A DNA stretch of 64,000 nt. It comes from Okeania sp. SIO2C9 (GTDB lineage Bacteria > Cyanobacteriota > Cyanobacteriia > Cyanobacteriales > Microcoleaceae). Below the pieces are notes generated by a model that was not told the DNA's origin, did not search any database, and was given only the letters and a program-made list of their open reading frames with translations. Below are positions 1 through 64,000 of this stretch, in pieces. Made by a program: the position numbers and the translations under genes. The number at the start of each line of letters is the position of its first letter. The first letter of the stretch is position 1. The stretch lies in the NCBI RefSeq assembly GCF_010672455.1, contig NZ_JAAHGO010000019.1, forward strand, positions 18,640 to 82,639. Direction: 5' to 3'.

Positions 1-432
1 TAATGAGAATTCTCTGTATAATTTTCCATATTATGATGAATAGCTTCAGTTGTGATACTGTTATATCCAGAAAAGTCAAATACATCACTAATTTGTACAA
101 CTTTACGTTTCCATTCTTCAAAAGTTGACCATTTATCTTTCCTTTTCATTGCTTCCCAGTGAGTCGCATGAGAAGGAGAAATAAATAACATTAACTTGAT
201 TTTATTTTTTTGAGATAAATCTACTATTTTTTTTAATTCATCTAAGAATTGACCAGATAGTTGATATCTGGCGTATCGATGTTTGACATAATAACTGATG
301 AGTCTGTTAAATCTCTGCTGAGTTTTTTCAGGGTCAATATTTAACTCAGGCATAAATCCATTTTCTCCGTAACCAAGATAATCTGGTGGAGTTTTAAGAC
401 TATCAACTATTGTTTCTTTACTTGCCAACAAT
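1..432. repeat. Direct repeat, copy 1 (partner at 1284-1715)
   Basis: This block reappears at 1284-1715, offset 1283 bases, with essentially one visible difference close to the inner boundary. It covers the C-terminal half of the SGNH-like gene. Similarity stops abruptly after about 432, where the two paralogues diverge, so the copy is recent. Confidence 0.85.
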
Positions 433-1010
433 GCATCTAGAGAAAAGGTAACATTAATAAAATCTTTGGCAGAAATACGCTGTTTTTCTAATCTATTTTC
501 ATAGAAATTCACTCGGTTTTCCTGAAATGAATTAAACGTGAAAAAATCTAAGCCTACAATAACTAGGTCTAATTCTTTCTGATTAGCGATGGCGTGTTCT
601 AAATAGCGTCGTAACTCATAAACATTAGGGTTATCAAGGCTTAAATTATAAGCTTGCTGATGATTTTCTAAAGCAGGATGATTTGGATCTAGAGCGCGTT
701 TTGTTCTAGATGAACCGAGCAAAACCGTTACAGGTTTAATCCGAATAATATCAGTTGCTTTAAATAGACGATCATTATTATCTTTCCGGGGTTTTGAATG
801 ATTTATTCCCCATAAATTAGGAGTATTAAATACATCATAAGGATCGACAACAATATTGAACAATCCTACAGTAACTACAGGGATAAATACCGACAATAAA
901 AATCTCCAATTATATCGGCAATATTTTCTTTTTTTTCCCACAATTTTTTCTGATTTTTGGGGATATGAAGTTTGAGAGTAAGTAGAACTAAGTTGATTAT
1001 TAAGGCTCAT
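1..1010 (-). CDS. SGNH/GDSL-like membrane-anchored hydrolase, MBOAT partner (3' end outside window)
   Basis: Reading leftward from the ATG at 1010, the frame stays open for 336 codons and leaves the window, so the C-terminus is missing. A cytosolic N-terminus is followed by one membrane segment (about residues 33-53), then VDPYDVFNTPN and a GSSR block that resembles the nucleophile Ser block of SGNH/DltD/AlgJ-type enzymes. FISPSHATHW near residue 290 supplies the likely catalytic Ser-x-x-His region. Such proteins usually work with a membrane-bound O-acyltransferase to acylate exported polysaccharide outside the membrane. It is the second of two tandem paralogues downstream of an MBOAT gene. 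No exact family name is claimed; the MBOAT-partner role is inferred from context and motif. Confidence 0.65.
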   Translation of the reverse strand, partial: MSLNNQLSSTYSQTSYPQKSEKIVGKKRKYCRYNWRFLLSVFIPVVTVGLFNIVVDPYDVFNTPNLWGINHSKPRKDNNDRLFKATDIIRIKPVTVLLGSSRTKRALDPNHPALENHQQAYNLSLDNPNVYELRRYLEHAIANQKELDLVIVGLDFFTFNSFQENRVNFYENRLEKQRISAKDFINVTFSLDALLASKETIVDSLKTPPDYLGYGENGFMPELNIDPEKTQQRFNRLISYYVKHRYARYQLSGQFLDELKKIVDLSQKNKIKLMLFISPSHATHWEAMKRKDKWSTFEEWKRKVVQISDVFDFSGYNSITTEAIHHNMENYTENSH

Positions 1011-1069
1011 ATTTAAATCCCTGTTCAAGTAGATTTTAGTTAATTCAATATCTTCAATATAATTTTTAT

Positions 1070-1729
1070 CTAGTTTAGTGAGGCATCAAATTTTTGTTTA
1101 ATTTCTTTTACTAACTTCACTTCATCAGGATTATTTTTAGCCCAAATTTCTCGGTCTTGACGAATTTTTACGAGATGAGATTCAATATTTTCTGGATTAA
1201 TTAAAATTCCAAAATCCTCTGGAACTTCTTCTTCTTTGTAAGAGAGGAGTCTATTCAAAATTAAATTCCCTACTTTAGGAGTGTAATGAGAATTCTCTGT
1301 ATAATTTTCCATATTATGATGAATAGCTTCAGTTGTGATACTGTTATATCCAGAAAAGTCAAATACATCACTAATTTGTACAACTTTACGTTTCCATTCT
1401 TCAAAAGTTGACCATTTATCTTTCCTTTTCATTGCTTCCCAGTGAGTCGCATGAGAAGGAGAAATAAATAACATTAACTTGATTTTATTTTTTTGAGATA
1501 AATCTACTATTTTTTTTAATTCATCTAAGAATTGACCAGATAGTTGATATCTGGCGTATCGATGTTTGACATAATAACTGATGAGTCTGTTAAATCTCTG
1601 CTGAGTTTTTTCAGGGTCAATATTTAACTCAGGCATAAATCCATTTTCTCCGTAACCAAGATAATCTGGTGGAGTTTTAAGACTATCAACTATTGTTTCT
1701 TTACTTGCTAACAATTTTTTTAAATTCAT
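1070..1729 (-). pseudogene. C-terminal fragment of SGNH-like gene, second paralogue
   Basis: This open frame starts at an out-of-context ATG inside a lysine-rich stretch and encodes the C-terminal half of the SGNH-like protein (LLASKETIVDS through FISPSHATHW to a natural end with KFDASLN). It overlaps the N-terminal fragment by 29 bases in a different frame. The sequence is almost identical to the matching part of the neighbouring paralogue at 1-1010. This suggests an unequal exchange pasted the other gene's 3' half here. It lacks the membrane anchor and the GSSR block, so it is unlikely to work alone. Confidence 0.6.
1284..1715. repeat. Direct repeat, copy 2 (partner at 1-432)
   Basis: Second copy of the duplicated 432-bp segment. 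Its right boundary falls at the A-rich stretch where the two out-of-frame gene halves meet, which marks this as the recombination joint. Confidence 0.85.
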
Positions 1730-2495
1730 CTAGTAATTGATTAGACGATTGATAGCCTCTCTTGTAACCTACATAATAATTATTCATAATTTTTTCAAAT
1801 CTAGACTTAGTTTTTTTCGGGTCAACATTTAGGTAAGGTATAAATCCATTTTCTCCATCAAAAATATTATTTGTTGGATTTTTATTACTATCAATTACTG
1901 TTTCTTGACTTGCAAACAAAGCATCTAAAGAAAAGGTAATATTAAGCAAGTCTGCCAATATAATATATTTTTTTTCTAGTCTCTGCTCAGAAAAACTTTC
2001 CCTAGTTCCCATCAATGAATTAAACATAAACAAATCTAAACCGATAACAACTAGGTCTAATTCCTTCTGATTAGCGATCGCGTGTTCTAAATAGCGTCGT
2101 AACTCATAGAAATTTCCCTTAGTAAGTGCTAAATTATAAGCTGGTTGATGTTTTAAAGCTGGATAGTTAGGATCTATAGCGCGTTTTGTTCTGGATGAAC
2201 CCATCAAAACTGTAACAGGTTTAATCCGAATAATATCAGTTGTTTTAAAGAGGCGATCGCTATTATCTTTCCGAGGTTTTGAATGATTTATTCCTAATAA
2301 ATTGGGAGTATTAAACACATCATAAGGATCGACAATAATATTAAATATTCCTACTGCTACTACAGGTAGTAAAGCTGACATTAAAAATAGCCAATTATAT
2401 CTGCGGTATCTTCTCTTATTTAACACCGATTTTTCTGATTTTTGGGAAGATGAAGCTTGGGAGTAAGTAGAACTAAGTTGATTATTTATACTCAT
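1701..2495 (-). pseudogene. N-terminal fragment of SGNH-like gene, second paralogue
   Basis: 264 codons: membrane anchor (about residues 35-53), VDPYDVFNTPN, the GSSRTKRA block and the central region as far as LLDEFKKIV, then a stop two codons later. In the sister gene the same position continues into the catalytic SPSHATHW region. Here the DNA instead jumps back about 65 codons into a second copy, out of frame. The start lies 26 bases after the MBOAT stop codon, so the pair was an operon. Loss of the C-terminal catalytic region suggests a broken gene, unless programmed frameshifting rescues it, for which nothing is seen. Confidence 0.6.
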
Positions 2496-2521
2496 ATTTA
2501 CCTCAACATTTATCTAAAAAT

Positions 2522-4003
2522 TTAAAATTGGAAATAAAGAAACTCAGACACACGATTAAGCGACAATAAAGCCATACTTGTCAAAACACCAATCCAAACT
2601 GCCCACCACCATGTAGGTTTCAACTTTGCCAAAATTTCCTGAGTATTGGGTAGGAAACTTACAGAAAAAGTCAAGCCTATTAAAGCCAAAATAGATAAAA
2701 TTTTACTCCCCAAAAATTCCGGCAAATAATTCATATCCAACCAAGATTTAAGCTGAAAACCAAAATTAGTTAACACAGATAATTTACCTTTCGCTTCCCC
2801 TGGTATAACAACCCCATTCATACCTGCCATTGTCTGTAAAATATCTAGACCATCCTGAAAATTTTGCGCTCTAAATAATACCCAACTAACAATAACAGCA
2901 ACAAAAGTAATTACCCATGCCAATACTTTTGGCATAGGAATATTCAACTTTCGCCAACCATGATTAATACATAAATAAACACCATGTAACCCTCCCCAAA
3001 TTACATAAGTCCAACCTGCACCATGCCATAATCCACCTAACAGCATCGTTGTCAAAAGATTACTATAACGACGCACTTCTCCACGACGACTTCCACCCAG
3101 AGGAATATATAAATAATCCCTGAGAAAATTGGATAAAGTAATATGCCATCTTCGCCAAAAATCACTAATAGAAGTAGCCTTGTAGGGAGAATTAAAATTA
3201 ATCGGTAATTTAATATTAAACATCAACCCCAAACCGATCGCCATATCAGAATAACCAGAAAAATCAAAATATAGCTGAAAAGTATAACTTAAAGCTCCCA
3301 CCCAAGCTTCAATAAAACTCAGGTCGGCAGCATGATTAAAAGCTAGTGCTACCCATGGAGATATAGTGTCAGCTATCAAAACTTTTTTACACAAACCAAG
3401 ACTAAAAAGACTTAAACCCAAAGCCATATTTTTCTGGGAAAAAATAAAATTACGCAATTGACGAAACTGAGGAATAAGTTCATCGTGGCGTAAAATAGGT
3501 CCGGCAATTAATTGAGGGAAGAAAACTACAAAGAAACTATAAGTTAATAAGTCATAATTCGTCTCTCTTGTTTCCCCACGATAAGCATCTACTAAATAAG
3601 CTATCTGAGTAAAAGTATAAAAAGAAATAGCCAAAGGCAAAATAATTTGCCCAGCATTCAAATTTGTAGAAACTACTGAATTAACAGTATCCAAGAAAAA
3701 ATTTGCATATTTATAATAAGAAATTATTGCTAAATTAACAGCTACACCTAACCAAAGTAAAATATTTGCTTGCTTACTTTCTGGTTTAGCCTCAGCAATA
3801 AATTTCCCCATTTGATAATTCCACAAAATTGAAATTATTAGCAAAGGCAAATAAGCAACATTCCAATAACCATAAAAAGCAAATGAACTAGCAGTCAACC
3901 AAACTTTTGCAGCCTTAATTAAACCAAATCTCGTTAAACCAAAGAATATAATCAGAGTTAAAGGTAAAAAACAAAAGATAAAAACGTAAGAATTAAATAG
4001 CAT
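2522..4003 (-). CDS. MBOAT family O-acyltransferase (AlgI/DltB-like)
   Basis: 493 residues with about ten hydrophobic segments. Diagnostic MBOAT blocks are present: QLIAGPILRHDELIPQ, the FDFSGYSDMAIG segment, FWRRWHITLSNFLRDY and LGGLWHGAGW carrying the invariant catalytic His. These enzymes move acyl groups, often acetyl, across or at the membrane onto polysaccharides or teichoic acids. The SGNH-like genes immediately downstream resemble the AlgJ or DltD half of such a machine. Length fits the AlgI type (about 450-520). The start codon lies only 6 bases from the end of a dispersed R1 repeat, so no normal ribosome-binding site is visible. The acyl donor and acceptor are not known. Confidence 0.9.
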   Translation of the reverse strand: MLFNSYVFIFCFLPLTLIIFFGLTRFGLIKAAKVWLTASSFAFYGYWNVAYLPLLIISILWNYQMGKFIAEAKPESKQANILLWLGVAVNLAIISYYKYANFFLDTVNSVVSTNLNAGQIILPLAISFYTFTQIAYLVDAYRGETRETNYDLLTYSFFVVFFPQLIAGPILRHDELIPQFRQLRNFIFSQKNMALGLSLFSLGLCKKVLIADTISPWVALAFNHAADLSFIEAWVGALSYTFQLYFDFSGYSDMAIGLGLMFNIKLPINFNSPYKATSISDFWRRWHITLSNFLRDYLYIPLGGSRRGEVRRYSNLLTTMLLGGLWHGAGWTYVIWGGLHGVYLCINHGWRKLNIPMPKVLAWVITFVAVIVSWVLFRAQNFQDGLDILQTMAGMNGVVIPGEAKGKLSVLTNFGFQLKSWLDMNYLPEFLGSKILSILALIGLTFSVSFLPNTQEILAKLKPTWWWAVWIGVLTSMALLSLNRVSEFLYFQF

Positions 4004-4008
4004 ATCTA

Positions 4009-4227
4009 GTAACCGAAAAATTAGGTAGTTACGTCTCCTCTTTTAAGAGGATAAAAAGCAGTCGAGAGATGGGGAGGTCTCCTAGCCATCTCTAATCGAC
4101 CAAGAGAAAAAGAATATTCCGTATTTTCAAGTTTCCTGATTGCAGAAGTACTAAAAACTGTTAGTGTAGCTCCTCCGATAAGGAGGCTAACTGATAACTG
4201 ATAACTGATAAATTATAACTGAAATTA
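4009..4227. repeat. Dispersed repeat R1, composite copy next to MBOAT start
   Basis: It begins with the R1 end (TAACCGAAAAATT), followed by TCCTCTTTTAAGAGGA, the GTCGAGAGATGG block and CATCTCTAATCGACCAAGAG. It ends in the alternative 'type B' tail (TTAGTGTAGCTCC to GGAGGCTAAC), then a heptamer run CTGATAA x3. It fills the 233-bp gap between the HTTM and MBOAT genes. Reading with the genes, the R1 end AATTTTTCGGTTA sits directly before the MBOAT ATG. Confidence 0.75.
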
Positions 4228-4235
4228 CCTTCTCC

Positions 4236-6122
4236 CTAAATATCTTTTTGCTCATCCGAACAAGATTTTTGCATAATATTTTTCTTTTCCACAATTTGTG
4301 TTTCACCAGGTGGTACAGTTCTCTCCTCCATAAAGAAAATATCCAAACTTTCTAATTTTTCCGAACCTTCATTCTTTTTATTCCATTCACTACAAACATA
4401 CTCTGCATAATAAGGATAAAGTTTTTTACCAATCGCTCGATTTAGAGTAATAAAATAACTGCGCCACTGCATATTTTCATACAGGTTATTAAATTGTTTC
4501 ATCGTTGGTTTATCCCAACTTATAGACTCTCCTTTCTCATATAAAACATCAACCTCTTTCCCATTTTTCAACTTCCCAGAAATAACGTGCCAACCATCAT
4601 CTCTTGGTGGAGCAGGCGCAAAAATACTCCAAGATTGGTCTAACTTTGTGAGCTTACCAAAAACATCTAACCGTTGAAAAGTCTTACGTCGAAATAATGT
4701 GTGTGCTTTAGCGATAAAATCCTGCTGTTGTACTTTTCTTCTTTGATAAGTTTGCCTAACAAAACCTTTAACATTCCAAGTCAAAGTATAGATAAGTAGT
4801 AAAAATACAACGACATTTAAACCTCGATAAGGACGTATATCTAAAGGACGAAATTTAAAAGGTTTAGTAAAATTTCCAGCAAATTTTCTATTATTAGCAA
4901 TAGATTCATAAAATTTTGTTCCTAGAGGCATTATCGCTGATAACCCCATCAAGAAAGCCAAAGGTTTAAAGATAGGAGACAAACTAAATACATAAACCAA
5001 AGCTTCCCATTTAAAATGTCGATTTCCTTGCCAGTCTACAACAACCCAAGAATTTTTCTCCTGCATATCAGCATAGATAGATTCATCAGTTTGAGCAGTA
5101 GTTAATGGTGTTCCTGGTAATATTAAAAACGTGCGTAACAGATAAACAACTTTCTTACAAAATCCACAATCTGCATCATAATAAATTCTCAATCCTTGAC
5201 GTTCATTACTCTGGATTTTTTTCTCCCAATTATCCCAGACTTCTGTAGGAATAAAAACCAACCAAATAACCACACATAAATAAGGAAATACCCCTAGTTC
5301 AAAAGATAAGCCAAAACTAATATGTAAAAGAATAAATAAAACAATAGAAACGCAGCGGAAAAATGTAATTCCAACAGGAATAAAAATCATCAAAGGTCCT
5401 AACCATTCAAACCACAGAGCTACCCAGGTTAGTAACTTTAATATAGGTTCAGGAAAACCTAGTAAAAATTGCCCAAATGGCGTAGCATACCCATCAAAAC
5501 TCAAAGCATAATAAACCGCATCTCCATCAGGCCACCAAATCTCACTTTTAGTCTTATAAGCTGCCGAACCTGCATAAATCAACACTATTTGAATCATCAG
5601 TGCCACAGTAGCAGCAGAAGCAATACGTTTAGGTAATTTTTCTTGTGAAGAATTAAGAGCGCTATCTATTGAATAACTTGCTCCCAATGGTAAAAACATT
5701 GCCCAGAAAAGTAGAGCGCGTAGTACATGATCGGCAGCAAAACTTAAAGCTGGATTTCTATTTTGAATAGAAATAACAAATGCCCACATAGCAATAGTTG
5801 CTAATCTAGTTCGATATCCTACCAACAAAGCTATCGCAATTAATCCAACAATTAAGAAAATTAACCCCTGTACAAAAGGTTCGCCACTAATTGAATTTAT
5901 TGACCAATAAAAGGGATTTGTAATTTCCTTAAGTAATGTCCGAGGCATAACTCCAGCATCACTATAAAGAGACCTTAAATCTCCTGCACGGATAATTAAA
6001 TCTACAATAATTACTAATGCTAAACCAACTCTAAATAGAGCAAGCGATCGTAAATCTAAACCAAACAATTTTTCCAGTGTTGCACTGAAATTATTTTTTT
6101 CCTTTTCCATACTTACTGTCAT
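4236..6122 (-). CDS. HTTM domain (vitamin K-dependent carboxylase-like) fused to DCC thiol oxidoreductase domain
   Basis: 628 residues. Residues 20-295 form a multi-pass membrane domain of the HTTM type (horizontally transferred transmembrane, related to gamma-glutamyl carboxylase). YAGSAAYKTKSEIWWPDG (about 183-200) falls where the carboxylase active-site lysine region lies in the animal enzyme, as recalled from memory and not aligned. Residues 312-430 are a DCC (DUF393) thioredoxin-like domain opening with YYDADCGFC, with C319 and C322 as a redox pair. The 430-628 tail has one membrane segment and resembles extracytoplasmic tails of such fusions. The quinone reductase gene ndbB lies upstream in the same direction. 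The first 30 codons and leader are tandemly amplified just upstream. Substrate unknown. Confidence 0.85.
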   Translation of the reverse strand: MTVSMEKEKNNFSATLEKLFGLDLRSLALFRVGLALVIIVDLIIRAGDLRSLYSDAGVMPRTLLKEITNPFYWSINSISGEPFVQGLIFLIVGLIAIALLVGYRTRLATIAMWAFVISIQNRNPALSFAADHVLRALLFWAMFLPLGASYSIDSALNSSQEKLPKRIASAATVALMIQIVLIYAGSAAYKTKSEIWWPDGDAVYYALSFDGYATPFGQFLLGFPEPILKLLTWVALWFEWLGPLMIFIPVGITFFRCVSIVLFILLHISFGLSFELGVFPYLCVVIWLVFIPTEVWDNWEKKIQSNERQGLRIYYDADCGFCKKVVYLLRTFLILPGTPLTTAQTDESIYADMQEKNSWVVVDWQGNRHFKWEALVYVFSLSPIFKPLAFLMGLSAIMPLGTKFYESIANNRKFAGNFTKPFKFRPLDIRPYRGLNVVVFLLLIYTLTWNVKGFVRQTYQRRKVQQQDFIAKAHTLFRRKTFQRLDVFGKLTKLDQSWSIFAPAPPRDDGWHVISGKLKNGKEVDVLYEKGESISWDKPTMKQFNNLYENMQWRSYFITLNRAIGKKLYPYYAEYVCSEWNKKNEGSEKLESLDIFFMEERTVPPGETQIVEKKNIMQKSCSDEQKDI

Positions 6123-6767
6123 TTTAATTATTTAGTTATTGACTTTATCAAAACAACTTCTGACTTCTGACTTCCTTTGCTAACCCCACTCTAAATAGAG
6201 CAAGCGATCATAAATCTAAACCAAACAATTTTTCCAGTGTCGCACTGATTTTTTTTTCCTTTTCCATACTTACTGTCATTTTAATTATTTAGTTATTGAC
6301 TTTATCAAAACAACTTCTGACTTCTGACTTCCTTTGCTAACCCCACTCTAAATAGAGCAAGCGATCGTAAATCTAAACCAAACAATTTTTCCAGTGTCGC
6401 ACTGAAATTATTTTTTTCCTTTTCCATACTTACTGTCATTTTAATTATTTAGTTATTGACTTTATCAAAACAACTTCTGATTCTGACTTCCTTTGCCAAA
6501 CCCACTCTAAATAGGGCGAGTGATCGTAAATCTAAACCAAACAATTTTTCCAGTGTCGCACTGAAATTATTTTTTTCCTTTTCCATACTTACTGTCATTT
6601 TAATTATTTAGTTATTGACTTTATCAAAACAACTTCTGATTCTGACTTCCTTTGCCAAACCCACTCTAAATAGGGCGAGCGATCGTAAATCTAAACCAAA
6701 CAATTTTTCCAGTGTCGCACTGAAATTATTTTTTTCCTTTTCCATACTTACTGTCATTTTAATTATT
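6021..6767 (-). repeat. Tandem array: five copies of the HTTM gene start plus leader, period 157-160 bp
   Basis: The octamer CTAAATAG recurs at 6031, 6191, 6348, 6507 and 6666. The first copy is the genuine gene start. Each of the other units contains the leader, ATGACAGTAAGTATGG and about 30 codons of HTTM, then runs out of frame to a stop just before the next unit's ATG. Two units have small deletions or a premature stop. Transcription from the original promoter, right of 6770, would cross four decoy starts. The rest of the 816-bp gap up to ndbB is AT-rich with no gene. Confidence 0.9.
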
Positions 6768-6937
6768 GATAGTAATTTCATTTGAGTTGCGTAAAAAACA
6801 TGGTAGCTTTTAGGCAGCAGGCAACAGGTAAGAAGGTTTGCCGAACTTTTTACTGTTAGTAAATAACTAACTCTTGTTTTACATATCATTTAAAAATGCT
6901 ATAGTTATTGACTGTATTAAAGTTATAAATTATCTAC

Positions 6938-8170
6938 TTATTTCAACTTTTTGTGACTAGCTGATTTGCCAAATAAATTTTCCCACCAAACTTTTAATCT
7001 ATGGCGAATAACTTGAAATTTGTGAGATAAAGTAGGTAATCTTTGAATATAAACTCCTAACCTTACCAAAGCAGCAAAAGAGCCATATAAACTAATACCA
7101 AAACTAGAAATAGCTGCCGTATTCATCCCCAAAGTAATCATCTCTCCCAAATGTAAATAACGAAACGGTCTTGGGCGTTTATTATTTAAACTTTTCCACA
7201 GATTTTTTGCTGCTTGACTTGCTTGTTGATAAGCAACTTGAGCTGTTGCTGGAAGTTGTTGATTATTGGGATATGAAATCTCCGCAATATCTCCCAATCC
7301 AAATACTTCTGGATAGTCAACTAACTGTAAAGTTGGCTCACAAATAAGTTGACCTCTAGAATTATGAGAACAATCCAAATTTTTCACCCACTCTCTCATT
7401 TGAACTCCCGCAGTCCATAATATTAAATCAGTGGGAATAACAGCAGTTTCTCCAGCTTGTAAAATAGTAACTTGGTCAGCTTCAATAGCATTCACACCCG
7501 TCTGTAAACTGATTAAAACATTTCTTTTATCCAAAGCACGTTGAGCATTTTTCCGAGTAGCAGGAGTAAAACTTTTCAGAATTTCCTTTCCTCTTTCTAT
7601 CAGGCGTATTTCTCCCCTTTTACCTAATCTATCCGCTATTTTTCCTGCTAACTCTACCCCACTCGGTCCTCCACCAACAATACTTACTCGAATTTTTTCT
7701 TGGCTAGAATTTTCCAAACTTTGTAACTTTTGTTCGAGGCGTTGAATATCAGCTAAAGTTCTGAATGTCAAAACATTTTCTGCACCATTTGGCATTTTTC
7801 CATTAGTCACACCCACAGCAATAACTAAATAATCATAAGGTAAACTTCCTCCCTCCAAAAGTTTAACTTCACGAGCTTTAAAATCAATATCTTTCGCCTC
7901 ATCTTGACAAAACTGAATATCTTTATTTTTGAGTAATTTATCAAAAGATGGAGCTATTTCCCAAGTTTTAAGTTCATCTGTAATCACCTCATAAAGTAAA
8001 GGAGTAAATGCAATATGATCATTTATATCTATTAAAGTTATTTGACAGTTTTTATGTTTAAATCCACGAAAACTTTGTAAATACAACGCTGTATAAAGAC
8101 CGCCGAAGCCACCGCCTAAAATACAAATTTTTGTAGCTATTGCTGTTTCAGATATTTTTCCAGTTTCCAC
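6938..8170 (-). CDS. ndbB: Type II NAD(P)H dehydrogenase, NdbB-like (demethylphylloquinone reductase type)
   Basis: 410 residues. An FAD-binding Rossmann motif GGGFGG occurs at 19-24, a second NAD(P)H Rossmann motif VGGGPSGVELAG at about 165, and a C-terminal FAD motif FGLGDIAEI near 300. The blocks LLYEVITDELKTWEIAP and IERGKEIL match the cyanobacterial NdbB group rather than NdbA or NdbC, from recall of the Synechocystis protein. NdbB reduces demethylphylloquinone to its quinol in vitamin K1 synthesis. The C-terminus carries an amphipathic, basic membrane-contact stretch. It stands alone between two repeat-filled gaps in a co-directional block, upstream of the HTTM gene. The assignment to NdbB is likely but not proven. 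Confidence 0.8.
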   Translation of the reverse strand: METGKISETAIATKICILGGGFGGLYTALYLQSFRGFKHKNCQITLIDINDHIAFTPLLYEVITDELKTWEIAPSFDKLLKNKDIQFCQDEAKDIDFKAREVKLLEGGSLPYDYLVIAVGVTNGKMPNGAENVLTFRTLADIQRLEQKLQSLENSSQEKIRVSIVGGGPSGVELAGKIADRLGKRGEIRLIERGKEILKSFTPATRKNAQRALDKRNVLISLQTGVNAIEADQVTILQAGETAVIPTDLILWTAGVQMREWVKNLDCSHNSRGQLICEPTLQLVDYPEVFGLGDIAEISYPNNQQLPATAQVAYQQASQAAKNLWKSLNNKRPRPFRYLHLGEMITLGMNTAAISSFGISLYGSFAALVRLGVYIQRLPTLSHKFQVIRHRLKVWWENLFGKSASHKKLK

Positions 8171-8290
8171 AGCTTTTAATGTCGATAATTATTGATTTTT
8201 TTGCCTATTATATAAAAACTACTCCTGACAAATCCCGATATGATAATTTTCAGGAAGCAATAGTAATTTTTTTTAAATTAACTTCAAAGC

Positions 8291-8426
8291 TTTTACCGAA
8301 AAATTGTGGTCTAAAGCCTCCCCTTTTAAGAGGATAAAACAAAGATAATATTCCTGATGTCAAGCCTCCTTATTGCAGAGATACTGTTAGGGTAGCTCCG
8401 ACCACAGGAGGCTAACTGAAATGACA
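8291..8426. repeat. Dispersed repeat R1, type B copy
   Basis: It starts with TTTTACCGAAAAATTGTGG, then GCCTCCCCTTTTAAGAGG, and ends with the type B tail (ATTCCTGATGTCAAGCCTCC, then GTTAGGGTAGCTCC...AGGAGGCTAAC). It is almost the same as the inverted copy at 34632-34775. It lies in the 810-bp gap between ndbB and the second MBOAT gene. Apart from the R1 copies, nothing gene-like is visible there. Confidence 0.8.
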
Positions 8427-8834
8427 GGCAATTAAACTTTTAAATAAAGTCAAATACAGCTCTATTGGTCAGAGCAAAATGTATTACTACCTAACCAACT
8501 TTACTATTCAATATTATCCTACAGATAGCAGTCGAAGCAAATATTATGCTACCTCTAAAACTTCATTCATCTTAACAAGTAATAGTTTTGAATCTAGCTA
8601 AATGCTGATAGCTGATAGCTATACATCAGCACTCCAAATTAAATTCAATACAATCATATTTAATCTCTTAACTATGGTATTTCACACCCCAAAAAGTCTT
8701 GTAAATCCAAAATATTCTTCCGGAACAAATGTTTTAAATCTAATCATTAGACTTGTTACAGAAGTTATGAAATAGGGTATTGAAAATAGGGAGATGAAAT
8801 TATTGATTTGATATCTTAAATTGATTTAATTAAC

Positions 8835-8971
8835 ACTTTTACAGAAAATTTGTGGTTCAAACCATTCTCTTTTAAGGGGATAAAAATAAAAATTTTCCTT
8901 TGAGTCAATCCTATCCGTTTTAAAGGAGAGGTAATTATTAATTATTAATCATTAATTATTAATTGTTGAAC
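8835..8971. repeat. Dispersed repeat R1, diverged copy
   Basis: It opens with ACAGAAAATTTGTGGTT, then CTCTTTTAAGGGGAT, AGTCAATCCTATCCG, AAAGGAGAGGTAATTATT and a TTAATTGTTGAAC end. The left half is diverged. It lies just downstream of the second MBOAT gene and ends 10 bases from its stop codon. Confidence 0.75.
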
Positions 8972-8980
8972 AGAGTTCTA

Positions 8981-10438
8981 TTAAAACTCAAAGTAAATAA
9001 ATTCAGAAGGAATAGTTGCCCCCAGTAAAATAGTTAAACCTAGCAGACCCCTAGATATCCAAGGAGATAGCAACAATTCATACTCATCTCGCTGCTGCCA
9101 AACTGCCAAATGTTCTAAAAATAATGCCCCGATCGCCACAGTTAAAGTAAAAACTAAAGCCCAACCCTCATTTATGCTATAAGAACTAAAAGCATCGATC
9201 ACTCCAGAAAGTGAATAAGCTCCAGGTGTAACTAAAGTTACTAACTTAGTACCCAACCTACTAATATTAGTTTCCATAAAAAATAAACAGCCTAGAGTCA
9301 CGGACATAAACGTCAAGGCCCAGGACACTAAATCAGTTCTAGAAGTCCATCTACCCACAAACCTCTGAAAAGGTCTCCCGGCATATCTGATCGCCAATAG
9401 TAATGCCCCATGGTAAGCTCCCCATAAAATAAAATTCCAGGCTGCCCCGTGCCAAAAGCCTGAAAGAGTAAATGTTATAAATAAATAGAATGGTGCCCAC
9501 TTTTTATTTGCACCCATTAGTGGAATAAAAACATAGTCCCTAAACCAGTTACTCAAAGTAATGTGCCAACGTCGCCAAAATTCTTGGATACTGACAGAAG
9601 TATAGGGTGCCAGAAAGTTTAATTCTAGTTTAACTCCCACAAATCTAGCGATACCAACAGCCATAAAGCTGTAACCACCAAAGTCAAAATATATTCTTAA
9701 AGTAAACAAAAAGGCATGAAACCAAACTAACAAAGCATTTGTTGCTTGCTCTAGGTCTATATATGGAGTAATGTTATCTGCTAGAACAAATTTCATAAAT
9801 AAACCTAGAGATAACCATCGCAAACCTAATTCAAAGTTTTCTACAGTAAATTTGAATTTAAAAGATTCTAACTGGGGTAATAATTGTTTGCGTCTTTCGA
9901 TTGGACCTGCTACAATTTGGGGAAAAAATGCGATAAAATTGACGTAATCTATGAAATTAATTGGCTTTTTCTTTTTCGCTGTAAAAGAATCTACAACAAA
10001 TGCCACCATCTGAAAAGTATAAAAAGAAATCCCTGGTGGAATAGTCTTATATACAGGCAAAGGAAAACTTTGTTGCCAATTATCTGGAATTCCTACTACT
10101 AAACCTACTACATCTTCTACAAAAAATGTGAGATATTTAAAGTATGCTAATACTGCTACATCAAATACTATTAAAAATGTAGCGATCGCCCTTGACTCCC
10201 AACCACGTCTTTGCAACATCAGTCGCACCATGATGTAGTTGAAAATCACCTCAAATATAAATACGGCAAAACTTTTTAAACTAGCATTTAAAAATAATGT
10301 TAGTGATAATACCATCAAGCCAATGGTATCAAAATAATCTTGCCAGAAGTTTAACCTTTTTCCTAGAGCGCGGATGGTGAAGAAAGGCACACTAAAAATC
10401 AGCAGCACCCACCAGAAGGAAAAATCAGAAAAATTCAA
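8981..10438 (-). CDS. MBOAT family O-acyltransferase (second)
   Basis: 485 residues, polytopic. MBOAT blocks: FFPQIVAGPIERRKQLLPQL, FDFGGYSFMAVGIARF, FWRRWHITLSNWFRDYVFIP and LSGFWHGAAWNFILWG with the catalytic His. It differs clearly from the MBOAT at 2522-4003, and no SGNH partner follows. It lies 418 bases downstream of the FAAL-ACAD-ACP genes in the same direction. It could therefore be the enzyme that takes an acyl chain from that carrier protein, but that link is positional inference. The start MNFSDFSFWW leads directly into the first membrane segment. Confidence 0.9.
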   Translation of the reverse strand: MNFSDFSFWWVLLIFSVPFFTIRALGKRLNFWQDYFDTIGLMVLSLTLFLNASLKSFAVFIFEVIFNYIMVRLMLQRRGWESRAIATFLIVFDVAVLAYFKYLTFFVEDVVGLVVGIPDNWQQSFPLPVYKTIPPGISFYTFQMVAFVVDSFTAKKKKPINFIDYVNFIAFFPQIVAGPIERRKQLLPQLESFKFKFTVENFELGLRWLSLGLFMKFVLADNITPYIDLEQATNALLVWFHAFLFTLRIYFDFGGYSFMAVGIARFVGVKLELNFLAPYTSVSIQEFWRRWHITLSNWFRDYVFIPLMGANKKWAPFYLFITFTLSGFWHGAAWNFILWGAYHGALLLAIRYAGRPFQRFVGRWTSRTDLVSWALTFMSVTLGCLFFMETNISRLGTKLVTLVTPGAYSLSGVIDAFSSYSINEGWALVFTLTVAIGALFLEHLAVWQQRDEYELLLSPWISRGLLGLTILLGATIPSEFIYFEF

Positions 10439-10855
10439 TTAACTATTTCCTCCTCTATACTTGATAGCAACCTATCCCAATAAATTATGGTATGAGGTAT
10501 TTGTCAATCTCTGAAATATTGAAAGATTTTTTAGTTACCAAAAGCAATTTTATTATTGGTAACTAAGATTTTTAATTTTATGAAGATAAAGTCTTAATAT
10601 ATACTAAAAATCATTAGTATAACTAAGTAAAAATTCAGCCGTGAGCCATCAGCTATCTGCTATCTGCTATTACTTTTGGTAAACATTCAAAGCTGTATTA
10701 ATTCAGCCCGGATTAAATCTTACTACAAAAGTCGTTAAGTCTATTTTAATTTAAACCCTGTCCTCGCACATCAGAGTCTTATTGCTTAAGCGCTGACCGC
10801 TAATAGCTGAATGCTTACATAACTAAGACTTTTCTCCTAGGGTTCTTCAGTTCTT
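10439..10855. other. Intergenic gap between MBOAT and ACP genes
   Basis: No gene is visible. A stretch of about 140 bases (10679-10817) starts with GTAAACATTCA and ends with TGAATGCTTAC. It may be a worn relative of the MITE at 52958-53154 with GTAAGCATT ends, but no clear target duplication is visible. Short STRR-like runs (CTATCTG) also occur. Confidence 0.4.
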
Positions 10856-11263
10856 TTATGAACCACTTACTCCCTTCCAAAAACCACCCCAACCTTTACC
10901 AGATTTTTCAGCAGTTTTTTCCACTTCTTCTGTTTTTTCTTCAGAGCTTGCCAAATTTTCTAATGCCTCAGAAATATCAAACTCAGAAACTAAATATTCA
11001 GCAGATTTTTCAATTGTTGGATAATCCCAAAATAAAGTAGAAGGTAACTCTAATTCTAGTTCATCTTCCAGCTCACCAACTAAAGTTACGGCATCAATTG
11101 AGTCCAAACCATAACGAGTTAAAGGTTCGGTAAATTCGATAGTACTTTTGTCAACAGACAATTGTTCTGCTAACTTTTCAGCAATCCATTTTTGTAAGAT
11201 TTCTAAGGGGGAATTTTCTGTTTTTGCTTCAGTATTAAGCGTGCTGGAGTTCTGAACTTGCAT
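10856..11263 (-). CDS. Acyl carrier protein (stand-alone PKS/FAAL-type)
   Basis: 135 residues. The phosphopantetheine attachment motif YGLDSIDAVTLVGELE has Ser55. LPSTLFWDYPTIEKSAEYL matches carrier domains of cyanobacterial polyketide-type pathways rather than the housekeeping AcpP. The 45-residue C-terminal tail is Glu/Lys-rich and ends in a Gly/Trp-rich stretch (GKGWGGFWKG), unusual for a bare carrier and possibly a membrane or partner contact. Its start overlaps the end of the dehydrogenase gene by 29 bases, so the two are translationally coupled. It most likely carries the acyl chain loaded by the upstream FAAL. Confidence 0.9.
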   Translation of the reverse strand: MQVQNSSTLNTEAKTENSPLEILQKWIAEKLAEQLSVDKSTIEFTEPLTRYGLDSIDAVTLVGELEDELELELPSTLFWDYPTIEKSAEYLVSEFDISEALENLASSEEKTEEVEKTAEKSGKGWGGFWKGVSGS

Positions 11264-13037
11264 TTGTTTTATTCTCCTGTTTTTGTGTTTGTGCTAGTTG
11301 AAAGGGAACAATAGAAAATACTTTATTTTCGTTATAAAGTTTGAGCATTTCTTGAGTAACTTTTTCCCAATATAATTGGTCTACTTTTTGTGAATGCCCA
11401 AAAGGTTGTAGTAAACGATTTAAAGATAGTACCAACCACTCACCACCTGCAAAAAACTCACCCAGTATTTCGCGGTTATAAATCCACATATGCACACACG
11501 CTGCTGCTGCGTGTAAAGCACAGTATTTTTTAGCTATTTCAAATAATTCTGGTGACTGGTCGTGACCAAACTCAAATGCTGAATTAGCAATTTGTTGGTC
11601 GTGAGCGTTTACTTCTTCAATAACACACTCAGTCAGTGCAGTAATTTGCTCTAAAACTTTAGTGTTTAAATTAGCAGCTTTTAAATCTTTTAACTGTTCT
11701 AACGCAATTTCTAATCCTTGTAAAGCATCATCAGCACCACGCCCTACAATTTCCAGTTTTTCTGGTTCAAAAGTAGGCAGTTGTTTCTCCAAGGAAAAGA
11801 TGATTTCTAGACGAGATTTAATTGCTTCCATCTTAGCAGAATTCCGCCGAGAACGATGTTTTGTTAACTGACGGAACTGTAAAATTAGAGCGTGCAAATT
11901 AACAGTTGTACTGCCATCAAATACACTAATAATTGAATTATCTCTCAGCACTTTTTGGAATATTCCCCAGTCATGTTCTTCTCGCATATAAAAGCGAGAA
12001 CCTAACACTGATGAAATATTATTAATCATTGTTTCTAACTGAACAGTAACAAAATATTTCACCACTGCTGCCCAAACACTAAATTGTTGAGGAATAACAT
12101 GAAATCCTCTTGCTGCTCCAATAGTTTCACAATCACAAATTAATAGGTCTAAAAAACCATCTACCAGAATTTTCCTGGGTTGAGGAATGTCAAAAACTGT
12201 TTTATTGTAAATGACCCGATTAATAGCAAATTTTAGTGTAGTTCTTAAAGCTGTATCACCAGCACCATGAGAAAAAGCTGCACATAAAGTTCGAGTAATT
12301 TGAAATCCTTTCAAAGCTACTTCTAGACCTGCTCCTTCCCCTTTTATCAACATATCTTCGGGAACAAAGCAATCCTTAAAACCTATGCCACTCATATCAG
12401 AAGCACGGATTCCATGGGTAAGAATTTTTGGTAAATTGTAGTAATTTGCTGGATCTAGTCGGCTTTTTTCTACCATAAATAAAGACAGACCTCTAGCTCC
12501 TCCATCCTCTTGGTCAGTCTTTGCTAATATATAAGATACTCCAGAAATAGTTGCGCGATTTATCGGCCACTTTTCCCCATTAAGTAGATAACCTCCAGGA
12601 ACTTTTGTTGCAGTCAAATCTCCACCAATGAGGTCAGCACCATGTTCCTTCTCTGAATAACCAAGGCACATTGTCCCGTGTTCATCTTTAATATAAGTTG
12701 CTAACTTTTGCTTTTGTTCCTCTGTACCTGCCATCCAGGTAATAAAAGACCAAAACATGGTAGTAAAAGCAATTCCAATTGTTTGGTCGCGCCTGCATAA
12801 AACTCTAACGAAGGCCACAAACTCTTCAAAAGAAGTAAACTCCCCCCCACAATTAACAGGGATATAGTGATGTTGTAGCTTCCAATTATAGAGCCATTCA
12901 ATTTCCTGATGTGGAAATTCTTCACTCTCATCAATTTCAATCACTCTCTTGAAAGACATTGTACTGTCTGGATTTTCTGGATCGCCAAGAGCACGCTCTA
13001 ATTCTTCCGCTAACCAATATTGCTTGAGTTTATCCAT
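11235..13037 (-). CDS. Acyl-CoA dehydrogenase-like flavoprotein (probably acts on acyl-ACP)
   Basis: 600 residues, longer than ordinary acyl-CoA dehydrogenases (about 380-400). The central 120-400 region holds the fold: GYSEKEHGADL, NGEKWPINRATISG, GFQITRTLCAAFSHG and DNSIISVFDGSTTVNLHA near the catalytic-loop region. The C-terminal 200 residues are mainly helical. FAD-dependent dehydrogenation at C2-C3 would give a 2-enoyl chain. It is sandwiched between FAAL (44 bases upstream) and ACP (overlapping), so the substrate is plausibly acyl-ACP. A comparable order of adenylating enzyme, dehydrogenase and carrier is known in cyanobacterial starter-unit pathways. The substrate is inferred. Confidence 0.85.
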   Translation of the reverse strand: MDKLKQYWLAEELERALGDPENPDSTMSFKRVIEIDESEEFPHQEIEWLYNWKLQHHYIPVNCGGEFTSFEEFVAFVRVLCRRDQTIGIAFTTMFWSFITWMAGTEEQKQKLATYIKDEHGTMCLGYSEKEHGADLIGGDLTATKVPGGYLLNGEKWPINRATISGVSYILAKTDQEDGGARGLSLFMVEKSRLDPANYYNLPKILTHGIRASDMSGIGFKDCFVPEDMLIKGEGAGLEVALKGFQITRTLCAAFSHGAGDTALRTTLKFAINRVIYNKTVFDIPQPRKILVDGFLDLLICDCETIGAARGFHVIPQQFSVWAAVVKYFVTVQLETMINNISSVLGSRFYMREEHDWGIFQKVLRDNSIISVFDGSTTVNLHALILQFRQLTKHRSRRNSAKMEAIKSRLEIIFSLEKQLPTFEPEKLEIVGRGADDALQGLEIALEQLKDLKAANLNTKVLEQITALTECVIEEVNAHDQQIANSAFEFGHDQSPELFEIAKKYCALHAAAACVHMWIYNREILGEFFAGGEWLVLSLNRLLQPFGHSQKVDQLYWEKVTQEMLKLYNENKVFSIVPFQLAQTQKQENKTNASSELQHA

Positions 13038-13081
13038 GCTAAATCTCCTAAATTTTTTGTAGGGGCTAATGCCATTCGCCC

Positions 13082-14899
13082 CTACGGGCTATTTTTCATT
13101 TGGGATGCTAATGACTCAACTTCTTCTTGTAACTTTCGATACTTTGAGGTTAGTTGAGGATTTTCACTCCAGTCAGATATCACGTCTAGGGTTCCGGCCA
13201 AAAAGTTGGAACGACAAGCACGACGTTGAATCTTGCCACTAGCAGTCTTGAGAATATTTCCTGGTTTAGCCAAAATTACAGCATAAGCTTGTAATTCATG
13301 GTCTTCTGAAACAGATTGGCGGATATCATTGATAACTTTCTCAGTATCCAAGTCTTGAGTGCGACGTTCTACCTCTTGAACAATTACCAAATGTTCATCA
13401 CCCCTAACTTCGACTGAAAAAGCAGCACCATAATCTGGACGAAGTGCCGGGTGAACCTGTTGTACTGTCCACTCAATATCTTGGGGATAGTGATTTGTAC
13501 CTCGGATAATAATTAAATCTTTAATCCGACCTGTAATATACAACTCCCCATCTTTCATAAATCCCAAGTCACCAGTCCGCAAGAACGGACCCTCTCCACT
13601 ATCTTTGATGTAAGCTTGGAATGTTTCTTTAGTAGTTTCTGGACGTTCCCAGTAGCCTTGCGCTACACTGGGGTCTGACACCCAAATCTCTCCCACTTCA
13701 TCAGTAGCACATTTTGCTAAAGTTTCTGGATTGACAATAGCCACCTGAGTTTCACAAACTAAGCGACCACAAGATGGATAAGCTCTTACCCCTGTCGCAT
13801 CAGGAGAAACTTCTACAATTTTATTTTTTTCTACTAGAGCTGTTGCATCTATGGTGCAAAGTACCGGGTCTGTGAGTTTAGGTTTAGCTGAAACCAGTAA
13901 AGTATCTTCTGCTAGTCCATAACATGGAGCAAAGGCATTCCAACGAAAACCACTAGCTGAGAAAGTTCCGTAGAAACTCTCCATAACTTTTGGGTTAATA
14001 GGTTCCGCCGCATTACCTGCTGCTTCCCAATTACTAAGGTCTAAAGTGGATAGTTGTTTGGGCTTAACTCGGCGAACACAAAGGTCATAAGCAAAGTTAG
14101 GTGCTTGAGAGTGTGTCGCTTTGTAATTTGACATAGCTTGCAGCCATCTCAAGGGTTGCTTGACAAATGAAAATGGGGACATTATGTAGCATGGAGTTCC
14201 ATTATATAGGGGTTCCATCATTCCTTCCACTAACCCATAATCGTGGAAGAAAGGCATCCAGGTAATAGTTTTACTTTCTGGGGTATATCCACAAGCTCTC
14301 TGTAAATAGCCTAAGTGGTGAATTAAGTTTTTGTGGGTCAGCATTACCCCTTTTGGAGTAGAAGTAGAACCAGAGGTATACTGCAAATAAGCTAGTGTAT
14401 CGCTAGTAACACCCGGATCTTTCCATTCCTGAGCTATCTCTAGATCGACAGATTCAGTATCTATCCAGCGCATAGTCTCGAACTCAGGAAATTCATCAGC
14501 TACTTCTTCTACAAGGGAAATAATTGTGGCCGTTGTTAGAACTATGGAAGCTTGAGCATCTTGAACTATGGCTCTAAGTCTAGGCAAAGTTCGTTTGAGA
14601 CGACCTGCTTCTGGAGGAGGTACTGGAATTGCGATTACTCCAGAGTATAGACAACCACAAAAAGCTGCTATTGCTTCTAGTCCTTGTGGATAGAGTAGTA
14701 AGCCTCTTTCTCCTTTGACTTGATGTTTTTGTAGCAATGCTGCAATAGCTTGTACTCGATGCTCTAGTGAAGCATAAGTAAAGTTTTCCCCTTCTTTTTT
14801 GCCGTCAACCAAAAAAGTGTATGCTAGTTTTTCTGGTTGTTCTGCTGATAAAGTCTGAAGTAGGTCTATTAGGGTGGAATATTTCACTGTCTCACTCAT
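13082..14899 (-). CDS. Fatty acyl-AMP ligase (FAAL)
   Basis: 605 residues. Adenylation motifs: YTSGSTSTPKGVMLTH (about 170), the FHDYGLVEGMMEPLYNG block typical of FAALs, CYGLAEDTLLVSA, LRTGDLGF, GRIKDLIIIRGTNHYPQDIE and the C-terminal GNILKTASGKIQRRACR with the catalytic Lys. FAALs activate fatty acids as acyl-AMP and pass them to an ACP rather than CoA. It is first in a tight run with the dehydrogenase and ACP, and its upstream 1 kb is gene-free and should contain the operon promoter. Family assignment is secure; chain length cannot be read from sequence. Confidence 0.92.
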   Translation of the reverse strand: MSETVKYSTLIDLLQTLSAEQPEKLAYTFLVDGKKEGENFTYASLEHRVQAIAALLQKHQVKGERGLLLYPQGLEAIAAFCGCLYSGVIAIPVPPPEAGRLKRTLPRLRAIVQDAQASIVLTTATIISLVEEVADEFPEFETMRWIDTESVDLEIAQEWKDPGVTSDTLAYLQYTSGSTSTPKGVMLTHKNLIHHLGYLQRACGYTPESKTITWMPFFHDYGLVEGMMEPLYNGTPCYIMSPFSFVKQPLRWLQAMSNYKATHSQAPNFAYDLCVRRVKPKQLSTLDLSNWEAAGNAAEPINPKVMESFYGTFSASGFRWNAFAPCYGLAEDTLLVSAKPKLTDPVLCTIDATALVEKNKIVEVSPDATGVRAYPSCGRLVCETQVAIVNPETLAKCATDEVGEIWVSDPSVAQGYWERPETTKETFQAYIKDSGEGPFLRTGDLGFMKDGELYITGRIKDLIIIRGTNHYPQDIEWTVQQVHPALRPDYGAAFSVEVRGDEHLVIVQEVERRTQDLDTEKVINDIRQSVSEDHELQAYAVILAKPGNILKTASGKIQRRACRSNFLAGTLDVISDWSENPQLTSKYRKLQEEVESLASQMKNSP

Positions 14900-15956
14900 T
14901 AGAATAGGAGAAGTATTGGCTTGTATATTCAGATATTATTTGGCTATCTGGATTGGACTTAGGATTTTACTTTAGATTATTTATCCTGAGTAATACACCT
15001 ATTAGAATGTAATTTTAGTGACATTTACTTATTTTGCTTGAGCCTCAAAGCTTGATAAAGCGCTGCAATAAGTGGGTTTTAAACTATGAGGTGGTATTTT
15101 TTTTTACTATACTCTTAGCCAATCTGTTTTATTTTGGCATAAGTTGATCGACGATTGCAACTTTTAGGTTGGTTCTTTACAGAATCTTTAAGTAATCGGA
15201 TAGGCTTGCAGAGAATTTTATCCTACTTTATATTTTGCACGTCAATTTTTAATATTAAAAGTAGTACGGCAAGAGCAAGAGTGGTTAAATACTTAACTTT
15301 GGCTTCCAAATCAAAAAATCCTATTCAACTGAAACCAGGAGAGCAGGGTAGGGGAGCCGTAAGTTTGACCAAGTTAGGAGGCCGTCCAAAAATCCAGGGC
15401 TATTTCATTCTTTATAATCACCTGGGTGTGGGGAGTGTGGGGAGTTTAGAGAAAAACTACAACTTTATGGGTTGAATTAACTGTTTGGGGGTTTGCATTT
15501 TCCTATATCCCCTATAACCCATACCTCCCAAACTCCCTCCGCCCCAATTAGTTTCAGCCTTAATGAAGCAGCTATGCCAACAATTGGAGATTTAATTTTT
15601 TGTTATTTCCTGATTTAGCAGTCGAAGCAGAGCTTAGGACATTCCTAAATGCTTCAACCCAGTCATAAATTACGTATGTACGGGCGAATGGCCATTCACC
15701 AGTACTGACTTCTGACTTCTGACTTGTGCGTAGGGCTATACTTGGTCAATCATCTCAAGATTCTATATTTTAGATAAAAATATCGGCTTTGTTGAGAATT
15801 TATAGTAGTCGAAGGAAAGGTTAGGACAGATCAAAAGCTTAAAACTCAGACAAAGTAAGATTTTTCCTTCTTTCTTCCTTCTTCCTTCTGCTATATAATT
15901 ATTCCTGAGCAAATATTATCTATAGTTTGAGGAGTTAAAGTAAAACTTTTTTTTAG
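14900..15956. other. Divergent intergenic region between FAAL and small membrane protein gene
   Basis: About 1 kb without a convincing gene. It holds pyrimidine/purine-rich runs (around 15420-15545), heptamer STRR ACTTCTG near 15708-15722, a GTCGAAGC fragment at 15619, and an R3 repeat at 15801-15872. The FAAL operon promoter (leftward) and that of the gene at 15957 must lie here, but no motif stands out. Confidence 0.5.
15801..15872 (+). repeat. Dispersed repeat R3
   Basis: TATAGTAGTCGAAGGAAAGG, then TCAAAAGCTTAAAACTCAGA and ATTTTTCCTTCTT. The same unit occurs inverted at 38069-38160 and 51554-51641, and interrupted at 52923-53213. Confidence 0.75.
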
Positions 15957-16295
15957 ATGAATAATTACAACAATAATAACTTTAAAAAAAATCCCGAAGT
16001 AGACGAGGTATATGTACCAAATGTATTGAACCCTCTATCTAATATTTTTAAGTATCTTCAAGGTTTTTATTACCAATTGTTAGAATGGTTTAAGGAACTT
16101 CCTCAATGGGCAAAAATTATAAGTTTAATTATTATTCCTCTATTCATCATCAAGATATTAGAGGCGATTATCAGTTTAGTTTCTTTGTTAATTACTATAG
16201 CTGTGTTTGGAGGAGCGATTTATATAGGATATAAATTTTTATTCTTACCTAATTATTCAGAAACAGGTAAATATGAAGGTGAAAGACAGAAATGA
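15957..16295 (+). CDS. Small membrane protein, unknown
   Basis: 112 residues. An Asn-rich N-terminus (about 15 residues) is followed by a short amphipathic region with aromatic residues (FYYQLLEWFKELPQWAK) and two adjacent hydrophobic segments (about 53-70 and 72-97) separated by ILEAI, with a short basic or acidic tail. AAACTTTTTTTTAG precedes the ATG, and GAGGAGTT lies about 25 bases upstream. Codon use and amino-acid pattern look coding. No family is recognised. It stands alone, so no function is offered. Confidence 0.6.
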   Translation: MNNYNNNNFKKNPEVDEVYVPNVLNPLSNIFKYLQGFYYQLLEWFKELPQWAKIISLIIIPLFIIKILEAIISLVSLLITIAVFGGAIYIGYKFLFLPNYSETGKYEGERQK

Positions 16296-16764
16296 ATTAT
16301 GATTATTGCTGGAAACTATTAATAAATACTCAAAAATATAGATATTTTTGATACATAAAAAATATATAAATAAAGATGAATACTAGATTGATTTGCGGTC
16401 TTAATCTGAGTAAAATTTGCTAAATTAGATTAGTTCTAGTATTGACCTAGTGTGAAAGAAAGTATCAAAATTAGTTTGACCACAAAACAATAATAGTATA
16501 TAGTATTTCTGCGATCGGTTACCAACACTGTATGAATTGATTACAGGTTTTATCTGTTAACAAAATTTAGACATAACGGATAAGTTTGGAAAGTATGGGA
16601 AAATAGAGATAGAACCAGTTTAAATGTGATATTAGCTCCTTATTTGTTCCTAGTTAGGAAAGTAAAAAAAAGGGTAAAAACAGGTGGCCTTAATAGTAAT
16701 ACCATACTTAACGGTGCAAAATAATTAGTCTAAAAGTTGAGAATACTAGAGTAAGCACATCAAT
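16296..16764. other. Intergenic, upstream of RDD/pentapeptide gene
   Basis: AT-rich, 469 bases, no gene or repeat recognised. It should contain the promoter of the following gene, but no confident -10/-35 pair is proposed. Confidence 0.4.
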
Positions 16765-18911
16765 ATGACAAGCCCAACTTTTGGTTCAGATATTTCAGAT
16801 ATCAATAATAGTAATAACCCAGAGGCATCGTGGCAGCCAAAATCCAAGCAATTACCTATCTGGGTCCGTAGATGTGGTGCTTGGACTACAGAAGTATCCC
16901 TGGTTGTGCTTAGTGGAATAGTTCCATTTTGGCTTGGTCACTTGGGTAATATAGGCAACAAATCTGTTCCTCTCAACCCAGTAGTAGCAACCACCACAGA
17001 AGCAATTGCCAATACTTTAGGAATCCCTTTACGAAACCGTTATCAGAAAGTAACGCCTCTGGCTAATCTATTTTGGTCTGGAGCATTATTAGCTCCTGTA
17101 GCGATTGTAGGTTGGCAATTATTTTTGTTAGCGAGAACAGGTCAAACATTGCCTAAGCGTTGGTTTGAAATCAGAGTTGTGACGGCTTTAGGAACTTCTC
17201 CAGGTTGGAGAAGAACCCTAGTCCGTGAGGGTTTTGCTAAATGGGGATTACCTATGGGAACTGCCTACTTGATTTGGTATCTAACTGGGGCATTTCCTTC
17301 TTTGGCAATTCTATTAGCATTGTCAGGGTTAGCATTACTAGGTGATATTTCTTTGATTCGTTTCAATAAATTACGCCGTACAGGACATGATCGATTAGTA
17401 GACACTTTTGTTGTAGATGCTCGCTCTGGCCAATTAGATTCTCATCCTTTTAATTTTATCGATACTCAGACACAAGCTTCAATAGCAGCAATTGTTACTA
17501 CTCACAAAAAATCAGAAGGTTTTCATCTTTGGCCTTGGATGCGAAAAAATCCAGGTATGACTTTACTGATGATAACTGCTTTAGGTATGATATCGGTTTT
17601 GGGGACAATTTTTGGCACTCATGTTTATATTCAAAATCAAGCAAATTGGCGGGAGTTTAAACAACAAGATAATGATATGTTTCTGGCTCTTGTGAATAAG
17701 TTGTCCCTGACTTCGACTAAACCTCAGCAACGACGAGTGGCAGTTTTAGCTTTGGGTTCTACTAAAGATCCTCGTGCCATACCATTATTAGTAGATTTGT
17801 TAGGGCAAGAAAATGAACCAAGTATACTTGATGGAATTCAACAATCTTTAGTTAGTGCTGGACCAACGGTAATACCGGAACTACGTCACTTAAATCAAGC
17901 CCTCAAAAATGATCTAGATTCTCTAAGTTATGGAGGCAACTCTCAAGAACAGCTCTTGGTATCTCTGCGACTACGAGCTACTCAAAAGGCGATCGCTAAA
18001 GTTCTCAAAGTTTACAGTGGGTCGGTTAAAGAGGCTGACTTAAGTGGGGTTGATTTAGGTCAGATAACTTCTGGCCCAGCTAGCTTTACTTTGATATTAG
18101 AAAATACTGATTTGTCTGGAGTGAAATTTAGAGGCGCTATTCTTAATCAGGCTAGTTTTAAGAATAGTCGCTTTTATGGACCAGGAAAAGATAATCGCTT
18201 AGGAACTTTTGATGATTTGATTGCTGATTTGAGTGGAGCAAATCTGATAGAAACCAATTTAACGGGTGCAGTATTAGGCCCAGTGGTGATGAAGCGTGCA
18301 GACTTATTTAGAGCAATTCTAAATAAAGCAAAAATGCCTGATTCGATTCTGACAGAAGCCAACTTAAGTAGTGCTAAGTTAATTGAAACTGACTTACAGC
18401 GAGCAAATTTAACAGAAGCAAGTTTGACTGGTGCAGATTTAGGAAGTGCTAATTTATCAGAAGCTAATTTACGCAGAGCTCATTTAAGTAAAGTTAAGGC
18501 TGAAGGAGCGAGCTTTCAATCATCTAATTTAATGGAGTCTAATTGGCAAGGAGCAAATTTATCAGGGGCAAACTTCAGTAAAAGTAATTTGAGAAAAGCA
18601 GATTTGAGTTTAGCCCAACTAACTAATGTTAATTTTCGGAATGCTCAACTACAGAATGCTAATTTACGAAACGCAGATTTGAGTTTGGCAGATTTACGAG
18701 GAGCAAATTTGAGTGGAACTGATTTAAAAGGAGCCAAATTAGTAACTCCAAAACCGGCTCAATTAGATCAATTTTTGGCCAGTCCACTTGATACATTCAA
18801 ATCCGATTATTTAAGGGGAGTTAATTTTAATTTTGCTAAAAACTTAGATCCTAATCAAATTAATTACATTTGTAAACAGGGGGGAATTCACGACCAATGT
18901 ACGAATAATTA

Positions 18912-18912
<1 letters not shown>
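16765..18912 (+). CDS. RDD domain - HEAT-like - pentapeptide repeat membrane protein
   Basis: 715 residues in three parts. Residues 30-215 are an RDD-type membrane domain (WVRRCGAWTTE, then LPKRWFEIRVV, two or more hydrophobic helices, and GHDRLVDTFVVDAR). A further membrane helix follows at about 265-285. Residues 315-385 contain a HEAT-like pair (VAVLALGSTKDPRAIPLLVDLL). From about 415 to 685 there are roughly 45 pentapeptide units (ANLSE, ADLRG, TDLSG) that should form a right-handed beta-helix. The architecture suggests a membrane-anchored scaffold. Pentapeptide domains have no single function, so none is assigned. The stop codon coincides with the left edge of a MITE. Confidence 0.8.
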
Positions 18913-19270
<358 letters not shown>

Positions 19271-19319
19271 AATAATTAAATTAAAGTAGTGGGTTTCTCG
19301 ATCAAGCAGTTAAGAATGC

Positions 19320-19362
19320 TAAAAAAAAATGAGAAACCCTAATTATTTTCAGGGCTTCTCAT
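19320..19362 (-). terminator. Rho-independent terminator of the aldolase gene
   Basis: On the minus strand: GAGAAGCCCT, loop, AGGGTTTCTC, then A and a run of about nine T. A 10-bp stem with one mismatch, 60 bases after the aldolase stop. Confidence 0.85.
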
Positions 19363-19421
19363 CCACTAAACTAATTAAATATTTCAGAAGCTCGAATGTA
19401 GAATTCTGATTGTGCTATGAA

Positions 19422-20501
19422 CTAAACTGCTACTGCTTTTTTAGTAGTAGCAGCTAATTCTCCACTAGCATATTTAGCAGCAAACTCATCCAAGGTTTGA
19501 ACCTTAATTTTGCTAGCATTACCAGCAGTGCCAAATTGTTGATAGCGATCGGCACAAACCTGTTTCATGTACTTGATAGAAGGCTTCATAAAGTGACGAG
19601 GGTCAAAGTTAGAAGGATCTTTAGCAGCAGCTTCACGAATAGCAGCGGTAATGGCCAAACGGTTATCAGTATCGATGTTTACCTTACGAACACCACTCTT
19701 GATTCCTTTTTGAATTTCTTCTACAGGTACACCATAAGTTTCTGGAATTGAACCACCATATTTGTTGATCATTTCCAATAAGTCTTGAGGTACAGAAGAA
19801 GATCCATGCATAACCAGGTGAGTATTGGGTAGGCGACGGTGAATTTCTTCAATACGGCTAATAGCTAGAATTTCTCCTGTAGGTTTACGAGTAAACTTGT
19901 AAGCACCATGGCTAGTACCAATAGCAACTGCTAGAGCATCTACTTGAGTACGTTCTACAAATTCTACTGCTTCATCTGGGTCTGTCAAAAGTTGTTCGCG
20001 AGAAAGGACGCCTTCTGCACCATGACCATCTTCTTTATCGCCCATACCAGTTTCTAGAGAACCTAAGCAACCTAGTTCTCCTTCTACACTTACACCAATG
20101 GAGTGAGCAACTTTAACTACTTCAGCAGTAACATTAACGTTATAGTCGAAGCTAGCAGGAGTCTTAGCATCTGCCTCTAGAGAACCGTCCATCATCACGC
20201 TAGTGAAACCATGGCGCATAGCGGAATAGCAAGTAGAGGGTGCATTACCATGATCTTGGTGCATAGCAATGGGAATATGAGGATATGTTTCTACGGCGGC
20301 TATAATTAAGTGACGTAGAAAAATTTCACCAGCATACTTACGCGCTCCACGAGAAGCTTGGAGAATTACAGGACTGTCTGTTTCATCAGCCGCCTGCATG
20401 ATGGACTGAATTTGCTCCATGTTATTGACATTATATGCAGGAATTCCATAACCGTTTTCTGCTGCGTGGTCTAATAATAACCGCATTGGTACGATAGCCA
20501 T
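19422..20501 (-). CDS. fba: Fructose-bisphosphate aldolase, class II
   Basis: 359 residues, the usual length for the Calvin-cycle-type class II enzyme. Metal ligands and active-site blocks are visible: [10 protein letters not shown] (about 82-91), [53 protein letters not shown] and [14 protein letters not shown]. It catalyses reversible cleavage of fructose-1,6-bisphosphate, and in cyanobacteria also sedoheptulose bisphosphate formation, in the cytoplasm. TACAAGGA-like bases (AGGACAAGGT) lie before the ATG. The gene stands alone with its own terminator. GC content and codon use look like core genome rather than the repeat-rich surroundings. Confidence 0.96.
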
Positions 20502-20759
20502 ACCTTGTCCTCCTATATTTTTTGTTATTAGCTGATCGGTAAATTTGATTTACTTAAGCTTAAATCTTACGACAATATTAAGACAAATTGAAGATTCTGT
20601 CTATTAATACTAATTTTTTAGATATAAAAATTAGTATGGTAAATCATACCTACCGCTTTAAAGAAGTCAGTAGTCGGTAGTCAGTAGTCAGTAGTCAGTG
20701 GCTAGTAGGGGCGTTAACGATAGTTATGGGCAAGCTTTCGGCTGTTCGCCCGTACAGAA

Positions 20760-20836
20760 GTTATTTTTGTAACGGAGATTTGAGCTTCGCTCCAAAAATA
20801 TTTCGCCTTAAAAGGCGGGGTTGTGCGACCCAATTA
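20760..20836 (+). repeat. Dispersed repeat R2, split by MITE copy B
   Basis: GTTATTTTTGTAACGG, TTTGAGC, CTCCAAAAATATTTCGCC, AAAAGGCGGGG and ACCCAATTA. The right end (ATTTTGATAAA) lies beyond the MITE at 21113. Other copies are at 50495-50580 (intact) and 35994-36060 (inverted). A heptamer tract (GTAGTCA) lies just upstream at 20663-20700. Confidence 0.75.
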
Positions 20837-21108
20837 GGGTTTGCTGAAAAAGTCTTATGGGTGAGGGTAGGAGAGAACCCACCCCGAACCCCTACCCCTC
20901 CCTGGAGGGGTAGGACCGAGACAGGAGAAATGGCTTGGGAGCGAGGAGGTAGGAGCTAAGTTTTGTAAGAATGATTTTTCTGCCCAACTCTTACCTAAAA
21001 TACGCTCCATCCATGAGCGTGAAGAGCTGATTCCCAGGCACTGCAATTCGACCCCAAAAAGGTTAAAGTCTTTATATGTCAATGCTTTTAGATTTAATCA
21101 GCAAGCCC
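20837..21108 (+). mobile_element. MITE family 1, copy B (272 bp)
   Basis: Terminal inverted repeats GGGTTTGCTGA and TCAGCAAGCCC with CAATTA on both sides (20831-20836 and 21109-21114). The flanks rejoin to GACCCAATTATTTTGATAAA, which is exactly the uninterrupted R2 sequence seen at 50562-50580. The insertion and its 6-bp target duplication are therefore supported within the window. No open frame inside. Confidence 0.88.
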
Positions 21109-21194
21109 CAATTATTTTGATAAATATAAAGCCCGAAATTTTATAGAGCAGTGGTGAAGCTCTAAATTAATTATTTTTAAGATTTTTATCTTAG

Positions 21195-21266
<72 letters not shown>

Positions 21267-22000
21267 CTATTAATTTTGTTTTATATCACACTTCCACTAA
21301 CTATAGCATAGTCATAATTAATATTGCAATAGCTTTCTGAAAAAAATTTTAGATGTTGTGAAACCTGTATGGACAATTTGGTTCTTTTCTATAATATTAT
21401 TAAGTTCATAGCTAAGGGACAAATCAACAAAGCTCACTAACTATTAAATATAGCAGTTTGCGGTGGTATATTTACAAATTGCAGGAACTGCCCAATAGCT
21501 AAAATTATTATATTGTCTATCGGCTTTTTATTCTCCCTATTGCCTGCAGGGCTAATTCTTTGTCGTCAGAGAATATTTACAACCCTATATTTTTTTTGAG
21601 CTCCTGTGCTTCCCACACTCCCCACAGTTGCTACATTTGCCACACCTCCTACACTCCTCACACTCCCTACCCCCTCCTCCTTTTTTCTAAGCGTGACAAT
21701 AAATTGACCCTGGCTATTGCCTGTTGCTTGCACACAGCGCTATATGTACAGTTTCTCAAGTTACTGAAGTACAGTTATTTTTCTTCTTTTCTATTTCCTA
21801 CTCTCTGCTCCCTGCTCCCATGCAACAAACGAATTTTGTACCTCATCAGCATGGGAATTGCTATATGATAGTTATAAATATTTAAGAATATTGATTAGTA
21901 AACCCTTCTCATAGTCAGGAGATCATTTTAGTTATCAGTTATCAGTTGTAAAATCATTACTTGTTTACGACTAGCAGATATGATATATAATATGCAAGTA
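21267..22000. other. Intergenic, low-complexity
   Basis: 734 bases between tRNA-Lys and the epimerase gene. It contains a CA/CT-rich tract (about 21600-21690, CACACTCC-like units) and AT-rich stretches. An open frame across it on the plus strand is low-complexity and not accepted as a gene. Confidence 0.5.
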
Positions 22001-22873
22001 TTACAAAAATGTTGCAGTGAGCCTAACGAGCATTTCACAGGAAGACCCAGGCTCTAAATCAATCAAGCGATAACCTGTATTTAGAGAATTTGGAGGAGCT
22101 GTCCATGGTTCTAAACAATAGAATTCTTCATTTTTAACTATCCAGAAAGCCATAGTTGAATAAGAAGATGTATAACTCAGAATAATCTTGAGGCCACGAC
22201 TTCGATCATAGACGGTAGTGGCCAAGCCTGTTAATTTTTCAAATATTGCATTCACTTCATCTTGATTAAGGTCAAATTTACCATTATTATCGTGGACGAT
22301 TCCTGTTTTTGGTTCCACATATTGCATTGAAGGGATATCAAAGTGAAGCTGATACTTGTTTGGAGCAAAGAAATAAGGATGTAGTCCTGTCGAAAATGGC
22401 ATCCTTTGTGTATTACTCAAATTGGTGTAAACTTGGAATATTTCTAGAGAATTACCTTTGACTTGATAAGTAAAAGTTAATTTAAAATCGAAGGGATAAA
22501 AAGTTTTTGTGAATTTATTACTAGTTAAAACTAGAGTTATTGAAGCTCGGTCTTGAGTAGACTTTTCTATGACTTCCCAAGGTAGTTCTCGTGCAAATCC
22601 ATGTTGTTTGAGAGAGTAACTATTTCCATTATATTCGTATATATTATTCGGCAAGTTGCCACAAATGGGAAACAGGATAGGTATACCACCTCTTACTATT
22701 AATTCTGGATTTTCCAACCTTTTGGAATCAAAGTAAAGTAGCTCCTGATTATTAATACACCAACTTGTAATTATTCCTCCTCTCTCTGGAACGACATTTA
22801 TACTAGAATTAAATCCTAAATCAGAGAGGGTATAAGTCTTGTATTGTTTTTGTTGAAGTGCGATGGCAAACAC
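22001..22873 (-). CDS. Aldose 1-epimerase family protein
   Basis: 290 residues of galactose-mutarotase-like fold. VPERGGIITSW (about 27-37), GGIPILFPICGNLPNN (62-77), LKQHGFARELPWEV, STGLHPYF and FYCLEPWTAPPNSLN are the typical blocks. They include the HGFAR and HPYF histidines and a Glu in LEPW as the likely acid/base. These enzymes interconvert alpha and beta anomers of hexoses or hexose-6-phosphates. The exact substrate cannot be told. It is monocistronic, convergent with nothing, and its upstream 278 bases contain no recognised element. Confidence 0.85.
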   Translation of the reverse strand: MFAIALQQKQYKTYTLSDLGFNSSINVVPERGGIITSWCINNQELLYFDSKRLENPELIVRGGIPILFPICGNLPNNIYEYNGNSYSLKQHGFARELPWEVIEKSTQDRASITLVLTSNKFTKTFYPFDFKLTFTYQVKGNSLEIFQVYTNLSNTQRMPFSTGLHPYFFAPNKYQLHFDIPSMQYVEPKTGIVHDNNGKFDLNQDEVNAIFEKLTGLATTVYDRSRGLKIILSYTSSYSTMAFWIVKNEEFYCLEPWTAPPNSLNTGYRLIDLEPGSSCEMLVRLTATFL

Positions 22874-23151
22874 AGTTTTTAATTCAGGAATTGATTATTT
22901 AATATTGGGCATTGGGTAATGATAACTAGAAATAAAAATCAACTTTTTTGGTAATTTGCCCAATAATTATTTAGACCTCTAGTTTTTATATGATTACAGT
23001 ATAGTAATTTCCGATCAACCATCAATTTTTTTTAGATAGTATTTTCATTTTGTACTTTATTCTACGTCATTCGATACCTCATATTTTTAGAATCATTGAA
23101 TATAAAAAACAGAGTATTTAGCCATAGTTATTAATGTTTGTATGATTTTAA

Positions 23152-24915
23152 TTAAATTCTTAAACGAGGTAATTCAATAAAAGGTTCCTTGATAAAAGGT
23201 TCTTTTATCAAAGGTTCTCTTTCTTCTTTAGCGGTTGCTTCAGGATTTAATATTGGTGGTAAAGAAAAGCTATTCTGACTATCTAAACCAGCTTCTCCTA
23301 CAGACAAATTCTGAGAGTCATCTGTGGAATTTTGCTCATTTTCTATACTTCTAGGTGTAGGTGGCAACTCAGGTAAAGTTGGAGTTGATAAAATATTAGA
23401 GTTCGATCTACTTGGACTAGAGTCACTACCAGCAAACTTTGCAGAAGAATTGATCTTATCTATCTTGAGAGGGGTTCTCATAGGTTGATGGAAAACACTA
23501 GAAATTTGAGCAATGTGACTGAGAATTTCCTCTCCTTTTTTACCTGTAACAACCTGAGGTTGGTATTTACTAACCACTATCGGCAAAAACTCAATCTTCA
23601 TTTTGCCTGGTTTTAAAGACACTTTCAAGATTGCTGTCTCATAATCACTCTCTTGATTAGAAGTATCTCCAGAAATCAAATTACCCAAAGAGTATATAAT
23701 AGGTTGCCCCTTATAAATTTCTGCCCCCTGCAATACCTTAGGATGATGTCCTACAACTAAATCAGCACCTTGATCGATTGTTGACCTAGCTATATCCATC
23801 TGCCAGTCTCCAGGATATTCTGATAATTTTACCCCCCAGTGATAGTTAACAATAATCCAGTCTACCTGCTTTCTCAGAATTTGAATATCTGTAGCTATCT
23901 GATCTTTATTACGACTGTTAACTCCTACTATTCCAGTATTTGGTTGAATATCTGTATCATCATAGCTCAAGTAGGCAATCTTTTGGCCTTTAACCTTAAA
24001 AATCTTGGGTTTTCTGGCCTCATCTTTTGTTTTACCTGCTCCTACAGAGTGAATATTTGCCTGCTTTAGAATATCTATTGTTTCAACTAAGCTTTGTTGG
24101 TTATTGACCTTATTCTGTTCATTGGCCAAATTAACTAGATCCACTCCTCCAGAAGTCAAGACATTGACATAGTTAGAATCTACTGCTAGCTTATTCTGAC
24201 TGTTTGTACTATTGATAGTAGAACTAGTCAGAGGATTTTCCAGATTAATCATTGCCAGATCGGCTTTTCTATACTCATCCATTTTGGCAAAAGGTAACTT
24301 ATAATCCCCTTTTACTACATCAGAAACTGGATGAGATAAATTGACATCTCCACCAAACATTAAAGTAACCGTAGGGTCATTTGGGTTTGTCAGCTTTATA
24401 TCATTAATCACTCGTACTTTTCCAGCAGCAGTTTCCAGCGATGAAACTGAATTTTGCACTAGTACTTCATAATAACTTACCCAACAACCCAAGATAAAGG
24501 TAGCCACCACTGAACCTATTAATATGAACGAGCGGAATATTTTAAATTTGAAATTATTACTTTTGGTGGGAATATTAGATTGATTATTTAATGTTCTTTT
24601 TGGTGTGATTCTAACAGATTGTTTCCAGAGGATATCGGGTGAACCCCTAAAACGTCCTATTATGTTTACTCTTTCTAGCAAAGGAGAATTCAGTTGATAA
24701 AGTTGGTGACAAATAAACTTGATTAATCTATCTGTTGGAGGTTCCTGCTGAAACTCTACTAAAACTTGTAAATATCCAGTGGTTTCTTTCGCTACACGAG
24801 CCGATATTCCTTGAGGTTTTAATTCTTTATTTATCCAGGAGCTAATCGCCTTAAAATCACCGGAACGTGCTAATTCCAAAAGAGATGGTGGAGTTAAAGT
24901 AGGTGTGTAAGTCAT
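23152..24915 (-). CDS. CapA family protein (poly-gamma-glutamate/capsule synthesis type), membrane-anchored
   Basis: 587 residues. A 120-residue cytosolic N-terminus of DUF-like type is followed by one membrane helix (about 125-148), so the rest is probably extracytoplasmic. The CapA/PgsA metallophosphatase-like core spans about 180-470: LMFGGDVNLSHP, MINLENPLTSS, VDLVNLANEQN, WIIVNYHWGVKLSEYP, GADLVVGHHPKVLQGAEIY and IYSLGNLISG. The last 100 residues are low-complexity Pro/Ser/Glu with an EPFIKEPFI repeat. Bacillus homologues act in poly-gamma-glutamate export or anchoring. In cyanobacteria the role is unclear. No other cap genes are nearby. Confidence 0.88.
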   Translation of the reverse strand: MTYTPTLTPPSLLELARSGDFKAISSWINKELKPQGISARVAKETTGYLQVLVEFQQEPPTDRLIKFICHQLYQLNSPLLERVNIIGRFRGSPDILWKQSVRITPKRTLNNQSNIPTKSNNFKFKIFRSFILIGSVVATFILGCWVSYYEVLVQNSVSSLETAAGKVRVINDIKLTNPNDPTVTLMFGGDVNLSHPVSDVVKGDYKLPFAKMDEYRKADLAMINLENPLTSSTINSTNSQNKLAVDSNYVNVLTSGGVDLVNLANEQNKVNNQQSLVETIDILKQANIHSVGAGKTKDEARKPKIFKVKGQKIAYLSYDDTDIQPNTGIVGVNSRNKDQIATDIQILRKQVDWIIVNYHWGVKLSEYPGDWQMDIARSTIDQGADLVVGHHPKVLQGAEIYKGQPIIYSLGNLISGDTSNQESDYETAILKVSLKPGKMKIEFLPIVVSKYQPQVVTGKKGEEILSHIAQISSVFHQPMRTPLKIDKINSSAKFAGSDSSPSRSNSNILSTPTLPELPPTPRSIENEQNSTDDSQNLSVGEAGLDSQNSFSLPPILNPEATAKEEREPLIKEPFIKEPFIELPRLRI

Positions 24916-25224
24916 ATCTTAACCTAATAGTTAAAGCTTTCAGATAGTGGGTACAAAAGTTTGAATAAATCAACAATACTATATCTTGTCTAAACAAGTA
25001 TGTCATGCTGACTCTTCTCATAAGTTTTGTCTCAGTCTTTATCAGTAAAATTGATATACGTTCAACAACAATTTTAATATTTATGACAAAAATTATCTGT
25101 AGTTTAGTATGGAAGTCAAAAAAAAATATTTAAAGAATTAAATCAGGAAGATACTTAAAGATATAAATAGTATAGGTAGTCCTAAATATGTAAGGATAGA
25201 AGGAAAATATCCAAAATATAGTAT
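24916..25224. other. Intergenic, upstream of CapA
   Basis: AT-rich, no gene or recognised repeat. The leftward capA promoter should be here. Confidence 0.4.
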
Positions 25225-25460
25225 GTTGTTCTGATGTCAATAATATTACATCTTGCCCCAACTGTACCTCAAACCAGATTGTCAAGAACGGTAAAATTCA
25301 CGGTTGGCAAGCAAAACTTTAGATGCCGAGACTTTGGCTGATAATTTGTCCAAAATCCCCAAGGAGGAGATGACTAACCAAGAAATTAGAAATTAAAGAG
25401 TTGATTAATAAACTCTTGCAAGAATTGCTACCCTTAGCTACTTATTCAGAAAAATCATCG
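25225..25460 (+). pseudogene. IS1-family transposase remnant (N-terminal zinc ribbon)
   Basis: TSCPNCTSNQIVKNGKIHGW followed, after a frame slip, by CRDFG, two stops, and FVQNP, then KELINKLLQELLPLA. This is the N-terminal CxxC...CxxC ribbon and helix-turn-helix start of IS1-type transposases, decayed by stops and frameshifts. Similarity ends where the tnpB remnant begins. Confidence 0.65.
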
Positions 25461-26633
25461 ATTTTATGCTGAAATTGATCGACTTTGTTTCTTATCTAAA
25501 AATCTCTTAAACTCATGCTAATTATTTAGTTCGTCAGTCTTGGATATTTGAAAAGACAAATCTATCTTACTATGACCTACAAAAAACACTCTCTACTCAA
25601 GCAGACTATCAAGCAATTCCAGCTAAAGTCTCTCAACAAATCTTGATTATAATAGATAGAAACACCGAAAAGCTTTTTAGCAGCCAACGATGTTTATAAA
25701 CACCAAGCCATCAAAGTTTAAATCTTGTCCTCGTCTTCGGTGGATATAAAAATAAAGTAACGGGAAAAAATGTTCTAGTTTATAGGACACAAGCTATCAG
25801 GAAGAGGCCGCTTAAGCTGGGAATAATTCATCCAAGTCAAACTGGGATTTATCTCAAAACATTAGTACCTACTTCACAAATTAAACAAGTTCGTCTTGTC
25901 CCTAGACTTAATCATTATGTAATTGAGGTCATTTATGAAGAAATCCGAAAAACAATACGAGCTAGAGAAAAATCGTTGCGCCAATATTGATATTAAGATT
26001 AAACAATTTAGCTACATTAATTTTTAATAAGCGCCGGAATTAAACTCAAGAGTTATCAATGGCAGACCGTTAAAATCGATAAATCAATACTATAATAAAG
26101 TTAAAAGCTTCCGACAATCTCAACTCCAGGAAAATCAATTAAGTAAGAGGCTGAAAAAACTTATGTTAAAAAGAGAATTTAAAATCAACGATTACCTTGC
26201 GTATTGCATCTGGTTTGATTATTGATACTCTAATTAATCAGAAAATAGGAACATTTATAATAGGGCACAATGAAAACTGGAAGCAGAAGATAAAATTAGG
26301 GAAAAGAAACATTTCATATTTTGTTTTCCTCCCCTATAACAGGTTAATATAAATGTTATCTTATAAAGCCAAGATGGTAGGGTATAGATGTAATTATTAC
26401 AGAAGAATCTTACACCTCAAAAGCGAGTTTTATAGATAATGATTTGATTCCTGTGTACAAGTTCAGGAAAAAGAGTCAAGCTATGCATCGCCGCCAAAGG
26501 GGGTTTCCCACATGAGCAACTGCATCAAGACAAAGAGGAATGCAATCGTACCGCAAGCATTGGATTAATTAATGCTGATATTAATGCTTCTATAAACATA
26601 ATGAAAAAAGCGGCGTTGCACAGTGACAAATGA
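25430..26633 (+). pseudogene. Decayed IS200/IS605-family tnpB
   Basis: Fragments in changing frames keep the order of a TnpB: FYAEIDRLCFLSKNLLN, ANYLVRQSWIFEKTNLSYYD, YQAIPAKVSQQ, LGIIHPSQTGIYLK, NHYVIEVIYEE, VINGRPLKSINQYYNK, IGHNENWKQKIKLGK, TEESYTSKASFIDNDLIP and a final GLINADINASINIMKKA. At least six stops or frameshifts. It belongs to the same TnpB subgroup as the element at 43165-44606. It directly abuts the IS1 remnant, so one element inserted beside or into the other before decay. Confidence 0.75.
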
Positions 26634-26807
26634 TTTTAGATTTTTGATGGAATTGGATTTTGGATTAGTCAATTACTAGTAATGATTAATATTAGGTTTT
26701 TTTTAGTCAAAGTATAAACTAATTTTTGGCAATATCATTCCATAATGTGCAACTCCTAAAAAGCAGCTCCCTTTTGTATTTTGCTATTGGGATAGAGAAG
26801 TCAGTGC

Positions 26808-26934
26808 GCCCTTGCGAGTCCCCCGACAGTCACGCAACTGGCGTGGTGTTGTAGTGCCTCCTTTCCTAGGTCATGCTGCGCAAACGGAGGAGCTACACTA
26901 ATACGAGCGTCAGGGTAACACCTGAGCTCCGTTT
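26808..26934. repeat. Cluster of nested small dispersed repeats
   Basis: GC-rich island in AT-rich DNA. GCGCCCTTGCGAGT...CAGTCACGC resembles the 51-bp insert in tnpB (30142-30193). It is followed by GCCTCC...GGAGGAGCT, a split copy of the palindromic repeat seen at 29943-29968. That copy is interrupted by the 21-bp repeat at 26864-26884. Confidence 0.65.
26864..26884 (-). repeat. 21-bp small dispersed repeat, copy 1
   Basis: Minus-strand reading TTTGCGCAGCATGAC then CTAGGA. Identical to copies at 29780-29800 and 38570-38590, and 4 bases different from 52967-52987. Here it sits inside another small palindromic repeat. Confidence 0.9.
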
Positions 26935-27636
26935 TACTATATATAGATATAGCTTCAATTTATAAATTATAGTTTTGATGATTTGGCAATTATGCCTGAT
27001 AAAATTTTAAGTTTTATAGTAGCCCATGAATTTAAGTTTATTTATTTTTAAGATTATGAACAAATCAGCAATTAGTGATTATATGGACAATAATGACCAT
27101 CAGTCATGTAAATCTTACCATGTTGTCCTCATCTTGTAAAATATGACTAGTAAAAAAAATTAAAAAATTATCTCAAGTTAATTGAGTTAATCAACTAAAA
27201 GCTCTAATAAGACTAAAATAGAAGTAGGTAGTTTTACTTTCATTATCAATTACTGTTGTATAGTAGAATTAAAAATAATGAAAATCAAGAGTAAATATTC
27301 TTAAATTGCATATCAGGGGAACAAATTGTTCTAAAAACTGATATTTAAGTTACAATATCTCTAGGAGTGAATGTTTAATGTAGTGTTACAAACTAACAGC
27401 ACTTCCTATTACCTTTTAATGTTGCAAGCTGAAAAATTAATTTCTCTTCTAATAATTCCTTGGTGGGAGTTATGTGTTGATGGTAGTCATGCTAGTCATA
27501 GACCTTAAATATAGTTTTGAGTGTCCACTAAACTAAAAAAACTTAGAGAAAAAATTTGTCTTTGTCAACATTTTCAGTAAATAGTCTTCTGTAAGTATAT
27601 TTGATCAAACTTATTGACTGGGAGTATATAAAGCCA
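26935..27636. other. Intergenic, AT-rich
   Basis: About 700 bases with no gene, tRNA or recognised repeat. It should include the promoter of the gene at 27637. Confidence 0.4.
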
Positions 27637-27951
27637 ATGCTACAACGCAAGATATATCAACTTTGTTGTGATGGTCGTGAAGTCTGTATTTTTTTGCGAG
27701 ATCAGCAGCGTTGGATTGAAACAGCAAAGATATTAGATATAGAGGGAGATTTAGTAACTATACGCTATGAAACAGATGAAGATGATGAAATCTGTTCTTG
27801 GGAAGAAATGGTACGTTTAGAAAGTATAGGGGCGATTACCCAAAAATTAGCATCTGTACCAAGGAATAATATAGAACCTCTAGTATCTGAAGATTGTCCA
27901 GAAGCTGAACGAATTCGCAATCACTACCCAGAATCAAATCAGCAGGAATAA
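27637..27951 (+). CDS. Small conserved cyanobacterial protein, unknown function
   Basis: 104 residues from ATG (MLQRKIYQLCCDGREVC). An upstream TTG at 27601 would extend it by 12 residues, but the conserved part begins at MLQRK. The middle is acidic and beta-rich (WIETAKILDIEGDLVTIRY, ETDEDDEICSWEEMVRLESI), suggesting a small SH3-like or Tudor-like barrel. The tail is polar. I recall close relatives as conserved hypothetical proteins across cyanobacteria, but attach no function. The gene is alone and convergent with the downstream hydrolase gene. Confidence 0.75.
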   Translation: MLQRKIYQLCCDGREVCIFLRDQQRWIETAKILDIEGDLVTIRYETDEDDEICSWEEMVRLESIGAITQKLASVPRNNIEPLVSEDCPEAERIRNHYPESNQQE

Positions 27952-28054
27952 TATTTAAGATATGATATTAATATTTCTTGAACTGGTTTCTGGTCGTTAA
28001 ATACAAAAGCATATTTATATAATGTAGCTTGATCAATTAATCATTTTATTCTAT

Positions 28055-29653
28055 TTATTCAGTAGAAGGAAAATGAAGGGACTTAAACATAGGACAGTAC
28101 CCATCAGATGTTACCCTAAATCCATATAGAGCTGAAGTAGGGTTTGAGCAACGCTGTCCTCGATAATATAAACAATTAACGCAACAATCTAACTCAGGAG
28201 AAATAAAGCGATCGCTAGTCTGATAAAGAAGTTGTCGTTGAGAAATTCCTCTCATAACCAACTCTTCTCCTTGCCAACGAACTTCCACAATACCTGTATC
28301 AGCAAAAATTGGCCAACGACTATCATTTGTAATGCTTTGAGGTAAAGAAACTATTACCTCTGTGTCCAACTCAGTTAATTCTCCCTCATAATTAGTTTCA
28401 GGTAATGTAGGTACTATAAATGTATCACCAATTGGCAGCTCTACCAAAACACCATTACCTGGAGAGTGGAGTTGATAACGGTTGCGTAACTCTTCAAGAT
28501 TAGTAAGGTCAGCTAAATAACTAGGACAGCCATGAACAAAAACTATATGTTGAGGACGCAAGTTGTGAATTAACTGTGTTGTTCCGAGTCCATCACAATG
28601 ATCGGTCAGAAGATATGTCTCAGTATGAACAAAATTCAACTCTTGTGAAATTTTTCCTGGTATTTCAGGTATTAAAACAACAAAAGAATTATCTTGATTA
28701 ATAATATATTGACTCAAATCAGTATCCAGATCCGCAATGAGAATATAAGGCTTTTCTCCAGAAGGAAATTGTCCTGGTAACTGCCTCAGCACACGCGGTT
28801 TTACCTTTTCGTCCCAAAATAAAGGTTGATGTTGAGCAAAATTTTTAACTGCTGGAGGAAATTGGGGTAATAGTTGTAGATAAAGGTCACAAACTTGGGC
28901 AACTTGTTCCTCTACCCAAATGTCCAGATCGCGACCTGTGAAATAGTGATGACTGCGCAGAAGCATTAACAATTCTTGTCCTAATCCTAAAGCAGGAGTG
29001 GGCAAAATAACCGATTTTCCAGAAGTAATAGCTTGATATATTCTTTCTGCAAGATGATTTTCTAACTGTCGGCGATGTGGATAACGAGCTGTACCATAAC
29101 TACCCTCAATTATTAATACATCTGGTTTTAATCCTCGTAAATCTCCTAGAGGTAAACCTTCAACTAAACGACTATTGGATAAAAATAAATCTCCTGTGTA
29201 TAAAAGCTTATAGGTTCGATGGTCTTCAGCAGTATAAGTCAGAAGAAAAGCTGTTGCTCCAGGTAAATGACCAGCAGGAAAAAGCTCTACAGTTAGACCA
29301 CTACAAAGTTTTATTGGTGAGTGCCAAGGCAAAGGTTGACAGAAGTCAGGGATTTCAGAAGCAGCAAATTTTGACCAATTGAGAGGTAAAAGTTTCGTTG
29401 TTGGTTCACTAGCATATATTGGTAACTGTGGAAAAGCTTGATGAAGTGCAAATAGTCCTTGAGCATGGTCTGAATGTGCGTGAGTACATAGGACAATATC
29501 TGCTGGGACTAGTTGTTGATTTTCATTAGTATTATTTAATAATGAAATATCTGCAATACCACAGTCTAATAAAATCCGGTGTGGACCTATCCGGGCGAGC
29601 AGACATATTCCATCATCTCCATGACCTACACTATAAGCTAAACATTGTAACAT
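28055..29653 (-). CDS. MBL-fold metallo-hydrolase with beta-CASP-like region
   Basis: 532 residues. The metallo-beta-lactamase motif THAHSDH (about 57-63), AGHLPGATAFLL and YTGDLFLSNSR give metal-binding His and Asp residues. The insert between about 190 and 310 (IIEGSYGTARYPHR, then VILPTPALGLGQELL) is of beta-CASP type, as in RNA-processing nucleases. The closing histidine region is VFVHGCPSYLADL. The C-terminus adds a four-Cys cluster (CCVNCLYYRGQRC...YCPMF) likely to bind zinc or Fe-S. It is probably nucleic-acid directed, but lacks enough evidence to be called RNase J or CPSF. Its ATG lies 10 bases from the end of tnpB. Confidence 0.8.
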   Translation of the reverse strand: MLQCLAYSVGHGDDGICLLARIGPHRILLDCGIADISLLNNTNENQQLVPADIVLCTHAHSDHAQGLFALHQAFPQLPIYASEPTTKLLPLNWSKFAASEIPDFCQPLPWHSPIKLCSGLTVELFPAGHLPGATAFLLTYTAEDHRTYKLLYTGDLFLSNSRLVEGLPLGDLRGLKPDVLIIEGSYGTARYPHRRQLENHLAERIYQAITSGKSVILPTPALGLGQELLMLLRSHHYFTGRDLDIWVEEQVAQVCDLYLQLLPQFPPAVKNFAQHQPLFWDEKVKPRVLRQLPGQFPSGEKPYILIADLDTDLSQYIINQDNSFVVLIPEIPGKISQELNFVHTETYLLTDHCDGLGTTQLIHNLRPQHIVFVHGCPSYLADLTNLEELRNRYQLHSPGNGVLVELPIGDTFIVPTLPETNYEGELTELDTEVIVSLPQSITNDSRWPIFADTGIVEVRWQGEELVMRGISQRQLLYQTSDRFISPELDCCVNCLYYRGQRCSNPTSALYGFRVTSDGYCPMFKSLHFPSTE

Positions 29654-29662
29654 ACTCCCACA

Positions 29663-30988
29663 CTAAGCTGGCACTATAGTACGGGCTTCTCGTTTCCCTG
29701 CCCTGCCATTGCATCGGGATCCACGAGCTTTAAGGACGGAATGCCCTACCGCCCTATTTTTTATATTTATCGCTGCATTTCCTAGGTCATGCTGCGCAAA
29801 CAAGTCGCAGTCTATTACAGTACCGCAATGCGGACAAGAATGAGTTAGTATGTTTAATTCTTTGGGGACTTTTTCACCACAATTTGAGCAATCTTGGCTG
29901 ATATTTTTGGGGTTTACTGCTATAGTTTTCTGTCCAGCATTTGCCTCCTCCGGAGGAGCTGCGCTAACGGCTTTGACAGTTAAAATAGACAGGAATTGAC
30001 TCCATCCAGCATCGTTAATTGATTTACTCAAACTAGTCTTTGCTAACCCTTTTATGTTTAAGTTTTCGTGGACAATAACATCCGCTTTTGATAACAATTC
30101 ATTGGCTGTTTTGAAATGAAAATCTTTACGTTTATCGGCAACTGCTTGGTGCGCGTTCCCTTGCGACTGTCGTCGTCGCGGGGTCGCATCCGCCTTTTTA
30201 TGTTGTTTTGCTACAGCTATAAGAGCTTTTAACCACCTTTTGCTACCTTCTTTCTTTCGAGATAAACGTTTCTGTAAAGTCTTTAATCGCTTCTGAGATT
30301 TTCTATAGTATTGAGGTATGGGGACAGATTCTCCAACACTAGTTACTAAGAATTGCTTTAGCCCCATCTCAATTCCCAGAGTGTTTTTTAATGTAGGTTC
30401 CACTTCAGTTGTTAAAGCTGGAACTGATTTTTCTTCTAGGGATAAAGTCACATAATAACCATCAGCTTTACGACTAATCGTCACTGTTTTAATTATAAAC
30501 CCTTCTGGTATTGGACGATGCTGAATTAACTTTACTTTTCCAATTTTGGGTAAGTTTATTTTATTTCTTTCAATGCAGTCAAGTTTGATTTGAGGATAAG
30601 TAAAACTGCGATAACGTCCAATTCCATTAAACCTTGGTTTTCCTAATTTATGCCCATTTTTGTCTGTTTTCAACCATCTATCAAAGGCAAGTTTTACCTG
30701 TTTTATGCAATCCTGTAAAACTTGAGAATGAATTAGCTTGTATTCAGAAAACTTATCTTTGGTATTGACCAAATCTCGTTTTTGAGAGTAATAATTTGGA
30801 TTATCTCTTAGTTGAGGAATGGGCATGACCAAGGGGCAGGCATTAACTGGACAAAGGTTTTCTGACCACCATGAGAACCGCTCCCCTAACCTATAGTTGT
30901 ACTGCCGACGTAACAATTCTAACCACAATTCTATGGTGGCTATTTGTTCTTTGTTCGGCCTTAATTTATATTGGTAGGCAGTGCGCAT
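29663..30988 (-). CDS. tnpB: TnpB (IS200/IS605/IS1341-type RNA-guided nuclease), with three in-frame repeat insertions
   Basis: 441 residues, uninterrupted. N-terminal YQYKLRPNKEQIATIELWL, RuvC-I region LGIEMGLKQFLVTS (with Glu where the usual pattern is Asp), RuvC-II VIVHENLNIKGL, zinc ribbon CSNCGEKVP...SCPHCG and RuvC-III DCDL...NAAINIKNRA. Three stretches look inserted in frame: 17 residues after KHKK, about 9 (VSAAPPEEA) before NAGQKTIAVNP, and 7 (FAQHDLG) directly between the RuvC-III Asp and NAAINI. All three match small DNA repeats seen elsewhere in the window. No tnpA is adjacent. Activity is doubtful given the D-to-E change and the RuvC-III insertion. Confidence 0.88.
   Translation of the reverse strand: MRTAYQYKLRPNKEQIATIELWLELLRRQYNYRLGERFSWWSENLCPVNACPLVMPIPQLRDNPNYYSQKRDLVNTKDKFSEYKLIHSQVLQDCIKQVKLAFDRWLKTDKNGHKLGKPRFNGIGRYRSFTYPQIKLDCIERNKINLPKIGKVKLIQHRPIPEGFIIKTVTISRKADGYYVTLSLEEKSVPALTTEVEPTLKNTLGIEMGLKQFLVTSVGESVPIPQYYRKSQKRLKTLQKRLSRKKEGSKRWLKALIAVAKQHKKADATPRRRQSQGNAHQAVADKRKDFHFKTANELLSKADVIVHENLNIKGLAKTSLSKSINDAGWSQFLSILTVKAVSAAPPEEANAGQKTIAVNPKNISQDCSNCGEKVPKELNILTHSCPHCGTVIDCDLFAQHDLGNAAINIKNRAVGHSVLKARGSRCNGRAGKREARTIVPA
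29780..29800 (-). repeat. 21-bp small dispersed repeat, copy 2, in frame in tnpB
   Basis: Same 21 bases as at 26864-26884 and 38570-38590. It encodes FAQHDLG within the RuvC-III region. Removing it restores the usual DxDxNAAINI-like spacing. Confidence 0.9.
29943..29968 (-). repeat. 26-bp palindromic small repeat in frame in tnpB
   Basis: GTTAGCGCAGCTCC followed by GGAGGAGGC on the minus strand, with a TCCTCCGGAGGA palindromic core. It encodes the extra VSAAPPEEA. Relatives at 34654-34679, at 4160-4191 and 8386-8417 (type B R1 tails), and, split, at 26856-26905. Confidence 0.75.
30142..30193 (-). repeat. About 51-bp GC-rich repeat in frame in tnpB
   Basis: It encodes a 17-residue Arg/Gln-rich insert (DATPRRRQSQGNAHQA region) between KHKK and VADKRKDFHFK. 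Similar DNA (GACCCCGCGTCGGCATCAGA, CGCAAGGGAATGCTGACCA) occurs at 39198-39240 and in part at 26808-26845. Confidence 0.65.
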
Positions 30989-31549
30989 GGTGGAAAATTT
31001 CCGGGGTTATAGAAACATAATAATATAATACAAGTTTTTCAACTTTTGACTTGATAATTTCAAAAAATTTCTACAATAATCTATCTATATTTTTCACAAG
31101 TTTTTTAAATATTGCATCGCCAAAAATCTAATACTTAAAAAGTTTTGATCTATTTTTTCTGAACAATTTTTGATGTTACAGCATTTTTGAGGAAGCATTA
31201 AGTACAGTTATAAGACTATATTATTTCTGTATTCCCTGTTCCCTAGAGCAATAAACTTTGTAGCTCATCAACTCGATAACTGCTGTAATTGCTAGCTTAA
31301 CTTTAATGAGAAGAAATCTAGTATATATTTCTATATATTTACAAAACTTTATAATTCTTTATGATTAAGAGCTTGCTCGCAGTGTATATTCCAAAAAAGT
31401 AGAAAACTAAAAGAAATAAGCTCATAAATTTATACAATCTAAGTTCCTGGTTCAGGAATAGATTGTAACAATGAGCCAAAATTTTTCAGTTTTGTAACTA
31501 AAAAATACATTTTTTCAGCAAACCAGATTTTACCTAGGAGATAGTTCAA
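30989..31549. promoter_or_regulatory. Upstream region of the cpeC operon
   Basis: 561 AT-rich bases between divergent tnpB and cpeC. AGGAG at 31536-31540 lies 9 bases before the cpeC ATG. No sure -10/-35 or CpeR-type motif can be named. The tnpB left end also lies here, without an obvious hairpin. Confidence 0.45.
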
Positions 31550-32419
31550 ATGGTTTTTGGACCAGCATCTCAATTAGGGGTTAGCCTTTTTGAAGATACA
31601 GAACCCGTGGAACTGTTACCCGGAAGCTCATCAGAAGAAAAAGAAACTGTGATTCGAGCTGTCTATAAGCAAGTTCTGGGCAATGCTTACGTCATGGAGA
31701 GTGAAAGACTCTCTGTACCAGAGTCCAAACTCAAAGAAGGCGAAATTACTGTCCGTGAATTTGTACGTCAAGTTGGACGTTCTGACTTGTATCGTTCTCG
31801 GTTCTTTGAAAGTTGCCCCCGCTATCGTGCAATTGAATTAAACTTCAAGCACTTTTTAGGTCGAGCTCCCGATGGCTACGATGATATGAAGTTTCACAGC
31901 AATATCCTTGATGAAGGAAGTTTTGAAGCTGATATTGATTCCTACATTGATAGTGAGGAATATGATAGTGCTTATGGGGAAAATATAGTTCCTTATTATC
32001 GAGGCTATAAAACCCAAACAGGCAAAAAAATGGTTGGTTTTACTCATATGTTCCAACTATTACGAGGTGCTTCCAGCAGCGATTTAAAAGGAAGTTTGTC
32101 TGGAAAAAGCCCTGCTTTGAATAAATATGTGATTCAAGAAACACCTTTAGCAGTAGTTCCTCCTTCTGGTGGTTCAGATGGTTGGTCATTCCAAGATACA
32201 CCTTTAGGTGCTAGAAGTAGACATGGAGTAGGAGCGAGTTCTAGTGGTAAAGTTTACCGCATTGAAGTAACAGCTTATCGCTCAAAAGTAGTAAATCGTG
32301 TTTCCAGATTCCGCCGTAGCAATCAAGTATTTTTGGTGCCTTTTGATCGACTTTCTCAAGAGTACCAAAGAATTCATCAGCAGGGTGGTGTAATTGCTAG
32401 CATTACTCCTGTAAGCTAG
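31550..32419 (+). CDS. cpeC: Phycoerythrin-associated rod linker CpeC
   Basis: 289 residues. The N-terminal MVFGPASQLGVSLFEDTEPV and the PBS-linker domain (about 20-160: VIRAVYKQVLGNAYVMESER, FRSRFFES-like FYRSRFFESCPRYRAIELNF region, GENIVPYYRGY) are followed by a flexible linker and a C-terminal CpcD-like domain (about 236-288: YRIEVTAYRSKVVNRVSRFR to GGVIASITPVS). CpeC joins phycoerythrin hexamers in the distal phycobilisome rods. Sequence pattern and order (C, D, S, T, R) match the cpeCDESTR operon of phycoerythrin-containing cyanobacteria. Good AGGAG ribosome-binding site. Confidence 0.93.
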   Translation: MVFGPASQLGVSLFEDTEPVELLPGSSSEEKETVIRAVYKQVLGNAYVMESERLSVPESKLKEGEITVREFVRQVGRSDLYRSRFFESCPRYRAIELNFKHFLGRAPDGYDDMKFHSNILDEGSFEADIDSYIDSEEYDSAYGENIVPYYRGYKTQTGKKMVGFTHMFQLLRGASSSDLKGSLSGKSPALNKYVIQETPLAVVPPSGGSDGWSFQDTPLGARSRHGVGASSSGKVYRIEVTAYRSKVVNRVSRFRRSNQVFLVPFDRLSQEYQRIHQQGGVIASITPVS

Positions 32420-32689
32420 GGCTAAAAATTAGAAAATTGTTTGCTCTTTTGCATGAATAGCTTAGTTGCTAGAATCCTAATAACTAAAAGTTAAATTAAC
32501 ACAATTTAAAGTTGTGATAATTTAGCAATATTAAGGATAAATCAAGGGTAAAATTTTTCAAGAATTTTGCAGTAATTCATGGTTGATGGCTATGATGTAT
32601 ATACTTGTTAAACTAATGGCTATTAACCATGAAAACTGCAATCATAATCAATAGAAAAAATCAAAATCTTTTAATTAGAGGAATTAAGA

Positions 32690-33451
32690 ATGTCACTTTG
32701 GGTAGACACAGTAGATCCAATAGAACTACGTTCTAATGCTACAGAAGATGAAATACAAGCAGTGATTCGAGCTGTTTATAAACAAGTTTTGGGAAATATC
32801 CATGTAATGGAAAGTCAACGTCTAACTAGTGGGGAATCATTACTCCGAAATGGAGATATTTCTGTCCGTCAATTTGTTAGTATGGTTGCTAAATCCGACC
32901 TATATTTTTCCTTGTTTTTTGAATCATCTTCTCCTTATGGATTCATAGAACTAAACTTTAAGCATTTATTAGGTCGCTCTCCAGAAGACCAAGCAGAAAT
33001 TTCTGAACATACCCTTATATACAATGAACAAGGATATGAGGCAGAAATTGATTCTTATATAGACAGCGAAGAGTATACTCAAAACTTTGGGGAGAACATT
33101 GTTCCATACCCACGGGGTAATAGCACTCTAGTTGGTATGAAAAATGTTACATTCAATCGGACATTTGCTCTAGAACGGGGATATGCTACAAGTGACAGAA
33201 ACAAATCTTCCCGACTTACTTCAGATTTAGCTACTAACCTTGCTACGAAAATTGTTCCACCTGCATATTTAAGTGGACCTTATAGCAATACAGTCAAACG
33301 TTTCCAAATCTCAGTTACTAAAACTGGTATTGGTCCTACTGTAAAACTGAGTAACACAACTTATACAGTATCTTACGAGCAGCTAAATTCAAAAATTAAC
33401 AGCATTCAGAGAACAGGTGGTAAAATCCTGAAAATTACTGAAGTTGGTTAA
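32690..33451 (+). CDS. cpeD: Phycoerythrin-associated rod linker CpeD
   Basis: 253 residues. The PBS-linker domain (VIRAVYKQVLGNIHVMESQR, VRQFVSMVAKSDLYFSLFFE, ELNFKHLLGRSPEDQAEI, GENIVPYPRGNSTLVGMKNV) is followed by NRTFALERGYATSD, typical of CpeD, and a CpcD-like C-terminus (FQISVTKTGIGPTVKLSNT to GGKILKITEVG). GAGGAA about 8 bases upstream of the ATG. It follows cpeC by 270 bases that contain no element. CpeD links the next phycoerythrin hexamer in the rod. A third linker (cpeE), which follows in other operons of this type, is absent. Confidence 0.92.
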   Translation: MSLWVDTVDPIELRSNATEDEIQAVIRAVYKQVLGNIHVMESQRLTSGESLLRNGDISVRQFVSMVAKSDLYFSLFFESSSPYGFIELNFKHLLGRSPEDQAEISEHTLIYNEQGYEAEIDSYIDSEEYTQNFGENIVPYPRGNSTLVGMKNVTFNRTFALERGYATSDRNKSSRLTSDLATNLATKIVPPAYLSGPYSNTVKRFQISVTKTGIGPTVKLSNTTYTVSYEQLNSKINSIQRTGGKILKITEVG

Positions 33452-33497
33452 ACAAAAGATATAGTAACCTGCCGAAGCTAATTAGTTGGACTTAAGA

Positions 33498-33525
33498 GGG
33501 ACCTGTTTTAAACTAACAGGTTCCT
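33498..33525 (+). terminator. Hairpin between cpeD and cpeS
   Basis: GGGACCTGTT, 8-base loop, AACAGGTTCC. About 9 pairs with one slip, followed by an AT-rich but not T-run stretch. It may be a partial terminator or an mRNA-end stabiliser separating linker from lyase expression. Confidence 0.5.
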
Positions 33526-33552
33526 AATTAAATATTATTCAAGATAGGAATA

Positions 33553-34092
33553 ATGGATGTTGTAGAATTTGTTGAACGCTCTATAGGACGCTGGCGATCG
33601 CAACGTAGTGGCCATAATTTAGCATTTAGTCATTTTGAGGAAGTTAGGTCCACGATAGATATTGTCTCTTTACCAAAAATGGCTCCAGAGGTCATAGAAT
33701 TGTGTAAGTCTAGTAAGGTAGATATTGGCAAAGCTGTTTCTCCTTTTCAGATGAGTTGGCAAGGAGAGTCTGACTGGGATGACGATGAAGTTATGGAAGG
33801 TAGTTGTGTATTAGTGCCAATACCTGATGTAGATAATCTCAAAAAAGGAAAATTATTACGTTCCCAAGGTTATGCAGAAACTATTGCTGCTGTAGGAGAA
33901 TATCAAATTACTGAAGATGGTACTTTTATTCTACACACAGAATATGACCGTGCTGCTGCAGAAGAAAAAATTTGGTTTGGTACTCCCAATCTCAGGTTTC
34001 GAGTATCCTTGATTAAAACGAGTGATGGTAATGGTGTATTAACTGCCTCTTTTTCATCAGAAATTCGTTCTTTGTCAATGGAAGAAAAATGA
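33553..34092 (+). CDS. cpeS: Phycobiliprotein lyase, CpcS/CpeS family
   Basis: 179 residues, normal length for the lipocalin-like CpcS/CpeS lyases. MDVVEFVERSIGRWRSQRS at the N-terminus, the beta-barrel strands GSCVLVPIPD, GKLLRSQGYAET, AAVGEYQITEDGTFILHTEY and RAAAEEKIWFGTPNLRFRVS are characteristic. These enzymes attach bilins (phycoerythrobilin for CpeS) to a Cys in the alpha/beta subunits. The position after cpeD fits cpeS of the cpe operon. Assignment to CpeS rather than a sister subgroup rests on that context. Confidence 0.85.
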   Translation: MDVVEFVERSIGRWRSQRSGHNLAFSHFEEVRSTIDIVSLPKMAPEVIELCKSSKVDIGKAVSPFQMSWQGESDWDDDEVMEGSCVLVPIPDVDNLKKGKLLRSQGYAETIAAVGEYQITEDGTFILHTEYDRAAAEEKIWFGTPNLRFRVSLIKTSDGNGVLTASFSSEIRSLSMEEK

Positions 34093-34117
34093 TAACTCCC
34101 ATCTATAACAGTCAGTA

Positions 34118-34254
34118 GTTCAACAATTAATAATTAATAATTAATAATTAACAATTACCTCTTGTTAAAAAGAAGAGGATTGACGCGGAGTGTGATTTTT
34201 TTTTCTTTTTTTCCCTTTTAAAGGAGAGGATTTAAACCTTAATTATTCGGTAAA
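34118..34254 (-). repeat. Dispersed repeat R1, inverted copy in the cpe operon
   Basis: It starts at GTTCAACAATTAATAATT, passes CTCTT...AAGAGGATTGACG and CCCTTTTAAAGGAGAGG, and ends with TAATTATTCGGTAAA. It lies 26 bases after cpeS, and the region from here to cpeT (683 bases) has no gene. A heptamer GTAGGTC run occurs at 34372-34388. Confidence 0.75.
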
Positions 34255-34631
34255 CAAAATAGATTTAAGAAAAGTAAATCCAAGTTTTGAATTCTGCCAA
34301 AAAGTAATTTGTAATTCAATTTACCTAGACACTTAATCTTTAATATCTATTATAAATTAAGTGTTAGGTTGTAGGTCGTAGGTCGTAGGCGTTAGAAATT
34401 ATACGAATTTTATGTGAGGCAGCACAGAGTCCAAATAATGAAAGCTTATTTAACAAAATACTCAGCATTGGAAAAACTATATTCTTTCCTACTGTTCCTA
34501 CTCCCTAACTGCCTACTGTACCTCATAAACCTGGAATACGCTGTAAATGCTTAAAAAAAATATAATTTTACTCAGTTAGTCAAAATTGATTATCAAATAA
34601 AAAAAAAGCATTGTGAATAAAAAAAAGGGAA

Positions 34632-34775
34632 GGTCATTTCAGTTATTAAGTTAGCCTCCTCCGGAGTATCTACGCTAACAGTACCTCTGCAATAAGGAGT
34701 CTTGACATCAGGAATATTCTCTTTTTTTTATCCCCTTAAAAGGGAAGTCTTTAGACCACAATTTTTCGGTAAAAT
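34632..34775 (-). repeat. Dispersed repeat R1, type B, inverted, abutting cpeT
   Basis: Mirror image of 8291-8426: GGTCATTTCAG, TTAGCCTCC...GGAG...GCTAAC, GCAATAAGGAGTCTTGACAT, ATCCCCTTAAAAGGG and CACAATTTTTCGGTAAAA. It ends one base before the cpeT ATG, so the element itself forms the immediate leader of cpeT. Confidence 0.85.
34654..34679 (+). repeat. 26-bp palindromic small repeat (R1 type B tail)
   Basis: GCCTCCTCCGGAG then TACGCTAAC. It is the counterpart of the in-frame insert in tnpB at 29943-29968, with two changes, and lies within the R1 copy before cpeT. Confidence 0.65.
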
Positions 34776-35396
34776 ATGACTATTTCCCATACAGAAAATC
34801 AGACAAAATCAAACAATATCATTACTCTAGCTAGTTGGATGGCAGGGTGCTTTAGTAACCAAAAACAAGCTTCTAGCAATCGAGTTCTTTATGCTCATAT
34901 TTATATTTATTTCCGACCTTTACCATATCAATTTTTCTCTGGCATAGGTTTTTATTCAGAGCAAGTTTATGACTATGACCTTTGGAGTCCATATCGTCAA
35001 GGAGTTCATCAACTTATAGATAAAGGCGACCATATTTACATAGAAAATTACGGTCTCAAAGACCCTATTCTTTATGCAGGTGCAGCAAGAGAACTTGATA
35101 TTTTACATACTATTACTCCAGAAAATATAGAACGTCGTTATAATTGCTCAATGGTTTTTAAACGAGATGGAGAAAAATTTTTAGGGAGTGTTGAACCGGG
35201 AAATAAGTGTTTAATTAATAAGAGAGGATGTGAGACTTATCTAGTTAGTGAAGTAGAATTAACTGAGCAAACATGGGTAAGTTTAGATAGAGGGATGGAT
35301 GTTAATACACACGAACAGGTTTGGGGTTCAAAAGCAGGACATTTAAAGTTTGAAAAACAAACAAGTTTTGCTGATGAATTACCGTTCAAAAATTGA
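34776..35396 (+). CDS. cpeT: Chromophore lyase CpeT/CpcT family
   Basis: 206 residues, typical for CpeT. TLASWMAGCFSNQKQA, IYFRPLPYQFFSGIGFYSEQ, YDLWSPYRQGVHQL, CSMVFKRDGEKFLGSVEPG and GHLKFEKQ are family blocks. CpcT/CpeT proteins bind bilins and attach or chaperone the beta-subunit chromophore. It follows the lyase cpeS after a 683-bp, repeat-filled gap and precedes cpeR by 44 bases. There is no purine-rich ribosome-binding site, because R1 (AATTTTTCGGTAAAAT) directly precedes the ATG. This may reduce or alter translation. Confidence 0.9.
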   Translation: MTISHTENQTKSNNIITLASWMAGCFSNQKQASSNRVLYAHIYIYFRPLPYQFFSGIGFYSEQVYDYDLWSPYRQGVHQLIDKGDHIYIENYGLKDPILYAGAARELDILHTITPENIERRYNCSMVFKRDGEKFLGSVEPGNKCLINKRGCETYLVSEVELTEQTWVSLDRGMDVNTHEQVWGSKAGHLKFEKQTSFADELPFKN

Positions 35397-35440
35397 AGGC
35401 GACAAATTATGAAACAGTCTTGAGGGAGGACTAATAGAAA

Positions 35441-35746
35441 ATGTTGCCACCAGTAGCAGAAAAAAAAATGCAAAGCTGGATTAGAACCAGACATTTAATC
35501 TGTTCAGGAAACTTTTTCTTGTTTGAGACAGTAGAATATTCTACAGTTGATAGGTTCGCAGAATGTGTTGAAACATTGGGTGGAAGTTTGATATCTGTCA
35601 AACCTATCAAGAAAATTTGGATTGGTAATCATAGAAAAGTAGTTCTTTATCAAGCAAAAGCAAGTCTACATACACCCCACCACGATTTGAAACAATACTG
35701 GGTCAAGAACGGCGGTTTTTATACAAGGTTTGACGAACGGGGTTAG
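35441..35746 (+). CDS. cpeR: CpeR, phycoerythrin expression/chaperone protein
   Basis: 101 residues. The whole sequence reads like CpeR: MLPPVAEKKMQSWIRTRHLI, FLFETVEYSTVDRF, VKPIKKIWIGNHRKVVLYQA, KASLHTPHHDLKQYW and ending FDERG. CpeR is needed for phycoerythrin gene expression or maturation in chromatically acclimating cyanobacteria, encoded last in the cpeCDESTR operon as here. Located 44 bases after cpeT. ATG chosen because the conserved N-terminus begins MLPP. GGGAGGA lies about 16 bases upstream. Confidence 0.92.
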   Translation: MLPPVAEKKMQSWIRTRHLICSGNFFLFETVEYSTVDRFAECVETLGGSLISVKPIKKIWIGNHRKVVLYQAKASLHTPHHDLKQYWVKNGGFYTRFDERG

Positions 35747-35993
35747 AATAACACCGTTTTACGGAAGTCAGAAGTCAAAAATCAAAAGTCAGAAGGCGCA
35801 ATTTGATAGGCTAAAAACTTTGACAATACAATAGTTTCAGACAATTATTTGAATTTAAAGGAGCGAAACTATTTGTGAAATCCTTAAAGTGAATTGGTAT
35901 AAGTAAAGTGCTTTGCAGAAGTCAACACTAATCAATCAAAAATTAAGCAGGTTTTTCGATTTTAAACCTTACTACTGTTTGTTTTGATATCTT

Positions 35994-36060
35994 ATCAAAA
36001 TACGCGCAACTCCGCCTTTTAAGGCCAAATATTTTTGGAGGTTTGCTCAAGTCCGCGTTA
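35994..36060 (-). repeat. Dispersed repeat R2, inverted
   Basis: CTCCGCCTTTTAAGGC, AAATATTTTTGGAG, TTTGCTCAA and GTCCGCGTTAC: reverse of the R2 pattern at 20760 and 50495. It directly joins the R1 copy to its right. Confidence 0.6.
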
Positions 36061-36262
36061 CCGAATGAATAATTAATAATTAAATAATTAAATAATTAAA
36101 TAATTAAACAATTCAGCAATACTTGCCTCCCCTTTCAAGGGGAAAAAAGCGGTCGAAGGATGGCGAGGAAACCTTTGCCATATCCAATCGACCAAGAGAA
36201 TAAATTTTTTCGGCGTTGGTCAATCCTCTCCCTAAAAGGGAGAGGTAATTATCAATTATCCA
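36059..36262 (+). repeat. Dispersed repeat R1, full copy without small insert
   Basis: TTACCGAA, an ATTAAATA-rich stretch, TGCCTCCCCTTTCAAGGGG, GCGGTCGAAGGATGGCGAGG, CCATATCCAATCGACCAAG, GTCAATCCTCTCCC and AAAGGGAGAGGTAATTAT. The core GCGGTCGAAGGATGG is the 'empty' form for the insertions at 38570 and 54826. With the neighbouring R2 it fills the 624-bp gap from cpeR to the coiled-coil gene. Confidence 0.8.
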
Positions 36263-36277
36263 TTAATGAAAAAAATA

Positions 36278-36311
36278 ACTTCTGACTTCTGACTTCTGAC
36301 TTCTGACTTCG
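36278..36311 (+). repeat. Heptamer STRR (ACTTCTG)n
   Basis: Nearly five units of ACTTCTG, 60 bases upstream of the following gene. The same heptamer occurs at 6152-6170 and 15708-15722. Confidence 0.85.
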
Positions 36312-36370
36312 TTAAGGGAATACCATTCAACGGTATACTAGAAACAGTATGGTGGCCAAGGAGATTTATA

Positions 36371-37825
36371 ATGGCAAGAAAACGTAATGGTGCCACCTCA
36401 TATTCAGAAAGCAAGGTTAAAGTCGGTGTGTCTCTGACTCCCACTAGCGCTGAGAGGCTAAAGGACGTAGCAACTGAACTTGGTCTATCTAGGTCTGAGT
36501 TAATTGAGCGCATTGCTAGAGGAGACCTTGCAATTTTGAGAGAGGCGGCACAGATCAAAGCAAATCTGGACAATCAATCGGAGACAGTAAATAATGCTCT
36601 GAAGAAAAATGAAGTATCTGATGAAAAATTGGATATAGTAACAGTTCCAGAACCATTAGTTGACTCTGTAGAAACACAAAATCAGTTATCGGAAAGTTAT
36701 CAAACTTTACAACAAGAGTTGGCATCTCAGATGGCACAGATTAAACATTTGGAAGACCAAATGACGGGGATGGTGTCAAGAGAAAGTTATGAAACTTTAC
36801 AGCAGCAATTAGAAGAAGATAAAAAAGTAATCGTAGAGTCTCAAGCACAACTAGCTCAACTCAAACAACTAGAAGAGCAAGTAGCTTTGATGGTATCTCA
36901 GGAAAGTTATAAAACTCTCGAGCAAGAATCTCAAGCACAACTAGCTCAACTCAAGCAACTAGAAGAGCAAATTGCTTTGATGGTATCTAGGGAAGTATAT
37001 GATTCTTTGCAACACCAATCACAGGAGCAAATTGCTCAAGTTGAGCAACTGGAATCTCAGATAGCATCGATGCTGTCTCAGGAAGCTTATGAAATTATCC
37101 AACAAGAGTCACAAGAGCAAATAGCTCAATTAAAAGAGCAAATTGCTTCGATGGTATCTAGGGAAGTATATGATTCTTTGCAACACCAATCACAGGAGCA
37201 AACAGATCGACTAGGGACACTAGAATCTCAGCTCACCTCGATGGTGTCTAAGGAAGTTTATGAGAATCTTCAGCAAGAGTCACAGGAACAACAAACTAAA
37301 CTTCAAAAACTAGAATCTCAAATAGCTTCAATGGTATTGCGGGAAAGTTATGAGTCCTTGCAAAATCAGTCAGAAGAACAACAAGATAAGTTGCGAAATC
37401 TAGAAGCACAAATTACCACAATGGTTTCTAGAGAAGCTTATGAGACTTTACAGCGTCAGTCAGAAGAACAGCAAAATAAGTTGCAAAGTTTTGAACAACA
37501 GACTGATTTAATGGTGTCAAAAGAAAATCATGAAGCTTTGCAGCACCAGTTACAGGAGCAACTCAATAAGTTGCAATATCTTGAATCTATAATTGGTTCA
37601 ATGGTATCACAGGAAACTTATGAAGCTTTGGAAAAACAGTCAGAATTGCAGAAACAAATAATTACAGATTACCAAAATAAACTGACTAAATTGCAACAAG
37701 AATTTCACGTTCAAGTGGAGACAATACAGGCTTCAAGAAAGCAAATTTCTGAGTTACAAACTACATCTATGATGGCAGAAAATCACATTCTTAATAGATG
37801 GCAAAATCGTACTTTTTCTAGATAA
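36371..37825 (+). CDS. Ribbon-helix-helix-like N-terminus plus long repeat coiled coil, unknown
   Basis: 484 residues. Residues 1-60 look like a ribbon-helix-helix or CopG-like DNA-binding head (KVKVGVSLTPTSAERLKDVA, TELGLSRSELIERIARGDLA). Residues 110-440 contain ten copies of a 28-35-residue unit with consensus MVSREsYEtLQ followed by Gln/Glu/Leu-rich coiled coil (SQEQIAQLEQLESQIAS). Two units share over 50 identical bases (36976 onward and 37151 onward), so the array has been homogenised recently. The last 25 residues are basic. AAGGAG precedes the ATG. It may be a DNA-bound filament or spacer, but no function is claimed. Confidence 0.75.
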   Translation: MARKRNGATSYSESKVKVGVSLTPTSAERLKDVATELGLSRSELIERIARGDLAILREAAQIKANLDNQSETVNNALKKNEVSDEKLDIVTVPEPLVDSVETQNQLSESYQTLQQELASQMAQIKHLEDQMTGMVSRESYETLQQQLEEDKKVIVESQAQLAQLKQLEEQVALMVSQESYKTLEQESQAQLAQLKQLEEQIALMVSREVYDSLQHQSQEQIAQVEQLESQIASMLSQEAYEIIQQESQEQIAQLKEQIASMVSREVYDSLQHQSQEQTDRLGTLESQLTSMVSKEVYENLQQESQEQQTKLQKLESQIASMVLRESYESLQNQSEEQQDKLRNLEAQITTMVSREAYETLQRQSEEQQNKLQSFEQQTDLMVSKENHEALQHQLQEQLNKLQYLESIIGSMVSQETYEALEKQSELQKQIITDYQNKLTKLQQEFHVQVETIQASRKQISELQTTSMMAENHILNRWQNRTFSR

Positions 37826-37929
37826 AATCAAAGAAATATGATTCTTTTGATGAATTCCGAAATTTGAAATTTTCAGTTGGGAAAATTCAGAACAAATCAG
37901 GGAGAAGAAAGTAATTATTTATTTCCCAA

Positions 37930-38020
37930 GCGACAAATGCTCTCCGCTAATTGCTAATTGATGAATGTAGAGATTAAATCTTTGTATTCCACAAGGAAAA
38001 GCGGAGAGAACCTAAGTCGC
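37930..38020. other. Nested palindrome, possible structured RNA or relic element
   Basis: GCGAC...GTCGC outside, CTCTCCGCT...AGCGGAGAG inside, and a small AGATT/AATCT stem in the middle, about 91 bases. It lies downstream of the coiled-coil gene without a T-run, so it is not a simple terminator. Confidence 0.45.
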
Positions 38021-38068
38021 ATACATATATAATTGTTGATAACGACCGGGTATAGCAGAAGGAAGATT

Positions 38069-38160
38069 TTTTTAGTTATCTAGGAAAGAAGGAAAAATTT
38101 TGCTTTGTCTGAGCTTTAAGCTTTTGATATGTCCGCGTCCTTTCCTTCAACTTATATAAA
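38069..38160 (-). repeat. Dispersed repeat R3, inverted
   Basis: TTTTAGTTATCTAGGAAAG, AAGGAAAAATTTTGC, TGAGCTTTAAGCTTTTGAT and TCCTTTCCTTC. Reverse of 15801-15872. Confidence 0.7.
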
Positions 38161-38512
38161 TAGTGAAATATAGCGTTTTTATCTGGTGTGTGGAGAATAA
38201 GTGCTATGAAAAATGGAATAGGAAATAGGTATGGAGGGAATAGTAAAGGAGGGAAAAAACGATTCAATAGTATCAAGAATAGCAAACACAATAATATAAG
38301 GTAATAAATCAGCGCGCTTTTTTGATCAAAAAAACTTCAATCTATATTGACATCTCAAATCAAAAAACTATATTGAAAATTCAAAAAAAAGGTATCAAAA
38401 AATATATCTGATATTAAATACAGTTTGATCGACTAATTATCTAGATGCCTAAATTATATCTAGGCATAAATATTTACTTTCATTTTTGAATATTATTTTA
38501 GTAAAGTGATTT

Positions 38513-38746
38513 TTTTACCGAAAAATTGTGGGTATGCGCCTCCCCTTTTAAGGGGATAATAAGCGGTCGTTTGCGCAGCATGACCTAGGATGGGATGGCG
38601 CCATTCGGAGCGGCTCTGATAAGAGCGGGTCTCCTCGCCATATCCAATCGACTCCTGTGAAGAAAAATTTTCATGAATTTGTCAATCCTCTTCTTTTCAA
38701 GGAGAGGTAATTATTCATTATTCATTATTCATTATTAATTGTTGAA
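38513..38746 (+). repeat. Dispersed repeat R1, full copy containing the 21-bp repeat
   Basis: TTTTACCGAAAAATTGTGGG, CTCCCCTTTTAAGGGG, AAGCGGTCG, then the 21-bp insert, TGGGATGGCG, CCATATCCAATCGACTCC, GTCAATCCTCTTC, AAGGAGAGGTAATTATTC and ATTAATTGTTGAA. Nearly identical to 54774-55008 apart from the small insert after GCGGTCG. Confidence 0.9.
38570..38590 (+). repeat. 21-bp small dispersed repeat, copy 3, inside R1
   Basis: TTTGCGCAGCATGAC then CTAGGA, placed between GCGGTCG and TGGGATGG. The R1 copy at 36059-36262 shows the site without it. Confidence 0.9.
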
Positions 38747-39283
38747 AAGTAGCAAATATACAAATAATTTTTGTATACCTACTATAAATTTCCAGAAAAG
38801 GTTCTCAAACCCTTACCCCACTATTCCAACATTGGCATATTTGGAGATGTCTTCTGAGATAGTTCATTTTATATTTTAATGACAGTTTTACCAAAGCTTA
38901 ATTGTTGATAATTTCATACTTTCTAGCAATTCCCAAGAAGCGCGAGATACAAAATTAGTTTGTTGCGCGGGAGTAGGAAGTAGGGAGTAGTAATTCTGGC
39001 AGCAGGTAATAGAAAAGAAGAAAAACAACTATACCTTGGTAACTAGAGAAACTCTATATCCAAAGCCCAAATAAATTTTACGTTAACTATCATCACCAAA
39101 TATATATAGCAATCCAATTCCAGTTGCGGGTAAAAATATCGGGTGCATCTCAATGCGTGAATAAAGTCAAAAATTTATCGCTTTTAGGCAACAGCGGTCA
39201 GACCCCGCGTCGGCATCAGACGCAAGGGAATGCTGACCAAGAGAGGCAACAGGCAACAGGGAATATATAGGAAAAAAGTATTT

Positions 39284-39316
39284 TTTTGACATCCTCCCCG
39301 GCCTAAAGGCACGGGG
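39284..39316. mobile_element. Lone IS605-type end hairpin
   Basis: TTGACATCCTCCCCGG, then GGCACGGGGATTC: the stem CCCCG...CGGGG matches, in reverse, the right end of the IS605 element at 44581-44606. No tnpB follows. Confidence 0.6.
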
Positions 39317-39496
39317 ATTCCTACTGAGCCGTAGCTCCTCGGCGGGTTGACGCTTTGCTTCGCATAGCTGCCGCTAACACAGGGTGCTGCTTCCTTGGCG
39401 GTAGTCTAACGCTTCCCTCCACATCCGCGCACGAGTTTCCGAGTGCCCCCCGGCAACTAATAACACTGTACCACATATTCAATTCACTTGCCCATA

Positions 39497-39551
39497 AAAT
39501 AAAAAGTCGCCCTACAAGGGCGAGGCTTTAAACCCAATTTTTCGGTAAAAG
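39497..39551 (-). repeat. Dispersed repeat R1, partial
   Basis: Only the R1 end is present: GTCGCCCTACAAGGGCGAGG, TTTAAACCCAATTTTTCGG, TAAAA. Oriented as at cpeT but 137 bases before the proV ATG. Confidence 0.65.
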
Positions 39552-39687
39552 TTTCAGAGTTTTTATATATCCAGATATTTTTGAAAAAATATTTAGAATT
39601 GCTATAGTTATCTACAAAATCTTGGGAAAGTACTAAAATATAACTAATTAATTTCTGTTAACTTAGAATCAATAATTACATAAAAAT

Positions 39688-40863
39688 ATGCCACCCAAAA
39701 TAATTATAAAAAATCTAATCAAAATTTATGGCAAAAAACATCTTGCTGCTCTTAAGTTGTTTCGGGAAGGTAAAACAAGGGATTATATACTGCAATCCAC
39801 AGGTAATGTATTAGGATTGGCCGATATATCTCTTGAGATTAATCAAGGGGAAATATTTGTATTAATGGGGTTATCCGGTTCAGGAAAATCTACCCTGGCT
39901 CGATGTATTAATCGTTTGATTCATCCCACTAGCGGACATATTTATATTGATGATGAAGATGTTGCTCACGCTGATGAGACACGAATGCGAGAAATACGAC
40001 TGAATAAAGTCTCAATGGTATTTCAACGTTTTGGGTTGTTTCCTCATAAAACAGTCGCGGAAAATGTAGAGTATGGACTAAAGGTGCGGGGAGTTGAACG
40101 AATTAATCGTCGCCAGAAAGCACTAGAAACATTAGAAGTAGTGGGTTTAGATAAATGGGCAGATTATAAACCGACCTCTTTGAGTGGGGGAATGCAGCAA
40201 CGAGTTGGTTTGGCCCGTGCTTTAGCTACTGATGCAGAAATTTTATTAATGGACGAGGCTTTTAGTGCCCTTGACCCATTGACGAGGGGAGAGATGCAAG
40301 ATGAATTGTTGCGACTTCAGAAAGAATTACACAAAACTATTGTGTTTATTAGTCATGATATTCAAGAGGCTTTGAAACTGGGCGATCGTATTGCTGTTAT
40401 GAAAGCAGGTGCAATTGTTCAATTGGGGACACCAGAAGAATTACTCACTCAACCAAAAGATGACTATATTACTGCTTTTATCCAAGAGGTAAATCCTGCC
40501 CAATTTATTACGGTAGGTTCTATTATTAATAAGACTGGTTTTCTGAGGATAGGCCAAGATTCTGTTGGTTCTGGGCTGAAAAAAATGTTAGACCATAATC
40601 TCCAAGTTATGTATGTGCTCGATCAACACAATAAACCAGTTGGTTTGGTCAAAAAAGAACATCTAGAAACCAGTCTCAAACAGGAAAATGAAGATATTAT
40701 GGCGATTATAGAAACTGATTTTCCTATAATTGATGCTTCTGCTCATCTAGAAAATATTTTTCACCTTTACAAACAAGGATTTCCTGTGGCAGTAGTTGAT
40801 AGAGAAAAAGAGTTTAAAGGTATGGTAGAAGCTTCTGATGTAGTTACAAGTTTGGGGGGCTAG
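39688..40863 (+). CDS. proV: Glycine betaine/proline-type ABC transporter, ATP-binding protein with CBS domains
   Basis: 391 residues. Walker A GLSGSGKSTLAR (about 67-78), Q-loop VFQRFGLFPH, signature LSGGMQQRVGLARAL, Walker B ILLMDEAFSALDP and switch His in FISHDIQEAL. The N-terminal extension (FREGKTRDYILQSTGNVLG) and C-terminal CBS pair (about 275-388: MYVLDQHNKPVGLV, VAVVDREKEFKGMVEASDVV) are typical of ProV/OpuAA, which sense ionic strength and drive uptake of betaine-like osmolytes. Its permease/binding partner lies 4.7 kb further on the same strand (45599-47587), separated by other genes and repeats. The exact solute is not deducible. Confidence 0.92.
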   Translation: MPPKIIIKNLIKIYGKKHLAALKLFREGKTRDYILQSTGNVLGLADISLEINQGEIFVLMGLSGSGKSTLARCINRLIHPTSGHIYIDDEDVAHADETRMREIRLNKVSMVFQRFGLFPHKTVAENVEYGLKVRGVERINRRQKALETLEVVGLDKWADYKPTSLSGGMQQRVGLARALATDAEILLMDEAFSALDPLTRGEMQDELLRLQKELHKTIVFISHDIQEALKLGDRIAVMKAGAIVQLGTPEELLTQPKDDYITAFIQEVNPAQFITVGSIINKTGFLRIGQDSVGSGLKKMLDHNLQVMYVLDQHNKPVGLVKKEHLETSLKQENEDIMAIIETDFPIIDASAHLENIFHLYKQGFPVAVVDREKEFKGMVEASDVVTSLGG

Positions 40864-41606
40864 TAATACCATTTCTCAAAAACTTTTCTACATTTTGTTG
40901 AGTAGGTGAGTAGGGGAGTGGGGGAGTAGGGGAGAAGAAAAAATAAGAATAATGAATATTAAATTAGCTAAAATTAGCATAAAAGTGATTCGGCTTCTGC
41001 TAATTAGTTAATAACTGAAGTCTTTTGCAAGTATAGCACTAATGCATGGAAATTGGTATAACTGTTACCTATAATCTGGTATTATCTATAATAATCTCTA
41101 ATTAGGGCTTGCTGATTAAACATCAAAGCATTGACTGATATTGGTTGTAGCATTTTTTGATCTAAAAAAGAGTCAGCTTTTCAGTCGAAAAAGCTCAAAA
41201 AGCTTGTATTTTGGGAGGATTATGGCAGACAAATCAAGGGACAATTTTTCCGACTACCTCTTCTATAATTCCCATTTCTCCCCTCCTGGGAGGGGTTAGG
41301 GGTGGGTTGTCTCCTGTCTCCTGTCTCCTGTCTCCTACCCTCACCCATAAGACTAGTAAAGCGCAAACCCTAATTATCTATATTTATTTATGCTACTTGG
41401 ATTCAAAACTGAACTGCACCCTAATAACTAGCAAAAAACCTTACTGGCTAAATATGCAGGTATTGCAAGGCATACCTAGAGTTAGGGATTATGGCTAACT
41501 AGAAATATCCGCATACTACAATTTCCATAATCCTGAAAGTAAACTTAAATTTTCTATTGCTATGACACATTGATGCAAATAAAAATAAATTTGAATAGTT
41601 AAGATT
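40864..41606. other. Intergenic after proV
   Basis: 743 bases. It contains a GAGTAGGG-type heptamer tract (40900-40937) and MITE copy C (41105-41370). An open frame over the MITE is a by-product of its repeats and is not accepted. Confidence 0.5.
41105..41370 (-). mobile_element. MITE family 1, copy C (266 bp, inverted)
   Basis: GGGCTTGCTGATTAAA at the left and GCGCAAACCC at the right, flanked by TAATTA on both sides (41099-41104 and 41371-41376). The interior carries four CTGTCTC heptamers and CCTCCTGGGAGGGG like copies A and B, in reverse. No open frame of its own. Confidence 0.85.
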
Positions 41607-42614
41607 ATGAATCGTTTAAAATTTGGTGTGTTTTTACCAAAAAAAAATCATAACATTGACACCAATTTAGTCTATGCTCATTCTCCATTAACAAATAGAC
41701 TACCTAATCAAGAAATAGAAAAATTTCTAGGGTTGATTAGTGATAGCGGTGTATTTGAGCTGATCGAGATTCCTAATTTTAATGATGTGATTATTGTTAA
41801 CGCGAGCGTACTATATAAAGACACTAATTTAAGTAATTTAGATACATTCTTCTGGTATGGAGAGATAGGCAGGGAGAATGGAATATATTCCTTAGATGTT
41901 TTAAAAGCACTCTCCCAAACAACAAAAGTTATTCCTAATCCTTATAGTTATGAAGCTGGTTTGGATAAATACACATCACATATGCTTCTCAAGCGGAAAG
42001 GAATAAATGTTTCCGATTTAATTTTGCTATCTAGCAGTAATGTTCACCTCGCACAACCTATTTTAGAAGAATGGGGATGTGGACTATTAAAGCCAAGAAA
42101 GGGAGGATTTGGAAAAGGTGTAACGTTAATTAGTAGCTTTCCAATGCTACGTGACATTGTTGAATATGTTGACATGAAAAACTTTGAAAACACTGGAACA
42201 AGTTATAGTGGAGGCATACTACTAGAACGATACTATGAGAACAGTATTGATAAGTTTGTTAGCACAACTCTTATAGATGGAGAGATTATGTATGGATATC
42301 GCAAGCGGACTTCTAAGTTAGCAGATCTAGGAAATGGTTATCAAAAAATATATGATTTTAATGGAATTGGTGGTGAAGTAGATATATGTGAAGTATTGCC
42401 CGAACATGAAAAACAGGCATTACCAGCGAGTAATGTGCTTGGATCGGAGATTATCGGGTTTGATATGATTTGGCACAAAGATCGACCCATTATTGTTGAC
42501 GAAAATACCTTTCCTGGTCTTTATATCGATTTATTTAAACAACAAGGTATATCTCTAGCCCACAAAATGTATAATTTGATTCTAAAACATTCTGGCATCT
42601 CTCATGTCTATTGA
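41607..42614 (+). CDS. ATP-grasp family ligase, unknown substrate
   Basis: 335 residues. The nucleotide-binding region LLKPRKGGFGKGVTLI (about 153-168) and the C-terminal metal/ATP motif GFDMIWHKDRPIIVDENTFPG (about 285-306, resembling the RimK or D-Ala ligase end) support an ATP-grasp fold, i.e. carboxylate-amine or thiol ligation through an acyl phosphate. The N-terminal 110 residues are not recognised. Its stop overlaps the start of the methyltransferase gene by 11 bases, so the two formed a coupled pair. Sitting between the halves of an osmolyte transporter suggests, but does not prove, a role with a small betaine or amino-acid-like compound. Confidence 0.75.
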   Translation: MNRLKFGVFLPKKNHNIDTNLVYAHSPLTNRLPNQEIEKFLGLISDSGVFELIEIPNFNDVIIVNASVLYKDTNLSNLDTFFWYGEIGRENGIYSLDVLKALSQTTKVIPNPYSYEAGLDKYTSHMLLKRKGINVSDLILLSSSNVHLAQPILEEWGCGLLKPRKGGFGKGVTLISSFPMLRDIVEYVDMKNFENTGTSYSGGILLERYYENSIDKFVSTTLIDGEIMYGYRKRTSKLADLGNGYQKIYDFNGIGGEVDICEVLPEHEKQALPASNVLGSEIIGFDMIWHKDRPIIVDENTFPGLYIDLFKQQGISLAHKMYNLILKHSGISHVY

Positions 42615-43164
42615 GAAAAATACACATATTTCTGATACATGGACTCATAGTCAGGACTACAAAGATCGTTATCAACTACCAGAACAAATTTCTGAGGTGA
42701 TAGATTGCTTAAAACTAGCAGAAGTCTCCACTCTTTTATAGGTTGTGGAAATGGAGCTTTTGGTATAGCTGCTTCTATGCGGTTTCCTAACTCTCAGGTA
42801 TTAGCTGTCGATCCTCTTGAGTCAGCTGTTAAAGAATGTCAAAAGCGAGTATCCCAGGCGACACTAATGAATTTATTGGTAAAGCAAGCTCCGAGTGAAA
42901 ACCTTCCTTTTAAAGATTCTTGTATTGAACGTCTTTTAATGCGGAATGTCATTCATCATTTAGTAAATGTTGATATCGCATTAAAAGAAGCATCTCGTGT
43001 TCTTTCACCGAGTGGTCTAATGGTTATTGAAGCACCGTGTAACATTGGTGATGGAGTGTTGGGTAAGCTTATTAGTGAAATTTATTGGCTAATGGACAAT
43101 TCCCATAGAAGAACTTATCATCATCCAGAATTAATCTCTTCAATATTACCGAAAAGCGACGTTG

Positions 43165-44606
43165 AAGGCCCCCGTGTTTTAACCGGGGGATGAAAACAAG
43201 CGAGTCGCTTAGACTAGACAACTTTAGTTGTCCTGTGTTATTATTACCTACAATAACTGTTCGGTCTGCCCGTTTCAAATGTACTGTTGTCAGCAAGTTT
43301 TAGTAGGTAAAAATCCTGGATTAATTCCCATTTTAACATTCTTGTGCGAACAGTCTCACAAACTAACTAACATGGGCATATACTATGGTCGGCAATTATA
43401 TTTTAAAGCCAGGATTGGTATTGGCAAGTTTGACTTGGAAAAGGTCTATAAAAACAACTATCATTACAAAGTTTTATATTCTCAAGCAGCACAACAAACA
43501 TTGAGAACTGTAGCTGAATCATTTAGGTCTTATTATGGTCTTATTATTGCCTATAATGAAGGTAAAATCGAACACAGACCAAGGATTCCTAACTATAGAA
43601 AAAAAGGGGGAATGGCTACAGTAAGTTACCCTAAGCAAGCATTAAAACTTAAAGATAATCAAATTAGAATACCACTAGGGAATACCTGTAAACGCTGGTT
43701 TGGAGTAGATAGCTTTTTAATTCCAATGCCTAGTATAAGAGCATTCTCTACTCTTAAAGAACTGAGAATATTACCGAGAAACAGATGTTTTTATTGGGAA
43801 GCGTGTTTATGAAAGAGAAGTAATAGTTAAACCTCAATTAAATCAAGAAAATGTATTAGGAATTGACCATGGTTTAAATAATTGGTTGACCTGTGTATCC
43901 AATGTAAATACTAGCTTAATTGTAGATGGGAAACAGATTAAATCAATGAATCGTTGGTACAACAAACAAGTATCAACTATTAAAGAAAATCAACCGACTG
44001 GATTTTGGTCAAATAAACTAGCTGCCATTACAGAAAAGCGTAACCGCCAAATCCGTGATGGAATTAATAAAGCAGCCAGGATAGTGATTAATCATTGTTT
44101 AAAAAATCATATTGGTACAATTGTATTTGGCTGGAATAAAGGTCAGAAAAATCAAATAGAATTAGGAAAGAAAAGTAATTCAGAATTTGTACCAATTCCT
44201 ACAGCTAGACTGAAAAAAAGAATTGCTCAATTATGTGAAGAGTATGGGATTAGATTTATAGAAACTGAGGAAAGTTATACAAGTATTGCTTCATTTTTAG
44301 ATGGTGACAATCTACCTAATTATGGTGAGAAACCCAATAATTGGAAACCGTCAGGAAAGAGAATAAAGCGTGGTTTGTATAGAACAGGCAATAATTGGTG
44401 TATTAATGCAGACTGTAATGGGGCTGCAAATATAATCACAAAAGTAAGCAGAAAGCTAGGGTTAAACTTAAGCCGACTGTGTAGGGGCATTTTGACTTGT
44501 CCCCAAAGAATATATCTTTGGTCAGCTAAGAAGAAACGGAGCAACACGGATTTATCCTGTTGCGTAGTATCTGCTTAGAATCCCCGTGACTTAAGTCCGG
44601 GGAGTA
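43165..44606 (+). mobile_element. IS200/IS605-family element (about 1.44 kb) inserted in methyltransferase gene
   Basis: Left-end hairpin GCCCCCGTG...CCGGGGG (43168-43190) and right-end hairpin CCCCGTGACTTAAGTCCGGGG (44582-44602, subterminal). The methyltransferase frame rejoins across it (SDVE then VKEIRCYYS), so the borders are within a few bases. No target duplication, as expected for this family. It carries only a broken tnpB and no tnpA. Confidence 0.82.
43279..44578 (+). pseudogene. tnpB of the IS605 element, one frameshift
   Basis: The first part MYCCQQVLVGKNPGLIPILT, LCEQSHKLTNMGIYYGRQLY and YSQAAQQTLRTVAESFRSYY ends out of frame near 43760 at LKEL. The second frame continues EYYRETDVFIGKRVYEREV, then LGIDHGLNNWLTCVS (RuvC-I Asp), IGTIVFGWNKGQKNQIELGK, TEESYTSIASFLDGDNLP and NADCNGAANIITKV (RuvC-III). 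The start is set at the conserved MYxCQQV. It is a TnpB subgroup different from that at 29663 but the same as the relic at 25430. One frameshift only, so it was lost recently. Confidence 0.82.
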
Positions 44607-44924
44607 GTCAAAGAAATACGGTGTTACTACTCAGTCAATGATGCTATGGCAATGCTCATCACAAATGTCTTCCCAGGCTGTGTCACTCATAAATAAGCAT
44701 CACAAGGAAAACTAGCTGGGGCTAAAAGAAGCAAGTAGTGGACAGTGGGCGATAGAATTAAATTTTATGCGAATCATTGCTCAAAAAATTTGAGGTGTCA
44801 GAATCATAAAACCCAGATGGGTATTGGACTTGTAACTTGTTCAATAGATACCAAATGGCTTCTATAAGAAAACAAAAATCAAAATATAATTGACACTAAT
44901 GGTACTTAAACATTTTCTAGGATG

Positions 44925-45455
44925 TCAAAATACTGCCCAAAGTAAATTGATAAATTAGGGAAAAACACTATATCTAGTAAACAAAAACTATAACGTCTTA
45001 TATATGTAGCGTTGACAACTCAAAAAATCATCTGTTTTCAGAACTGATGCCAAAATACTGCCCAAAATAAATTGAAAAATTAGGGAAAAGCACTATATAT
45101 AGTAAAGAAAAACTATAACGTCTTATATATGTAGCCTTGACAACTCAAAAAATCATCTATTCTCACACAGAAAACTATCTGTTTTGAACACTGATGCCAA
45201 AATACTATCCAAAATAAATGGAGAAATTAGGGAAAAGCACTATATATAGTAAAGAAAAACTATAACGTCTTAGATATGTAGCGTTAACAACTCAAAAAAC
45301 CATCTGTTTTGAGCACTGATGCCAAAATACTATCCAAAATAAATGGAGAAATCAGGGAAAAACACTATATATAGTAAAGAAAAACTATAACGTCTTAGAT
45401 ATGTAGCGTTAACAACTCAAAAAACCATCTGTTTTGAGCACTGATGCCAAAATAT
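44925..45455 (+). repeat. Tandem array upstream of proWX, four units of about 125-146 bp
   Basis: The marker TAACGTCTTA occurs at 44991, 45117, 45263 and 45388. Each unit contains ATTAGGGAAAA, CACTATAT...AGTAAA, TATGTAGCGTTGACAACTCA, CATCTGTTTT and GATGCCAAAATACT. The third spacing is longer through a local 20-bp duplication. The last unit ends 140 bases before the proWX start. The stretch 44697-44925 holds nothing recognised. Confidence 0.9.
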
Positions 45456-45598
45456 TAATTTCGAGCCAGAGTAATATAAATATAAATTAAATAGCTTTCC
45501 AGAGACTATTTATCAAGCACTTTAGGAGGAAGATATCTGTAAGTCCCTGCTACCTAAAGATTTGAATAAAACCTAACACCAAAGGAGCCAATAATATA

Positions 45599-47587
45599 GT
45601 GTTCAAATTTTTTCCCATATCAAATTACTTTATAACTGCAAGTCAAGGAGGCTTAGAAACAGTATTAAATCCCTTCCAGTTTTACACTTTACCCCTAGAC
45701 GAATGGGTTAACACTGCCGTTAATTTTCTAGTTGATAACTTTCGTCCCCTATTTCAAGCTATCAGCTTACCCATAAAAAATACTCTGGAAATAATTAAAT
45801 CTGGTTTTCTAGCTATTCCCCCCTTGATTTTTCTCATAATTATTGCCCTGCTTGTCTGGCAATTAGTAGGAAGAAAAATAGCCATCTACAGCATCATTGC
45901 TCTTTGTATAATTGGTTTTTGTGGCGCTTGGGAAGCAGCAATGGTTTCCCTGGCCCTAGTTCTAACAGCCGTAATATTTTGTATGTTAGTGGGTATCCCT
46001 CTAGGTATTCTTAGTGCTATTAGCGATCGCTTCAACAAAATATTACGTCCCTTTCTAGATGCTATGCAAACTCTTCCGAGTTTCGTCTACCTAGTACCTG
46101 TAGTAATGTTGTTTGGAATTGGAGAAGTTTCAGGTATTATTGCCACATTTGTTTTTGCAGTTCCTCCTCTAATTCGTCTGACAAATCTGGGTATTAGACA
46201 AGTATCTCCAGAAGCAGTAGAAGCAGCTTTGGCTTTTGGCTCGACTCCCCAACAAGTCTTATTAGAAGTGCAAATTCCTTTGGCTTTGCCTACTATTTTG
46301 GCTGGTACAAATCAAGCGATTTTGTTGGCCTTATCAATGTCAGTTGTCACCTCAATGATTGGGGTAGAGGGATTAGGACAAATGGTATTGCAAGGTCTGG
46401 GTCGTTTAAATGTCGGACTAGCTGCTGTAGGTGGTTTGGGTATTGTTTTAATTGCGGTGATGCTCGACCGTATCACTCAAGCTATTAGTCAGGGAAATGT
46501 TCTTTCTTGGCAAGAGCGAGGTTTAATTGGATGGTGGCGGTCTCGTGGCTTTTCCAAAAAAAAAGGCACAACTTTGGGAATTAGTATTTTGGTTGCTTTG
46601 CTGGTTGGTGTTAGTGGCTGGCAATTGATGTCCCAAACTACTATAAACTCAAAAGATAAAACATTGCCAGGGAATGGAGTAATTATCCGTTCTACTTCTG
46701 GTCTGGAAACATCCGGTATATTTATTACAGAAATTGTGAATATTGGGCTGGAGAAATTAGGCTATCAGGTGAAAGGACCAAAACAATTGAACGTTCCGGC
46801 AATGCACATTGCTGTTAGTAATGATGATGTGGACTTTACTGGTGTCCATTGGCAATTTGCCCACAAAGAATTTTTTGATAAGAATGGTGGAGAAGATAAA
46901 TTAGAACGGGTTGGAGCGCTTATTTCTGACTGTCAAGCGGGGTATCAGATAGATAAACAAACTGCTGAGAAATATAATATTACTGATTTATCACAACTCA
47001 AAGATCCAAAAATTGCTAAACTTTTTGATTCAGATAGCGATGGTAAGGCAAATTTAATCGGTTGTACTGCTGGTTGGATGTGTGAAAGAATAATAAATCA
47101 TCATTTACAGGTTTACGGACTTGAGGATACTGTTGAGCAAATTGAAGGAGATTATTCTTCTTTAATGGTAGATACTTTGACCCGTTATCGAGAAGGTCAA
47201 CCGATTCTTTATTTTACTTGGACTCCTCATTGGTTAGCTTCAATTTTAAAAGTTGAGGAGGATGTAAAATGGTTGGGTGTTCCTTTTACATCCTTATTAG
47301 AAACTCAGGGAAATTTCACCGCAGAAGATACTTCAGTTAATGGAAAAAATCTTGGTGTTCCAGTCGATCGAGTCCGGATATTAGCAAATAAGAATTTTTT
47401 GCAGGATAATCCAGTTGTTCAAAATTTATTTGAACAGATTGAAATTCCGCTTCAGGATGTCAACCTCCAACAAGAAAAAGTTAAAAATGGGGAGAATAAA
47501 CCTATAGATATTCGCCGTCATGCTGAAGAATGGGTTGCCAATCATCAAGAATTATTTAATAGTTGGTTGTCAGTAGCTTTGAAATAA
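45599..47587 (+). CDS. Betaine/proline-type ABC transporter, permease fused to substrate-binding domain
   Basis: 662 residues (ProW-ProX or OpuAB/AC-type fusion). Permease part, about 1-340, with six or more helices and the EAA-like loop FGSTPQQVLLEVQIPLALP. The binding-protein part runs from about 350 to 660 (GVIIRSTSGLETSGIFITEI, DFTGVHWQFAHKEFF, GCTAGWMCERIINHH, ILYFTWTPHW, GVPVDRVRILANK). Trp/Tyr-rich blocks fit quaternary-ammonium binding. GTG start with AAAGGAG 11 bases upstream. Its ATPase proV lies 4.7 kb upstream on the same strand. A tandem-repeat array lies in its leader. Confidence 0.9.
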   Translation: MFKFFPISNYFITASQGGLETVLNPFQFYTLPLDEWVNTAVNFLVDNFRPLFQAISLPIKNTLEIIKSGFLAIPPLIFLIIIALLVWQLVGRKIAIYSIIALCIIGFCGAWEAAMVSLALVLTAVIFCMLVGIPLGILSAISDRFNKILRPFLDAMQTLPSFVYLVPVVMLFGIGEVSGIIATFVFAVPPLIRLTNLGIRQVSPEAVEAALAFGSTPQQVLLEVQIPLALPTILAGTNQAILLALSMSVVTSMIGVEGLGQMVLQGLGRLNVGLAAVGGLGIVLIAVMLDRITQAISQGNVLSWQERGLIGWWRSRGFSKKKGTTLGISILVALLVGVSGWQLMSQTTINSKDKTLPGNGVIIRSTSGLETSGIFITEIVNIGLEKLGYQVKGPKQLNVPAMHIAVSNDDVDFTGVHWQFAHKEFFDKNGGEDKLERVGALISDCQAGYQIDKQTAEKYNITDLSQLKDPKIAKLFDSDSDGKANLIGCTAGWMCERIINHHLQVYGLEDTVEQIEGDYSSLMVDTLTRYREGQPILYFTWTPHWLASILKVEEDVKWLGVPFTSLLETQGNFTAEDTSVNGKNLGVPVDRVRILANKNFLQDNPVVQNLFEQIEIPLQDVNLQQEKVKNGENKPIDIRRHAEEWVANHQELFNSWLSVALK

Positions 47588-48754
47588 ACTTCAGTATTTT
47601 AAACCTCTGGCTTCAGCGGTCGGTACTAATAACTGATACCATGTCCGTTTGTATCGTTTGTGTAAACCCAAACATGAATATATATAGGAAGTTTGGCGTT
47701 GCTGATGCGTGGGTATGATTTGTATTTTTTGGTAGTTGCTAAACTATTGAATAACAAATATTTGAGATTGTTCAATTTTTATTTTCATACCTTGATTCAG
47801 CAACGTCGAAAATTTAAGTTTTTTTCTTGCTCTTTAGTCTCTCCTACATCTTCCCTCTTCCTTACCGAATAATTAAGGTTTAAAGCCTCTCACTCGCCGT
47901 GGAGCAGCGGTCGATCTTCGGAGCTTCCCCGTTGGGTGAGATGGCGAGGAAACCTGTGCCATATCCAATCGACCAAGAGAAGAAAAAAAATCCTTTGAGT
48001 CAATCCTCTTCTTTTTAAGGAGAGGTAATAATTCATAATTCATAATTAATTGTTGAACTTTGCCCTGACAATAATGACATCTTCTCTGGCCTCAAGGCTC
48101 TTAACATAAGCGTGCTTTTTTATACTCAAAACCTGCCGCTCTCCTCACACTTACCCTTCTTCCCACACTTCTTTTATATTACAGCGCTTTTCGCTCTTGA
48201 TGAACCACATCTTCACAAGCAAAACTTTGTAGGGACGTTCCATGGAACGTCCCTACTGTGGTCTACCCAAATGAAAACCGCTGTAAAGGTAAAAAACATA
48301 CCCTTGTAACTATTAATTTGTAACTATTGATAATCTCAATATTATTTTTAAGATTAATTTTATTAATACTTCTACAAAAAGCGTTGGTAAATCAAAAGAT
48401 GAAACCTTAAGGTTCATTCCTCTGTGATAGTTCTAAATACCCAATTAGAGTAGGCAAGGGGTGTCACCCCTAACAGAAAATCATCTTAGAAATTACCAAT
48501 GTGCTACAAAAGTATGTTATTAATCGTCGCAGTTTGATAGTATTTTTTGATTATATCAATATGAATTACCATGATTATGGATAGTATTAGTTAGTATGAT
48601 TATTTAATTTTTTATTGCTCTATCTAGAATCTAGAAAGTATTCAAAAAATTAATATTATATTTAGATACTTTAAGAGTAGTTAAATTCACTAAAAATGTT
48701 AGTTTATTGTTGCTTTTTTTTTTGCTTTAGAATATAATCCCGTAGAAAGCTAAA
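47588..48754. other. Intergenic after proWX
   Basis: About 1.2 kb with R1 (47861-48058) and otherwise AT-rich DNA. A pyrimidine-rich open frame near 48112-48309 is not considered coding. Confidence 0.5.
47861..48058 (+). repeat. Dispersed repeat R1 with a different small insert
   Basis: CTTACCGAATAATTAAGG, GCGGTCGATCTTCGGAGC, TTCCCCGTTGGGTGAGATGG, CCATATCCAATCGACCAAG, GAGTCAATCCTCTTC and TAATTGTTGAAC. The segment GATCTTCG...GGGTGAGATGG lies at the same spot (after GCGGTCG) where other R1 copies have other inserts. Confidence 0.85.
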
Positions 48755-48780
48755 GCTTGTTTAAAATATTTTAAACAAGC
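48755..48780. repeat. Perfect 26-bp palindrome upstream of PEP-CTERM gene
   Basis: GCTTGTTTAAAAT pairs with ATTTTAAACAAGC. Ninety bases before the start codon. It could be an operator, or a terminator for rightward transcription, but lacks a T-run on the plus strand. Confidence 0.55.
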
Positions 48781-48868
48781 AATATAGCTAACTCTAAATG
48801 GGTGATGAATAACATCCTCACTTATTCGCATTTTTTTTTGTAAAGTATCTACATCTAAGGATTTAACG

Positions 48869-49630
48869 ATGAATTTACCTAATTTCTTACAAAAGCTAGC
48901 TCCCGTTGGGGTAGCAGCTATCGGCGCGATCGCTATAACTGGCATTACTACTGCTCCTGTTCAAGCTACTCCAGGTGAAGTATCTACCCTAGAATGGGAT
49001 GATGCAACAACTAACTTCAATCAGGAAATCAAAGATGTTTTTAATGCTGGTATAGGTAATAGTTTTGATGTTACCTTCAGTCCCCTAGAGTTGGGAGGAG
49101 CAGCAGCTAGTTTTATCGCTACCAATCACTTTGAACCCTTCTTCGATACTCCTGGACTTTATGATATAATACCGGGTGATTCTACTATGGGAACTTTTGA
49201 ACTGGTATCTAATGTTACTATTGCTCCAGCTTCTGGTATTGCTCGTGCGGGAGAGTTTGAACTTACAAACGATCTGAAATTCACCTTTGATAATGATATG
49301 AGTGGTGATGTTAGCGATGGTGACGTAATGGCTACCATGAAAGCAGGAGCATTATTCTTAGGTGAAGAGCTAAATAGTGGTGCTGTTGAAGTAAATCTCA
49401 CTGGAGGAGACTGGTGGTTCTACATACCTGAATTTGAAGACAAACCTGCCAAGACCATCAAATCACGCGACAGTGTACTTGTATTTGGAGATCTTGTGGG
49501 TGATGCTGGAGGAACCTATGGTGCAGAAGGTGAAGTGGTCAAAACACCGGAATCTGCTTCGATGTTGGGTGTTCTTGCCTTTGGTGGCTTGGGTTTGGCC
49601 ATGGCTAAGCGCAAGCAAGAAAAAAAATAG
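48869..49630 (+). CDS. PEP-CTERM sorting domain protein, exported
   Basis: 253 residues. Signal peptide (about 1-33: AAIGAIAITGITTAPVQA). The C-terminal sorting region TPESASML...GLGLAMAKRKQEKK has the PE motif, a hydrophobic helix and a basic tail. The body is acidic, with TLEWDDATTNFNQEIKDVF and repeated Gly/Asp-rich strands, but no catalytic motif is seen. PEP-CTERM proteins are processed by exosortase and are usually surface or matrix proteins. AAGGA 7 bases before the ATG. Standing alone after a long gap; no exosortase gene in the window. Confidence 0.85.
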   Translation: MNLPNFLQKLAPVGVAAIGAIAITGITTAPVQATPGEVSTLEWDDATTNFNQEIKDVFNAGIGNSFDVTFSPLELGGAAASFIATNHFEPFFDTPGLYDIIPGDSTMGTFELVSNVTIAPASGIARAGEFELTNDLKFTFDNDMSGDVSDGDVMATMKAGALFLGEELNSGAVEVNLTGGDWWFYIPEFEDKPAKTIKSRDSVLVFGDLVGDAGGTYGAEGEVVKTPESASMLGVLAFGGLGLAMAKRKQEKK

Positions 49631-49684
49631 TTACCGATGTCTTCCAAACACCGATAACTTGATGTAGTTTGATTTCGTAAATGT

Positions 49685-49727
49685 AGTGAGGTTAAGATTA
49701 TACTGTTGACACAATCTTGACCTCACT
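49685..49727. terminator. Hairpin between convergent genes
   Basis: AGTGAGGTTAAGATT and AATCTTGACCTCACT form a 15-pair stem (one G-T) with a 13-base loop. It lies between the ends of two facing genes, so it may terminate both, although the T-run is weak. Confidence 0.6.
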
Positions 49728-49785
49728 GTGTTAATAATAACACGACGATCAATATTAATTAGATAGACTGGATTATTTCAGCATA

Positions 49786-50373
49786 TTAACTTAAACTTCC
49801 AGCAACATTCTTCTCAATCATTGCTTCTAATTGTTCGCGAGTTACACAACGACGCTCAGAGGAATAACTCATCAAATTAACACCATTCATCATTCGCACT
49901 GTACTAACTCTGACTCGAAAATCATCTGTTAGAAACCAACAACGTTCTTGCCCTTGGTTTCTTTCATATTCTGTATCAATTGTCAAGACTCCATCTGTGG
50001 CAAAATGATATCTACCCACTACAGGAATACCTTCAACATAACCACGATTACGCAAAAATTTGCCTGTTGAGCCTATTTCCGAATCAGGAATATCTACTAA
50101 AATAGCAGCATAATTTGGATTAGGTTCATCATTATCTAAATTATCTTGCCAATTAAAACTTGCACCACCTGTTGCTAAAGCTGGGTTGACATTTTGTTGT
50201 TCACAAACTTCCAAAACTTTAGGGTCATCTTTTGTTAAAACTTTGACGATCAAATTAGATTTTCCTGACTCATCTTGAACAGAATCAAAATGATGGACAG
50301 TACGTTGAGAAAACCATATTCCCTCACTTTTAAGAAAAAAATCCATCATTGTCATTGGTGGTGTGAATTTCAT
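49786..50373 (-). CDS. Phycobiliprotein lyase, CpcS/CpeS family (second)
   Basis: 195 residues; a start at MTMMDFF, six codons in, is also possible. FLKSEGIWFSQRTVHHFD, YAAILVDIPDSEIGSTGKFL, NRGYVEGIPVVGRYHFATDG, VLTIDTEYERNQGQERCWFL and DDFRVRVSTV follow the lipocalin-like lyase pattern. It differs clearly from the lyase in the cpe operon and looks closer to the CpcS/CpcU group for phycocyanin or allophycocyanin Cys-84-type sites. That is inference. Convergent with the PEP-CTERM gene and separated from it by a hairpin. Confidence 0.85.
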   Translation of the reverse strand: MKFTPPMTMMDFFLKSEGIWFSQRTVHHFDSVQDESGKSNLIVKVLTKDDPKVLEVCEQQNVNPALATGGASFNWQDNLDNDEPNPNYAAILVDIPDSEIGSTGKFLRNRGYVEGIPVVGRYHFATDGVLTIDTEYERNQGQERCWFLTDDFRVRVSTVRMMNGVNLMSYSSERRCVTREQLEAMIEKNVAGSLS

Positions 50374-50494
50374 TTTTTTTGCCCCTAAAGTTTTGTTAAA
50401 ATCTAAGAGATTTTTAGTTCAGAAAAATCTATAAAAATCTAATTGAGAGTCTTGACGAAGTCAAAAGTCAAAAGTCAAAATTCAAAAGTCAAAA

Positions 50495-50580
50495 GTTATT
50501 TTTGTAACGGGAATTTGAGCAAGTCTCTAAAAATACTTCGCCTGAAAAAGCGGGGTTTTAGACCCAATTATTTTGATAAA
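50495..50580 (+). repeat. Dispersed repeat R2, uninterrupted copy
   Basis: GTTATTTTTGTAACGGGAAT, TTGAGCAAG, CTAAAAATACTTCGCC, AAAGCGGGG, GACCCAATTATTTTGATAAA. It gives the empty site for MITE copy B at 20837. A heptamer-like AAAAGTC tract precedes it (50459-50494). The divergent 323-bp gap has no gene. Confidence 0.75.
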
Positions 50581-50696
50581 ATTTTGACACTCCTGCTGTT
50601 CAATCAAAGATTATAATGGGAGTCCTCTTTCAAGATTTTTTGATAGAATAAATCAAATATATACTTTACTTTAATAGCGAAAACTCTTCAAACAAA

Positions 50697-51533
50697 ATGC
50701 AGTTTCAATCAGCTAAAGAAATTATTCAAGCTTATCAGCAAGACAAAAATCTTACAGGTAGTAACCTACAAAATATAGATATCAGCCAAATTGAACTATA
50801 TCAAGTCAATCTGAGTCAAAGCAATTTACAACAGGCCAATCTAAATAATACAATCTTAATTGGAGCTAACTTGAGTGAGGCAAACTTAGGTGGAGCAAAT
50901 CTCAAAGGTGCTGATTTACGAGGAGCAAATCTTCAGGGAGCTAATTTGAGTGGAGCAGATTTAACCGATGCTTATCTTAATAGAGCTGAATTACAAAAGG
51001 CTAATTTGACTAACGCTAATTTGGCAGGAGCTAAATTACAAGTAGCTTACTATAATAGTGAAACAATTTGGCCAGAAGGATTTGCTTATAAAAAATCAGG
51101 AGCAGTTGGACCAGGAGCTGATTTGAGTGGAGCTTTCTTAAATACAGCTTACCTCCGAGGAGTTGACCTTCAAGGGGCAAATCTGCGGGGTGCTTATTTG
51201 AGTGGCACTGACTTGACAGGTGCTAACTTGCAAGGTGCGGCTCTTAGTGGTTCTAATATGAAGGGAGTTTTTTTAGTAGGTGCTAATTTGCGGGATGCTC
51301 GACTCAATGGGGTAGAGTTAGAGGGAGCTGATCTGCGTGCTGCTGATTTGACGGGAGCGAGTTTAGATAATATTCCTAGTATTGCTGGAGTTGATTTTAC
51401 TTTGGTGCAGGGATTAAGTGACTCTGCTAGAGCTATGTTATGTGGGTATTCTGGCAAAGATTTGGGAACCTGGAATTCTTTTACTCGTACTAATACTAAG
51501 AGTAGTTTGTTATCTCACTTGACTGATATTTAA
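50697..51533 (+). CDS. Pentapeptide repeat protein
   Basis: 278 residues. After a short N-terminal helix (SAKEIIQAYQQDKN), residues 18-115 and 140-240 consist of A(N/D)LXX units (ANLGG, ADLRG, ANLQG), interrupted at 118-140 by a loop YYNSETIWPEGFAYKKSGAV. It would fold into a right-handed quadrilateral beta-helix. No signal peptide or membrane helix, so cytosolic. Such proteins are common in cyanobacteria with mostly unknown roles. It is separate from the larger pentapeptide protein at 16765-18912 and has no domain beyond the helix. Alone, with an R3 repeat just downstream. Confidence 0.88.
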   Translation: MQFQSAKEIIQAYQQDKNLTGSNLQNIDISQIELYQVNLSQSNLQQANLNNTILIGANLSEANLGGANLKGADLRGANLQGANLSGADLTDAYLNRAELQKANLTNANLAGAKLQVAYYNSETIWPEGFAYKKSGAVGPGADLSGAFLNTAYLRGVDLQGANLRGAYLSGTDLTGANLQGAALSGSNMKGVFLVGANLRDARLNGVELEGADLRAADLTGASLDNIPSIAGVDFTLVQGLSDSARAMLCGYSGKDLGTWNSFTRTNTKSSLLSHLTDI

Positions 51534-51553
51534 TCTAGCGTAAGAAAGAAGGC

Positions 51554-51641
51554 TTTAGTTATCTAGGAGAGAAGGAAAAATCTGGCTTTGTTTGAGTTTT
51601 AAGCTTTTGATATTTTCTCACCTTTCCTTCGACTGTTATAT
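51554..51641 (-). repeat. Dispersed repeat R3, inverted
   Basis: TTTAGTTATCTAGGAGAG, AAGGAAAAATC, TTGAGTTTTAAGCTTTTGAT, CCTTTCCTTCGACTG. It lies between two convergent gene ends. Confidence 0.7.
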
Positions 51642-51675
51642 CAAATATTTATTCAATTGGAACTCTACTGGTGAA

Positions 51676-52620
51676 CTATTTTATCCTGAGTAAACTTTTA
51701 ATTTGCTGATTAATTTGATTTTTTTTATTTTCAGAAAAGTAAATTTTTAGTGACTTTGGTAGTAATTTGAATAAAGGAGTGTTTAAAGGATATCTCAGAC
51801 GAATCATTTGAAACCAAGCTACTGCTTCAATATCAAATATCATAGATGGTGATAATTCAGATTGCCATTGATTAATGAGTTTAGGATTTAAAGGTTGTCT
51901 AATATTAACTTTCCAAGGTTCTCTGTCAACATTAACTAAATTGTTATTTACTGTATGAAATTCTAGCATTTGTGCCTCAAATTCAACACCTATAAAATTG
52001 CACATTTTTTTGAGTGTTTGTTCTGGCTCAAGTACCAGTTTTTCATAATTTATCCTCATAATTGAGGATTTTATATGAGTCGGTAAGTTGTCGATGAAGA
52101 TCATATTTCTATGCCATACTCGTGTATCATCTATGACATTTCCACTAGACCAAGGAACTTTTCGCCAAGAATTAACAACAGCTCTAGGATCGCGGACAAT
52201 ATGTATAAATAATGCTGAGGGAAAAAACTTGTAAATCATTTCTATATATCGGAGATGCTCCGGGGTTTTTTCTCCTACTATTGATGTTTTTTTTAATTCC
52301 GCAAATTTTTCTAATAAAAGATTGAATAAACTACCATAGTCTCTTGTGATACTCAAAGCTGCTTGACGAAAATCATCTGCATTAAGTCCCATTTCTGCAA
52401 ATACGGGCTTTTTAACTATATCAGAAATTAATTTCTGATAGTTTTGGTCATTAGATAAGTTTTTGTATAATCTTCTTTTTCGCCAAAATTTTTTCATAAA
52501 ATTAGTTTCAGGAGCGATCGCTATCTGGGAATGAGCATTTAATATTTGTTGTAGTAAAGTTGTTCCAGATCGCGGAGTACCCACTAAAAAAATCCTTTTT
52601 TTTACAATATGCTGATTCAT
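51676..52620 (-). CDS. Sulfotransferase family protein
   Basis: 314 residues from MNQHIVKKR. The PAPS 5'-phosphosulfate loop FLVGTPRSGTTLLQQIL follows at once and the 3'-phosphate motif IVRDPRAVVNSW is in the middle (about 140). An upstream in-frame ATG at 52716 would add 32 residues, but that DNA is a GC-rich palindrome-type repeat (GGCGGGAAGTCCCGC), so the internal start is preferred. These enzymes transfer sulfate from PAPS to hydroxyls of glycans or small molecules. NAHSQIAIAPETNF is a typical second block. The acceptor is unknown. Convergent with the pentapeptide gene. Confidence 0.85.
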   Translation of the reverse strand: MNQHIVKKRIFLVGTPRSGTTLLQQILNAHSQIAIAPETNFMKKFWRKRRLYKNLSNDQNYQKLISDIVKKPVFAEMGLNADDFRQAALSITRDYGSLFNLLLEKFAELKKTSIVGEKTPEHLRYIEMIYKFFPSALFIHIVRDPRAVVNSWRKVPWSSGNVIDDTRVWHRNMIFIDNLPTHIKSSIMRINYEKLVLEPEQTLKKMCNFIGVEFEAQMLEFHTVNNNLVNVDREPWKVNIRQPLNPKLINQWQSELSPSMIFDIEAVAWFQMIRLRYPLNTPLFKLLPKSLKIYFSENKKNQINQQIKSLLRIK

Positions 52621-52639
52621 TGATTTTATATTTAACTTC

Positions 52640-52870
52640 CCTGGCGGGAAGTCCCGCGCTCTCCCGCAGGGGAGCGTCGTATGGTCAAGCCAGGGCCAAG
52701 ATTCGGATACCTTCATAAGCTAAACGTTCATATGCCCTTGACAAGCTAGGTACATTTTGTTATGGTAAGGTCCAACACAGGGGGAGGACATCACCTCTGT
52801 CTAAACAGCGGTCAGGGTTTCCCAGACTGAAGAATCCCGCGTTGTCCCGTAAGGGCAACGTCGGGAGTAT
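52640..52870. repeat. GC-rich palindromic small repeats upstream of the sulfotransferase gene
   Basis: CCCTGGCGGGAAGTCCCGCG, CTCCCGCAGGGGAGCGTCG, then TCCCGCGTTGTCCCG, TAAGGGCAACGTCGGGA. Short GC palindromes stand out from the AT-rich background. The stretch 52640-53250 contains no gene. Confidence 0.6.
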
Positions 52871-52957
52871 GTCAAAAAAGTTAGTTAGTCTCAAAATTAT
52901 ACAATGGAAAAATTTATAATTTTATAGCAGTTGAAAGAAAGGTTAGGAAATATCAAC

Positions 52958-53154
52958 GTAAGCATTTCCTGCGGAATGCTGCGCAAACAGCTTTATTAAT
53001 TTTAGTGGACAATTTAAGCTTGCTGTTCTTGTGCTTCAATTCTTTGTTTAAAAATGTCGTAGAAGTTAAGCAAATGCTTGCTTCATTTATTAAAAAGCTG
53101 AATGCGAGCGCATTCCGCACCGAAGAGCTGACCGCGAGCTAGCTGAATGCTTAC
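52958..53154 (+). mobile_element. MITE family 2 (197 bp) with 8-bp target duplication
   Basis: Ends GTAAGCATT and AATGCTTAC, with ATATCAAC on both sides (52950-52957 and 53155-53162), inserted in an R3 repeat. The left inverted repeat is itself interrupted by a 21-bp small repeat. The right one contains a further GC-rich insert (GAGCGCATTCCGCACC region). No open frame. Confidence 0.82.
52967..52987 (-). repeat. 21-bp small dispersed repeat, variant copy 4
   Basis: Minus strand TTTGCGCAGCATTCC then GCAGGA. The ends match copies 1-3 and the middle differs by 4 bases. It interrupts the left terminal repeat of MITE family 2 (GTAAGCATT | CAGCTTT). Confidence 0.8.
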
Positions 53155-53250
53155 ATATCAACAACTTAAAACTTAGACAAAATAATATTTTTCCTTCTTT
53201 ACTAGACAACTAAAACCATCTTCTTTCTTCTTTCTTCCTTCTTCCTTTCT

Positions 53251-54255
53251 TTACTTATTTGGCACAACAAATCTCATTCCTCCCTTAACTCCTAAGGTAT
53301 CTTCCTGATACCGAGGGATAACATGAACATTAGTATGCATCATTTTTTGTCCTCCGGCACGATTAACATTTATCCCTACATTAAACCCATCCGGATTATA
53401 CTTTTCCTCTAAAATTTTCTGTACCTGATTTACCATTAACCAACATTCTAATTGTTCATCTACAGGTAACTCAAAATAATTTGCTAGATGACGTTTCGGT
53501 ATAACTAAAGTATGCCCTTTTGTTACTGGATAGCCATCAAGTATTGCATAAGTTTTTGCTGACTCTGTAATTAACTGTAAATTTTTACGCGGGTTACAAA
53601 ATAAGCAATTGTTTGTGGAATTTTTTTGCTGATTATAATGAATATATTCATAAATTTCACACAACTCATCTGTGTGGATAGATTTAAAAGGTAAATTAAC
53701 GAAACACTGATAAGTTGGTTTCTTGTGTATATAATGTTCTCGAAAACCCTCCCGCTTCAAACCTCTTCTAACAGCATAATAAGCTTTACCTCCAGGTTTT
53801 AATAATTGCGAAACTTCCATCAAAACTTGAGTTTGTGGTTGTTCAAATAAAACATTTAATACATAAAAACAGAGAATAGTATCAAATTTTGTCTGGGGAT
53901 ATTGTGGAAAATAATAAGGGTCATAACCAGTGACTGGAAAGTTTTTTTGTTGTAGTAGTTTAACGTCATTACCAAAACCACAGCCAAAGTCGAGAATTTT
54001 ACCAACTAGCAGATTTTTATCTAGCAATAATTGAGCTGGAAATGAAATAAATTTACGCTCTTTAGCAGTAAGGTGGCTATATTGGTTTGATTGTGTATTG
54101 GTAAACAAGGATACTTTTGTGATGAAGTAATGCAGAATACAATAATTGTAATTGGTAATGGGTAATGGGGAAGATGCTAAAACAACTTCGCTATTTATTG
54201 AATGGCAGAGAATGTAAAACTTCTCAATAAAATCTGAGTACTGAATCCAGATCAC
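53251..54255 (-). CDS. Class I methyltransferase - HIT domain fusion
   Basis: 334 residues as drawn, but the first 40 or so come from repeat-like DNA and the true start is uncertain (conserved sequence begins near SHLTAKERKF). Methyltransferase part about 65-215: LDFGCGFGNDVKLL, TGYDPYY, FDTILCFYVLNVL and LLKPGGKAYYAV. C-terminal HIT domain about 217-330: CLFCNPRKN, YAILDGYPVTKGHTLVIPKR, FNVGINVNRAGGQ and the histidine triad MHTNVHVIPRY. HIT proteins hydrolyse or transfer nucleoside phosphates. The fused activity is unknown; possible joint action on a nucleotide-linked substrate is speculation. Confidence 0.8.
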   Translation of the reverse strand: MIWIQYSDFIEKFYILCHSINSEVVLASSPLPITNYNYCILHYFITKVSLFTNTQSNQYSHLTAKERKFISFPAQLLLDKNLLVGKILDFGCGFGNDVKLLQQKNFPVTGYDPYYFPQYPQTKFDTILCFYVLNVLFEQPQTQVLMEVSQLLKPGGKAYYAVRRGLKREGFREHYIHKKPTYQCFVNLPFKSIHTDELCEIYEYIHYNQQKNSTNNCLFCNPRKNLQLITESAKTYAILDGYPVTKGHTLVIPKRHLANYFELPVDEQLECWLMVNQVQKILEEKYNPDGFNVGINVNRAGGQKMMHTNVHVIPRYQEDTLGVKGGMRFVVPNK

Positions 54256-54773
54256 AACTGATTATTTGGAATCAATTAGCAATCCGGAATGATTTATGAG
54301 AATTTTATTACTTCGGTATTCCCTATTCCATCACAGGAGTGCGCTACCAGGTGCGTCTGTCGCACCCCACGGGGTCACACCACTATTGCTTAAAAGTCTA
54401 GAATATTTCACAATTAAAATAAGATTGCTATAGGTTTTTGACAATCTAATGATTCTCAAAAAAGGAATAGAAAATGGTGGATGGTAGAAAATAATTTTTG
54501 TGATTAAAAATGACAATAAATTTTGAGCAACTCATCGATAAATACTATATTTATAGCATGGTAATTTCATTCTAGATTTTGGCAATAAATTTCTTGATTT
54601 TCAGACAGGGAAAGATAAATTTCCTAAAGCTTGGAATAACGTGGTTTCCTCAATACATAAAATGACACAGTTTCAAATGAAACAGCCCTGTATTTATAGA
54701 TGATTTTAACAGTATATGAGCGTTCGAATTATAGGTTTTTCATTAAACAGCTTTATAAAGAATAAAAATTACA

Positions 54774-55008
54774 TTTTACCGAAAAATTGTGCTTTAAAGC
54801 CTCCCCTTTTAAGGGGATAATAAGCGGTCGATCTTCGCAGCTTCCCGAAGGGTGGGATGGCGCCATTCGGAGCGGGTCTGCAAGAACGGGTCTCGGAGCC
54901 ATATCCAATCGACTCCTGTGAAGAAAAATTATCATGAATTTGTCAATCCTCTTCAATTTATGGAGAGGTAATTATTCATTATTCATTATTCATTATTCAT
55001 TGTTGAAC
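54774..55008 (+). repeat. Dispersed repeat R1, full copy with a small insert
   Basis: TTTTACCGAAAAATTGTGC, GCCTCCCCTTTTAAGGGG, AAGCGGTCG, insert GATCTTCGCAGCTTCC, GGGTGGGATGGCG, CATATCCAATCGACTCC, TGTCAATCCTCTTC and CATTGTTGAAC. Closest to 38513-38746 but with a different insert after GCGGTCG. Confidence 0.9.
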
Positions 55009-55145
55009 GTCTTGGTATTTACAAATTGTTCGCAGCTTTATTTAGTCAGATTTTTCCCTAGTATACCTCACACCAATCCGATAGCTTTCCTAACCTAATC
55101 TTATGCCAGTTTAATAAATGTTTGCTACGAATAGTTAGGCTATTT

Positions 55146-55184
55146 CTGAGGATTCAGGATTCAGGAGTCAGGAGTCAGGAGTCA
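55146..55184 (+). repeat. Heptamer STRR (AGGAGTC)n
   Basis: Five-unit run of GGATTCA and GGAGTCA heptamers. Confidence 0.8.
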
Positions 55185-55684
55185 CACGGAAATTGCTTCA
55201 ATACCAGTTTTTAGGTCATAAATTCTCTTTTCTGTCAAAGAGACATCTCCTGTACCTGCCTTTTAATCACACTTATTATTCGTAACATTCTTTTTTCACG
55301 CTTGGCATTAGCCCATAGTACTATAAACAACATACGACAATTTATGAATCAGTAAACAAACATAAAACAAAATATTCTTGCTTATACTTATCTATATAAT
55401 TTGTTCAATTATTTGAATATAGCAGTCTACAGATAAATTAAACATAAGCATCTGCATACAATTAGTTACCTACTCTAATTTTCTGTAAATTTTGTAGCAA
55501 AAAGGCTTGAATGATGGAAAATGTACAATTAATTTTGTTTAATTCCTATTAAGAATTTTCCTCAACTAAAAAAATCACAATCAATGAATAAGAATTAATA
55601 ACTAATTTTAATACCAACTTATAATATATTTTTCCTATTTCCTATTCCCTTTCAGCAATCACAATATATTTGAAGGTTAAGCCA

Positions 55685-56614
55685 ATGGAAGACCCCAGAA
55701 AAAGCTGGTTCCATATAATTTTTGACTTTAAAAGTTCAGTCATTCCCAATATTTGGCTCAGAGTATTGGTAATCATGGTATTTGCCCTTTTAGTTACTAT
55801 AGCTCATGGTAATAATTTGCCAATGAATCAGCCAATTTTAGGTAGTATTATTCCAGGAATAGTCCTTGGTTTATTGCTAGTTTTTAGAACTAATACTGCT
55901 TACGATCGCTATTGGGAAGGTCGGAAATTAATCGGACTTATTTCTAAAAATTGCTGCATTATGGCAAAAAATATAATAGTGTTTGTTCCTGAGAATAATA
56001 GTGAAGATTACGCTCAAAAAATATCTTACATAAAACTATTAATTGCTCTTTTTATTGCAGTAAAACTTCAAGTTAGAAAGGAAAAGATTAACGAAGAAAT
56101 AAAAAAATATATCTCTGAAGTTCAATGTTTAGAATTGAATAGAAGTAATAATATGCCTCTACAAATTACTAAATGGTTAACAATATACTTTGATAGACTT
56201 ACCAAAAATAGTTCTATCAATGAATTGACTTTAATCAGTTGGAATCAAAAAATAGAAGAAATTTTTATCGCTTTTGGAGGTTGTCAAAGAATTGCTACAA
56301 CCCCTATTCCGAAAGCTTATTCTATTCATTTAAAGCATTTATTACTCATCTATTGCTTTGCCATTCCTTTTCAATTTGTTGCTGAATTAAGTTGGTGGAC
56401 TATTCCTGTGTCAGGCATTATTAGTTTTGCTCTATTAGGAATAGAAGCCATTGGTCTAGAAATAGAAAATCCTTTCGGTTATGACAGTAACGATCTTCCT
56501 ATAGATAATATTGGCACGAAAATGACAGAGGATATTTTAGAACTAATCAACTCTGGTTCTTTTAATAATTCTGAATTATGGGAAGGTTGGGTAAGTTTGC
56601 AGGAAATAAGTTAG
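55685..56614 (+). CDS. Bestrophin family anion channel-like protein
   Basis: 309 residues from ATG 55685 (GAAGG 8 bases upstream; a TTG 15 bases earlier is less likely). Four hydrophobic regions and the family hallmarks near the N-terminus: WLRVLVIMVF, GIVLGLLLVFRTNTAYDRYW followed by EGRKL (the RTNxAYDRWWEGR block) and, late in the protein, LLGIEAIGLEIENPFGYDSN followed by DLPID. Bacterial bestrophins are pentameric ion channels; in cyanobacteria and algae some carry chloride or bicarbonate across thylakoid membranes. Which ion is moved here cannot be told. It lies downstream of a long repeat-rich gap. Confidence 0.88.
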   Translation: MEDPRKSWFHIIFDFKSSVIPNIWLRVLVIMVFALLVTIAHGNNLPMNQPILGSIIPGIVLGLLLVFRTNTAYDRYWEGRKLIGLISKNCCIMAKNIIVFVPENNSEDYAQKISYIKLLIALFIAVKLQVRKEKINEEIKKYISEVQCLELNRSNNMPLQITKWLTIYFDRLTKNSSINELTLISWNQKIEEIFIAFGGCQRIATTPIPKAYSIHLKHLLLIYCFAIPFQFVAELSWWTIPVSGIISFALLGIEAIGLEIENPFGYDSNDLPIDNIGTKMTEDILELINSGSFNNSELWEGWVSLQEIS

Positions 56615-56878
56615 ATGATTTGTTTGTAGAGAACAAGCAAGAAGAATTGATTTTTCCTTTTGGGTAATAGCTAAAGATCGTAATCATTATTTTTCATAAA
56701 ATGATGTAGCAATGACTACTAAAATCATAATAAGTAAAGTTTAAATAAATCAGAAACTTTAAGATTTTAGGCTTGAGATAGTGAGGTAAAATATCAAGTA
56801 ATAGCTCTTACTTATACCAACTTAATTTGTAATTGGTTTTAGGAGTTAGTCAATTATATATTAATCAGAGGTTAAGCC

Positions 56879-57601
56879 ATGACTAGCATCGTCAAATCTC
56901 CCCTAAACAAAGAACAAACTACTACCTGGTTAAGAGGACTAATGACCGTTGCCTATGCTGATGGGGAATTAGATGTGACAGAGAAAGATTTATTTGACCA
57001 CTTTAGTCACGAAGAGTTTGCTTCTAAAATTGAAATCTCAGAATTACAACCCATTAATCCAGATGATTTAGCTAGGGTACTGGGAGAAAATCCTACCATA
57101 GCAGAAAATTTTATGAGAACTGCGGTAATGGTAGCCTTGGCAGATGGAATTTATTCTATTACTGAAGATGACATACTTCATAGATATTGTGATGCTTTAG
57201 GACTAAAGGTTAAAGCTTTAGATGCACTGAGAAAAAATTTGGAAAAAGCCAAGGAACAAGCAGGAGAAGATGATTTAGAAAGTTGGATTGAACAAACAGA
57301 ACATACTGGCACTTTCATTATTCCCCACGACCCCGAACATCATCAAACTGTACTTGCTCCCATCAAAGATTGGTTGGATGGATGGGATATCCATGACCCA
57401 AAAGTGGCTCACATGGTATGTAAAATGATTCCCCCTCAATGTCCTTTTGAGCGAGATATTGTGATTTTTGGTAAGAAAGTAGCCCACATTCCAGCTATGT
57501 GTAAACTTAACCCACTTTACGACCAGTTGGTTGGTATACGTTTTCGTGCTTTATCTTATTTGGCAGATGAATGTCAGGAGGATGTGTCTAAGTATTGTTG
57601 A
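56879..57601 (+). CDS. TerB-like domain fused to Mo-dependent nitrogenase C-terminal-type domain
   Basis: 240 residues. Residues 10-130 are TerB-like helices (WLRGLMTVAYADGELDVTEK, MVALADGIYSITEDDILHRY). Residues 150-240 match the Mo-nitrogenase C-terminal-type domain of cyanobacteria: PIKDWLDGWDIHDPKVAHMV, IPPQCPFERDIVIFG, HIPAMCKLNPLYDQLVGIRF and RALSYLADECQEDV, ending SKYC with regular Cys residues. Despite the name this domain is not nitrogenase itself. It is often seen near nitrogen-fixation genes, but none is in this window. Own leader of 264 bases, AGAGGTTAAGCC before the ATG. Function unknown. Confidence 0.82.
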   Translation: MTSIVKSPLNKEQTTTWLRGLMTVAYADGELDVTEKDLFDHFSHEEFASKIEISELQPINPDDLARVLGENPTIAENFMRTAVMVALADGIYSITEDDILHRYCDALGLKVKALDALRKNLEKAKEQAGEDDLESWIEQTEHTGTFIIPHDPEHHQTVLAPIKDWLDGWDIHDPKVAHMVCKMIPPQCPFERDIVIFGKKVAHIPAMCKLNPLYDQLVGIRFRALSYLADECQEDVSKYC

Positions 57602-57881
57602 TGAACTAATAACGGTAGTCCTGTATAGTAATGGTGAATGGTGGCTGAAATGCTTGCTATACCGTTACCGAAAAAATTACCATGCACCACTACCCTAATA
57701 ACAAAGAACAAATAACCAAGAAAATTTAACACAAGAATAATTAAGCACAGCTAGTAAAGTGGGTTAGGTGAGAATAATTCTACAGTTATACACATTGACA
57801 TACTCTCCGGTCTGAAGACACGGAGATTCCATTCATTTAATTGTTAATATCTGTACTTTATGTACTTGGAATCTGCTCTAT
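57602..57881. other. Intergenic with lone IS605-type end
   Basis: TTGACATACTCTCCGGTC, then GACACGGAGATTCC (57799-57831) matches the IS605 end hairpin at 39284 and, in reverse, that at 44582. No tnpB around it. Confidence 0.55.
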
Positions 57882-59144
57882 GAAGCGATCACTCAACTAA
57901 CAAATCACCTCACTCAAATCTCATTGTGTGAAGCTCTAGAAAAAAGGTGGAATGTGGTGTTGCATCCCCAAAAAAATTGGGATAAGATGTAATCATTGGC
58001 AGTTGTTCGCCCCTGCGCATGACTTTTTATTCAACTAAAAATCAGCAGGATTAACCTATAGATATATCGAAGCGGTCACTCAACTGACAAATCACCTCAC
58101 CAAAATCTCATTGCGTGAAGCTCTAGAAAAAAGGTGGAATGTGGTGTTGCATCTCAAAAAAAATTGGGATAAGATGTAATCATTGGTAGTTGTTCGCCCC
58201 TGCGCATGACTTTTTATTCAACTAAACAGCATTTCCACTCAGGGCAAACGCATCTAATTTGCTGACCCCTATATATAGTGTTTTAAAAATTAAATAAATA
58301 CCATATATGGAAAGTATATTGTCAACAAGCGCAATAAACCATAGTTTATTGATAATTACCCCTAGTTTATTGACAAGATGCGTTTGCCGTGGCATTTCCA
58401 CTCAATGATTATATATATGAAGTGATCGCTCAACTGACAAATCACCTCACCAAAATCTCATTGTGTGAAGCTCTAGAAAAAAAGGTGGGATTTGGTGTTG
58501 CATCTCAAAAAAAATTGGGATAAGATGTAAGCATTGGGAGTTGTTCGCCCCTGCGCATGACTTTTTATTCAACTAAACAGCATTTCCACTCAATGATTAT
58601 ATATATGAAGCGATCGCTCAACTAACAAATCACCTCACTCAAATCTCATTGTGTAAAGCTCTAGAAAAAAAGGTGGGATTTGGTGTTGCATCTCCAAAAA
58701 AATTGGGATAAGATGTAATCATTGGGAGTTGTTCGCCCCTACACATGACTTTTTATTCAACCAAAAATCAGCAGGATTAACCTATAGATATATCGAAGCG
58801 ATCGCTCAACTAACAAATCTCATTGTGTGAAGCTCTAGAAAAAAAGGTGGGATTTGGTGTTGCATCCCCAAAAAAATTGGGATAAGATGTAATCATTGGG
58901 AGTTGTTCGCCCCTGCGCATGACTTTTTATTCAACTAAACAGCATTTCCACTCAATAGTTATATATATAAAGCGATCGCTCAACTGACAAATCACCTCAC
59001 CCAAATCTCATTGTGTAAAGCTCTAGAAAAAAAGGTGGGATTTGGTGTTGCATCCCCAAAAAAATTGGGATAAGATGTAATCATTAGGAGTTGTTCGCCC
59101 CTACACATGACTTTTTATTCAACTAAACAGCATTTCCGATAAAT
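57882..59144 (+). repeat. Six-unit tandem array in the obgE leader (period about 187 bp)
   Basis: Unit starts (GAAGCGATC or close) at 57882, 58069, 58419, 58607, 58795 and 58969. Each carries CTCAACTGACAAATCACCTCA, TCTCATTGTGTGAAGCTCTA, AAAGGTGG, TTGCATC, AAAAATTGGGATAAGATGTA, TTGTTCGCCCCTGCGCATGA and CTTTTTATTCAACTAAA. They are joined by two alternating linkers (CAGCATTTCCACTCA or AATCAGCAGGATTAACC). The long gap between units 2 and 3 is a MITE. The last unit runs into the obgE start. Confidence 0.93.
58240..58391 (+). mobile_element. MITE family 3 (152 bp) with 11-bp target duplication
   Basis: Terminal inverted repeats CAGGGCAAACGCATCT and AGATGCGTTTGCCGTG (16 bases, one mismatch). Flanked by GCATTTCCACT on both sides (58229-58239 and 58392-58402), present once in sister units. 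An 11-bp duplication and CA ends point to an IS4-type transposase as the mover. That is inference from family habits. No open frame. Confidence 0.9.
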
Positions 59145-60158
59145 ATGCAATTTATTGACCAAGCAGAAATTCAAGTAGAAGCTGGTAAAGGTGGTGATGG
59201 TATGGTTGCCTTTCGCCGAGAAAAATATGTGCCTGCCGGAGGCCCATCTGGTGGTAATGGTGGCCGTGGAGGCTCTGTGATTTTAGTGGCGGTTGAAAAT
59301 CTTCAAACTTTGCTCGATTTTAGATTTCAGCGTATTTTTAAAGCAGAAAATGGTAAGCGTGGCGGTCCAAAAAATATGACTGGCGCTTCAGGGAGCGATC
59401 GCTTAATTGAAGTACCCCCTGGTACGATGGTTTATGATGCGGAAACTGAGGAATTATTGGGAGATTTGGTTAAACCCGGACAAAGTTTTTGTGTTGCAAA
59501 AGGTGGCAAAGGTGGGTTAGGAAATAAACATTTTCTCAGCAATAGTAACCGTGCTCCTGAATATGCTTTGCCTGGGTTGGAGGGTGAAACGCGAATGTTA
59601 AGATTGGAGTTGAAACTGTTAGCTGAAGTGGGAATTATTGGGTTACCAAATGCGGGAAAATCTACTTTAATTGCTGCTCTTTCTGCTGCCCGTCCGAAAA
59701 TTGCTGATTATCCTTTTACTACTTTAGTACCAAATTTAGGTGTTGTGAGAAAACCGACGGGAGATGGTACTGTTTTTGCTGATATTCCAGGATTAATAGA
59801 AGGTGCTTCTGCTGGTTTGGGTTTGGGGCATGAATTTTTAAGGCATATTGAACGAACTAAATTATTGTTGCATTTGGTCGATCTTACAGATATTAATCCG
59901 GTGGAAAATTATCAGACTATTCAAAATGAGTTGAAAGTTTATGGGCGAAATTTGGAAGATAAAAAGCAAATTTTAGCTTTGAATAAGGTTGATGCTGTAG
60001 ATTTAGAAAGTTTAGAAATGCAGGAGTTGGTGAGTAGGTTTAGGGAGATTAGTAGGGGAAAAGTTTTCTTGATTTCTGCTGTTGCGGGTGTTGGTTTGAA
60101 AGAGTTGATGGAAGAAGTTTGGCAGGTTTTGGAATTGGAGGAAAGTTTTGTTCAATAA
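59145..60158 (+). CDS. obgE: GTPase ObgE/CgtA
   Basis: 337 residues. The glycine-rich Obg fold occupies 1-158 ([53 protein letters not shown]). The G domain has P-loop [10 protein letters not shown], switch [26 protein letters not shown] and a final SAVAG. No extra C-terminal domain, as is usual in cyanobacteria. ObgE takes part in late 50S ribosome assembly and stress/(p)ppGpp responses. No good Shine-Dalgarno (TTTCCGATAAAT before ATG), and the leader is a six-fold tandem array. Confidence 0.96.
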
Positions 60159-60465
60159 TTAATAATTAATCATTATATCTTCTGAAAATAGCTAATGTAG
60201 GTTGAGTTGAGCGACAGTGTTAGCGCAGCTTATCCGTTAATACCAATTTCATAAAATATTGCTACAGTCTCAACACGGGCAACAGGCAACAGCTCCGGAA
60301 AGCAACAGGGAAAGAAAAACTGGATAAAAAAGGGGAAAAAATGCTTAACTTTGAAATTTGATGGATATATACAATTTTTAATTGTAGCAATAAATCACAA
60401 ATTAAGATGTAACTACCTTTTTTGAATTTGGTAAAGATCAACCCAACTTGATACGGTCTCGGGGT

Positions 60466-61468
60466 CTCCCGTTATAATCTGCGATTTAACGGGAGGGGAA
60501 TTGCCGAGCTGTAAATTAAAAGGGTTTCGATTGCTGTTCAAATGCAGCACTAAAAAATAGTCATTAATCATTGTTTAAAAAATTCTATTGGTACAATAGT
60601 TTTTGGTTGGAATCAAGGTCAGAAAAATCAAACAGTTTCTGTACCTAAATTTTATAGAAAATCACAATCTAATTTAGCAAGAAAGCAAAAAAAAGTATCT
60701 AGAAAAGAAATTGGATCAAACAACTGGAGGGCAGCACAAAATAGAATAGCTAGATTACATCAACATATTGCTAGACAAAGAGAAGATTTCCATGTGCATT
60801 ACTGCTCATAAATTAGTTAAAGAATATGACTTAATTGCTGTGGAAGACCTAAACATTAGAGATTTAGCAAAAAATACTAAACTATCAAAATCAATTTATG
60901 ATGCAGGTAAATAATGAATAATGAATAATTAATAATTAATAATTAATAATTAATAATATCAAAGTCAGTTGGCTTCACAGTAGTATAGTTTTGTCAATCG
61001 TCATACAGTCGGTAAGAGCAAAAGGCCATTTACCCCTACAATATAGACTCTTATCTTTAAAGATTAAATGACACCGATACTACCGGATTTGATATGATTC
61101 TTTAATTATTAATTATTAACTATTAATTATTAATTATTTAAGGTGTTCATGTAAGTAGGGGCGAATGGCCATTCGCCCCTACATCCTCACAATACATCAC
61201 ATGCATTGTAGTAATTGTGGTCAAAAAGTATCTAAAACTTTATCAGTTAGAATTAATTCTTGCCCTAAATGTCAAACAGTTTTGGATAGGGACGAGAATG
61301 CAGCAATTAACATTTTAAATAAAGCATTAAACGAGGTGGGTATCATCTTGTCTGCTTGTGGAGGCTATGAGATTAATCAGCCTGTGTTCGCGCAGCGTTG
61401 CGCCAGCACTCGCAAGAAACTTCTTTGTTTGAGAAACTCCCGTTATAATCGCTCTTATTTAACGGGAG
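60466..61468 (+). mobile_element. Decayed IS605-type element bounded by the same hairpin on both ends
   Basis: CTCCCGTTATAATC...TAACGGGAG occurs at 60466-60495 and again at 61437-61468, each a 9-bp perfect stem. Between them lie tnpB fragments and AT-rich repeat debris (60907-61150). The stretch 60159-60465 before it has no gene. Confidence 0.7.
60552..61430 (+). pseudogene. Chimeric tnpB relic
   Basis: The first fragment INHCLKNSIGTIVFGWNQGQ is near-identical in type to the TnpB at 43279-44578. It switches directly to FYRKSQSNLARKQKKVSRKE, NNWRAAQNRIARLHQHIARQ and LIAVEDLNIRDLAKNT, which belong to the other TnpB subgroup (as at 29663). After 280 bases of noncoding repeats the zinc ribbon and RuvC-III follow: HCSNCGQKVSKTLSVRINSC, DRDENAAINILNKAL. 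The C-terminal part lies within an open frame of 61165-61485 but is only a fragment. Confidence 0.75.
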
Positions 61469-61636
61469 AGAACTTCACTCTATAGCATATTACAGTTATA
61501 TTGTTTCTGTATTATTGCGTATAGGGAAATAGTAGTTTATAGAATTTTATTTTTTGATTGACAATTAAATCAACTGGTTTGTGCCAGTTGACTTTTCAGA
61601 ATGGTTTGATGCGATCGCGAAACCGGAGGAAAAATT

Positions 61637-62347
61637 TTAATGGCAGTATTTTCCGTCTAAAGCTTTGGTTTGGTCTTTTCCAGTTCGCACTACACCTAAC
61701 AAAGTGGAAATAATTACGCATCTTTTGGGTTTGTCTAGGTTTTCATGCTTTATAGCAATACGCCCTTTTGCTTGGATGCTAGTTTGTGTACATTGGTTAG
61801 TTGGTTTATAAACTGGGCAACCTTTGTAATTGAAAAGGGCACGGTAGATGGGGTCTGTTTTGTTGGTAGTAACTGTATTGGTGTCAGGTTTAACTATCCG
61901 GAGGGTAGTTTCATATTTGCCTTTGTCATTCTTCTCGTTGTCGTCTATCTCAATACCAAGTTCTAGATATTTCCAACTTGAGGTTGGCAGGTCATTGGGA
62001 GCGATCGCTGGTTTATGTAGCGCATACCTAATGACGGGTTGCCCAATAATATTGGTGGTTTCTTGGAAACTTGCCTGCCAAGCAGTTTTATCTCGTATGG
62101 CATTGCGACGAGCTGCAAACATAGCTTGATATATTCTGTCAGTGGAGGTGCGGAGACGGTAGTTATTGATGAATGCTAGCCATCCGGGAGCAGCGATCGC
62201 GGCAATAATACCAATAATTAGTACGACTAATGTTAATTCTGTGAGGCTATATCCTGCTTCTTTTTGCTTAAGTGATTTTTCTGATGAATTTTTTGCAGCA
62301 ATTTTAGTAATAGTTGATTTTACGGAGTTTAATGTTTTTACGTTCAT
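61637..62347 (-). CDS. Type IV pseudopilin-like protein (GspH/FimT type)
   Basis: 236 residues. A long leader with KQKEAG then YSLTELTLVVLIIGIIAAIA: the prepilin peptidase site is Gly/Tyr with Glu at +5, and Tyr instead of the usual Phe. The hydrophobic helix is followed by a beta-rich head with six or so Cys (CPVYKPTNQC, CVIISTLLGVVRTGK, KYCH). It forms part of a pilus or type II-like secretion pseudopilus in the inner membrane and periplasm. Third gene of a leftward cluster, paralogous to the upstream gene (shared RCVI..TLLG..RT ending). A hairpin terminator separates the two. Confidence 0.85.
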   Translation of the reverse strand: MNVKTLNSVKSTITKIAAKNSSEKSLKQKEAGYSLTELTLVVLIIGIIAAIAAPGWLAFINNYRLRTSTDRIYQAMFAARRNAIRDKTAWQASFQETTNIIGQPVIRYALHKPAIAPNDLPTSSWKYLELGIEIDDNEKNDKGKYETTLRIVKPDTNTVTTNKTDPIYRALFNYKGCPVYKPTNQCTQTSIQAKGRIAIKHENLDKPKRCVIISTLLGVVRTGKDQTKALDGKYCH

Positions 62348-62442
62348 TTCAACCCTTATTTACTGTTTTTAAATATTTTTATCTCTATTTACCATTTTAA
62401 CAATTTACAATTTAACGTCAAACATGATGATATTTTTTTGCA

Positions 62443-62490
62443 TAAAAAAATTGCCCTGTCGTTAACCTGGGGTTGCTTTGACAGAGCAGT
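62443..62490 (-). terminator. Rho-independent terminator downstream of the second pseudopilin gene
   Basis: Minus strand: TGCTCTGTC, loop, GACAGGGCA, then A and seven T. A 9-bp stem with one mismatch, 32 bases after the stop codon at 62522. Confidence 0.85.
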
Positions 62491-62521
62491 TATTTTATGG
62501 TAAGCATAGGCTTAAATTAGA

Positions 62522-63106
62522 TTATGGGCAATCATCTCCTTCTGCTGTTCTCATTCCACCTAAGAGGGTTTGTACAATTACGCATCGTTTGAGTCCATCA
62601 TCTGGTGTGGAAACTTTGACAATGAAAGGCACATTATTTTGACTCACTGTACCTAAATAGTCAAATGTAACGTTTGGGGTGGCATTAAACGCAGTACAAT
62701 TTTCATCTGTACATACACCCGAAACTAACGCGACCATTCCTGATTTAATTTCCCCATTGGCAGTTAAGTTATATTCAATGCCATCTACTTCTGGTGGATC
62801 TAGCGCTGGATCTATAGGAGGAGTTGTACTAGGATCGTAAAATATTACCTCAACACTTTGCTTTTTCAACTTGGCTTGATTTTGTGCTTTCTGTAAAGCT
62901 TGCAATACCTGACTATTCACAGTACGAGTACGTTGTCTAGTAATAAAAGCTTCCCAGGAAGGAGCAGCGATCGCAGATAAAATACCTATTATTAACATGA
63001 CAATTATTACTTCTAAAATAGTAAATCCTTTATTTGATTTATTATTCTGAGTGCCTACTTGTCTTAAATAAGCTTGCTTAATTTTTAACCCTATAGGAAT
63101 TTTCAT
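62522..63106 (-). CDS. Type IV pseudopilin-like protein (GspH/FimT type)
   Basis: 194 residues from the ATG at 63106 (MKIPIGLKIKQAYLRQ). Upstream in-frame ATG codons reach 63232 but would overlap the preceding gene by 52 bases and add a leader of unlikely kind, so the inner start is chosen. Cleavage site NKSNKG then FTILEVIIVMLIIGILSAIA, Glu at +5. The head has paired Cys (GVCTDENCTAF) and ends CVIVQTLLGGMRTAEGDDCP. Minor pilin of a polysaccharide- or hormogonium-type secretion system is the best reading, from the neighbouring HpsC-like gene. Confidence 0.85.
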   Translation of the reverse strand: MKIPIGLKIKQAYLRQVGTQNNKSNKGFTILEVIIVMLIIGILSAIAAPSWEAFITRQRTRTVNSQVLQALQKAQNQAKLKKQSVEVIFYDPSTTPPIDPALDPPEVDGIEYNLTANGEIKSGMVALVSGVCTDENCTAFNATPNVTFDYLGTVSQNNVPFIVKVSTPDDGLKRCVIVQTLLGGMRTAEGDDCP

Positions 63107-63180
63107 AATTAACAACCTGCTTTTATTTAAACAGTTAAAGTTTACGTTTTTTATTTTTAGTACAATAACCTTAAATGATA

Positions 63181-64000
63181 TTATTCTCCTAAACCACTCT
63201 GTTTTCCTACCTGAGCAGTTATTTCTGGACAATAAGGTGATACATCATTGCAATCTACGGTATCAAATTGTCCAGACAGGCGACGCTTTGCATTACCTTC
63301 TACTGTTATTTGTGCTAAATCATTGTTGTTACTTACTGAATCTACCGTAAAATTTTCAATGTAGTTAACTAAAACTTCTGGGTTTTTAGTAATAGCTCCA
63401 TTAGGTGTCCATGCCAGGTAATTTGATGAATCAAACTGAACAAAGCCGTTATCTGGAACACCATCATCACCAGCAACATAACTTCCAGAAATATCTTTTA
63501 CCCCATCCTGTATTTGAAGTCTAGTGATTCTTGTTGGGCAACCTGTTCCTGCTTTTTGAGCTGGTTGACACCAGATAGAAGTAGGGTCAGTTTCTGTTCT
63601 TTCATAGTATGCGACCAATGCTAAAACATAACCATCATCTGCACCATCAGCACAGTCACCTGTTGAGCAAATTGCATCTTCAACTAATTCTCGTTTCCAA
63701 AATACAAGTACAGGAAATTGACCATTAGATACAAGATTACTAGCAAAAGCTGCGAAGTCTCCATCAGTTGGGTCATAAATATAGATTGCCTGACTTATAT
63801 CTTCTTCTATATAACTAATTGCTGCTTGCATATCTTGCTCAGAATTAGTTTTTGCTTCTTCTCGAACATCAGTATTGAGTATATTGACGACAAAACTCAA
63901 TAAAGGAACGGTAATTATTACTGCCATAATTGTTCCTATTAATAGCTCGATCATAGTAAAGCCACTAATAGTTTTTTCAGCAGACGAATTACGCCTTAAC
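63181..64000 (-). CDS. hpsC: Pseudopilin, HpsC-like (5' end outside window)
   Basis: The frame is open to the right edge. It reads LRRNSSAEKTISG then FTMIELLIGTIMAVIITVP, so the prepilin cleavage site is inside the window and only a short N-terminal leader is missing. About 270 residues remain. TDVREEAKTNSEQDMQAAIS followed by YIEEDISQAIYIYDPTDG and the Cys-rich CSTGDCADG, CQPAQKAGTGCPTRITRLQI resemble HpsC, the PulJ-like pseudopilin of hormogonium polysaccharide secretion. That name rests on recall of family sequences. First of three leftward pseudopilin genes, 74 bases from the next. Confidence 0.7.
   Translation of the reverse strand, partial: LRRNSSAEKTISGFTMIELLIGTIMAVIITVPLLSFVVNILNTDVREEAKTNSEQDMQAAISYIEEDISQAIYIYDPTDGDFAAFASNLVSNGQFPVLVFWKRELVEDAICSTGDCADGADDGYVLALVAYYERTETDPTSIWCQPAQKAGTGCPTRITRLQIQDGVKDISGSYVAGDDGVPDNGFVQFDSSNYLAWTPNGAITKNPEVLVNYIENFTVDSVSNNNDLAQITVEGNAKRRLSGQFDTVDCNDVSPYCPEITAQVGKQSGLGE

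What the first reader, a model, noticed from the sequence alone, without database searches (positions are those of the whole stretch)
29780..29800. A 21-bp mobile-like repeat that enters genes in frame
The same 21 bases occur in tnpB (29780), inside an R1 repeat (38570), inside another small palindromic repeat (26864), and as a variant inside a MITE end (52967). In two cases the unoccupied site is visible nearby (R1 at 36059; the MITE's other end), so these are real insertions of exactly 21 bases. The length divisible by three keeps reading frames open (FAQHDLG in tnpB). This resembles the small dispersed repeats of 21-27 bp reported in Nostoc, whose mobility mechanism is unknown, but the sequence here may be a new family.
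Basis: partly seen in the sequence, partly recalled or inferred. Interest (0 to 1): 0.82.

Follow-up and report, generated by a model that had tools for sequence, protein, structure and literature searches.

The report
21-bp jumping double-minihairpin repeat in Okeania
Hundreds of copies of a 21-base DNA sequence are scattered through this marine cyanobacterium, inserted cleanly, as a rule between a T and a C; they are of the known kind of very small mobile repeats whose mover is still unknown, and share a two-hairpin layout with a repeat of other cyanobacteria.

Summary
The 21-mer is exact at 26864, 29780 and 38570; a 4-mismatch variant lies at 52967. The genome (Okeania, by its relatives) holds 284 copies of this form and 559 of the variant (up to 3 mismatches; reversed control 0). 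Insertions are precise: 21 bp, or 22-23 when a loop or stem is longer, at T^C, mostly TT^CR, without target duplication. Unoccupied counterparts exist for three of the four window copies; the R1 pair is not clean. New here: the unit reads 3-3-3-1-3-3-3-2, two tandem mini-hairpins with TNC loops (GNA on the other strand) followed by AA^C, with compensating stem changes. Elements nest in TTC loops of other elements. The same layout occurs in a HIP1-embedded repeat that matches the published SDR5 insertion point. This is a new, highly amplified member of the small dispersed repeat (SDR) kind. Most likely it moves as a folded single strand joined by an unidentified enzyme; that step is inferred.

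The parts
29780..29800 (+). SDR copy, AGGTC form (TCCTAGGTCATGCTGCGCAAA), inside tnpB in antisense orientation; adds FAQHDLG
   Evidence: empty paralogues
26864..26884 (+). SDR copy, AGGTC form, in the TT^C loop of a CCTCC(TTC)GGAGG host repeat
   Evidence: empty host in Okeania sp. SIO2B3 (L171)
38570..38590 (-). SDR copy, AGGTC form, at the usual R1 site (CCATCCCA^CGACCGC)
52967..52987 (+). SDR copy, GCGGA form (TCCTGCGGAATGCTGCGCAAA), in one end of a MITE-like repeat; both mini-hairpins can pair
53145..53146 (-). unoccupied TT^C site in the other end of the same MITE-like repeat
   Evidence: sequence printed
38539..38659 (.). R1 repeat copy that carries the 38570 element (limits approximate, set by eye)
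29944..29967 (+). second two-hairpin element in the same tnpB: CCTCC(tcc)GGAGG AGC(tgc)GCT AA
29663..30988 (-). tnpB (OrfB_IS605) that carries both insertions; limits worked out from the ORF, from its first ATG
   Evidence: Pfam PF01385 1.9e-13, PF07282 2e-9, PF12323 1.8e-7
61389..61408 (-). further two-hairpin element TGC(tggc)GCA A CGC(tgc)GCG, followed by AAC

Best explanation
A very small mobile element of the SDR kind. Shown: a discrete 21-bp unit (22 or 23 bp when a loop or stem is longer) was inserted many times in the same register, as a rule at T^C (mostly TT^CR), with no target duplication at the clean sites; what is conserved is a layout, S1(3) TNC S1'(3) 1 nt S2(3) TNC S2'(3) AA, with stems that change while staying paired. 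The T before the site can lengthen hairpin 1 (T-TCC..GGA-A). Inferred: the strand with GNA/GNNA loops, a class reported as exceptionally stable DNA mini-hairpins, is the form recognised, and an unidentified enzyme acting in trans joins it into T^C of another molecule, loops of existing copies included. Not shown: the enzyme, the strand, and whether the copy step passes through DNA or RNA. The AGGTC form keeps length, hairpin 2, tail and target while hairpin 1 is broken, so hairpin 1 is not strictly needed.
For: Filled/empty pairs: 82 of 227 elements had a spanning match; net insert 21 bp in 49, 22 in 23, 23 in 6, 20 in 3, 24 in 1. Between species: window copy 26864, L151:4000 empty in G387, and a conserved gene filled in two species and empty by exactly 21 bp in a third. 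Target in 91 distinct contexts: -2 T 77, -1 T 89, +2 A63 G24 C4 T0; +1 is C in 90 of 95 when not built into the search. Layout: sites chosen only by two TNC loops, AA and C: 84 of 417 have both stems fully paired, against 0 of 235 in one shuffle. Tandem TNC hairpins with an AA tail 125, shuffles 3, 0, 0; the 15 other loop classes 0-15; other tails 0-7. Loop 1 left free: TNC in 99 of 119 three-base loops, T..C in 26 of 34 four-base loops; loop 2 left free: TNC in 107 of 122. Copies nested at TT^C in loops. GNA/GNNA stability: PMC4686876, passages.
Against: Predicted fold energies are no better than shuffles, as DNA or RNA (z from -0.5 to 1.4), though such models may lack a GNA-loop bonus. Without the AA tail, ANT and TNA loop classes outnumber TNC (229 and 247 against 110), probably from AT-rich repeats, so the loop control rests on the tail. 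The AGGTC form, hairpin 1 broken, is itself abundant and in 10 clusters of surroundings. Neither Y1 transposase nor reverse-transcriptase number tracks SDR number once genome size is allowed for (partial rank correlations -0.03 and 0.20, 25 genomes). No orientation bias along four contigs. No general preference for hairpin-loop targets: 7 of 91 against 4.2 expected. The gene insertion does not have C at +1 (G and T in the two filled copies, T in the empty one). At R1 the filled copies nearly always have A at -1 where empties have T, which the rule does not explain.
Confidence: 0.45

Rival explanations
1. The unit spreads through an RNA copy: a transcript carrying the element is reverse-transcribed and the 21-nt piece is joined at T^C, the route favoured for some SDRs in the 2008 paper (recalled; that paper is not held).
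For: The genome has 35 reverse-transcriptase matches. A two-hairpin structure would also suit an RNA.
Against: RT number does not track SDR number: 80 matches and 0 SDR in G452, 11 and 323 in G386. Stem mismatches show no wobble asymmetry between strands, 47 GT-type against 52 AC-type, but that count is blurred by 22-bp forms read out of register.
Confidence: 0.27
2. A Y1 (HUH) transposase of the IS200/IS605 or RAYT type moves it in trans as single-stranded DNA, as RAYTs are proposed to move REPINs. This is a special case of the best explanation with the enzyme named.
For: No target duplication and a short target beside the left end fit this enzyme class (recalled). The genome has 20 Y1_Tnp matches. 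REPIN precedent, PMC3116915, passages.
Against: G445 has 26 Y1 matches and 0 SDR; the correlation vanishes after genome size. No fixed GTAG-type motif: that position is a free loop base. Both flanks of the site are constrained, not only the left.
Confidence: 0.2
3. No dedicated mover: replication slippage or template switching copies short hairpin DNA to sites with chance similarity.
For: Elements are tiny and could form hairpins, and several sit near heptamer-type tandem repeats.
Against: The unit has constant ends in unrelated contexts, 191 of the 343 elements found at up to 3 mismatches have none, and the TT^C target shares almost nothing with the unit.
Confidence: 0.1
4. Copies are explained only by duplication of longer repeats such as R1, MITEs and tnpB.
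For: R1 carries many: 16 of 40 exact AGGTC copies; 308 elements collapse to 91 contexts.
Against: 91 contexts, clean empty sites in paralogues and in other species, and nested insertions.
Confidence: 0.03

Closest known systems
SDR5 of Nostoc and relatives (Elhai et al. 2008, recalled; passage in Elhai 2015, PMC4390886)
   Same: The HIP1-embedded repeat GCGAT^[GCC TNC GGC G GGC TNC GCC TA]^CGC has the same 21-bp 3-3-3-1-3-3-3-2 layout, free TNC loop bases and insertion at T^C. The passage says SDR5 inserts between nucleotides 3 and 4 of HIP1, which is this site on the other strand.
   Different: Stems differ, the Okeania target is mostly TT^CR and not HIP1, the tail is AA, and copy number is 323-609 per genome of the genus against at most 17 among the 100 genomes. 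That this repeat is SDR5 is inferred from the insertion point and a recalled sequence; the 2008 paper is not held.
SDR4 and SDR6 (Elhai et al. 2008, abstract recalled)
   Same: Recalled: 21-27 nt, shared predicted secondary structure, compensatory changes, nested copies of SDR4.
   Different: Sequences could not be compared. The Okeania pattern at up to 1 mismatch is in 3 of 386 genomes of the phylum sample, one being the window's own.
REPIN/RAYT elements (PMC3116915, passages)
   Same: Short, palindromic, non-autonomous, many copies.
   Different: REPINs are several times longer (recalled); no fixed tetranucleotide here, no link to Y1 genes found.
Rickettsia palindromic elements (recalled)
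   Same: Short repeats that enter genes in frame.
   Different: About 100-150 bp (recalled); this element avoids genes.

Membership tests
SDR (small dispersed repeats) | Dispersed repeat of 21-27 nt in high copy (recalled) | tested here: met
   21, 22, 23 bp in 243, 54, 11 of 308; 284 and 559 copies
SDR (small dispersed repeats) | Precise insertion with visible empty sites | tested here: met
   with an untypical right flank
SDR (small dispersed repeats) | Copies nested in copies (recalled for SDR1 and SDR4) | tested here: met
SDR (small dispersed repeats) | Sequence identical to one of the eight named families | not testable with these tools
   2008 paper not held; the listings showed no source for the sequences
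SDR (small dispersed repeats) | Confined to one coherent cyanobacterial subgroup (recalled; taken as the heterocyst formers) | tested here: not met
   High copy in Okeania and three genomes of sister genera, present in Hydrocoleum and Microcoleaceae records, non-heterocystous by recall. A recalled survey result rather than a defining feature
SDR5 | Sits in HIP1 between nt 3 and 4 | tested here: not met
   Main family targets TT^CR. Met by the separate HIP1 repeat in 15 of 100 genomes, own genome 0 for that pattern; one own element of another stem type sits in GCGATT..CGC (C285:152957)
SDR4-6 structural group | Common predicted secondary structure | tested here: inconclusive
   Two-hairpin layout shown here and shared with the HIP1 repeat; the published drawing could not be seen
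REPIN/RAYT | Conserved GTAG-type tetranucleotide (recalled) and RAYT association | tested here: not met
   Loop base free; Y1 number does not track SDR number
IS200/IS605-derived mini-element | Ends shared with a full-length element | not tested
   Lone left and right halves numbered 16 and 13 in 2.05 Mb and showed no common cargo by eye; IS ends were not compared systematically

The most novel reading that the evidence does not exclude
One mobile architecture lies behind several cyanobacterial SDRs: two back-to-back DNA mini-hairpins with GNA or GNNA loops, about 21 bp in all, moved as a folded single strand into T^C. The substrate is a shape, not a sequence, so stems drift while pairing is kept, and each copy with a TTC loop is a fresh target. 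It would be the smallest mobile DNA with a defined structural code, with Okeania as the amplified case.
Probability: 0.3. Interest if true: 0.85.

Novelty: new member of a known kind. Interest (0 to 1): 0.62.

Why it matters
SDRs have been called perhaps the smallest known mobile elements, and their mover was not known in 2008 (both recalled). An amplified family with hundreds of copies, clean empty sites between species, a T^C rule and a layout shared with the HIP1 repeat gives a concrete substrate and target to test, and points at single-stranded DNA mini-hairpins as the form recognised.

Tried and rejected
Insertion into loops of longer hairpins as a general target rule: not supported, 7 of 91 contexts with stems of 5 or more against 4.2 expected. 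It fits only nesting in TTC loops of sister elements.

Strand or orientation bias: none in four contigs (C24 23 and 23, C1 8 and 11, C285 9 and 13, C223 13 and 12). Wobble asymmetry as a test of RNA strand: inconclusive. Folding energy: no support. A longer master element with the same ends: none seen by eye among lone halves. Y1 and RT number as a pointer to the mover: no signal after genome size. Rfam at 26000-54000 of the window: no match at the gathering scores.

Layout elsewhere: samples G376 and G382 (100 kb each, thought Nostocaceae-like) gave 3 and 1 two-hairpin hits against 0-2 in shuffles, so nothing above chance there, though one hit is in HIP1; G320 (200 kb) gave 3 against 1-5 without the tail and 3 against 0 with it. 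Hydrocoleum and MO_207 loci gave 24 and 7, but they had been fetched because they hold the element.

Dropped before counts: 131 of the 439 anchors (loop 2 not three bases starting with T, or hairpin 1 not matching the expression); contexts merged at up to 8 of 28 mismatches. In one search poor spanning matches (nested or indel-rich) stayed in the tally of 82. One search tested 159 of 165 elements from relatives; 55 had a spanning match and several are not clean; no tally was made. In one search, 6 of 14 own elements had a match in the relatives: 3 filled, 2 empty (one clean), 1 partial; of 9 elements of the relatives 2 had a match, both filled. The search for nested copies asked for a T before and a C after the inserted unit, and some of its hits share flanks, so they are neither an unbiased test of the target nor all independent.

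Full report
What is in the window. The finding's 21-mer TCCTAGGTCATGCTGCGCAAA is exact at 26864-26884 and 29780-29800 on the + strand and 38570-38590 on the - strand; 52967-52987 carries a variant with four differences, TCCTGCGGAATGCTGCGCAAA. In the window's own genome (10.88 Mb, 317 contigs) there are 284 matches to the first form and 559 to the second at up to three mismatches, with none for the reversed patterns. So the finding's form is one branch of a larger family.

Host. All 5 genomes held of the window's genus have 323-609 matches at up to two mismatches. Of 25 genomes of the family 11 have a match; three outside the genus have 217, 235 and 244, while a third member of the genus of two of these has 8. 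In a phylum sample 3 of 386 match at one mismatch or less, the window's own genome included.

The insertions. I fetched 1.99 Mb of the genome, 2.05 Mb with the window, and looked there and in 60 further loci for places where an element's two flanks occur joined. Of 227 elements 82 had such a match; the net insert is 21 bp in 49, 22 in 23, 23 in 6, 20 in 3 and 24 in 1. Where the pair is clean the junction is unambiguous: NT^C becomes NT[TCC..AAA]C, with no duplication. Window copy 26864 is absent from a near-identical stretch of Okeania sp. SIO2B3. The tnpB site is unoccupied in two paralogues and occupied in another. A copy at L151:4000 is cleanly absent at the matching place of SIO2B3, while L089:8855 and 11237 are shared with SIO1I7. 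A gene with weak similarity to glycosyltransferase family 28 (below Pfam's cut-off), which has one long match in each of the five genomes among those listed, carries a unit in the window's genome and in SIO1I7 and lacks exactly 21 bp in a third species, G386. That insertion is in frame; its two copies have diverged, and the base after the unit is G or T, not C, so it departs from the usual target.

Target. From 308 elements, 91 contexts remain after merging like flanks: T at -1 in 89, T at -2 in 77, and A 63, G 24, C 4, T 0 at +2. The +1 C was part of that search; left free, it is C in 90 of 95 elements of the main form, and -1 is T in 76 of these 95, 18 of the 19 with A following CC as in R1. 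Hairpin-loop targets are not generally preferred.

Layout. The main form reads TCC TNC GGA A TGC TNC GCA AA: two tandem mini-hairpins with 3-base loops. Among anchors TGC-loop-GCAAAC, loop 2 is TNC in 352 of 393 three-base cases. Choosing sites only by two TNC loops, the AA tail and C, without asking for pairing, gives 417 sites of which 84 have both stems fully paired; one shuffle gives 235 and 0. The 84 have stems TCC/TGC 63, CCC/AGC 11, CCC/TGC 6, CCC/CGC 2, TCC/TAC 1, TGC/GGC 1. With stem 1 of four or more pairs and an AA tail there are 125 in 2.05 Mb against 3, 0, 0 in shuffles; the other 15 loop classes give 0-15 and other tails 0-7. The tail matters to that control: without it, three-base TNC gives 110 (shuffles 2 and 3) but ANT 229 and TNA 247, probably from AT-rich repeats. 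Loop 1 left free gives 191 sites (shuffles 27 and 32), with TNC in 99 of 119 three-base and T..C in 26 of 34 four-base loops; loop 2 left free gives 176 (shuffles 38 and 41), with TNC in 107 of 122. Longer relatives such as CCTCC(TCC)GGAGG AGC(TGC)GCT AA follow the same plan. The opposite strand has GNA or GNNA loops closed by C-G. Such loops are reported as exceptionally stable DNA mini-hairpins (PMC4686876, passages seen; GNA loops also in PMC6479982, passages seen). Against this, standard folding energies are no better than shuffles, and the finding's AGGTC form has lost hairpin 1.

Nesting. Elements sit inside others at TT^C in a loop. A listing of lone left halves, which did not ask for this, shows four such cases; a search that did ask for T before and C after finds five in loop 2, two in loop 1 of the main form and one in a CCTCC host, some sharing flanks. 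Window copy 26864 is one more.

Link to SDR5. A repeat recalled from Nostoc, GCGAT^[GNC TNC GNC G GGC TNC GCC NA]^CGC, is in 15 of 100 genomes of the order and not in the window's genome; of its 60 copies 58 keep the free stem pair complementary, GCC/GGC or GTC/GAC. It has the same 21-bp layout. Elhai 2015 (PMC4390886, passage seen) states that SDR5 inserts between nucleotides 3 and 4 of HIP1, which is GCGAT^CGC on the other strand. The 2008 SDR paper is not held; what I say of it is recalled.

Genes. Copies avoid genes: 16 of 181 are in ORFs of at least 120 aa, 107 expected from coverage; 14 of the 16 are 21 bp and four share one ORF. Read from the sequence, the main form is open in all six frames unless a loop base is A, which would help the survivors.

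Mover. Y1_Tnp and RVT_1 matches were counted in the same 25 genomes. Raw rank correlations with SDR number are 0.50 and 0.48, that of genome size 0.62, and the partial values are -0.03 and 0.20. Neither family is pointed out.

Unexplained. The R1 site CCATCC..GACCGCT occurs 96 times in the sample: 27 are CTC and a few others empty, and most of the rest hold one of many SDR-like types at the same position, nearly always after CA where the empties have CT. The finding's R1 copy belongs here.

Verdict. A genuine, highly amplified mobile repeat of the SDR kind, not matched to a named family as far as could be tested, with a layout and a T^C rule that tie it to SDR5. How it moves is inferred, not shown.

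Noticed in passing
own genome, R1 site (2.05 Mb sample); window 38570: One R1 position is occupied by many different SDR-like types, nearly always after CA where empty copies have CT: hot spot, exchange in place, or both.
   Followed up: partly
L125:19529-19788 (G000:C285:99529-99788): A 148-aa open frame that resembles tnpB by eye (no Pfam match) carries four separate 21-bp insertions, all in frame.
   Followed up: partly
L068:11940-11960 (G000:C24:151940-151960): A Uma2-type nuclease gene carries an in-frame SDR copy.
   Followed up: no
own genome sample: Heptamer-type tandem repeats and other short repeats are very abundant and often flank the SDRs.
   Followed up: no
G320, G450, G453: Three genomes of one sister genus have 8, 217 and 244 copies: recent gain or loss.
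   Followed up: no
L228 and L219: Single matches on a Deltaproteobacteria MAG contig and a Nostoc sp. JL34 contig; misbinning or transfer not checked.
   Followed up: no
own genome sample: Two-hairpin sites with GNA loops on the tail strand are the second commonest loop class (15), and elements whose second half reads TGC GGA GC exist.
   Followed up: no
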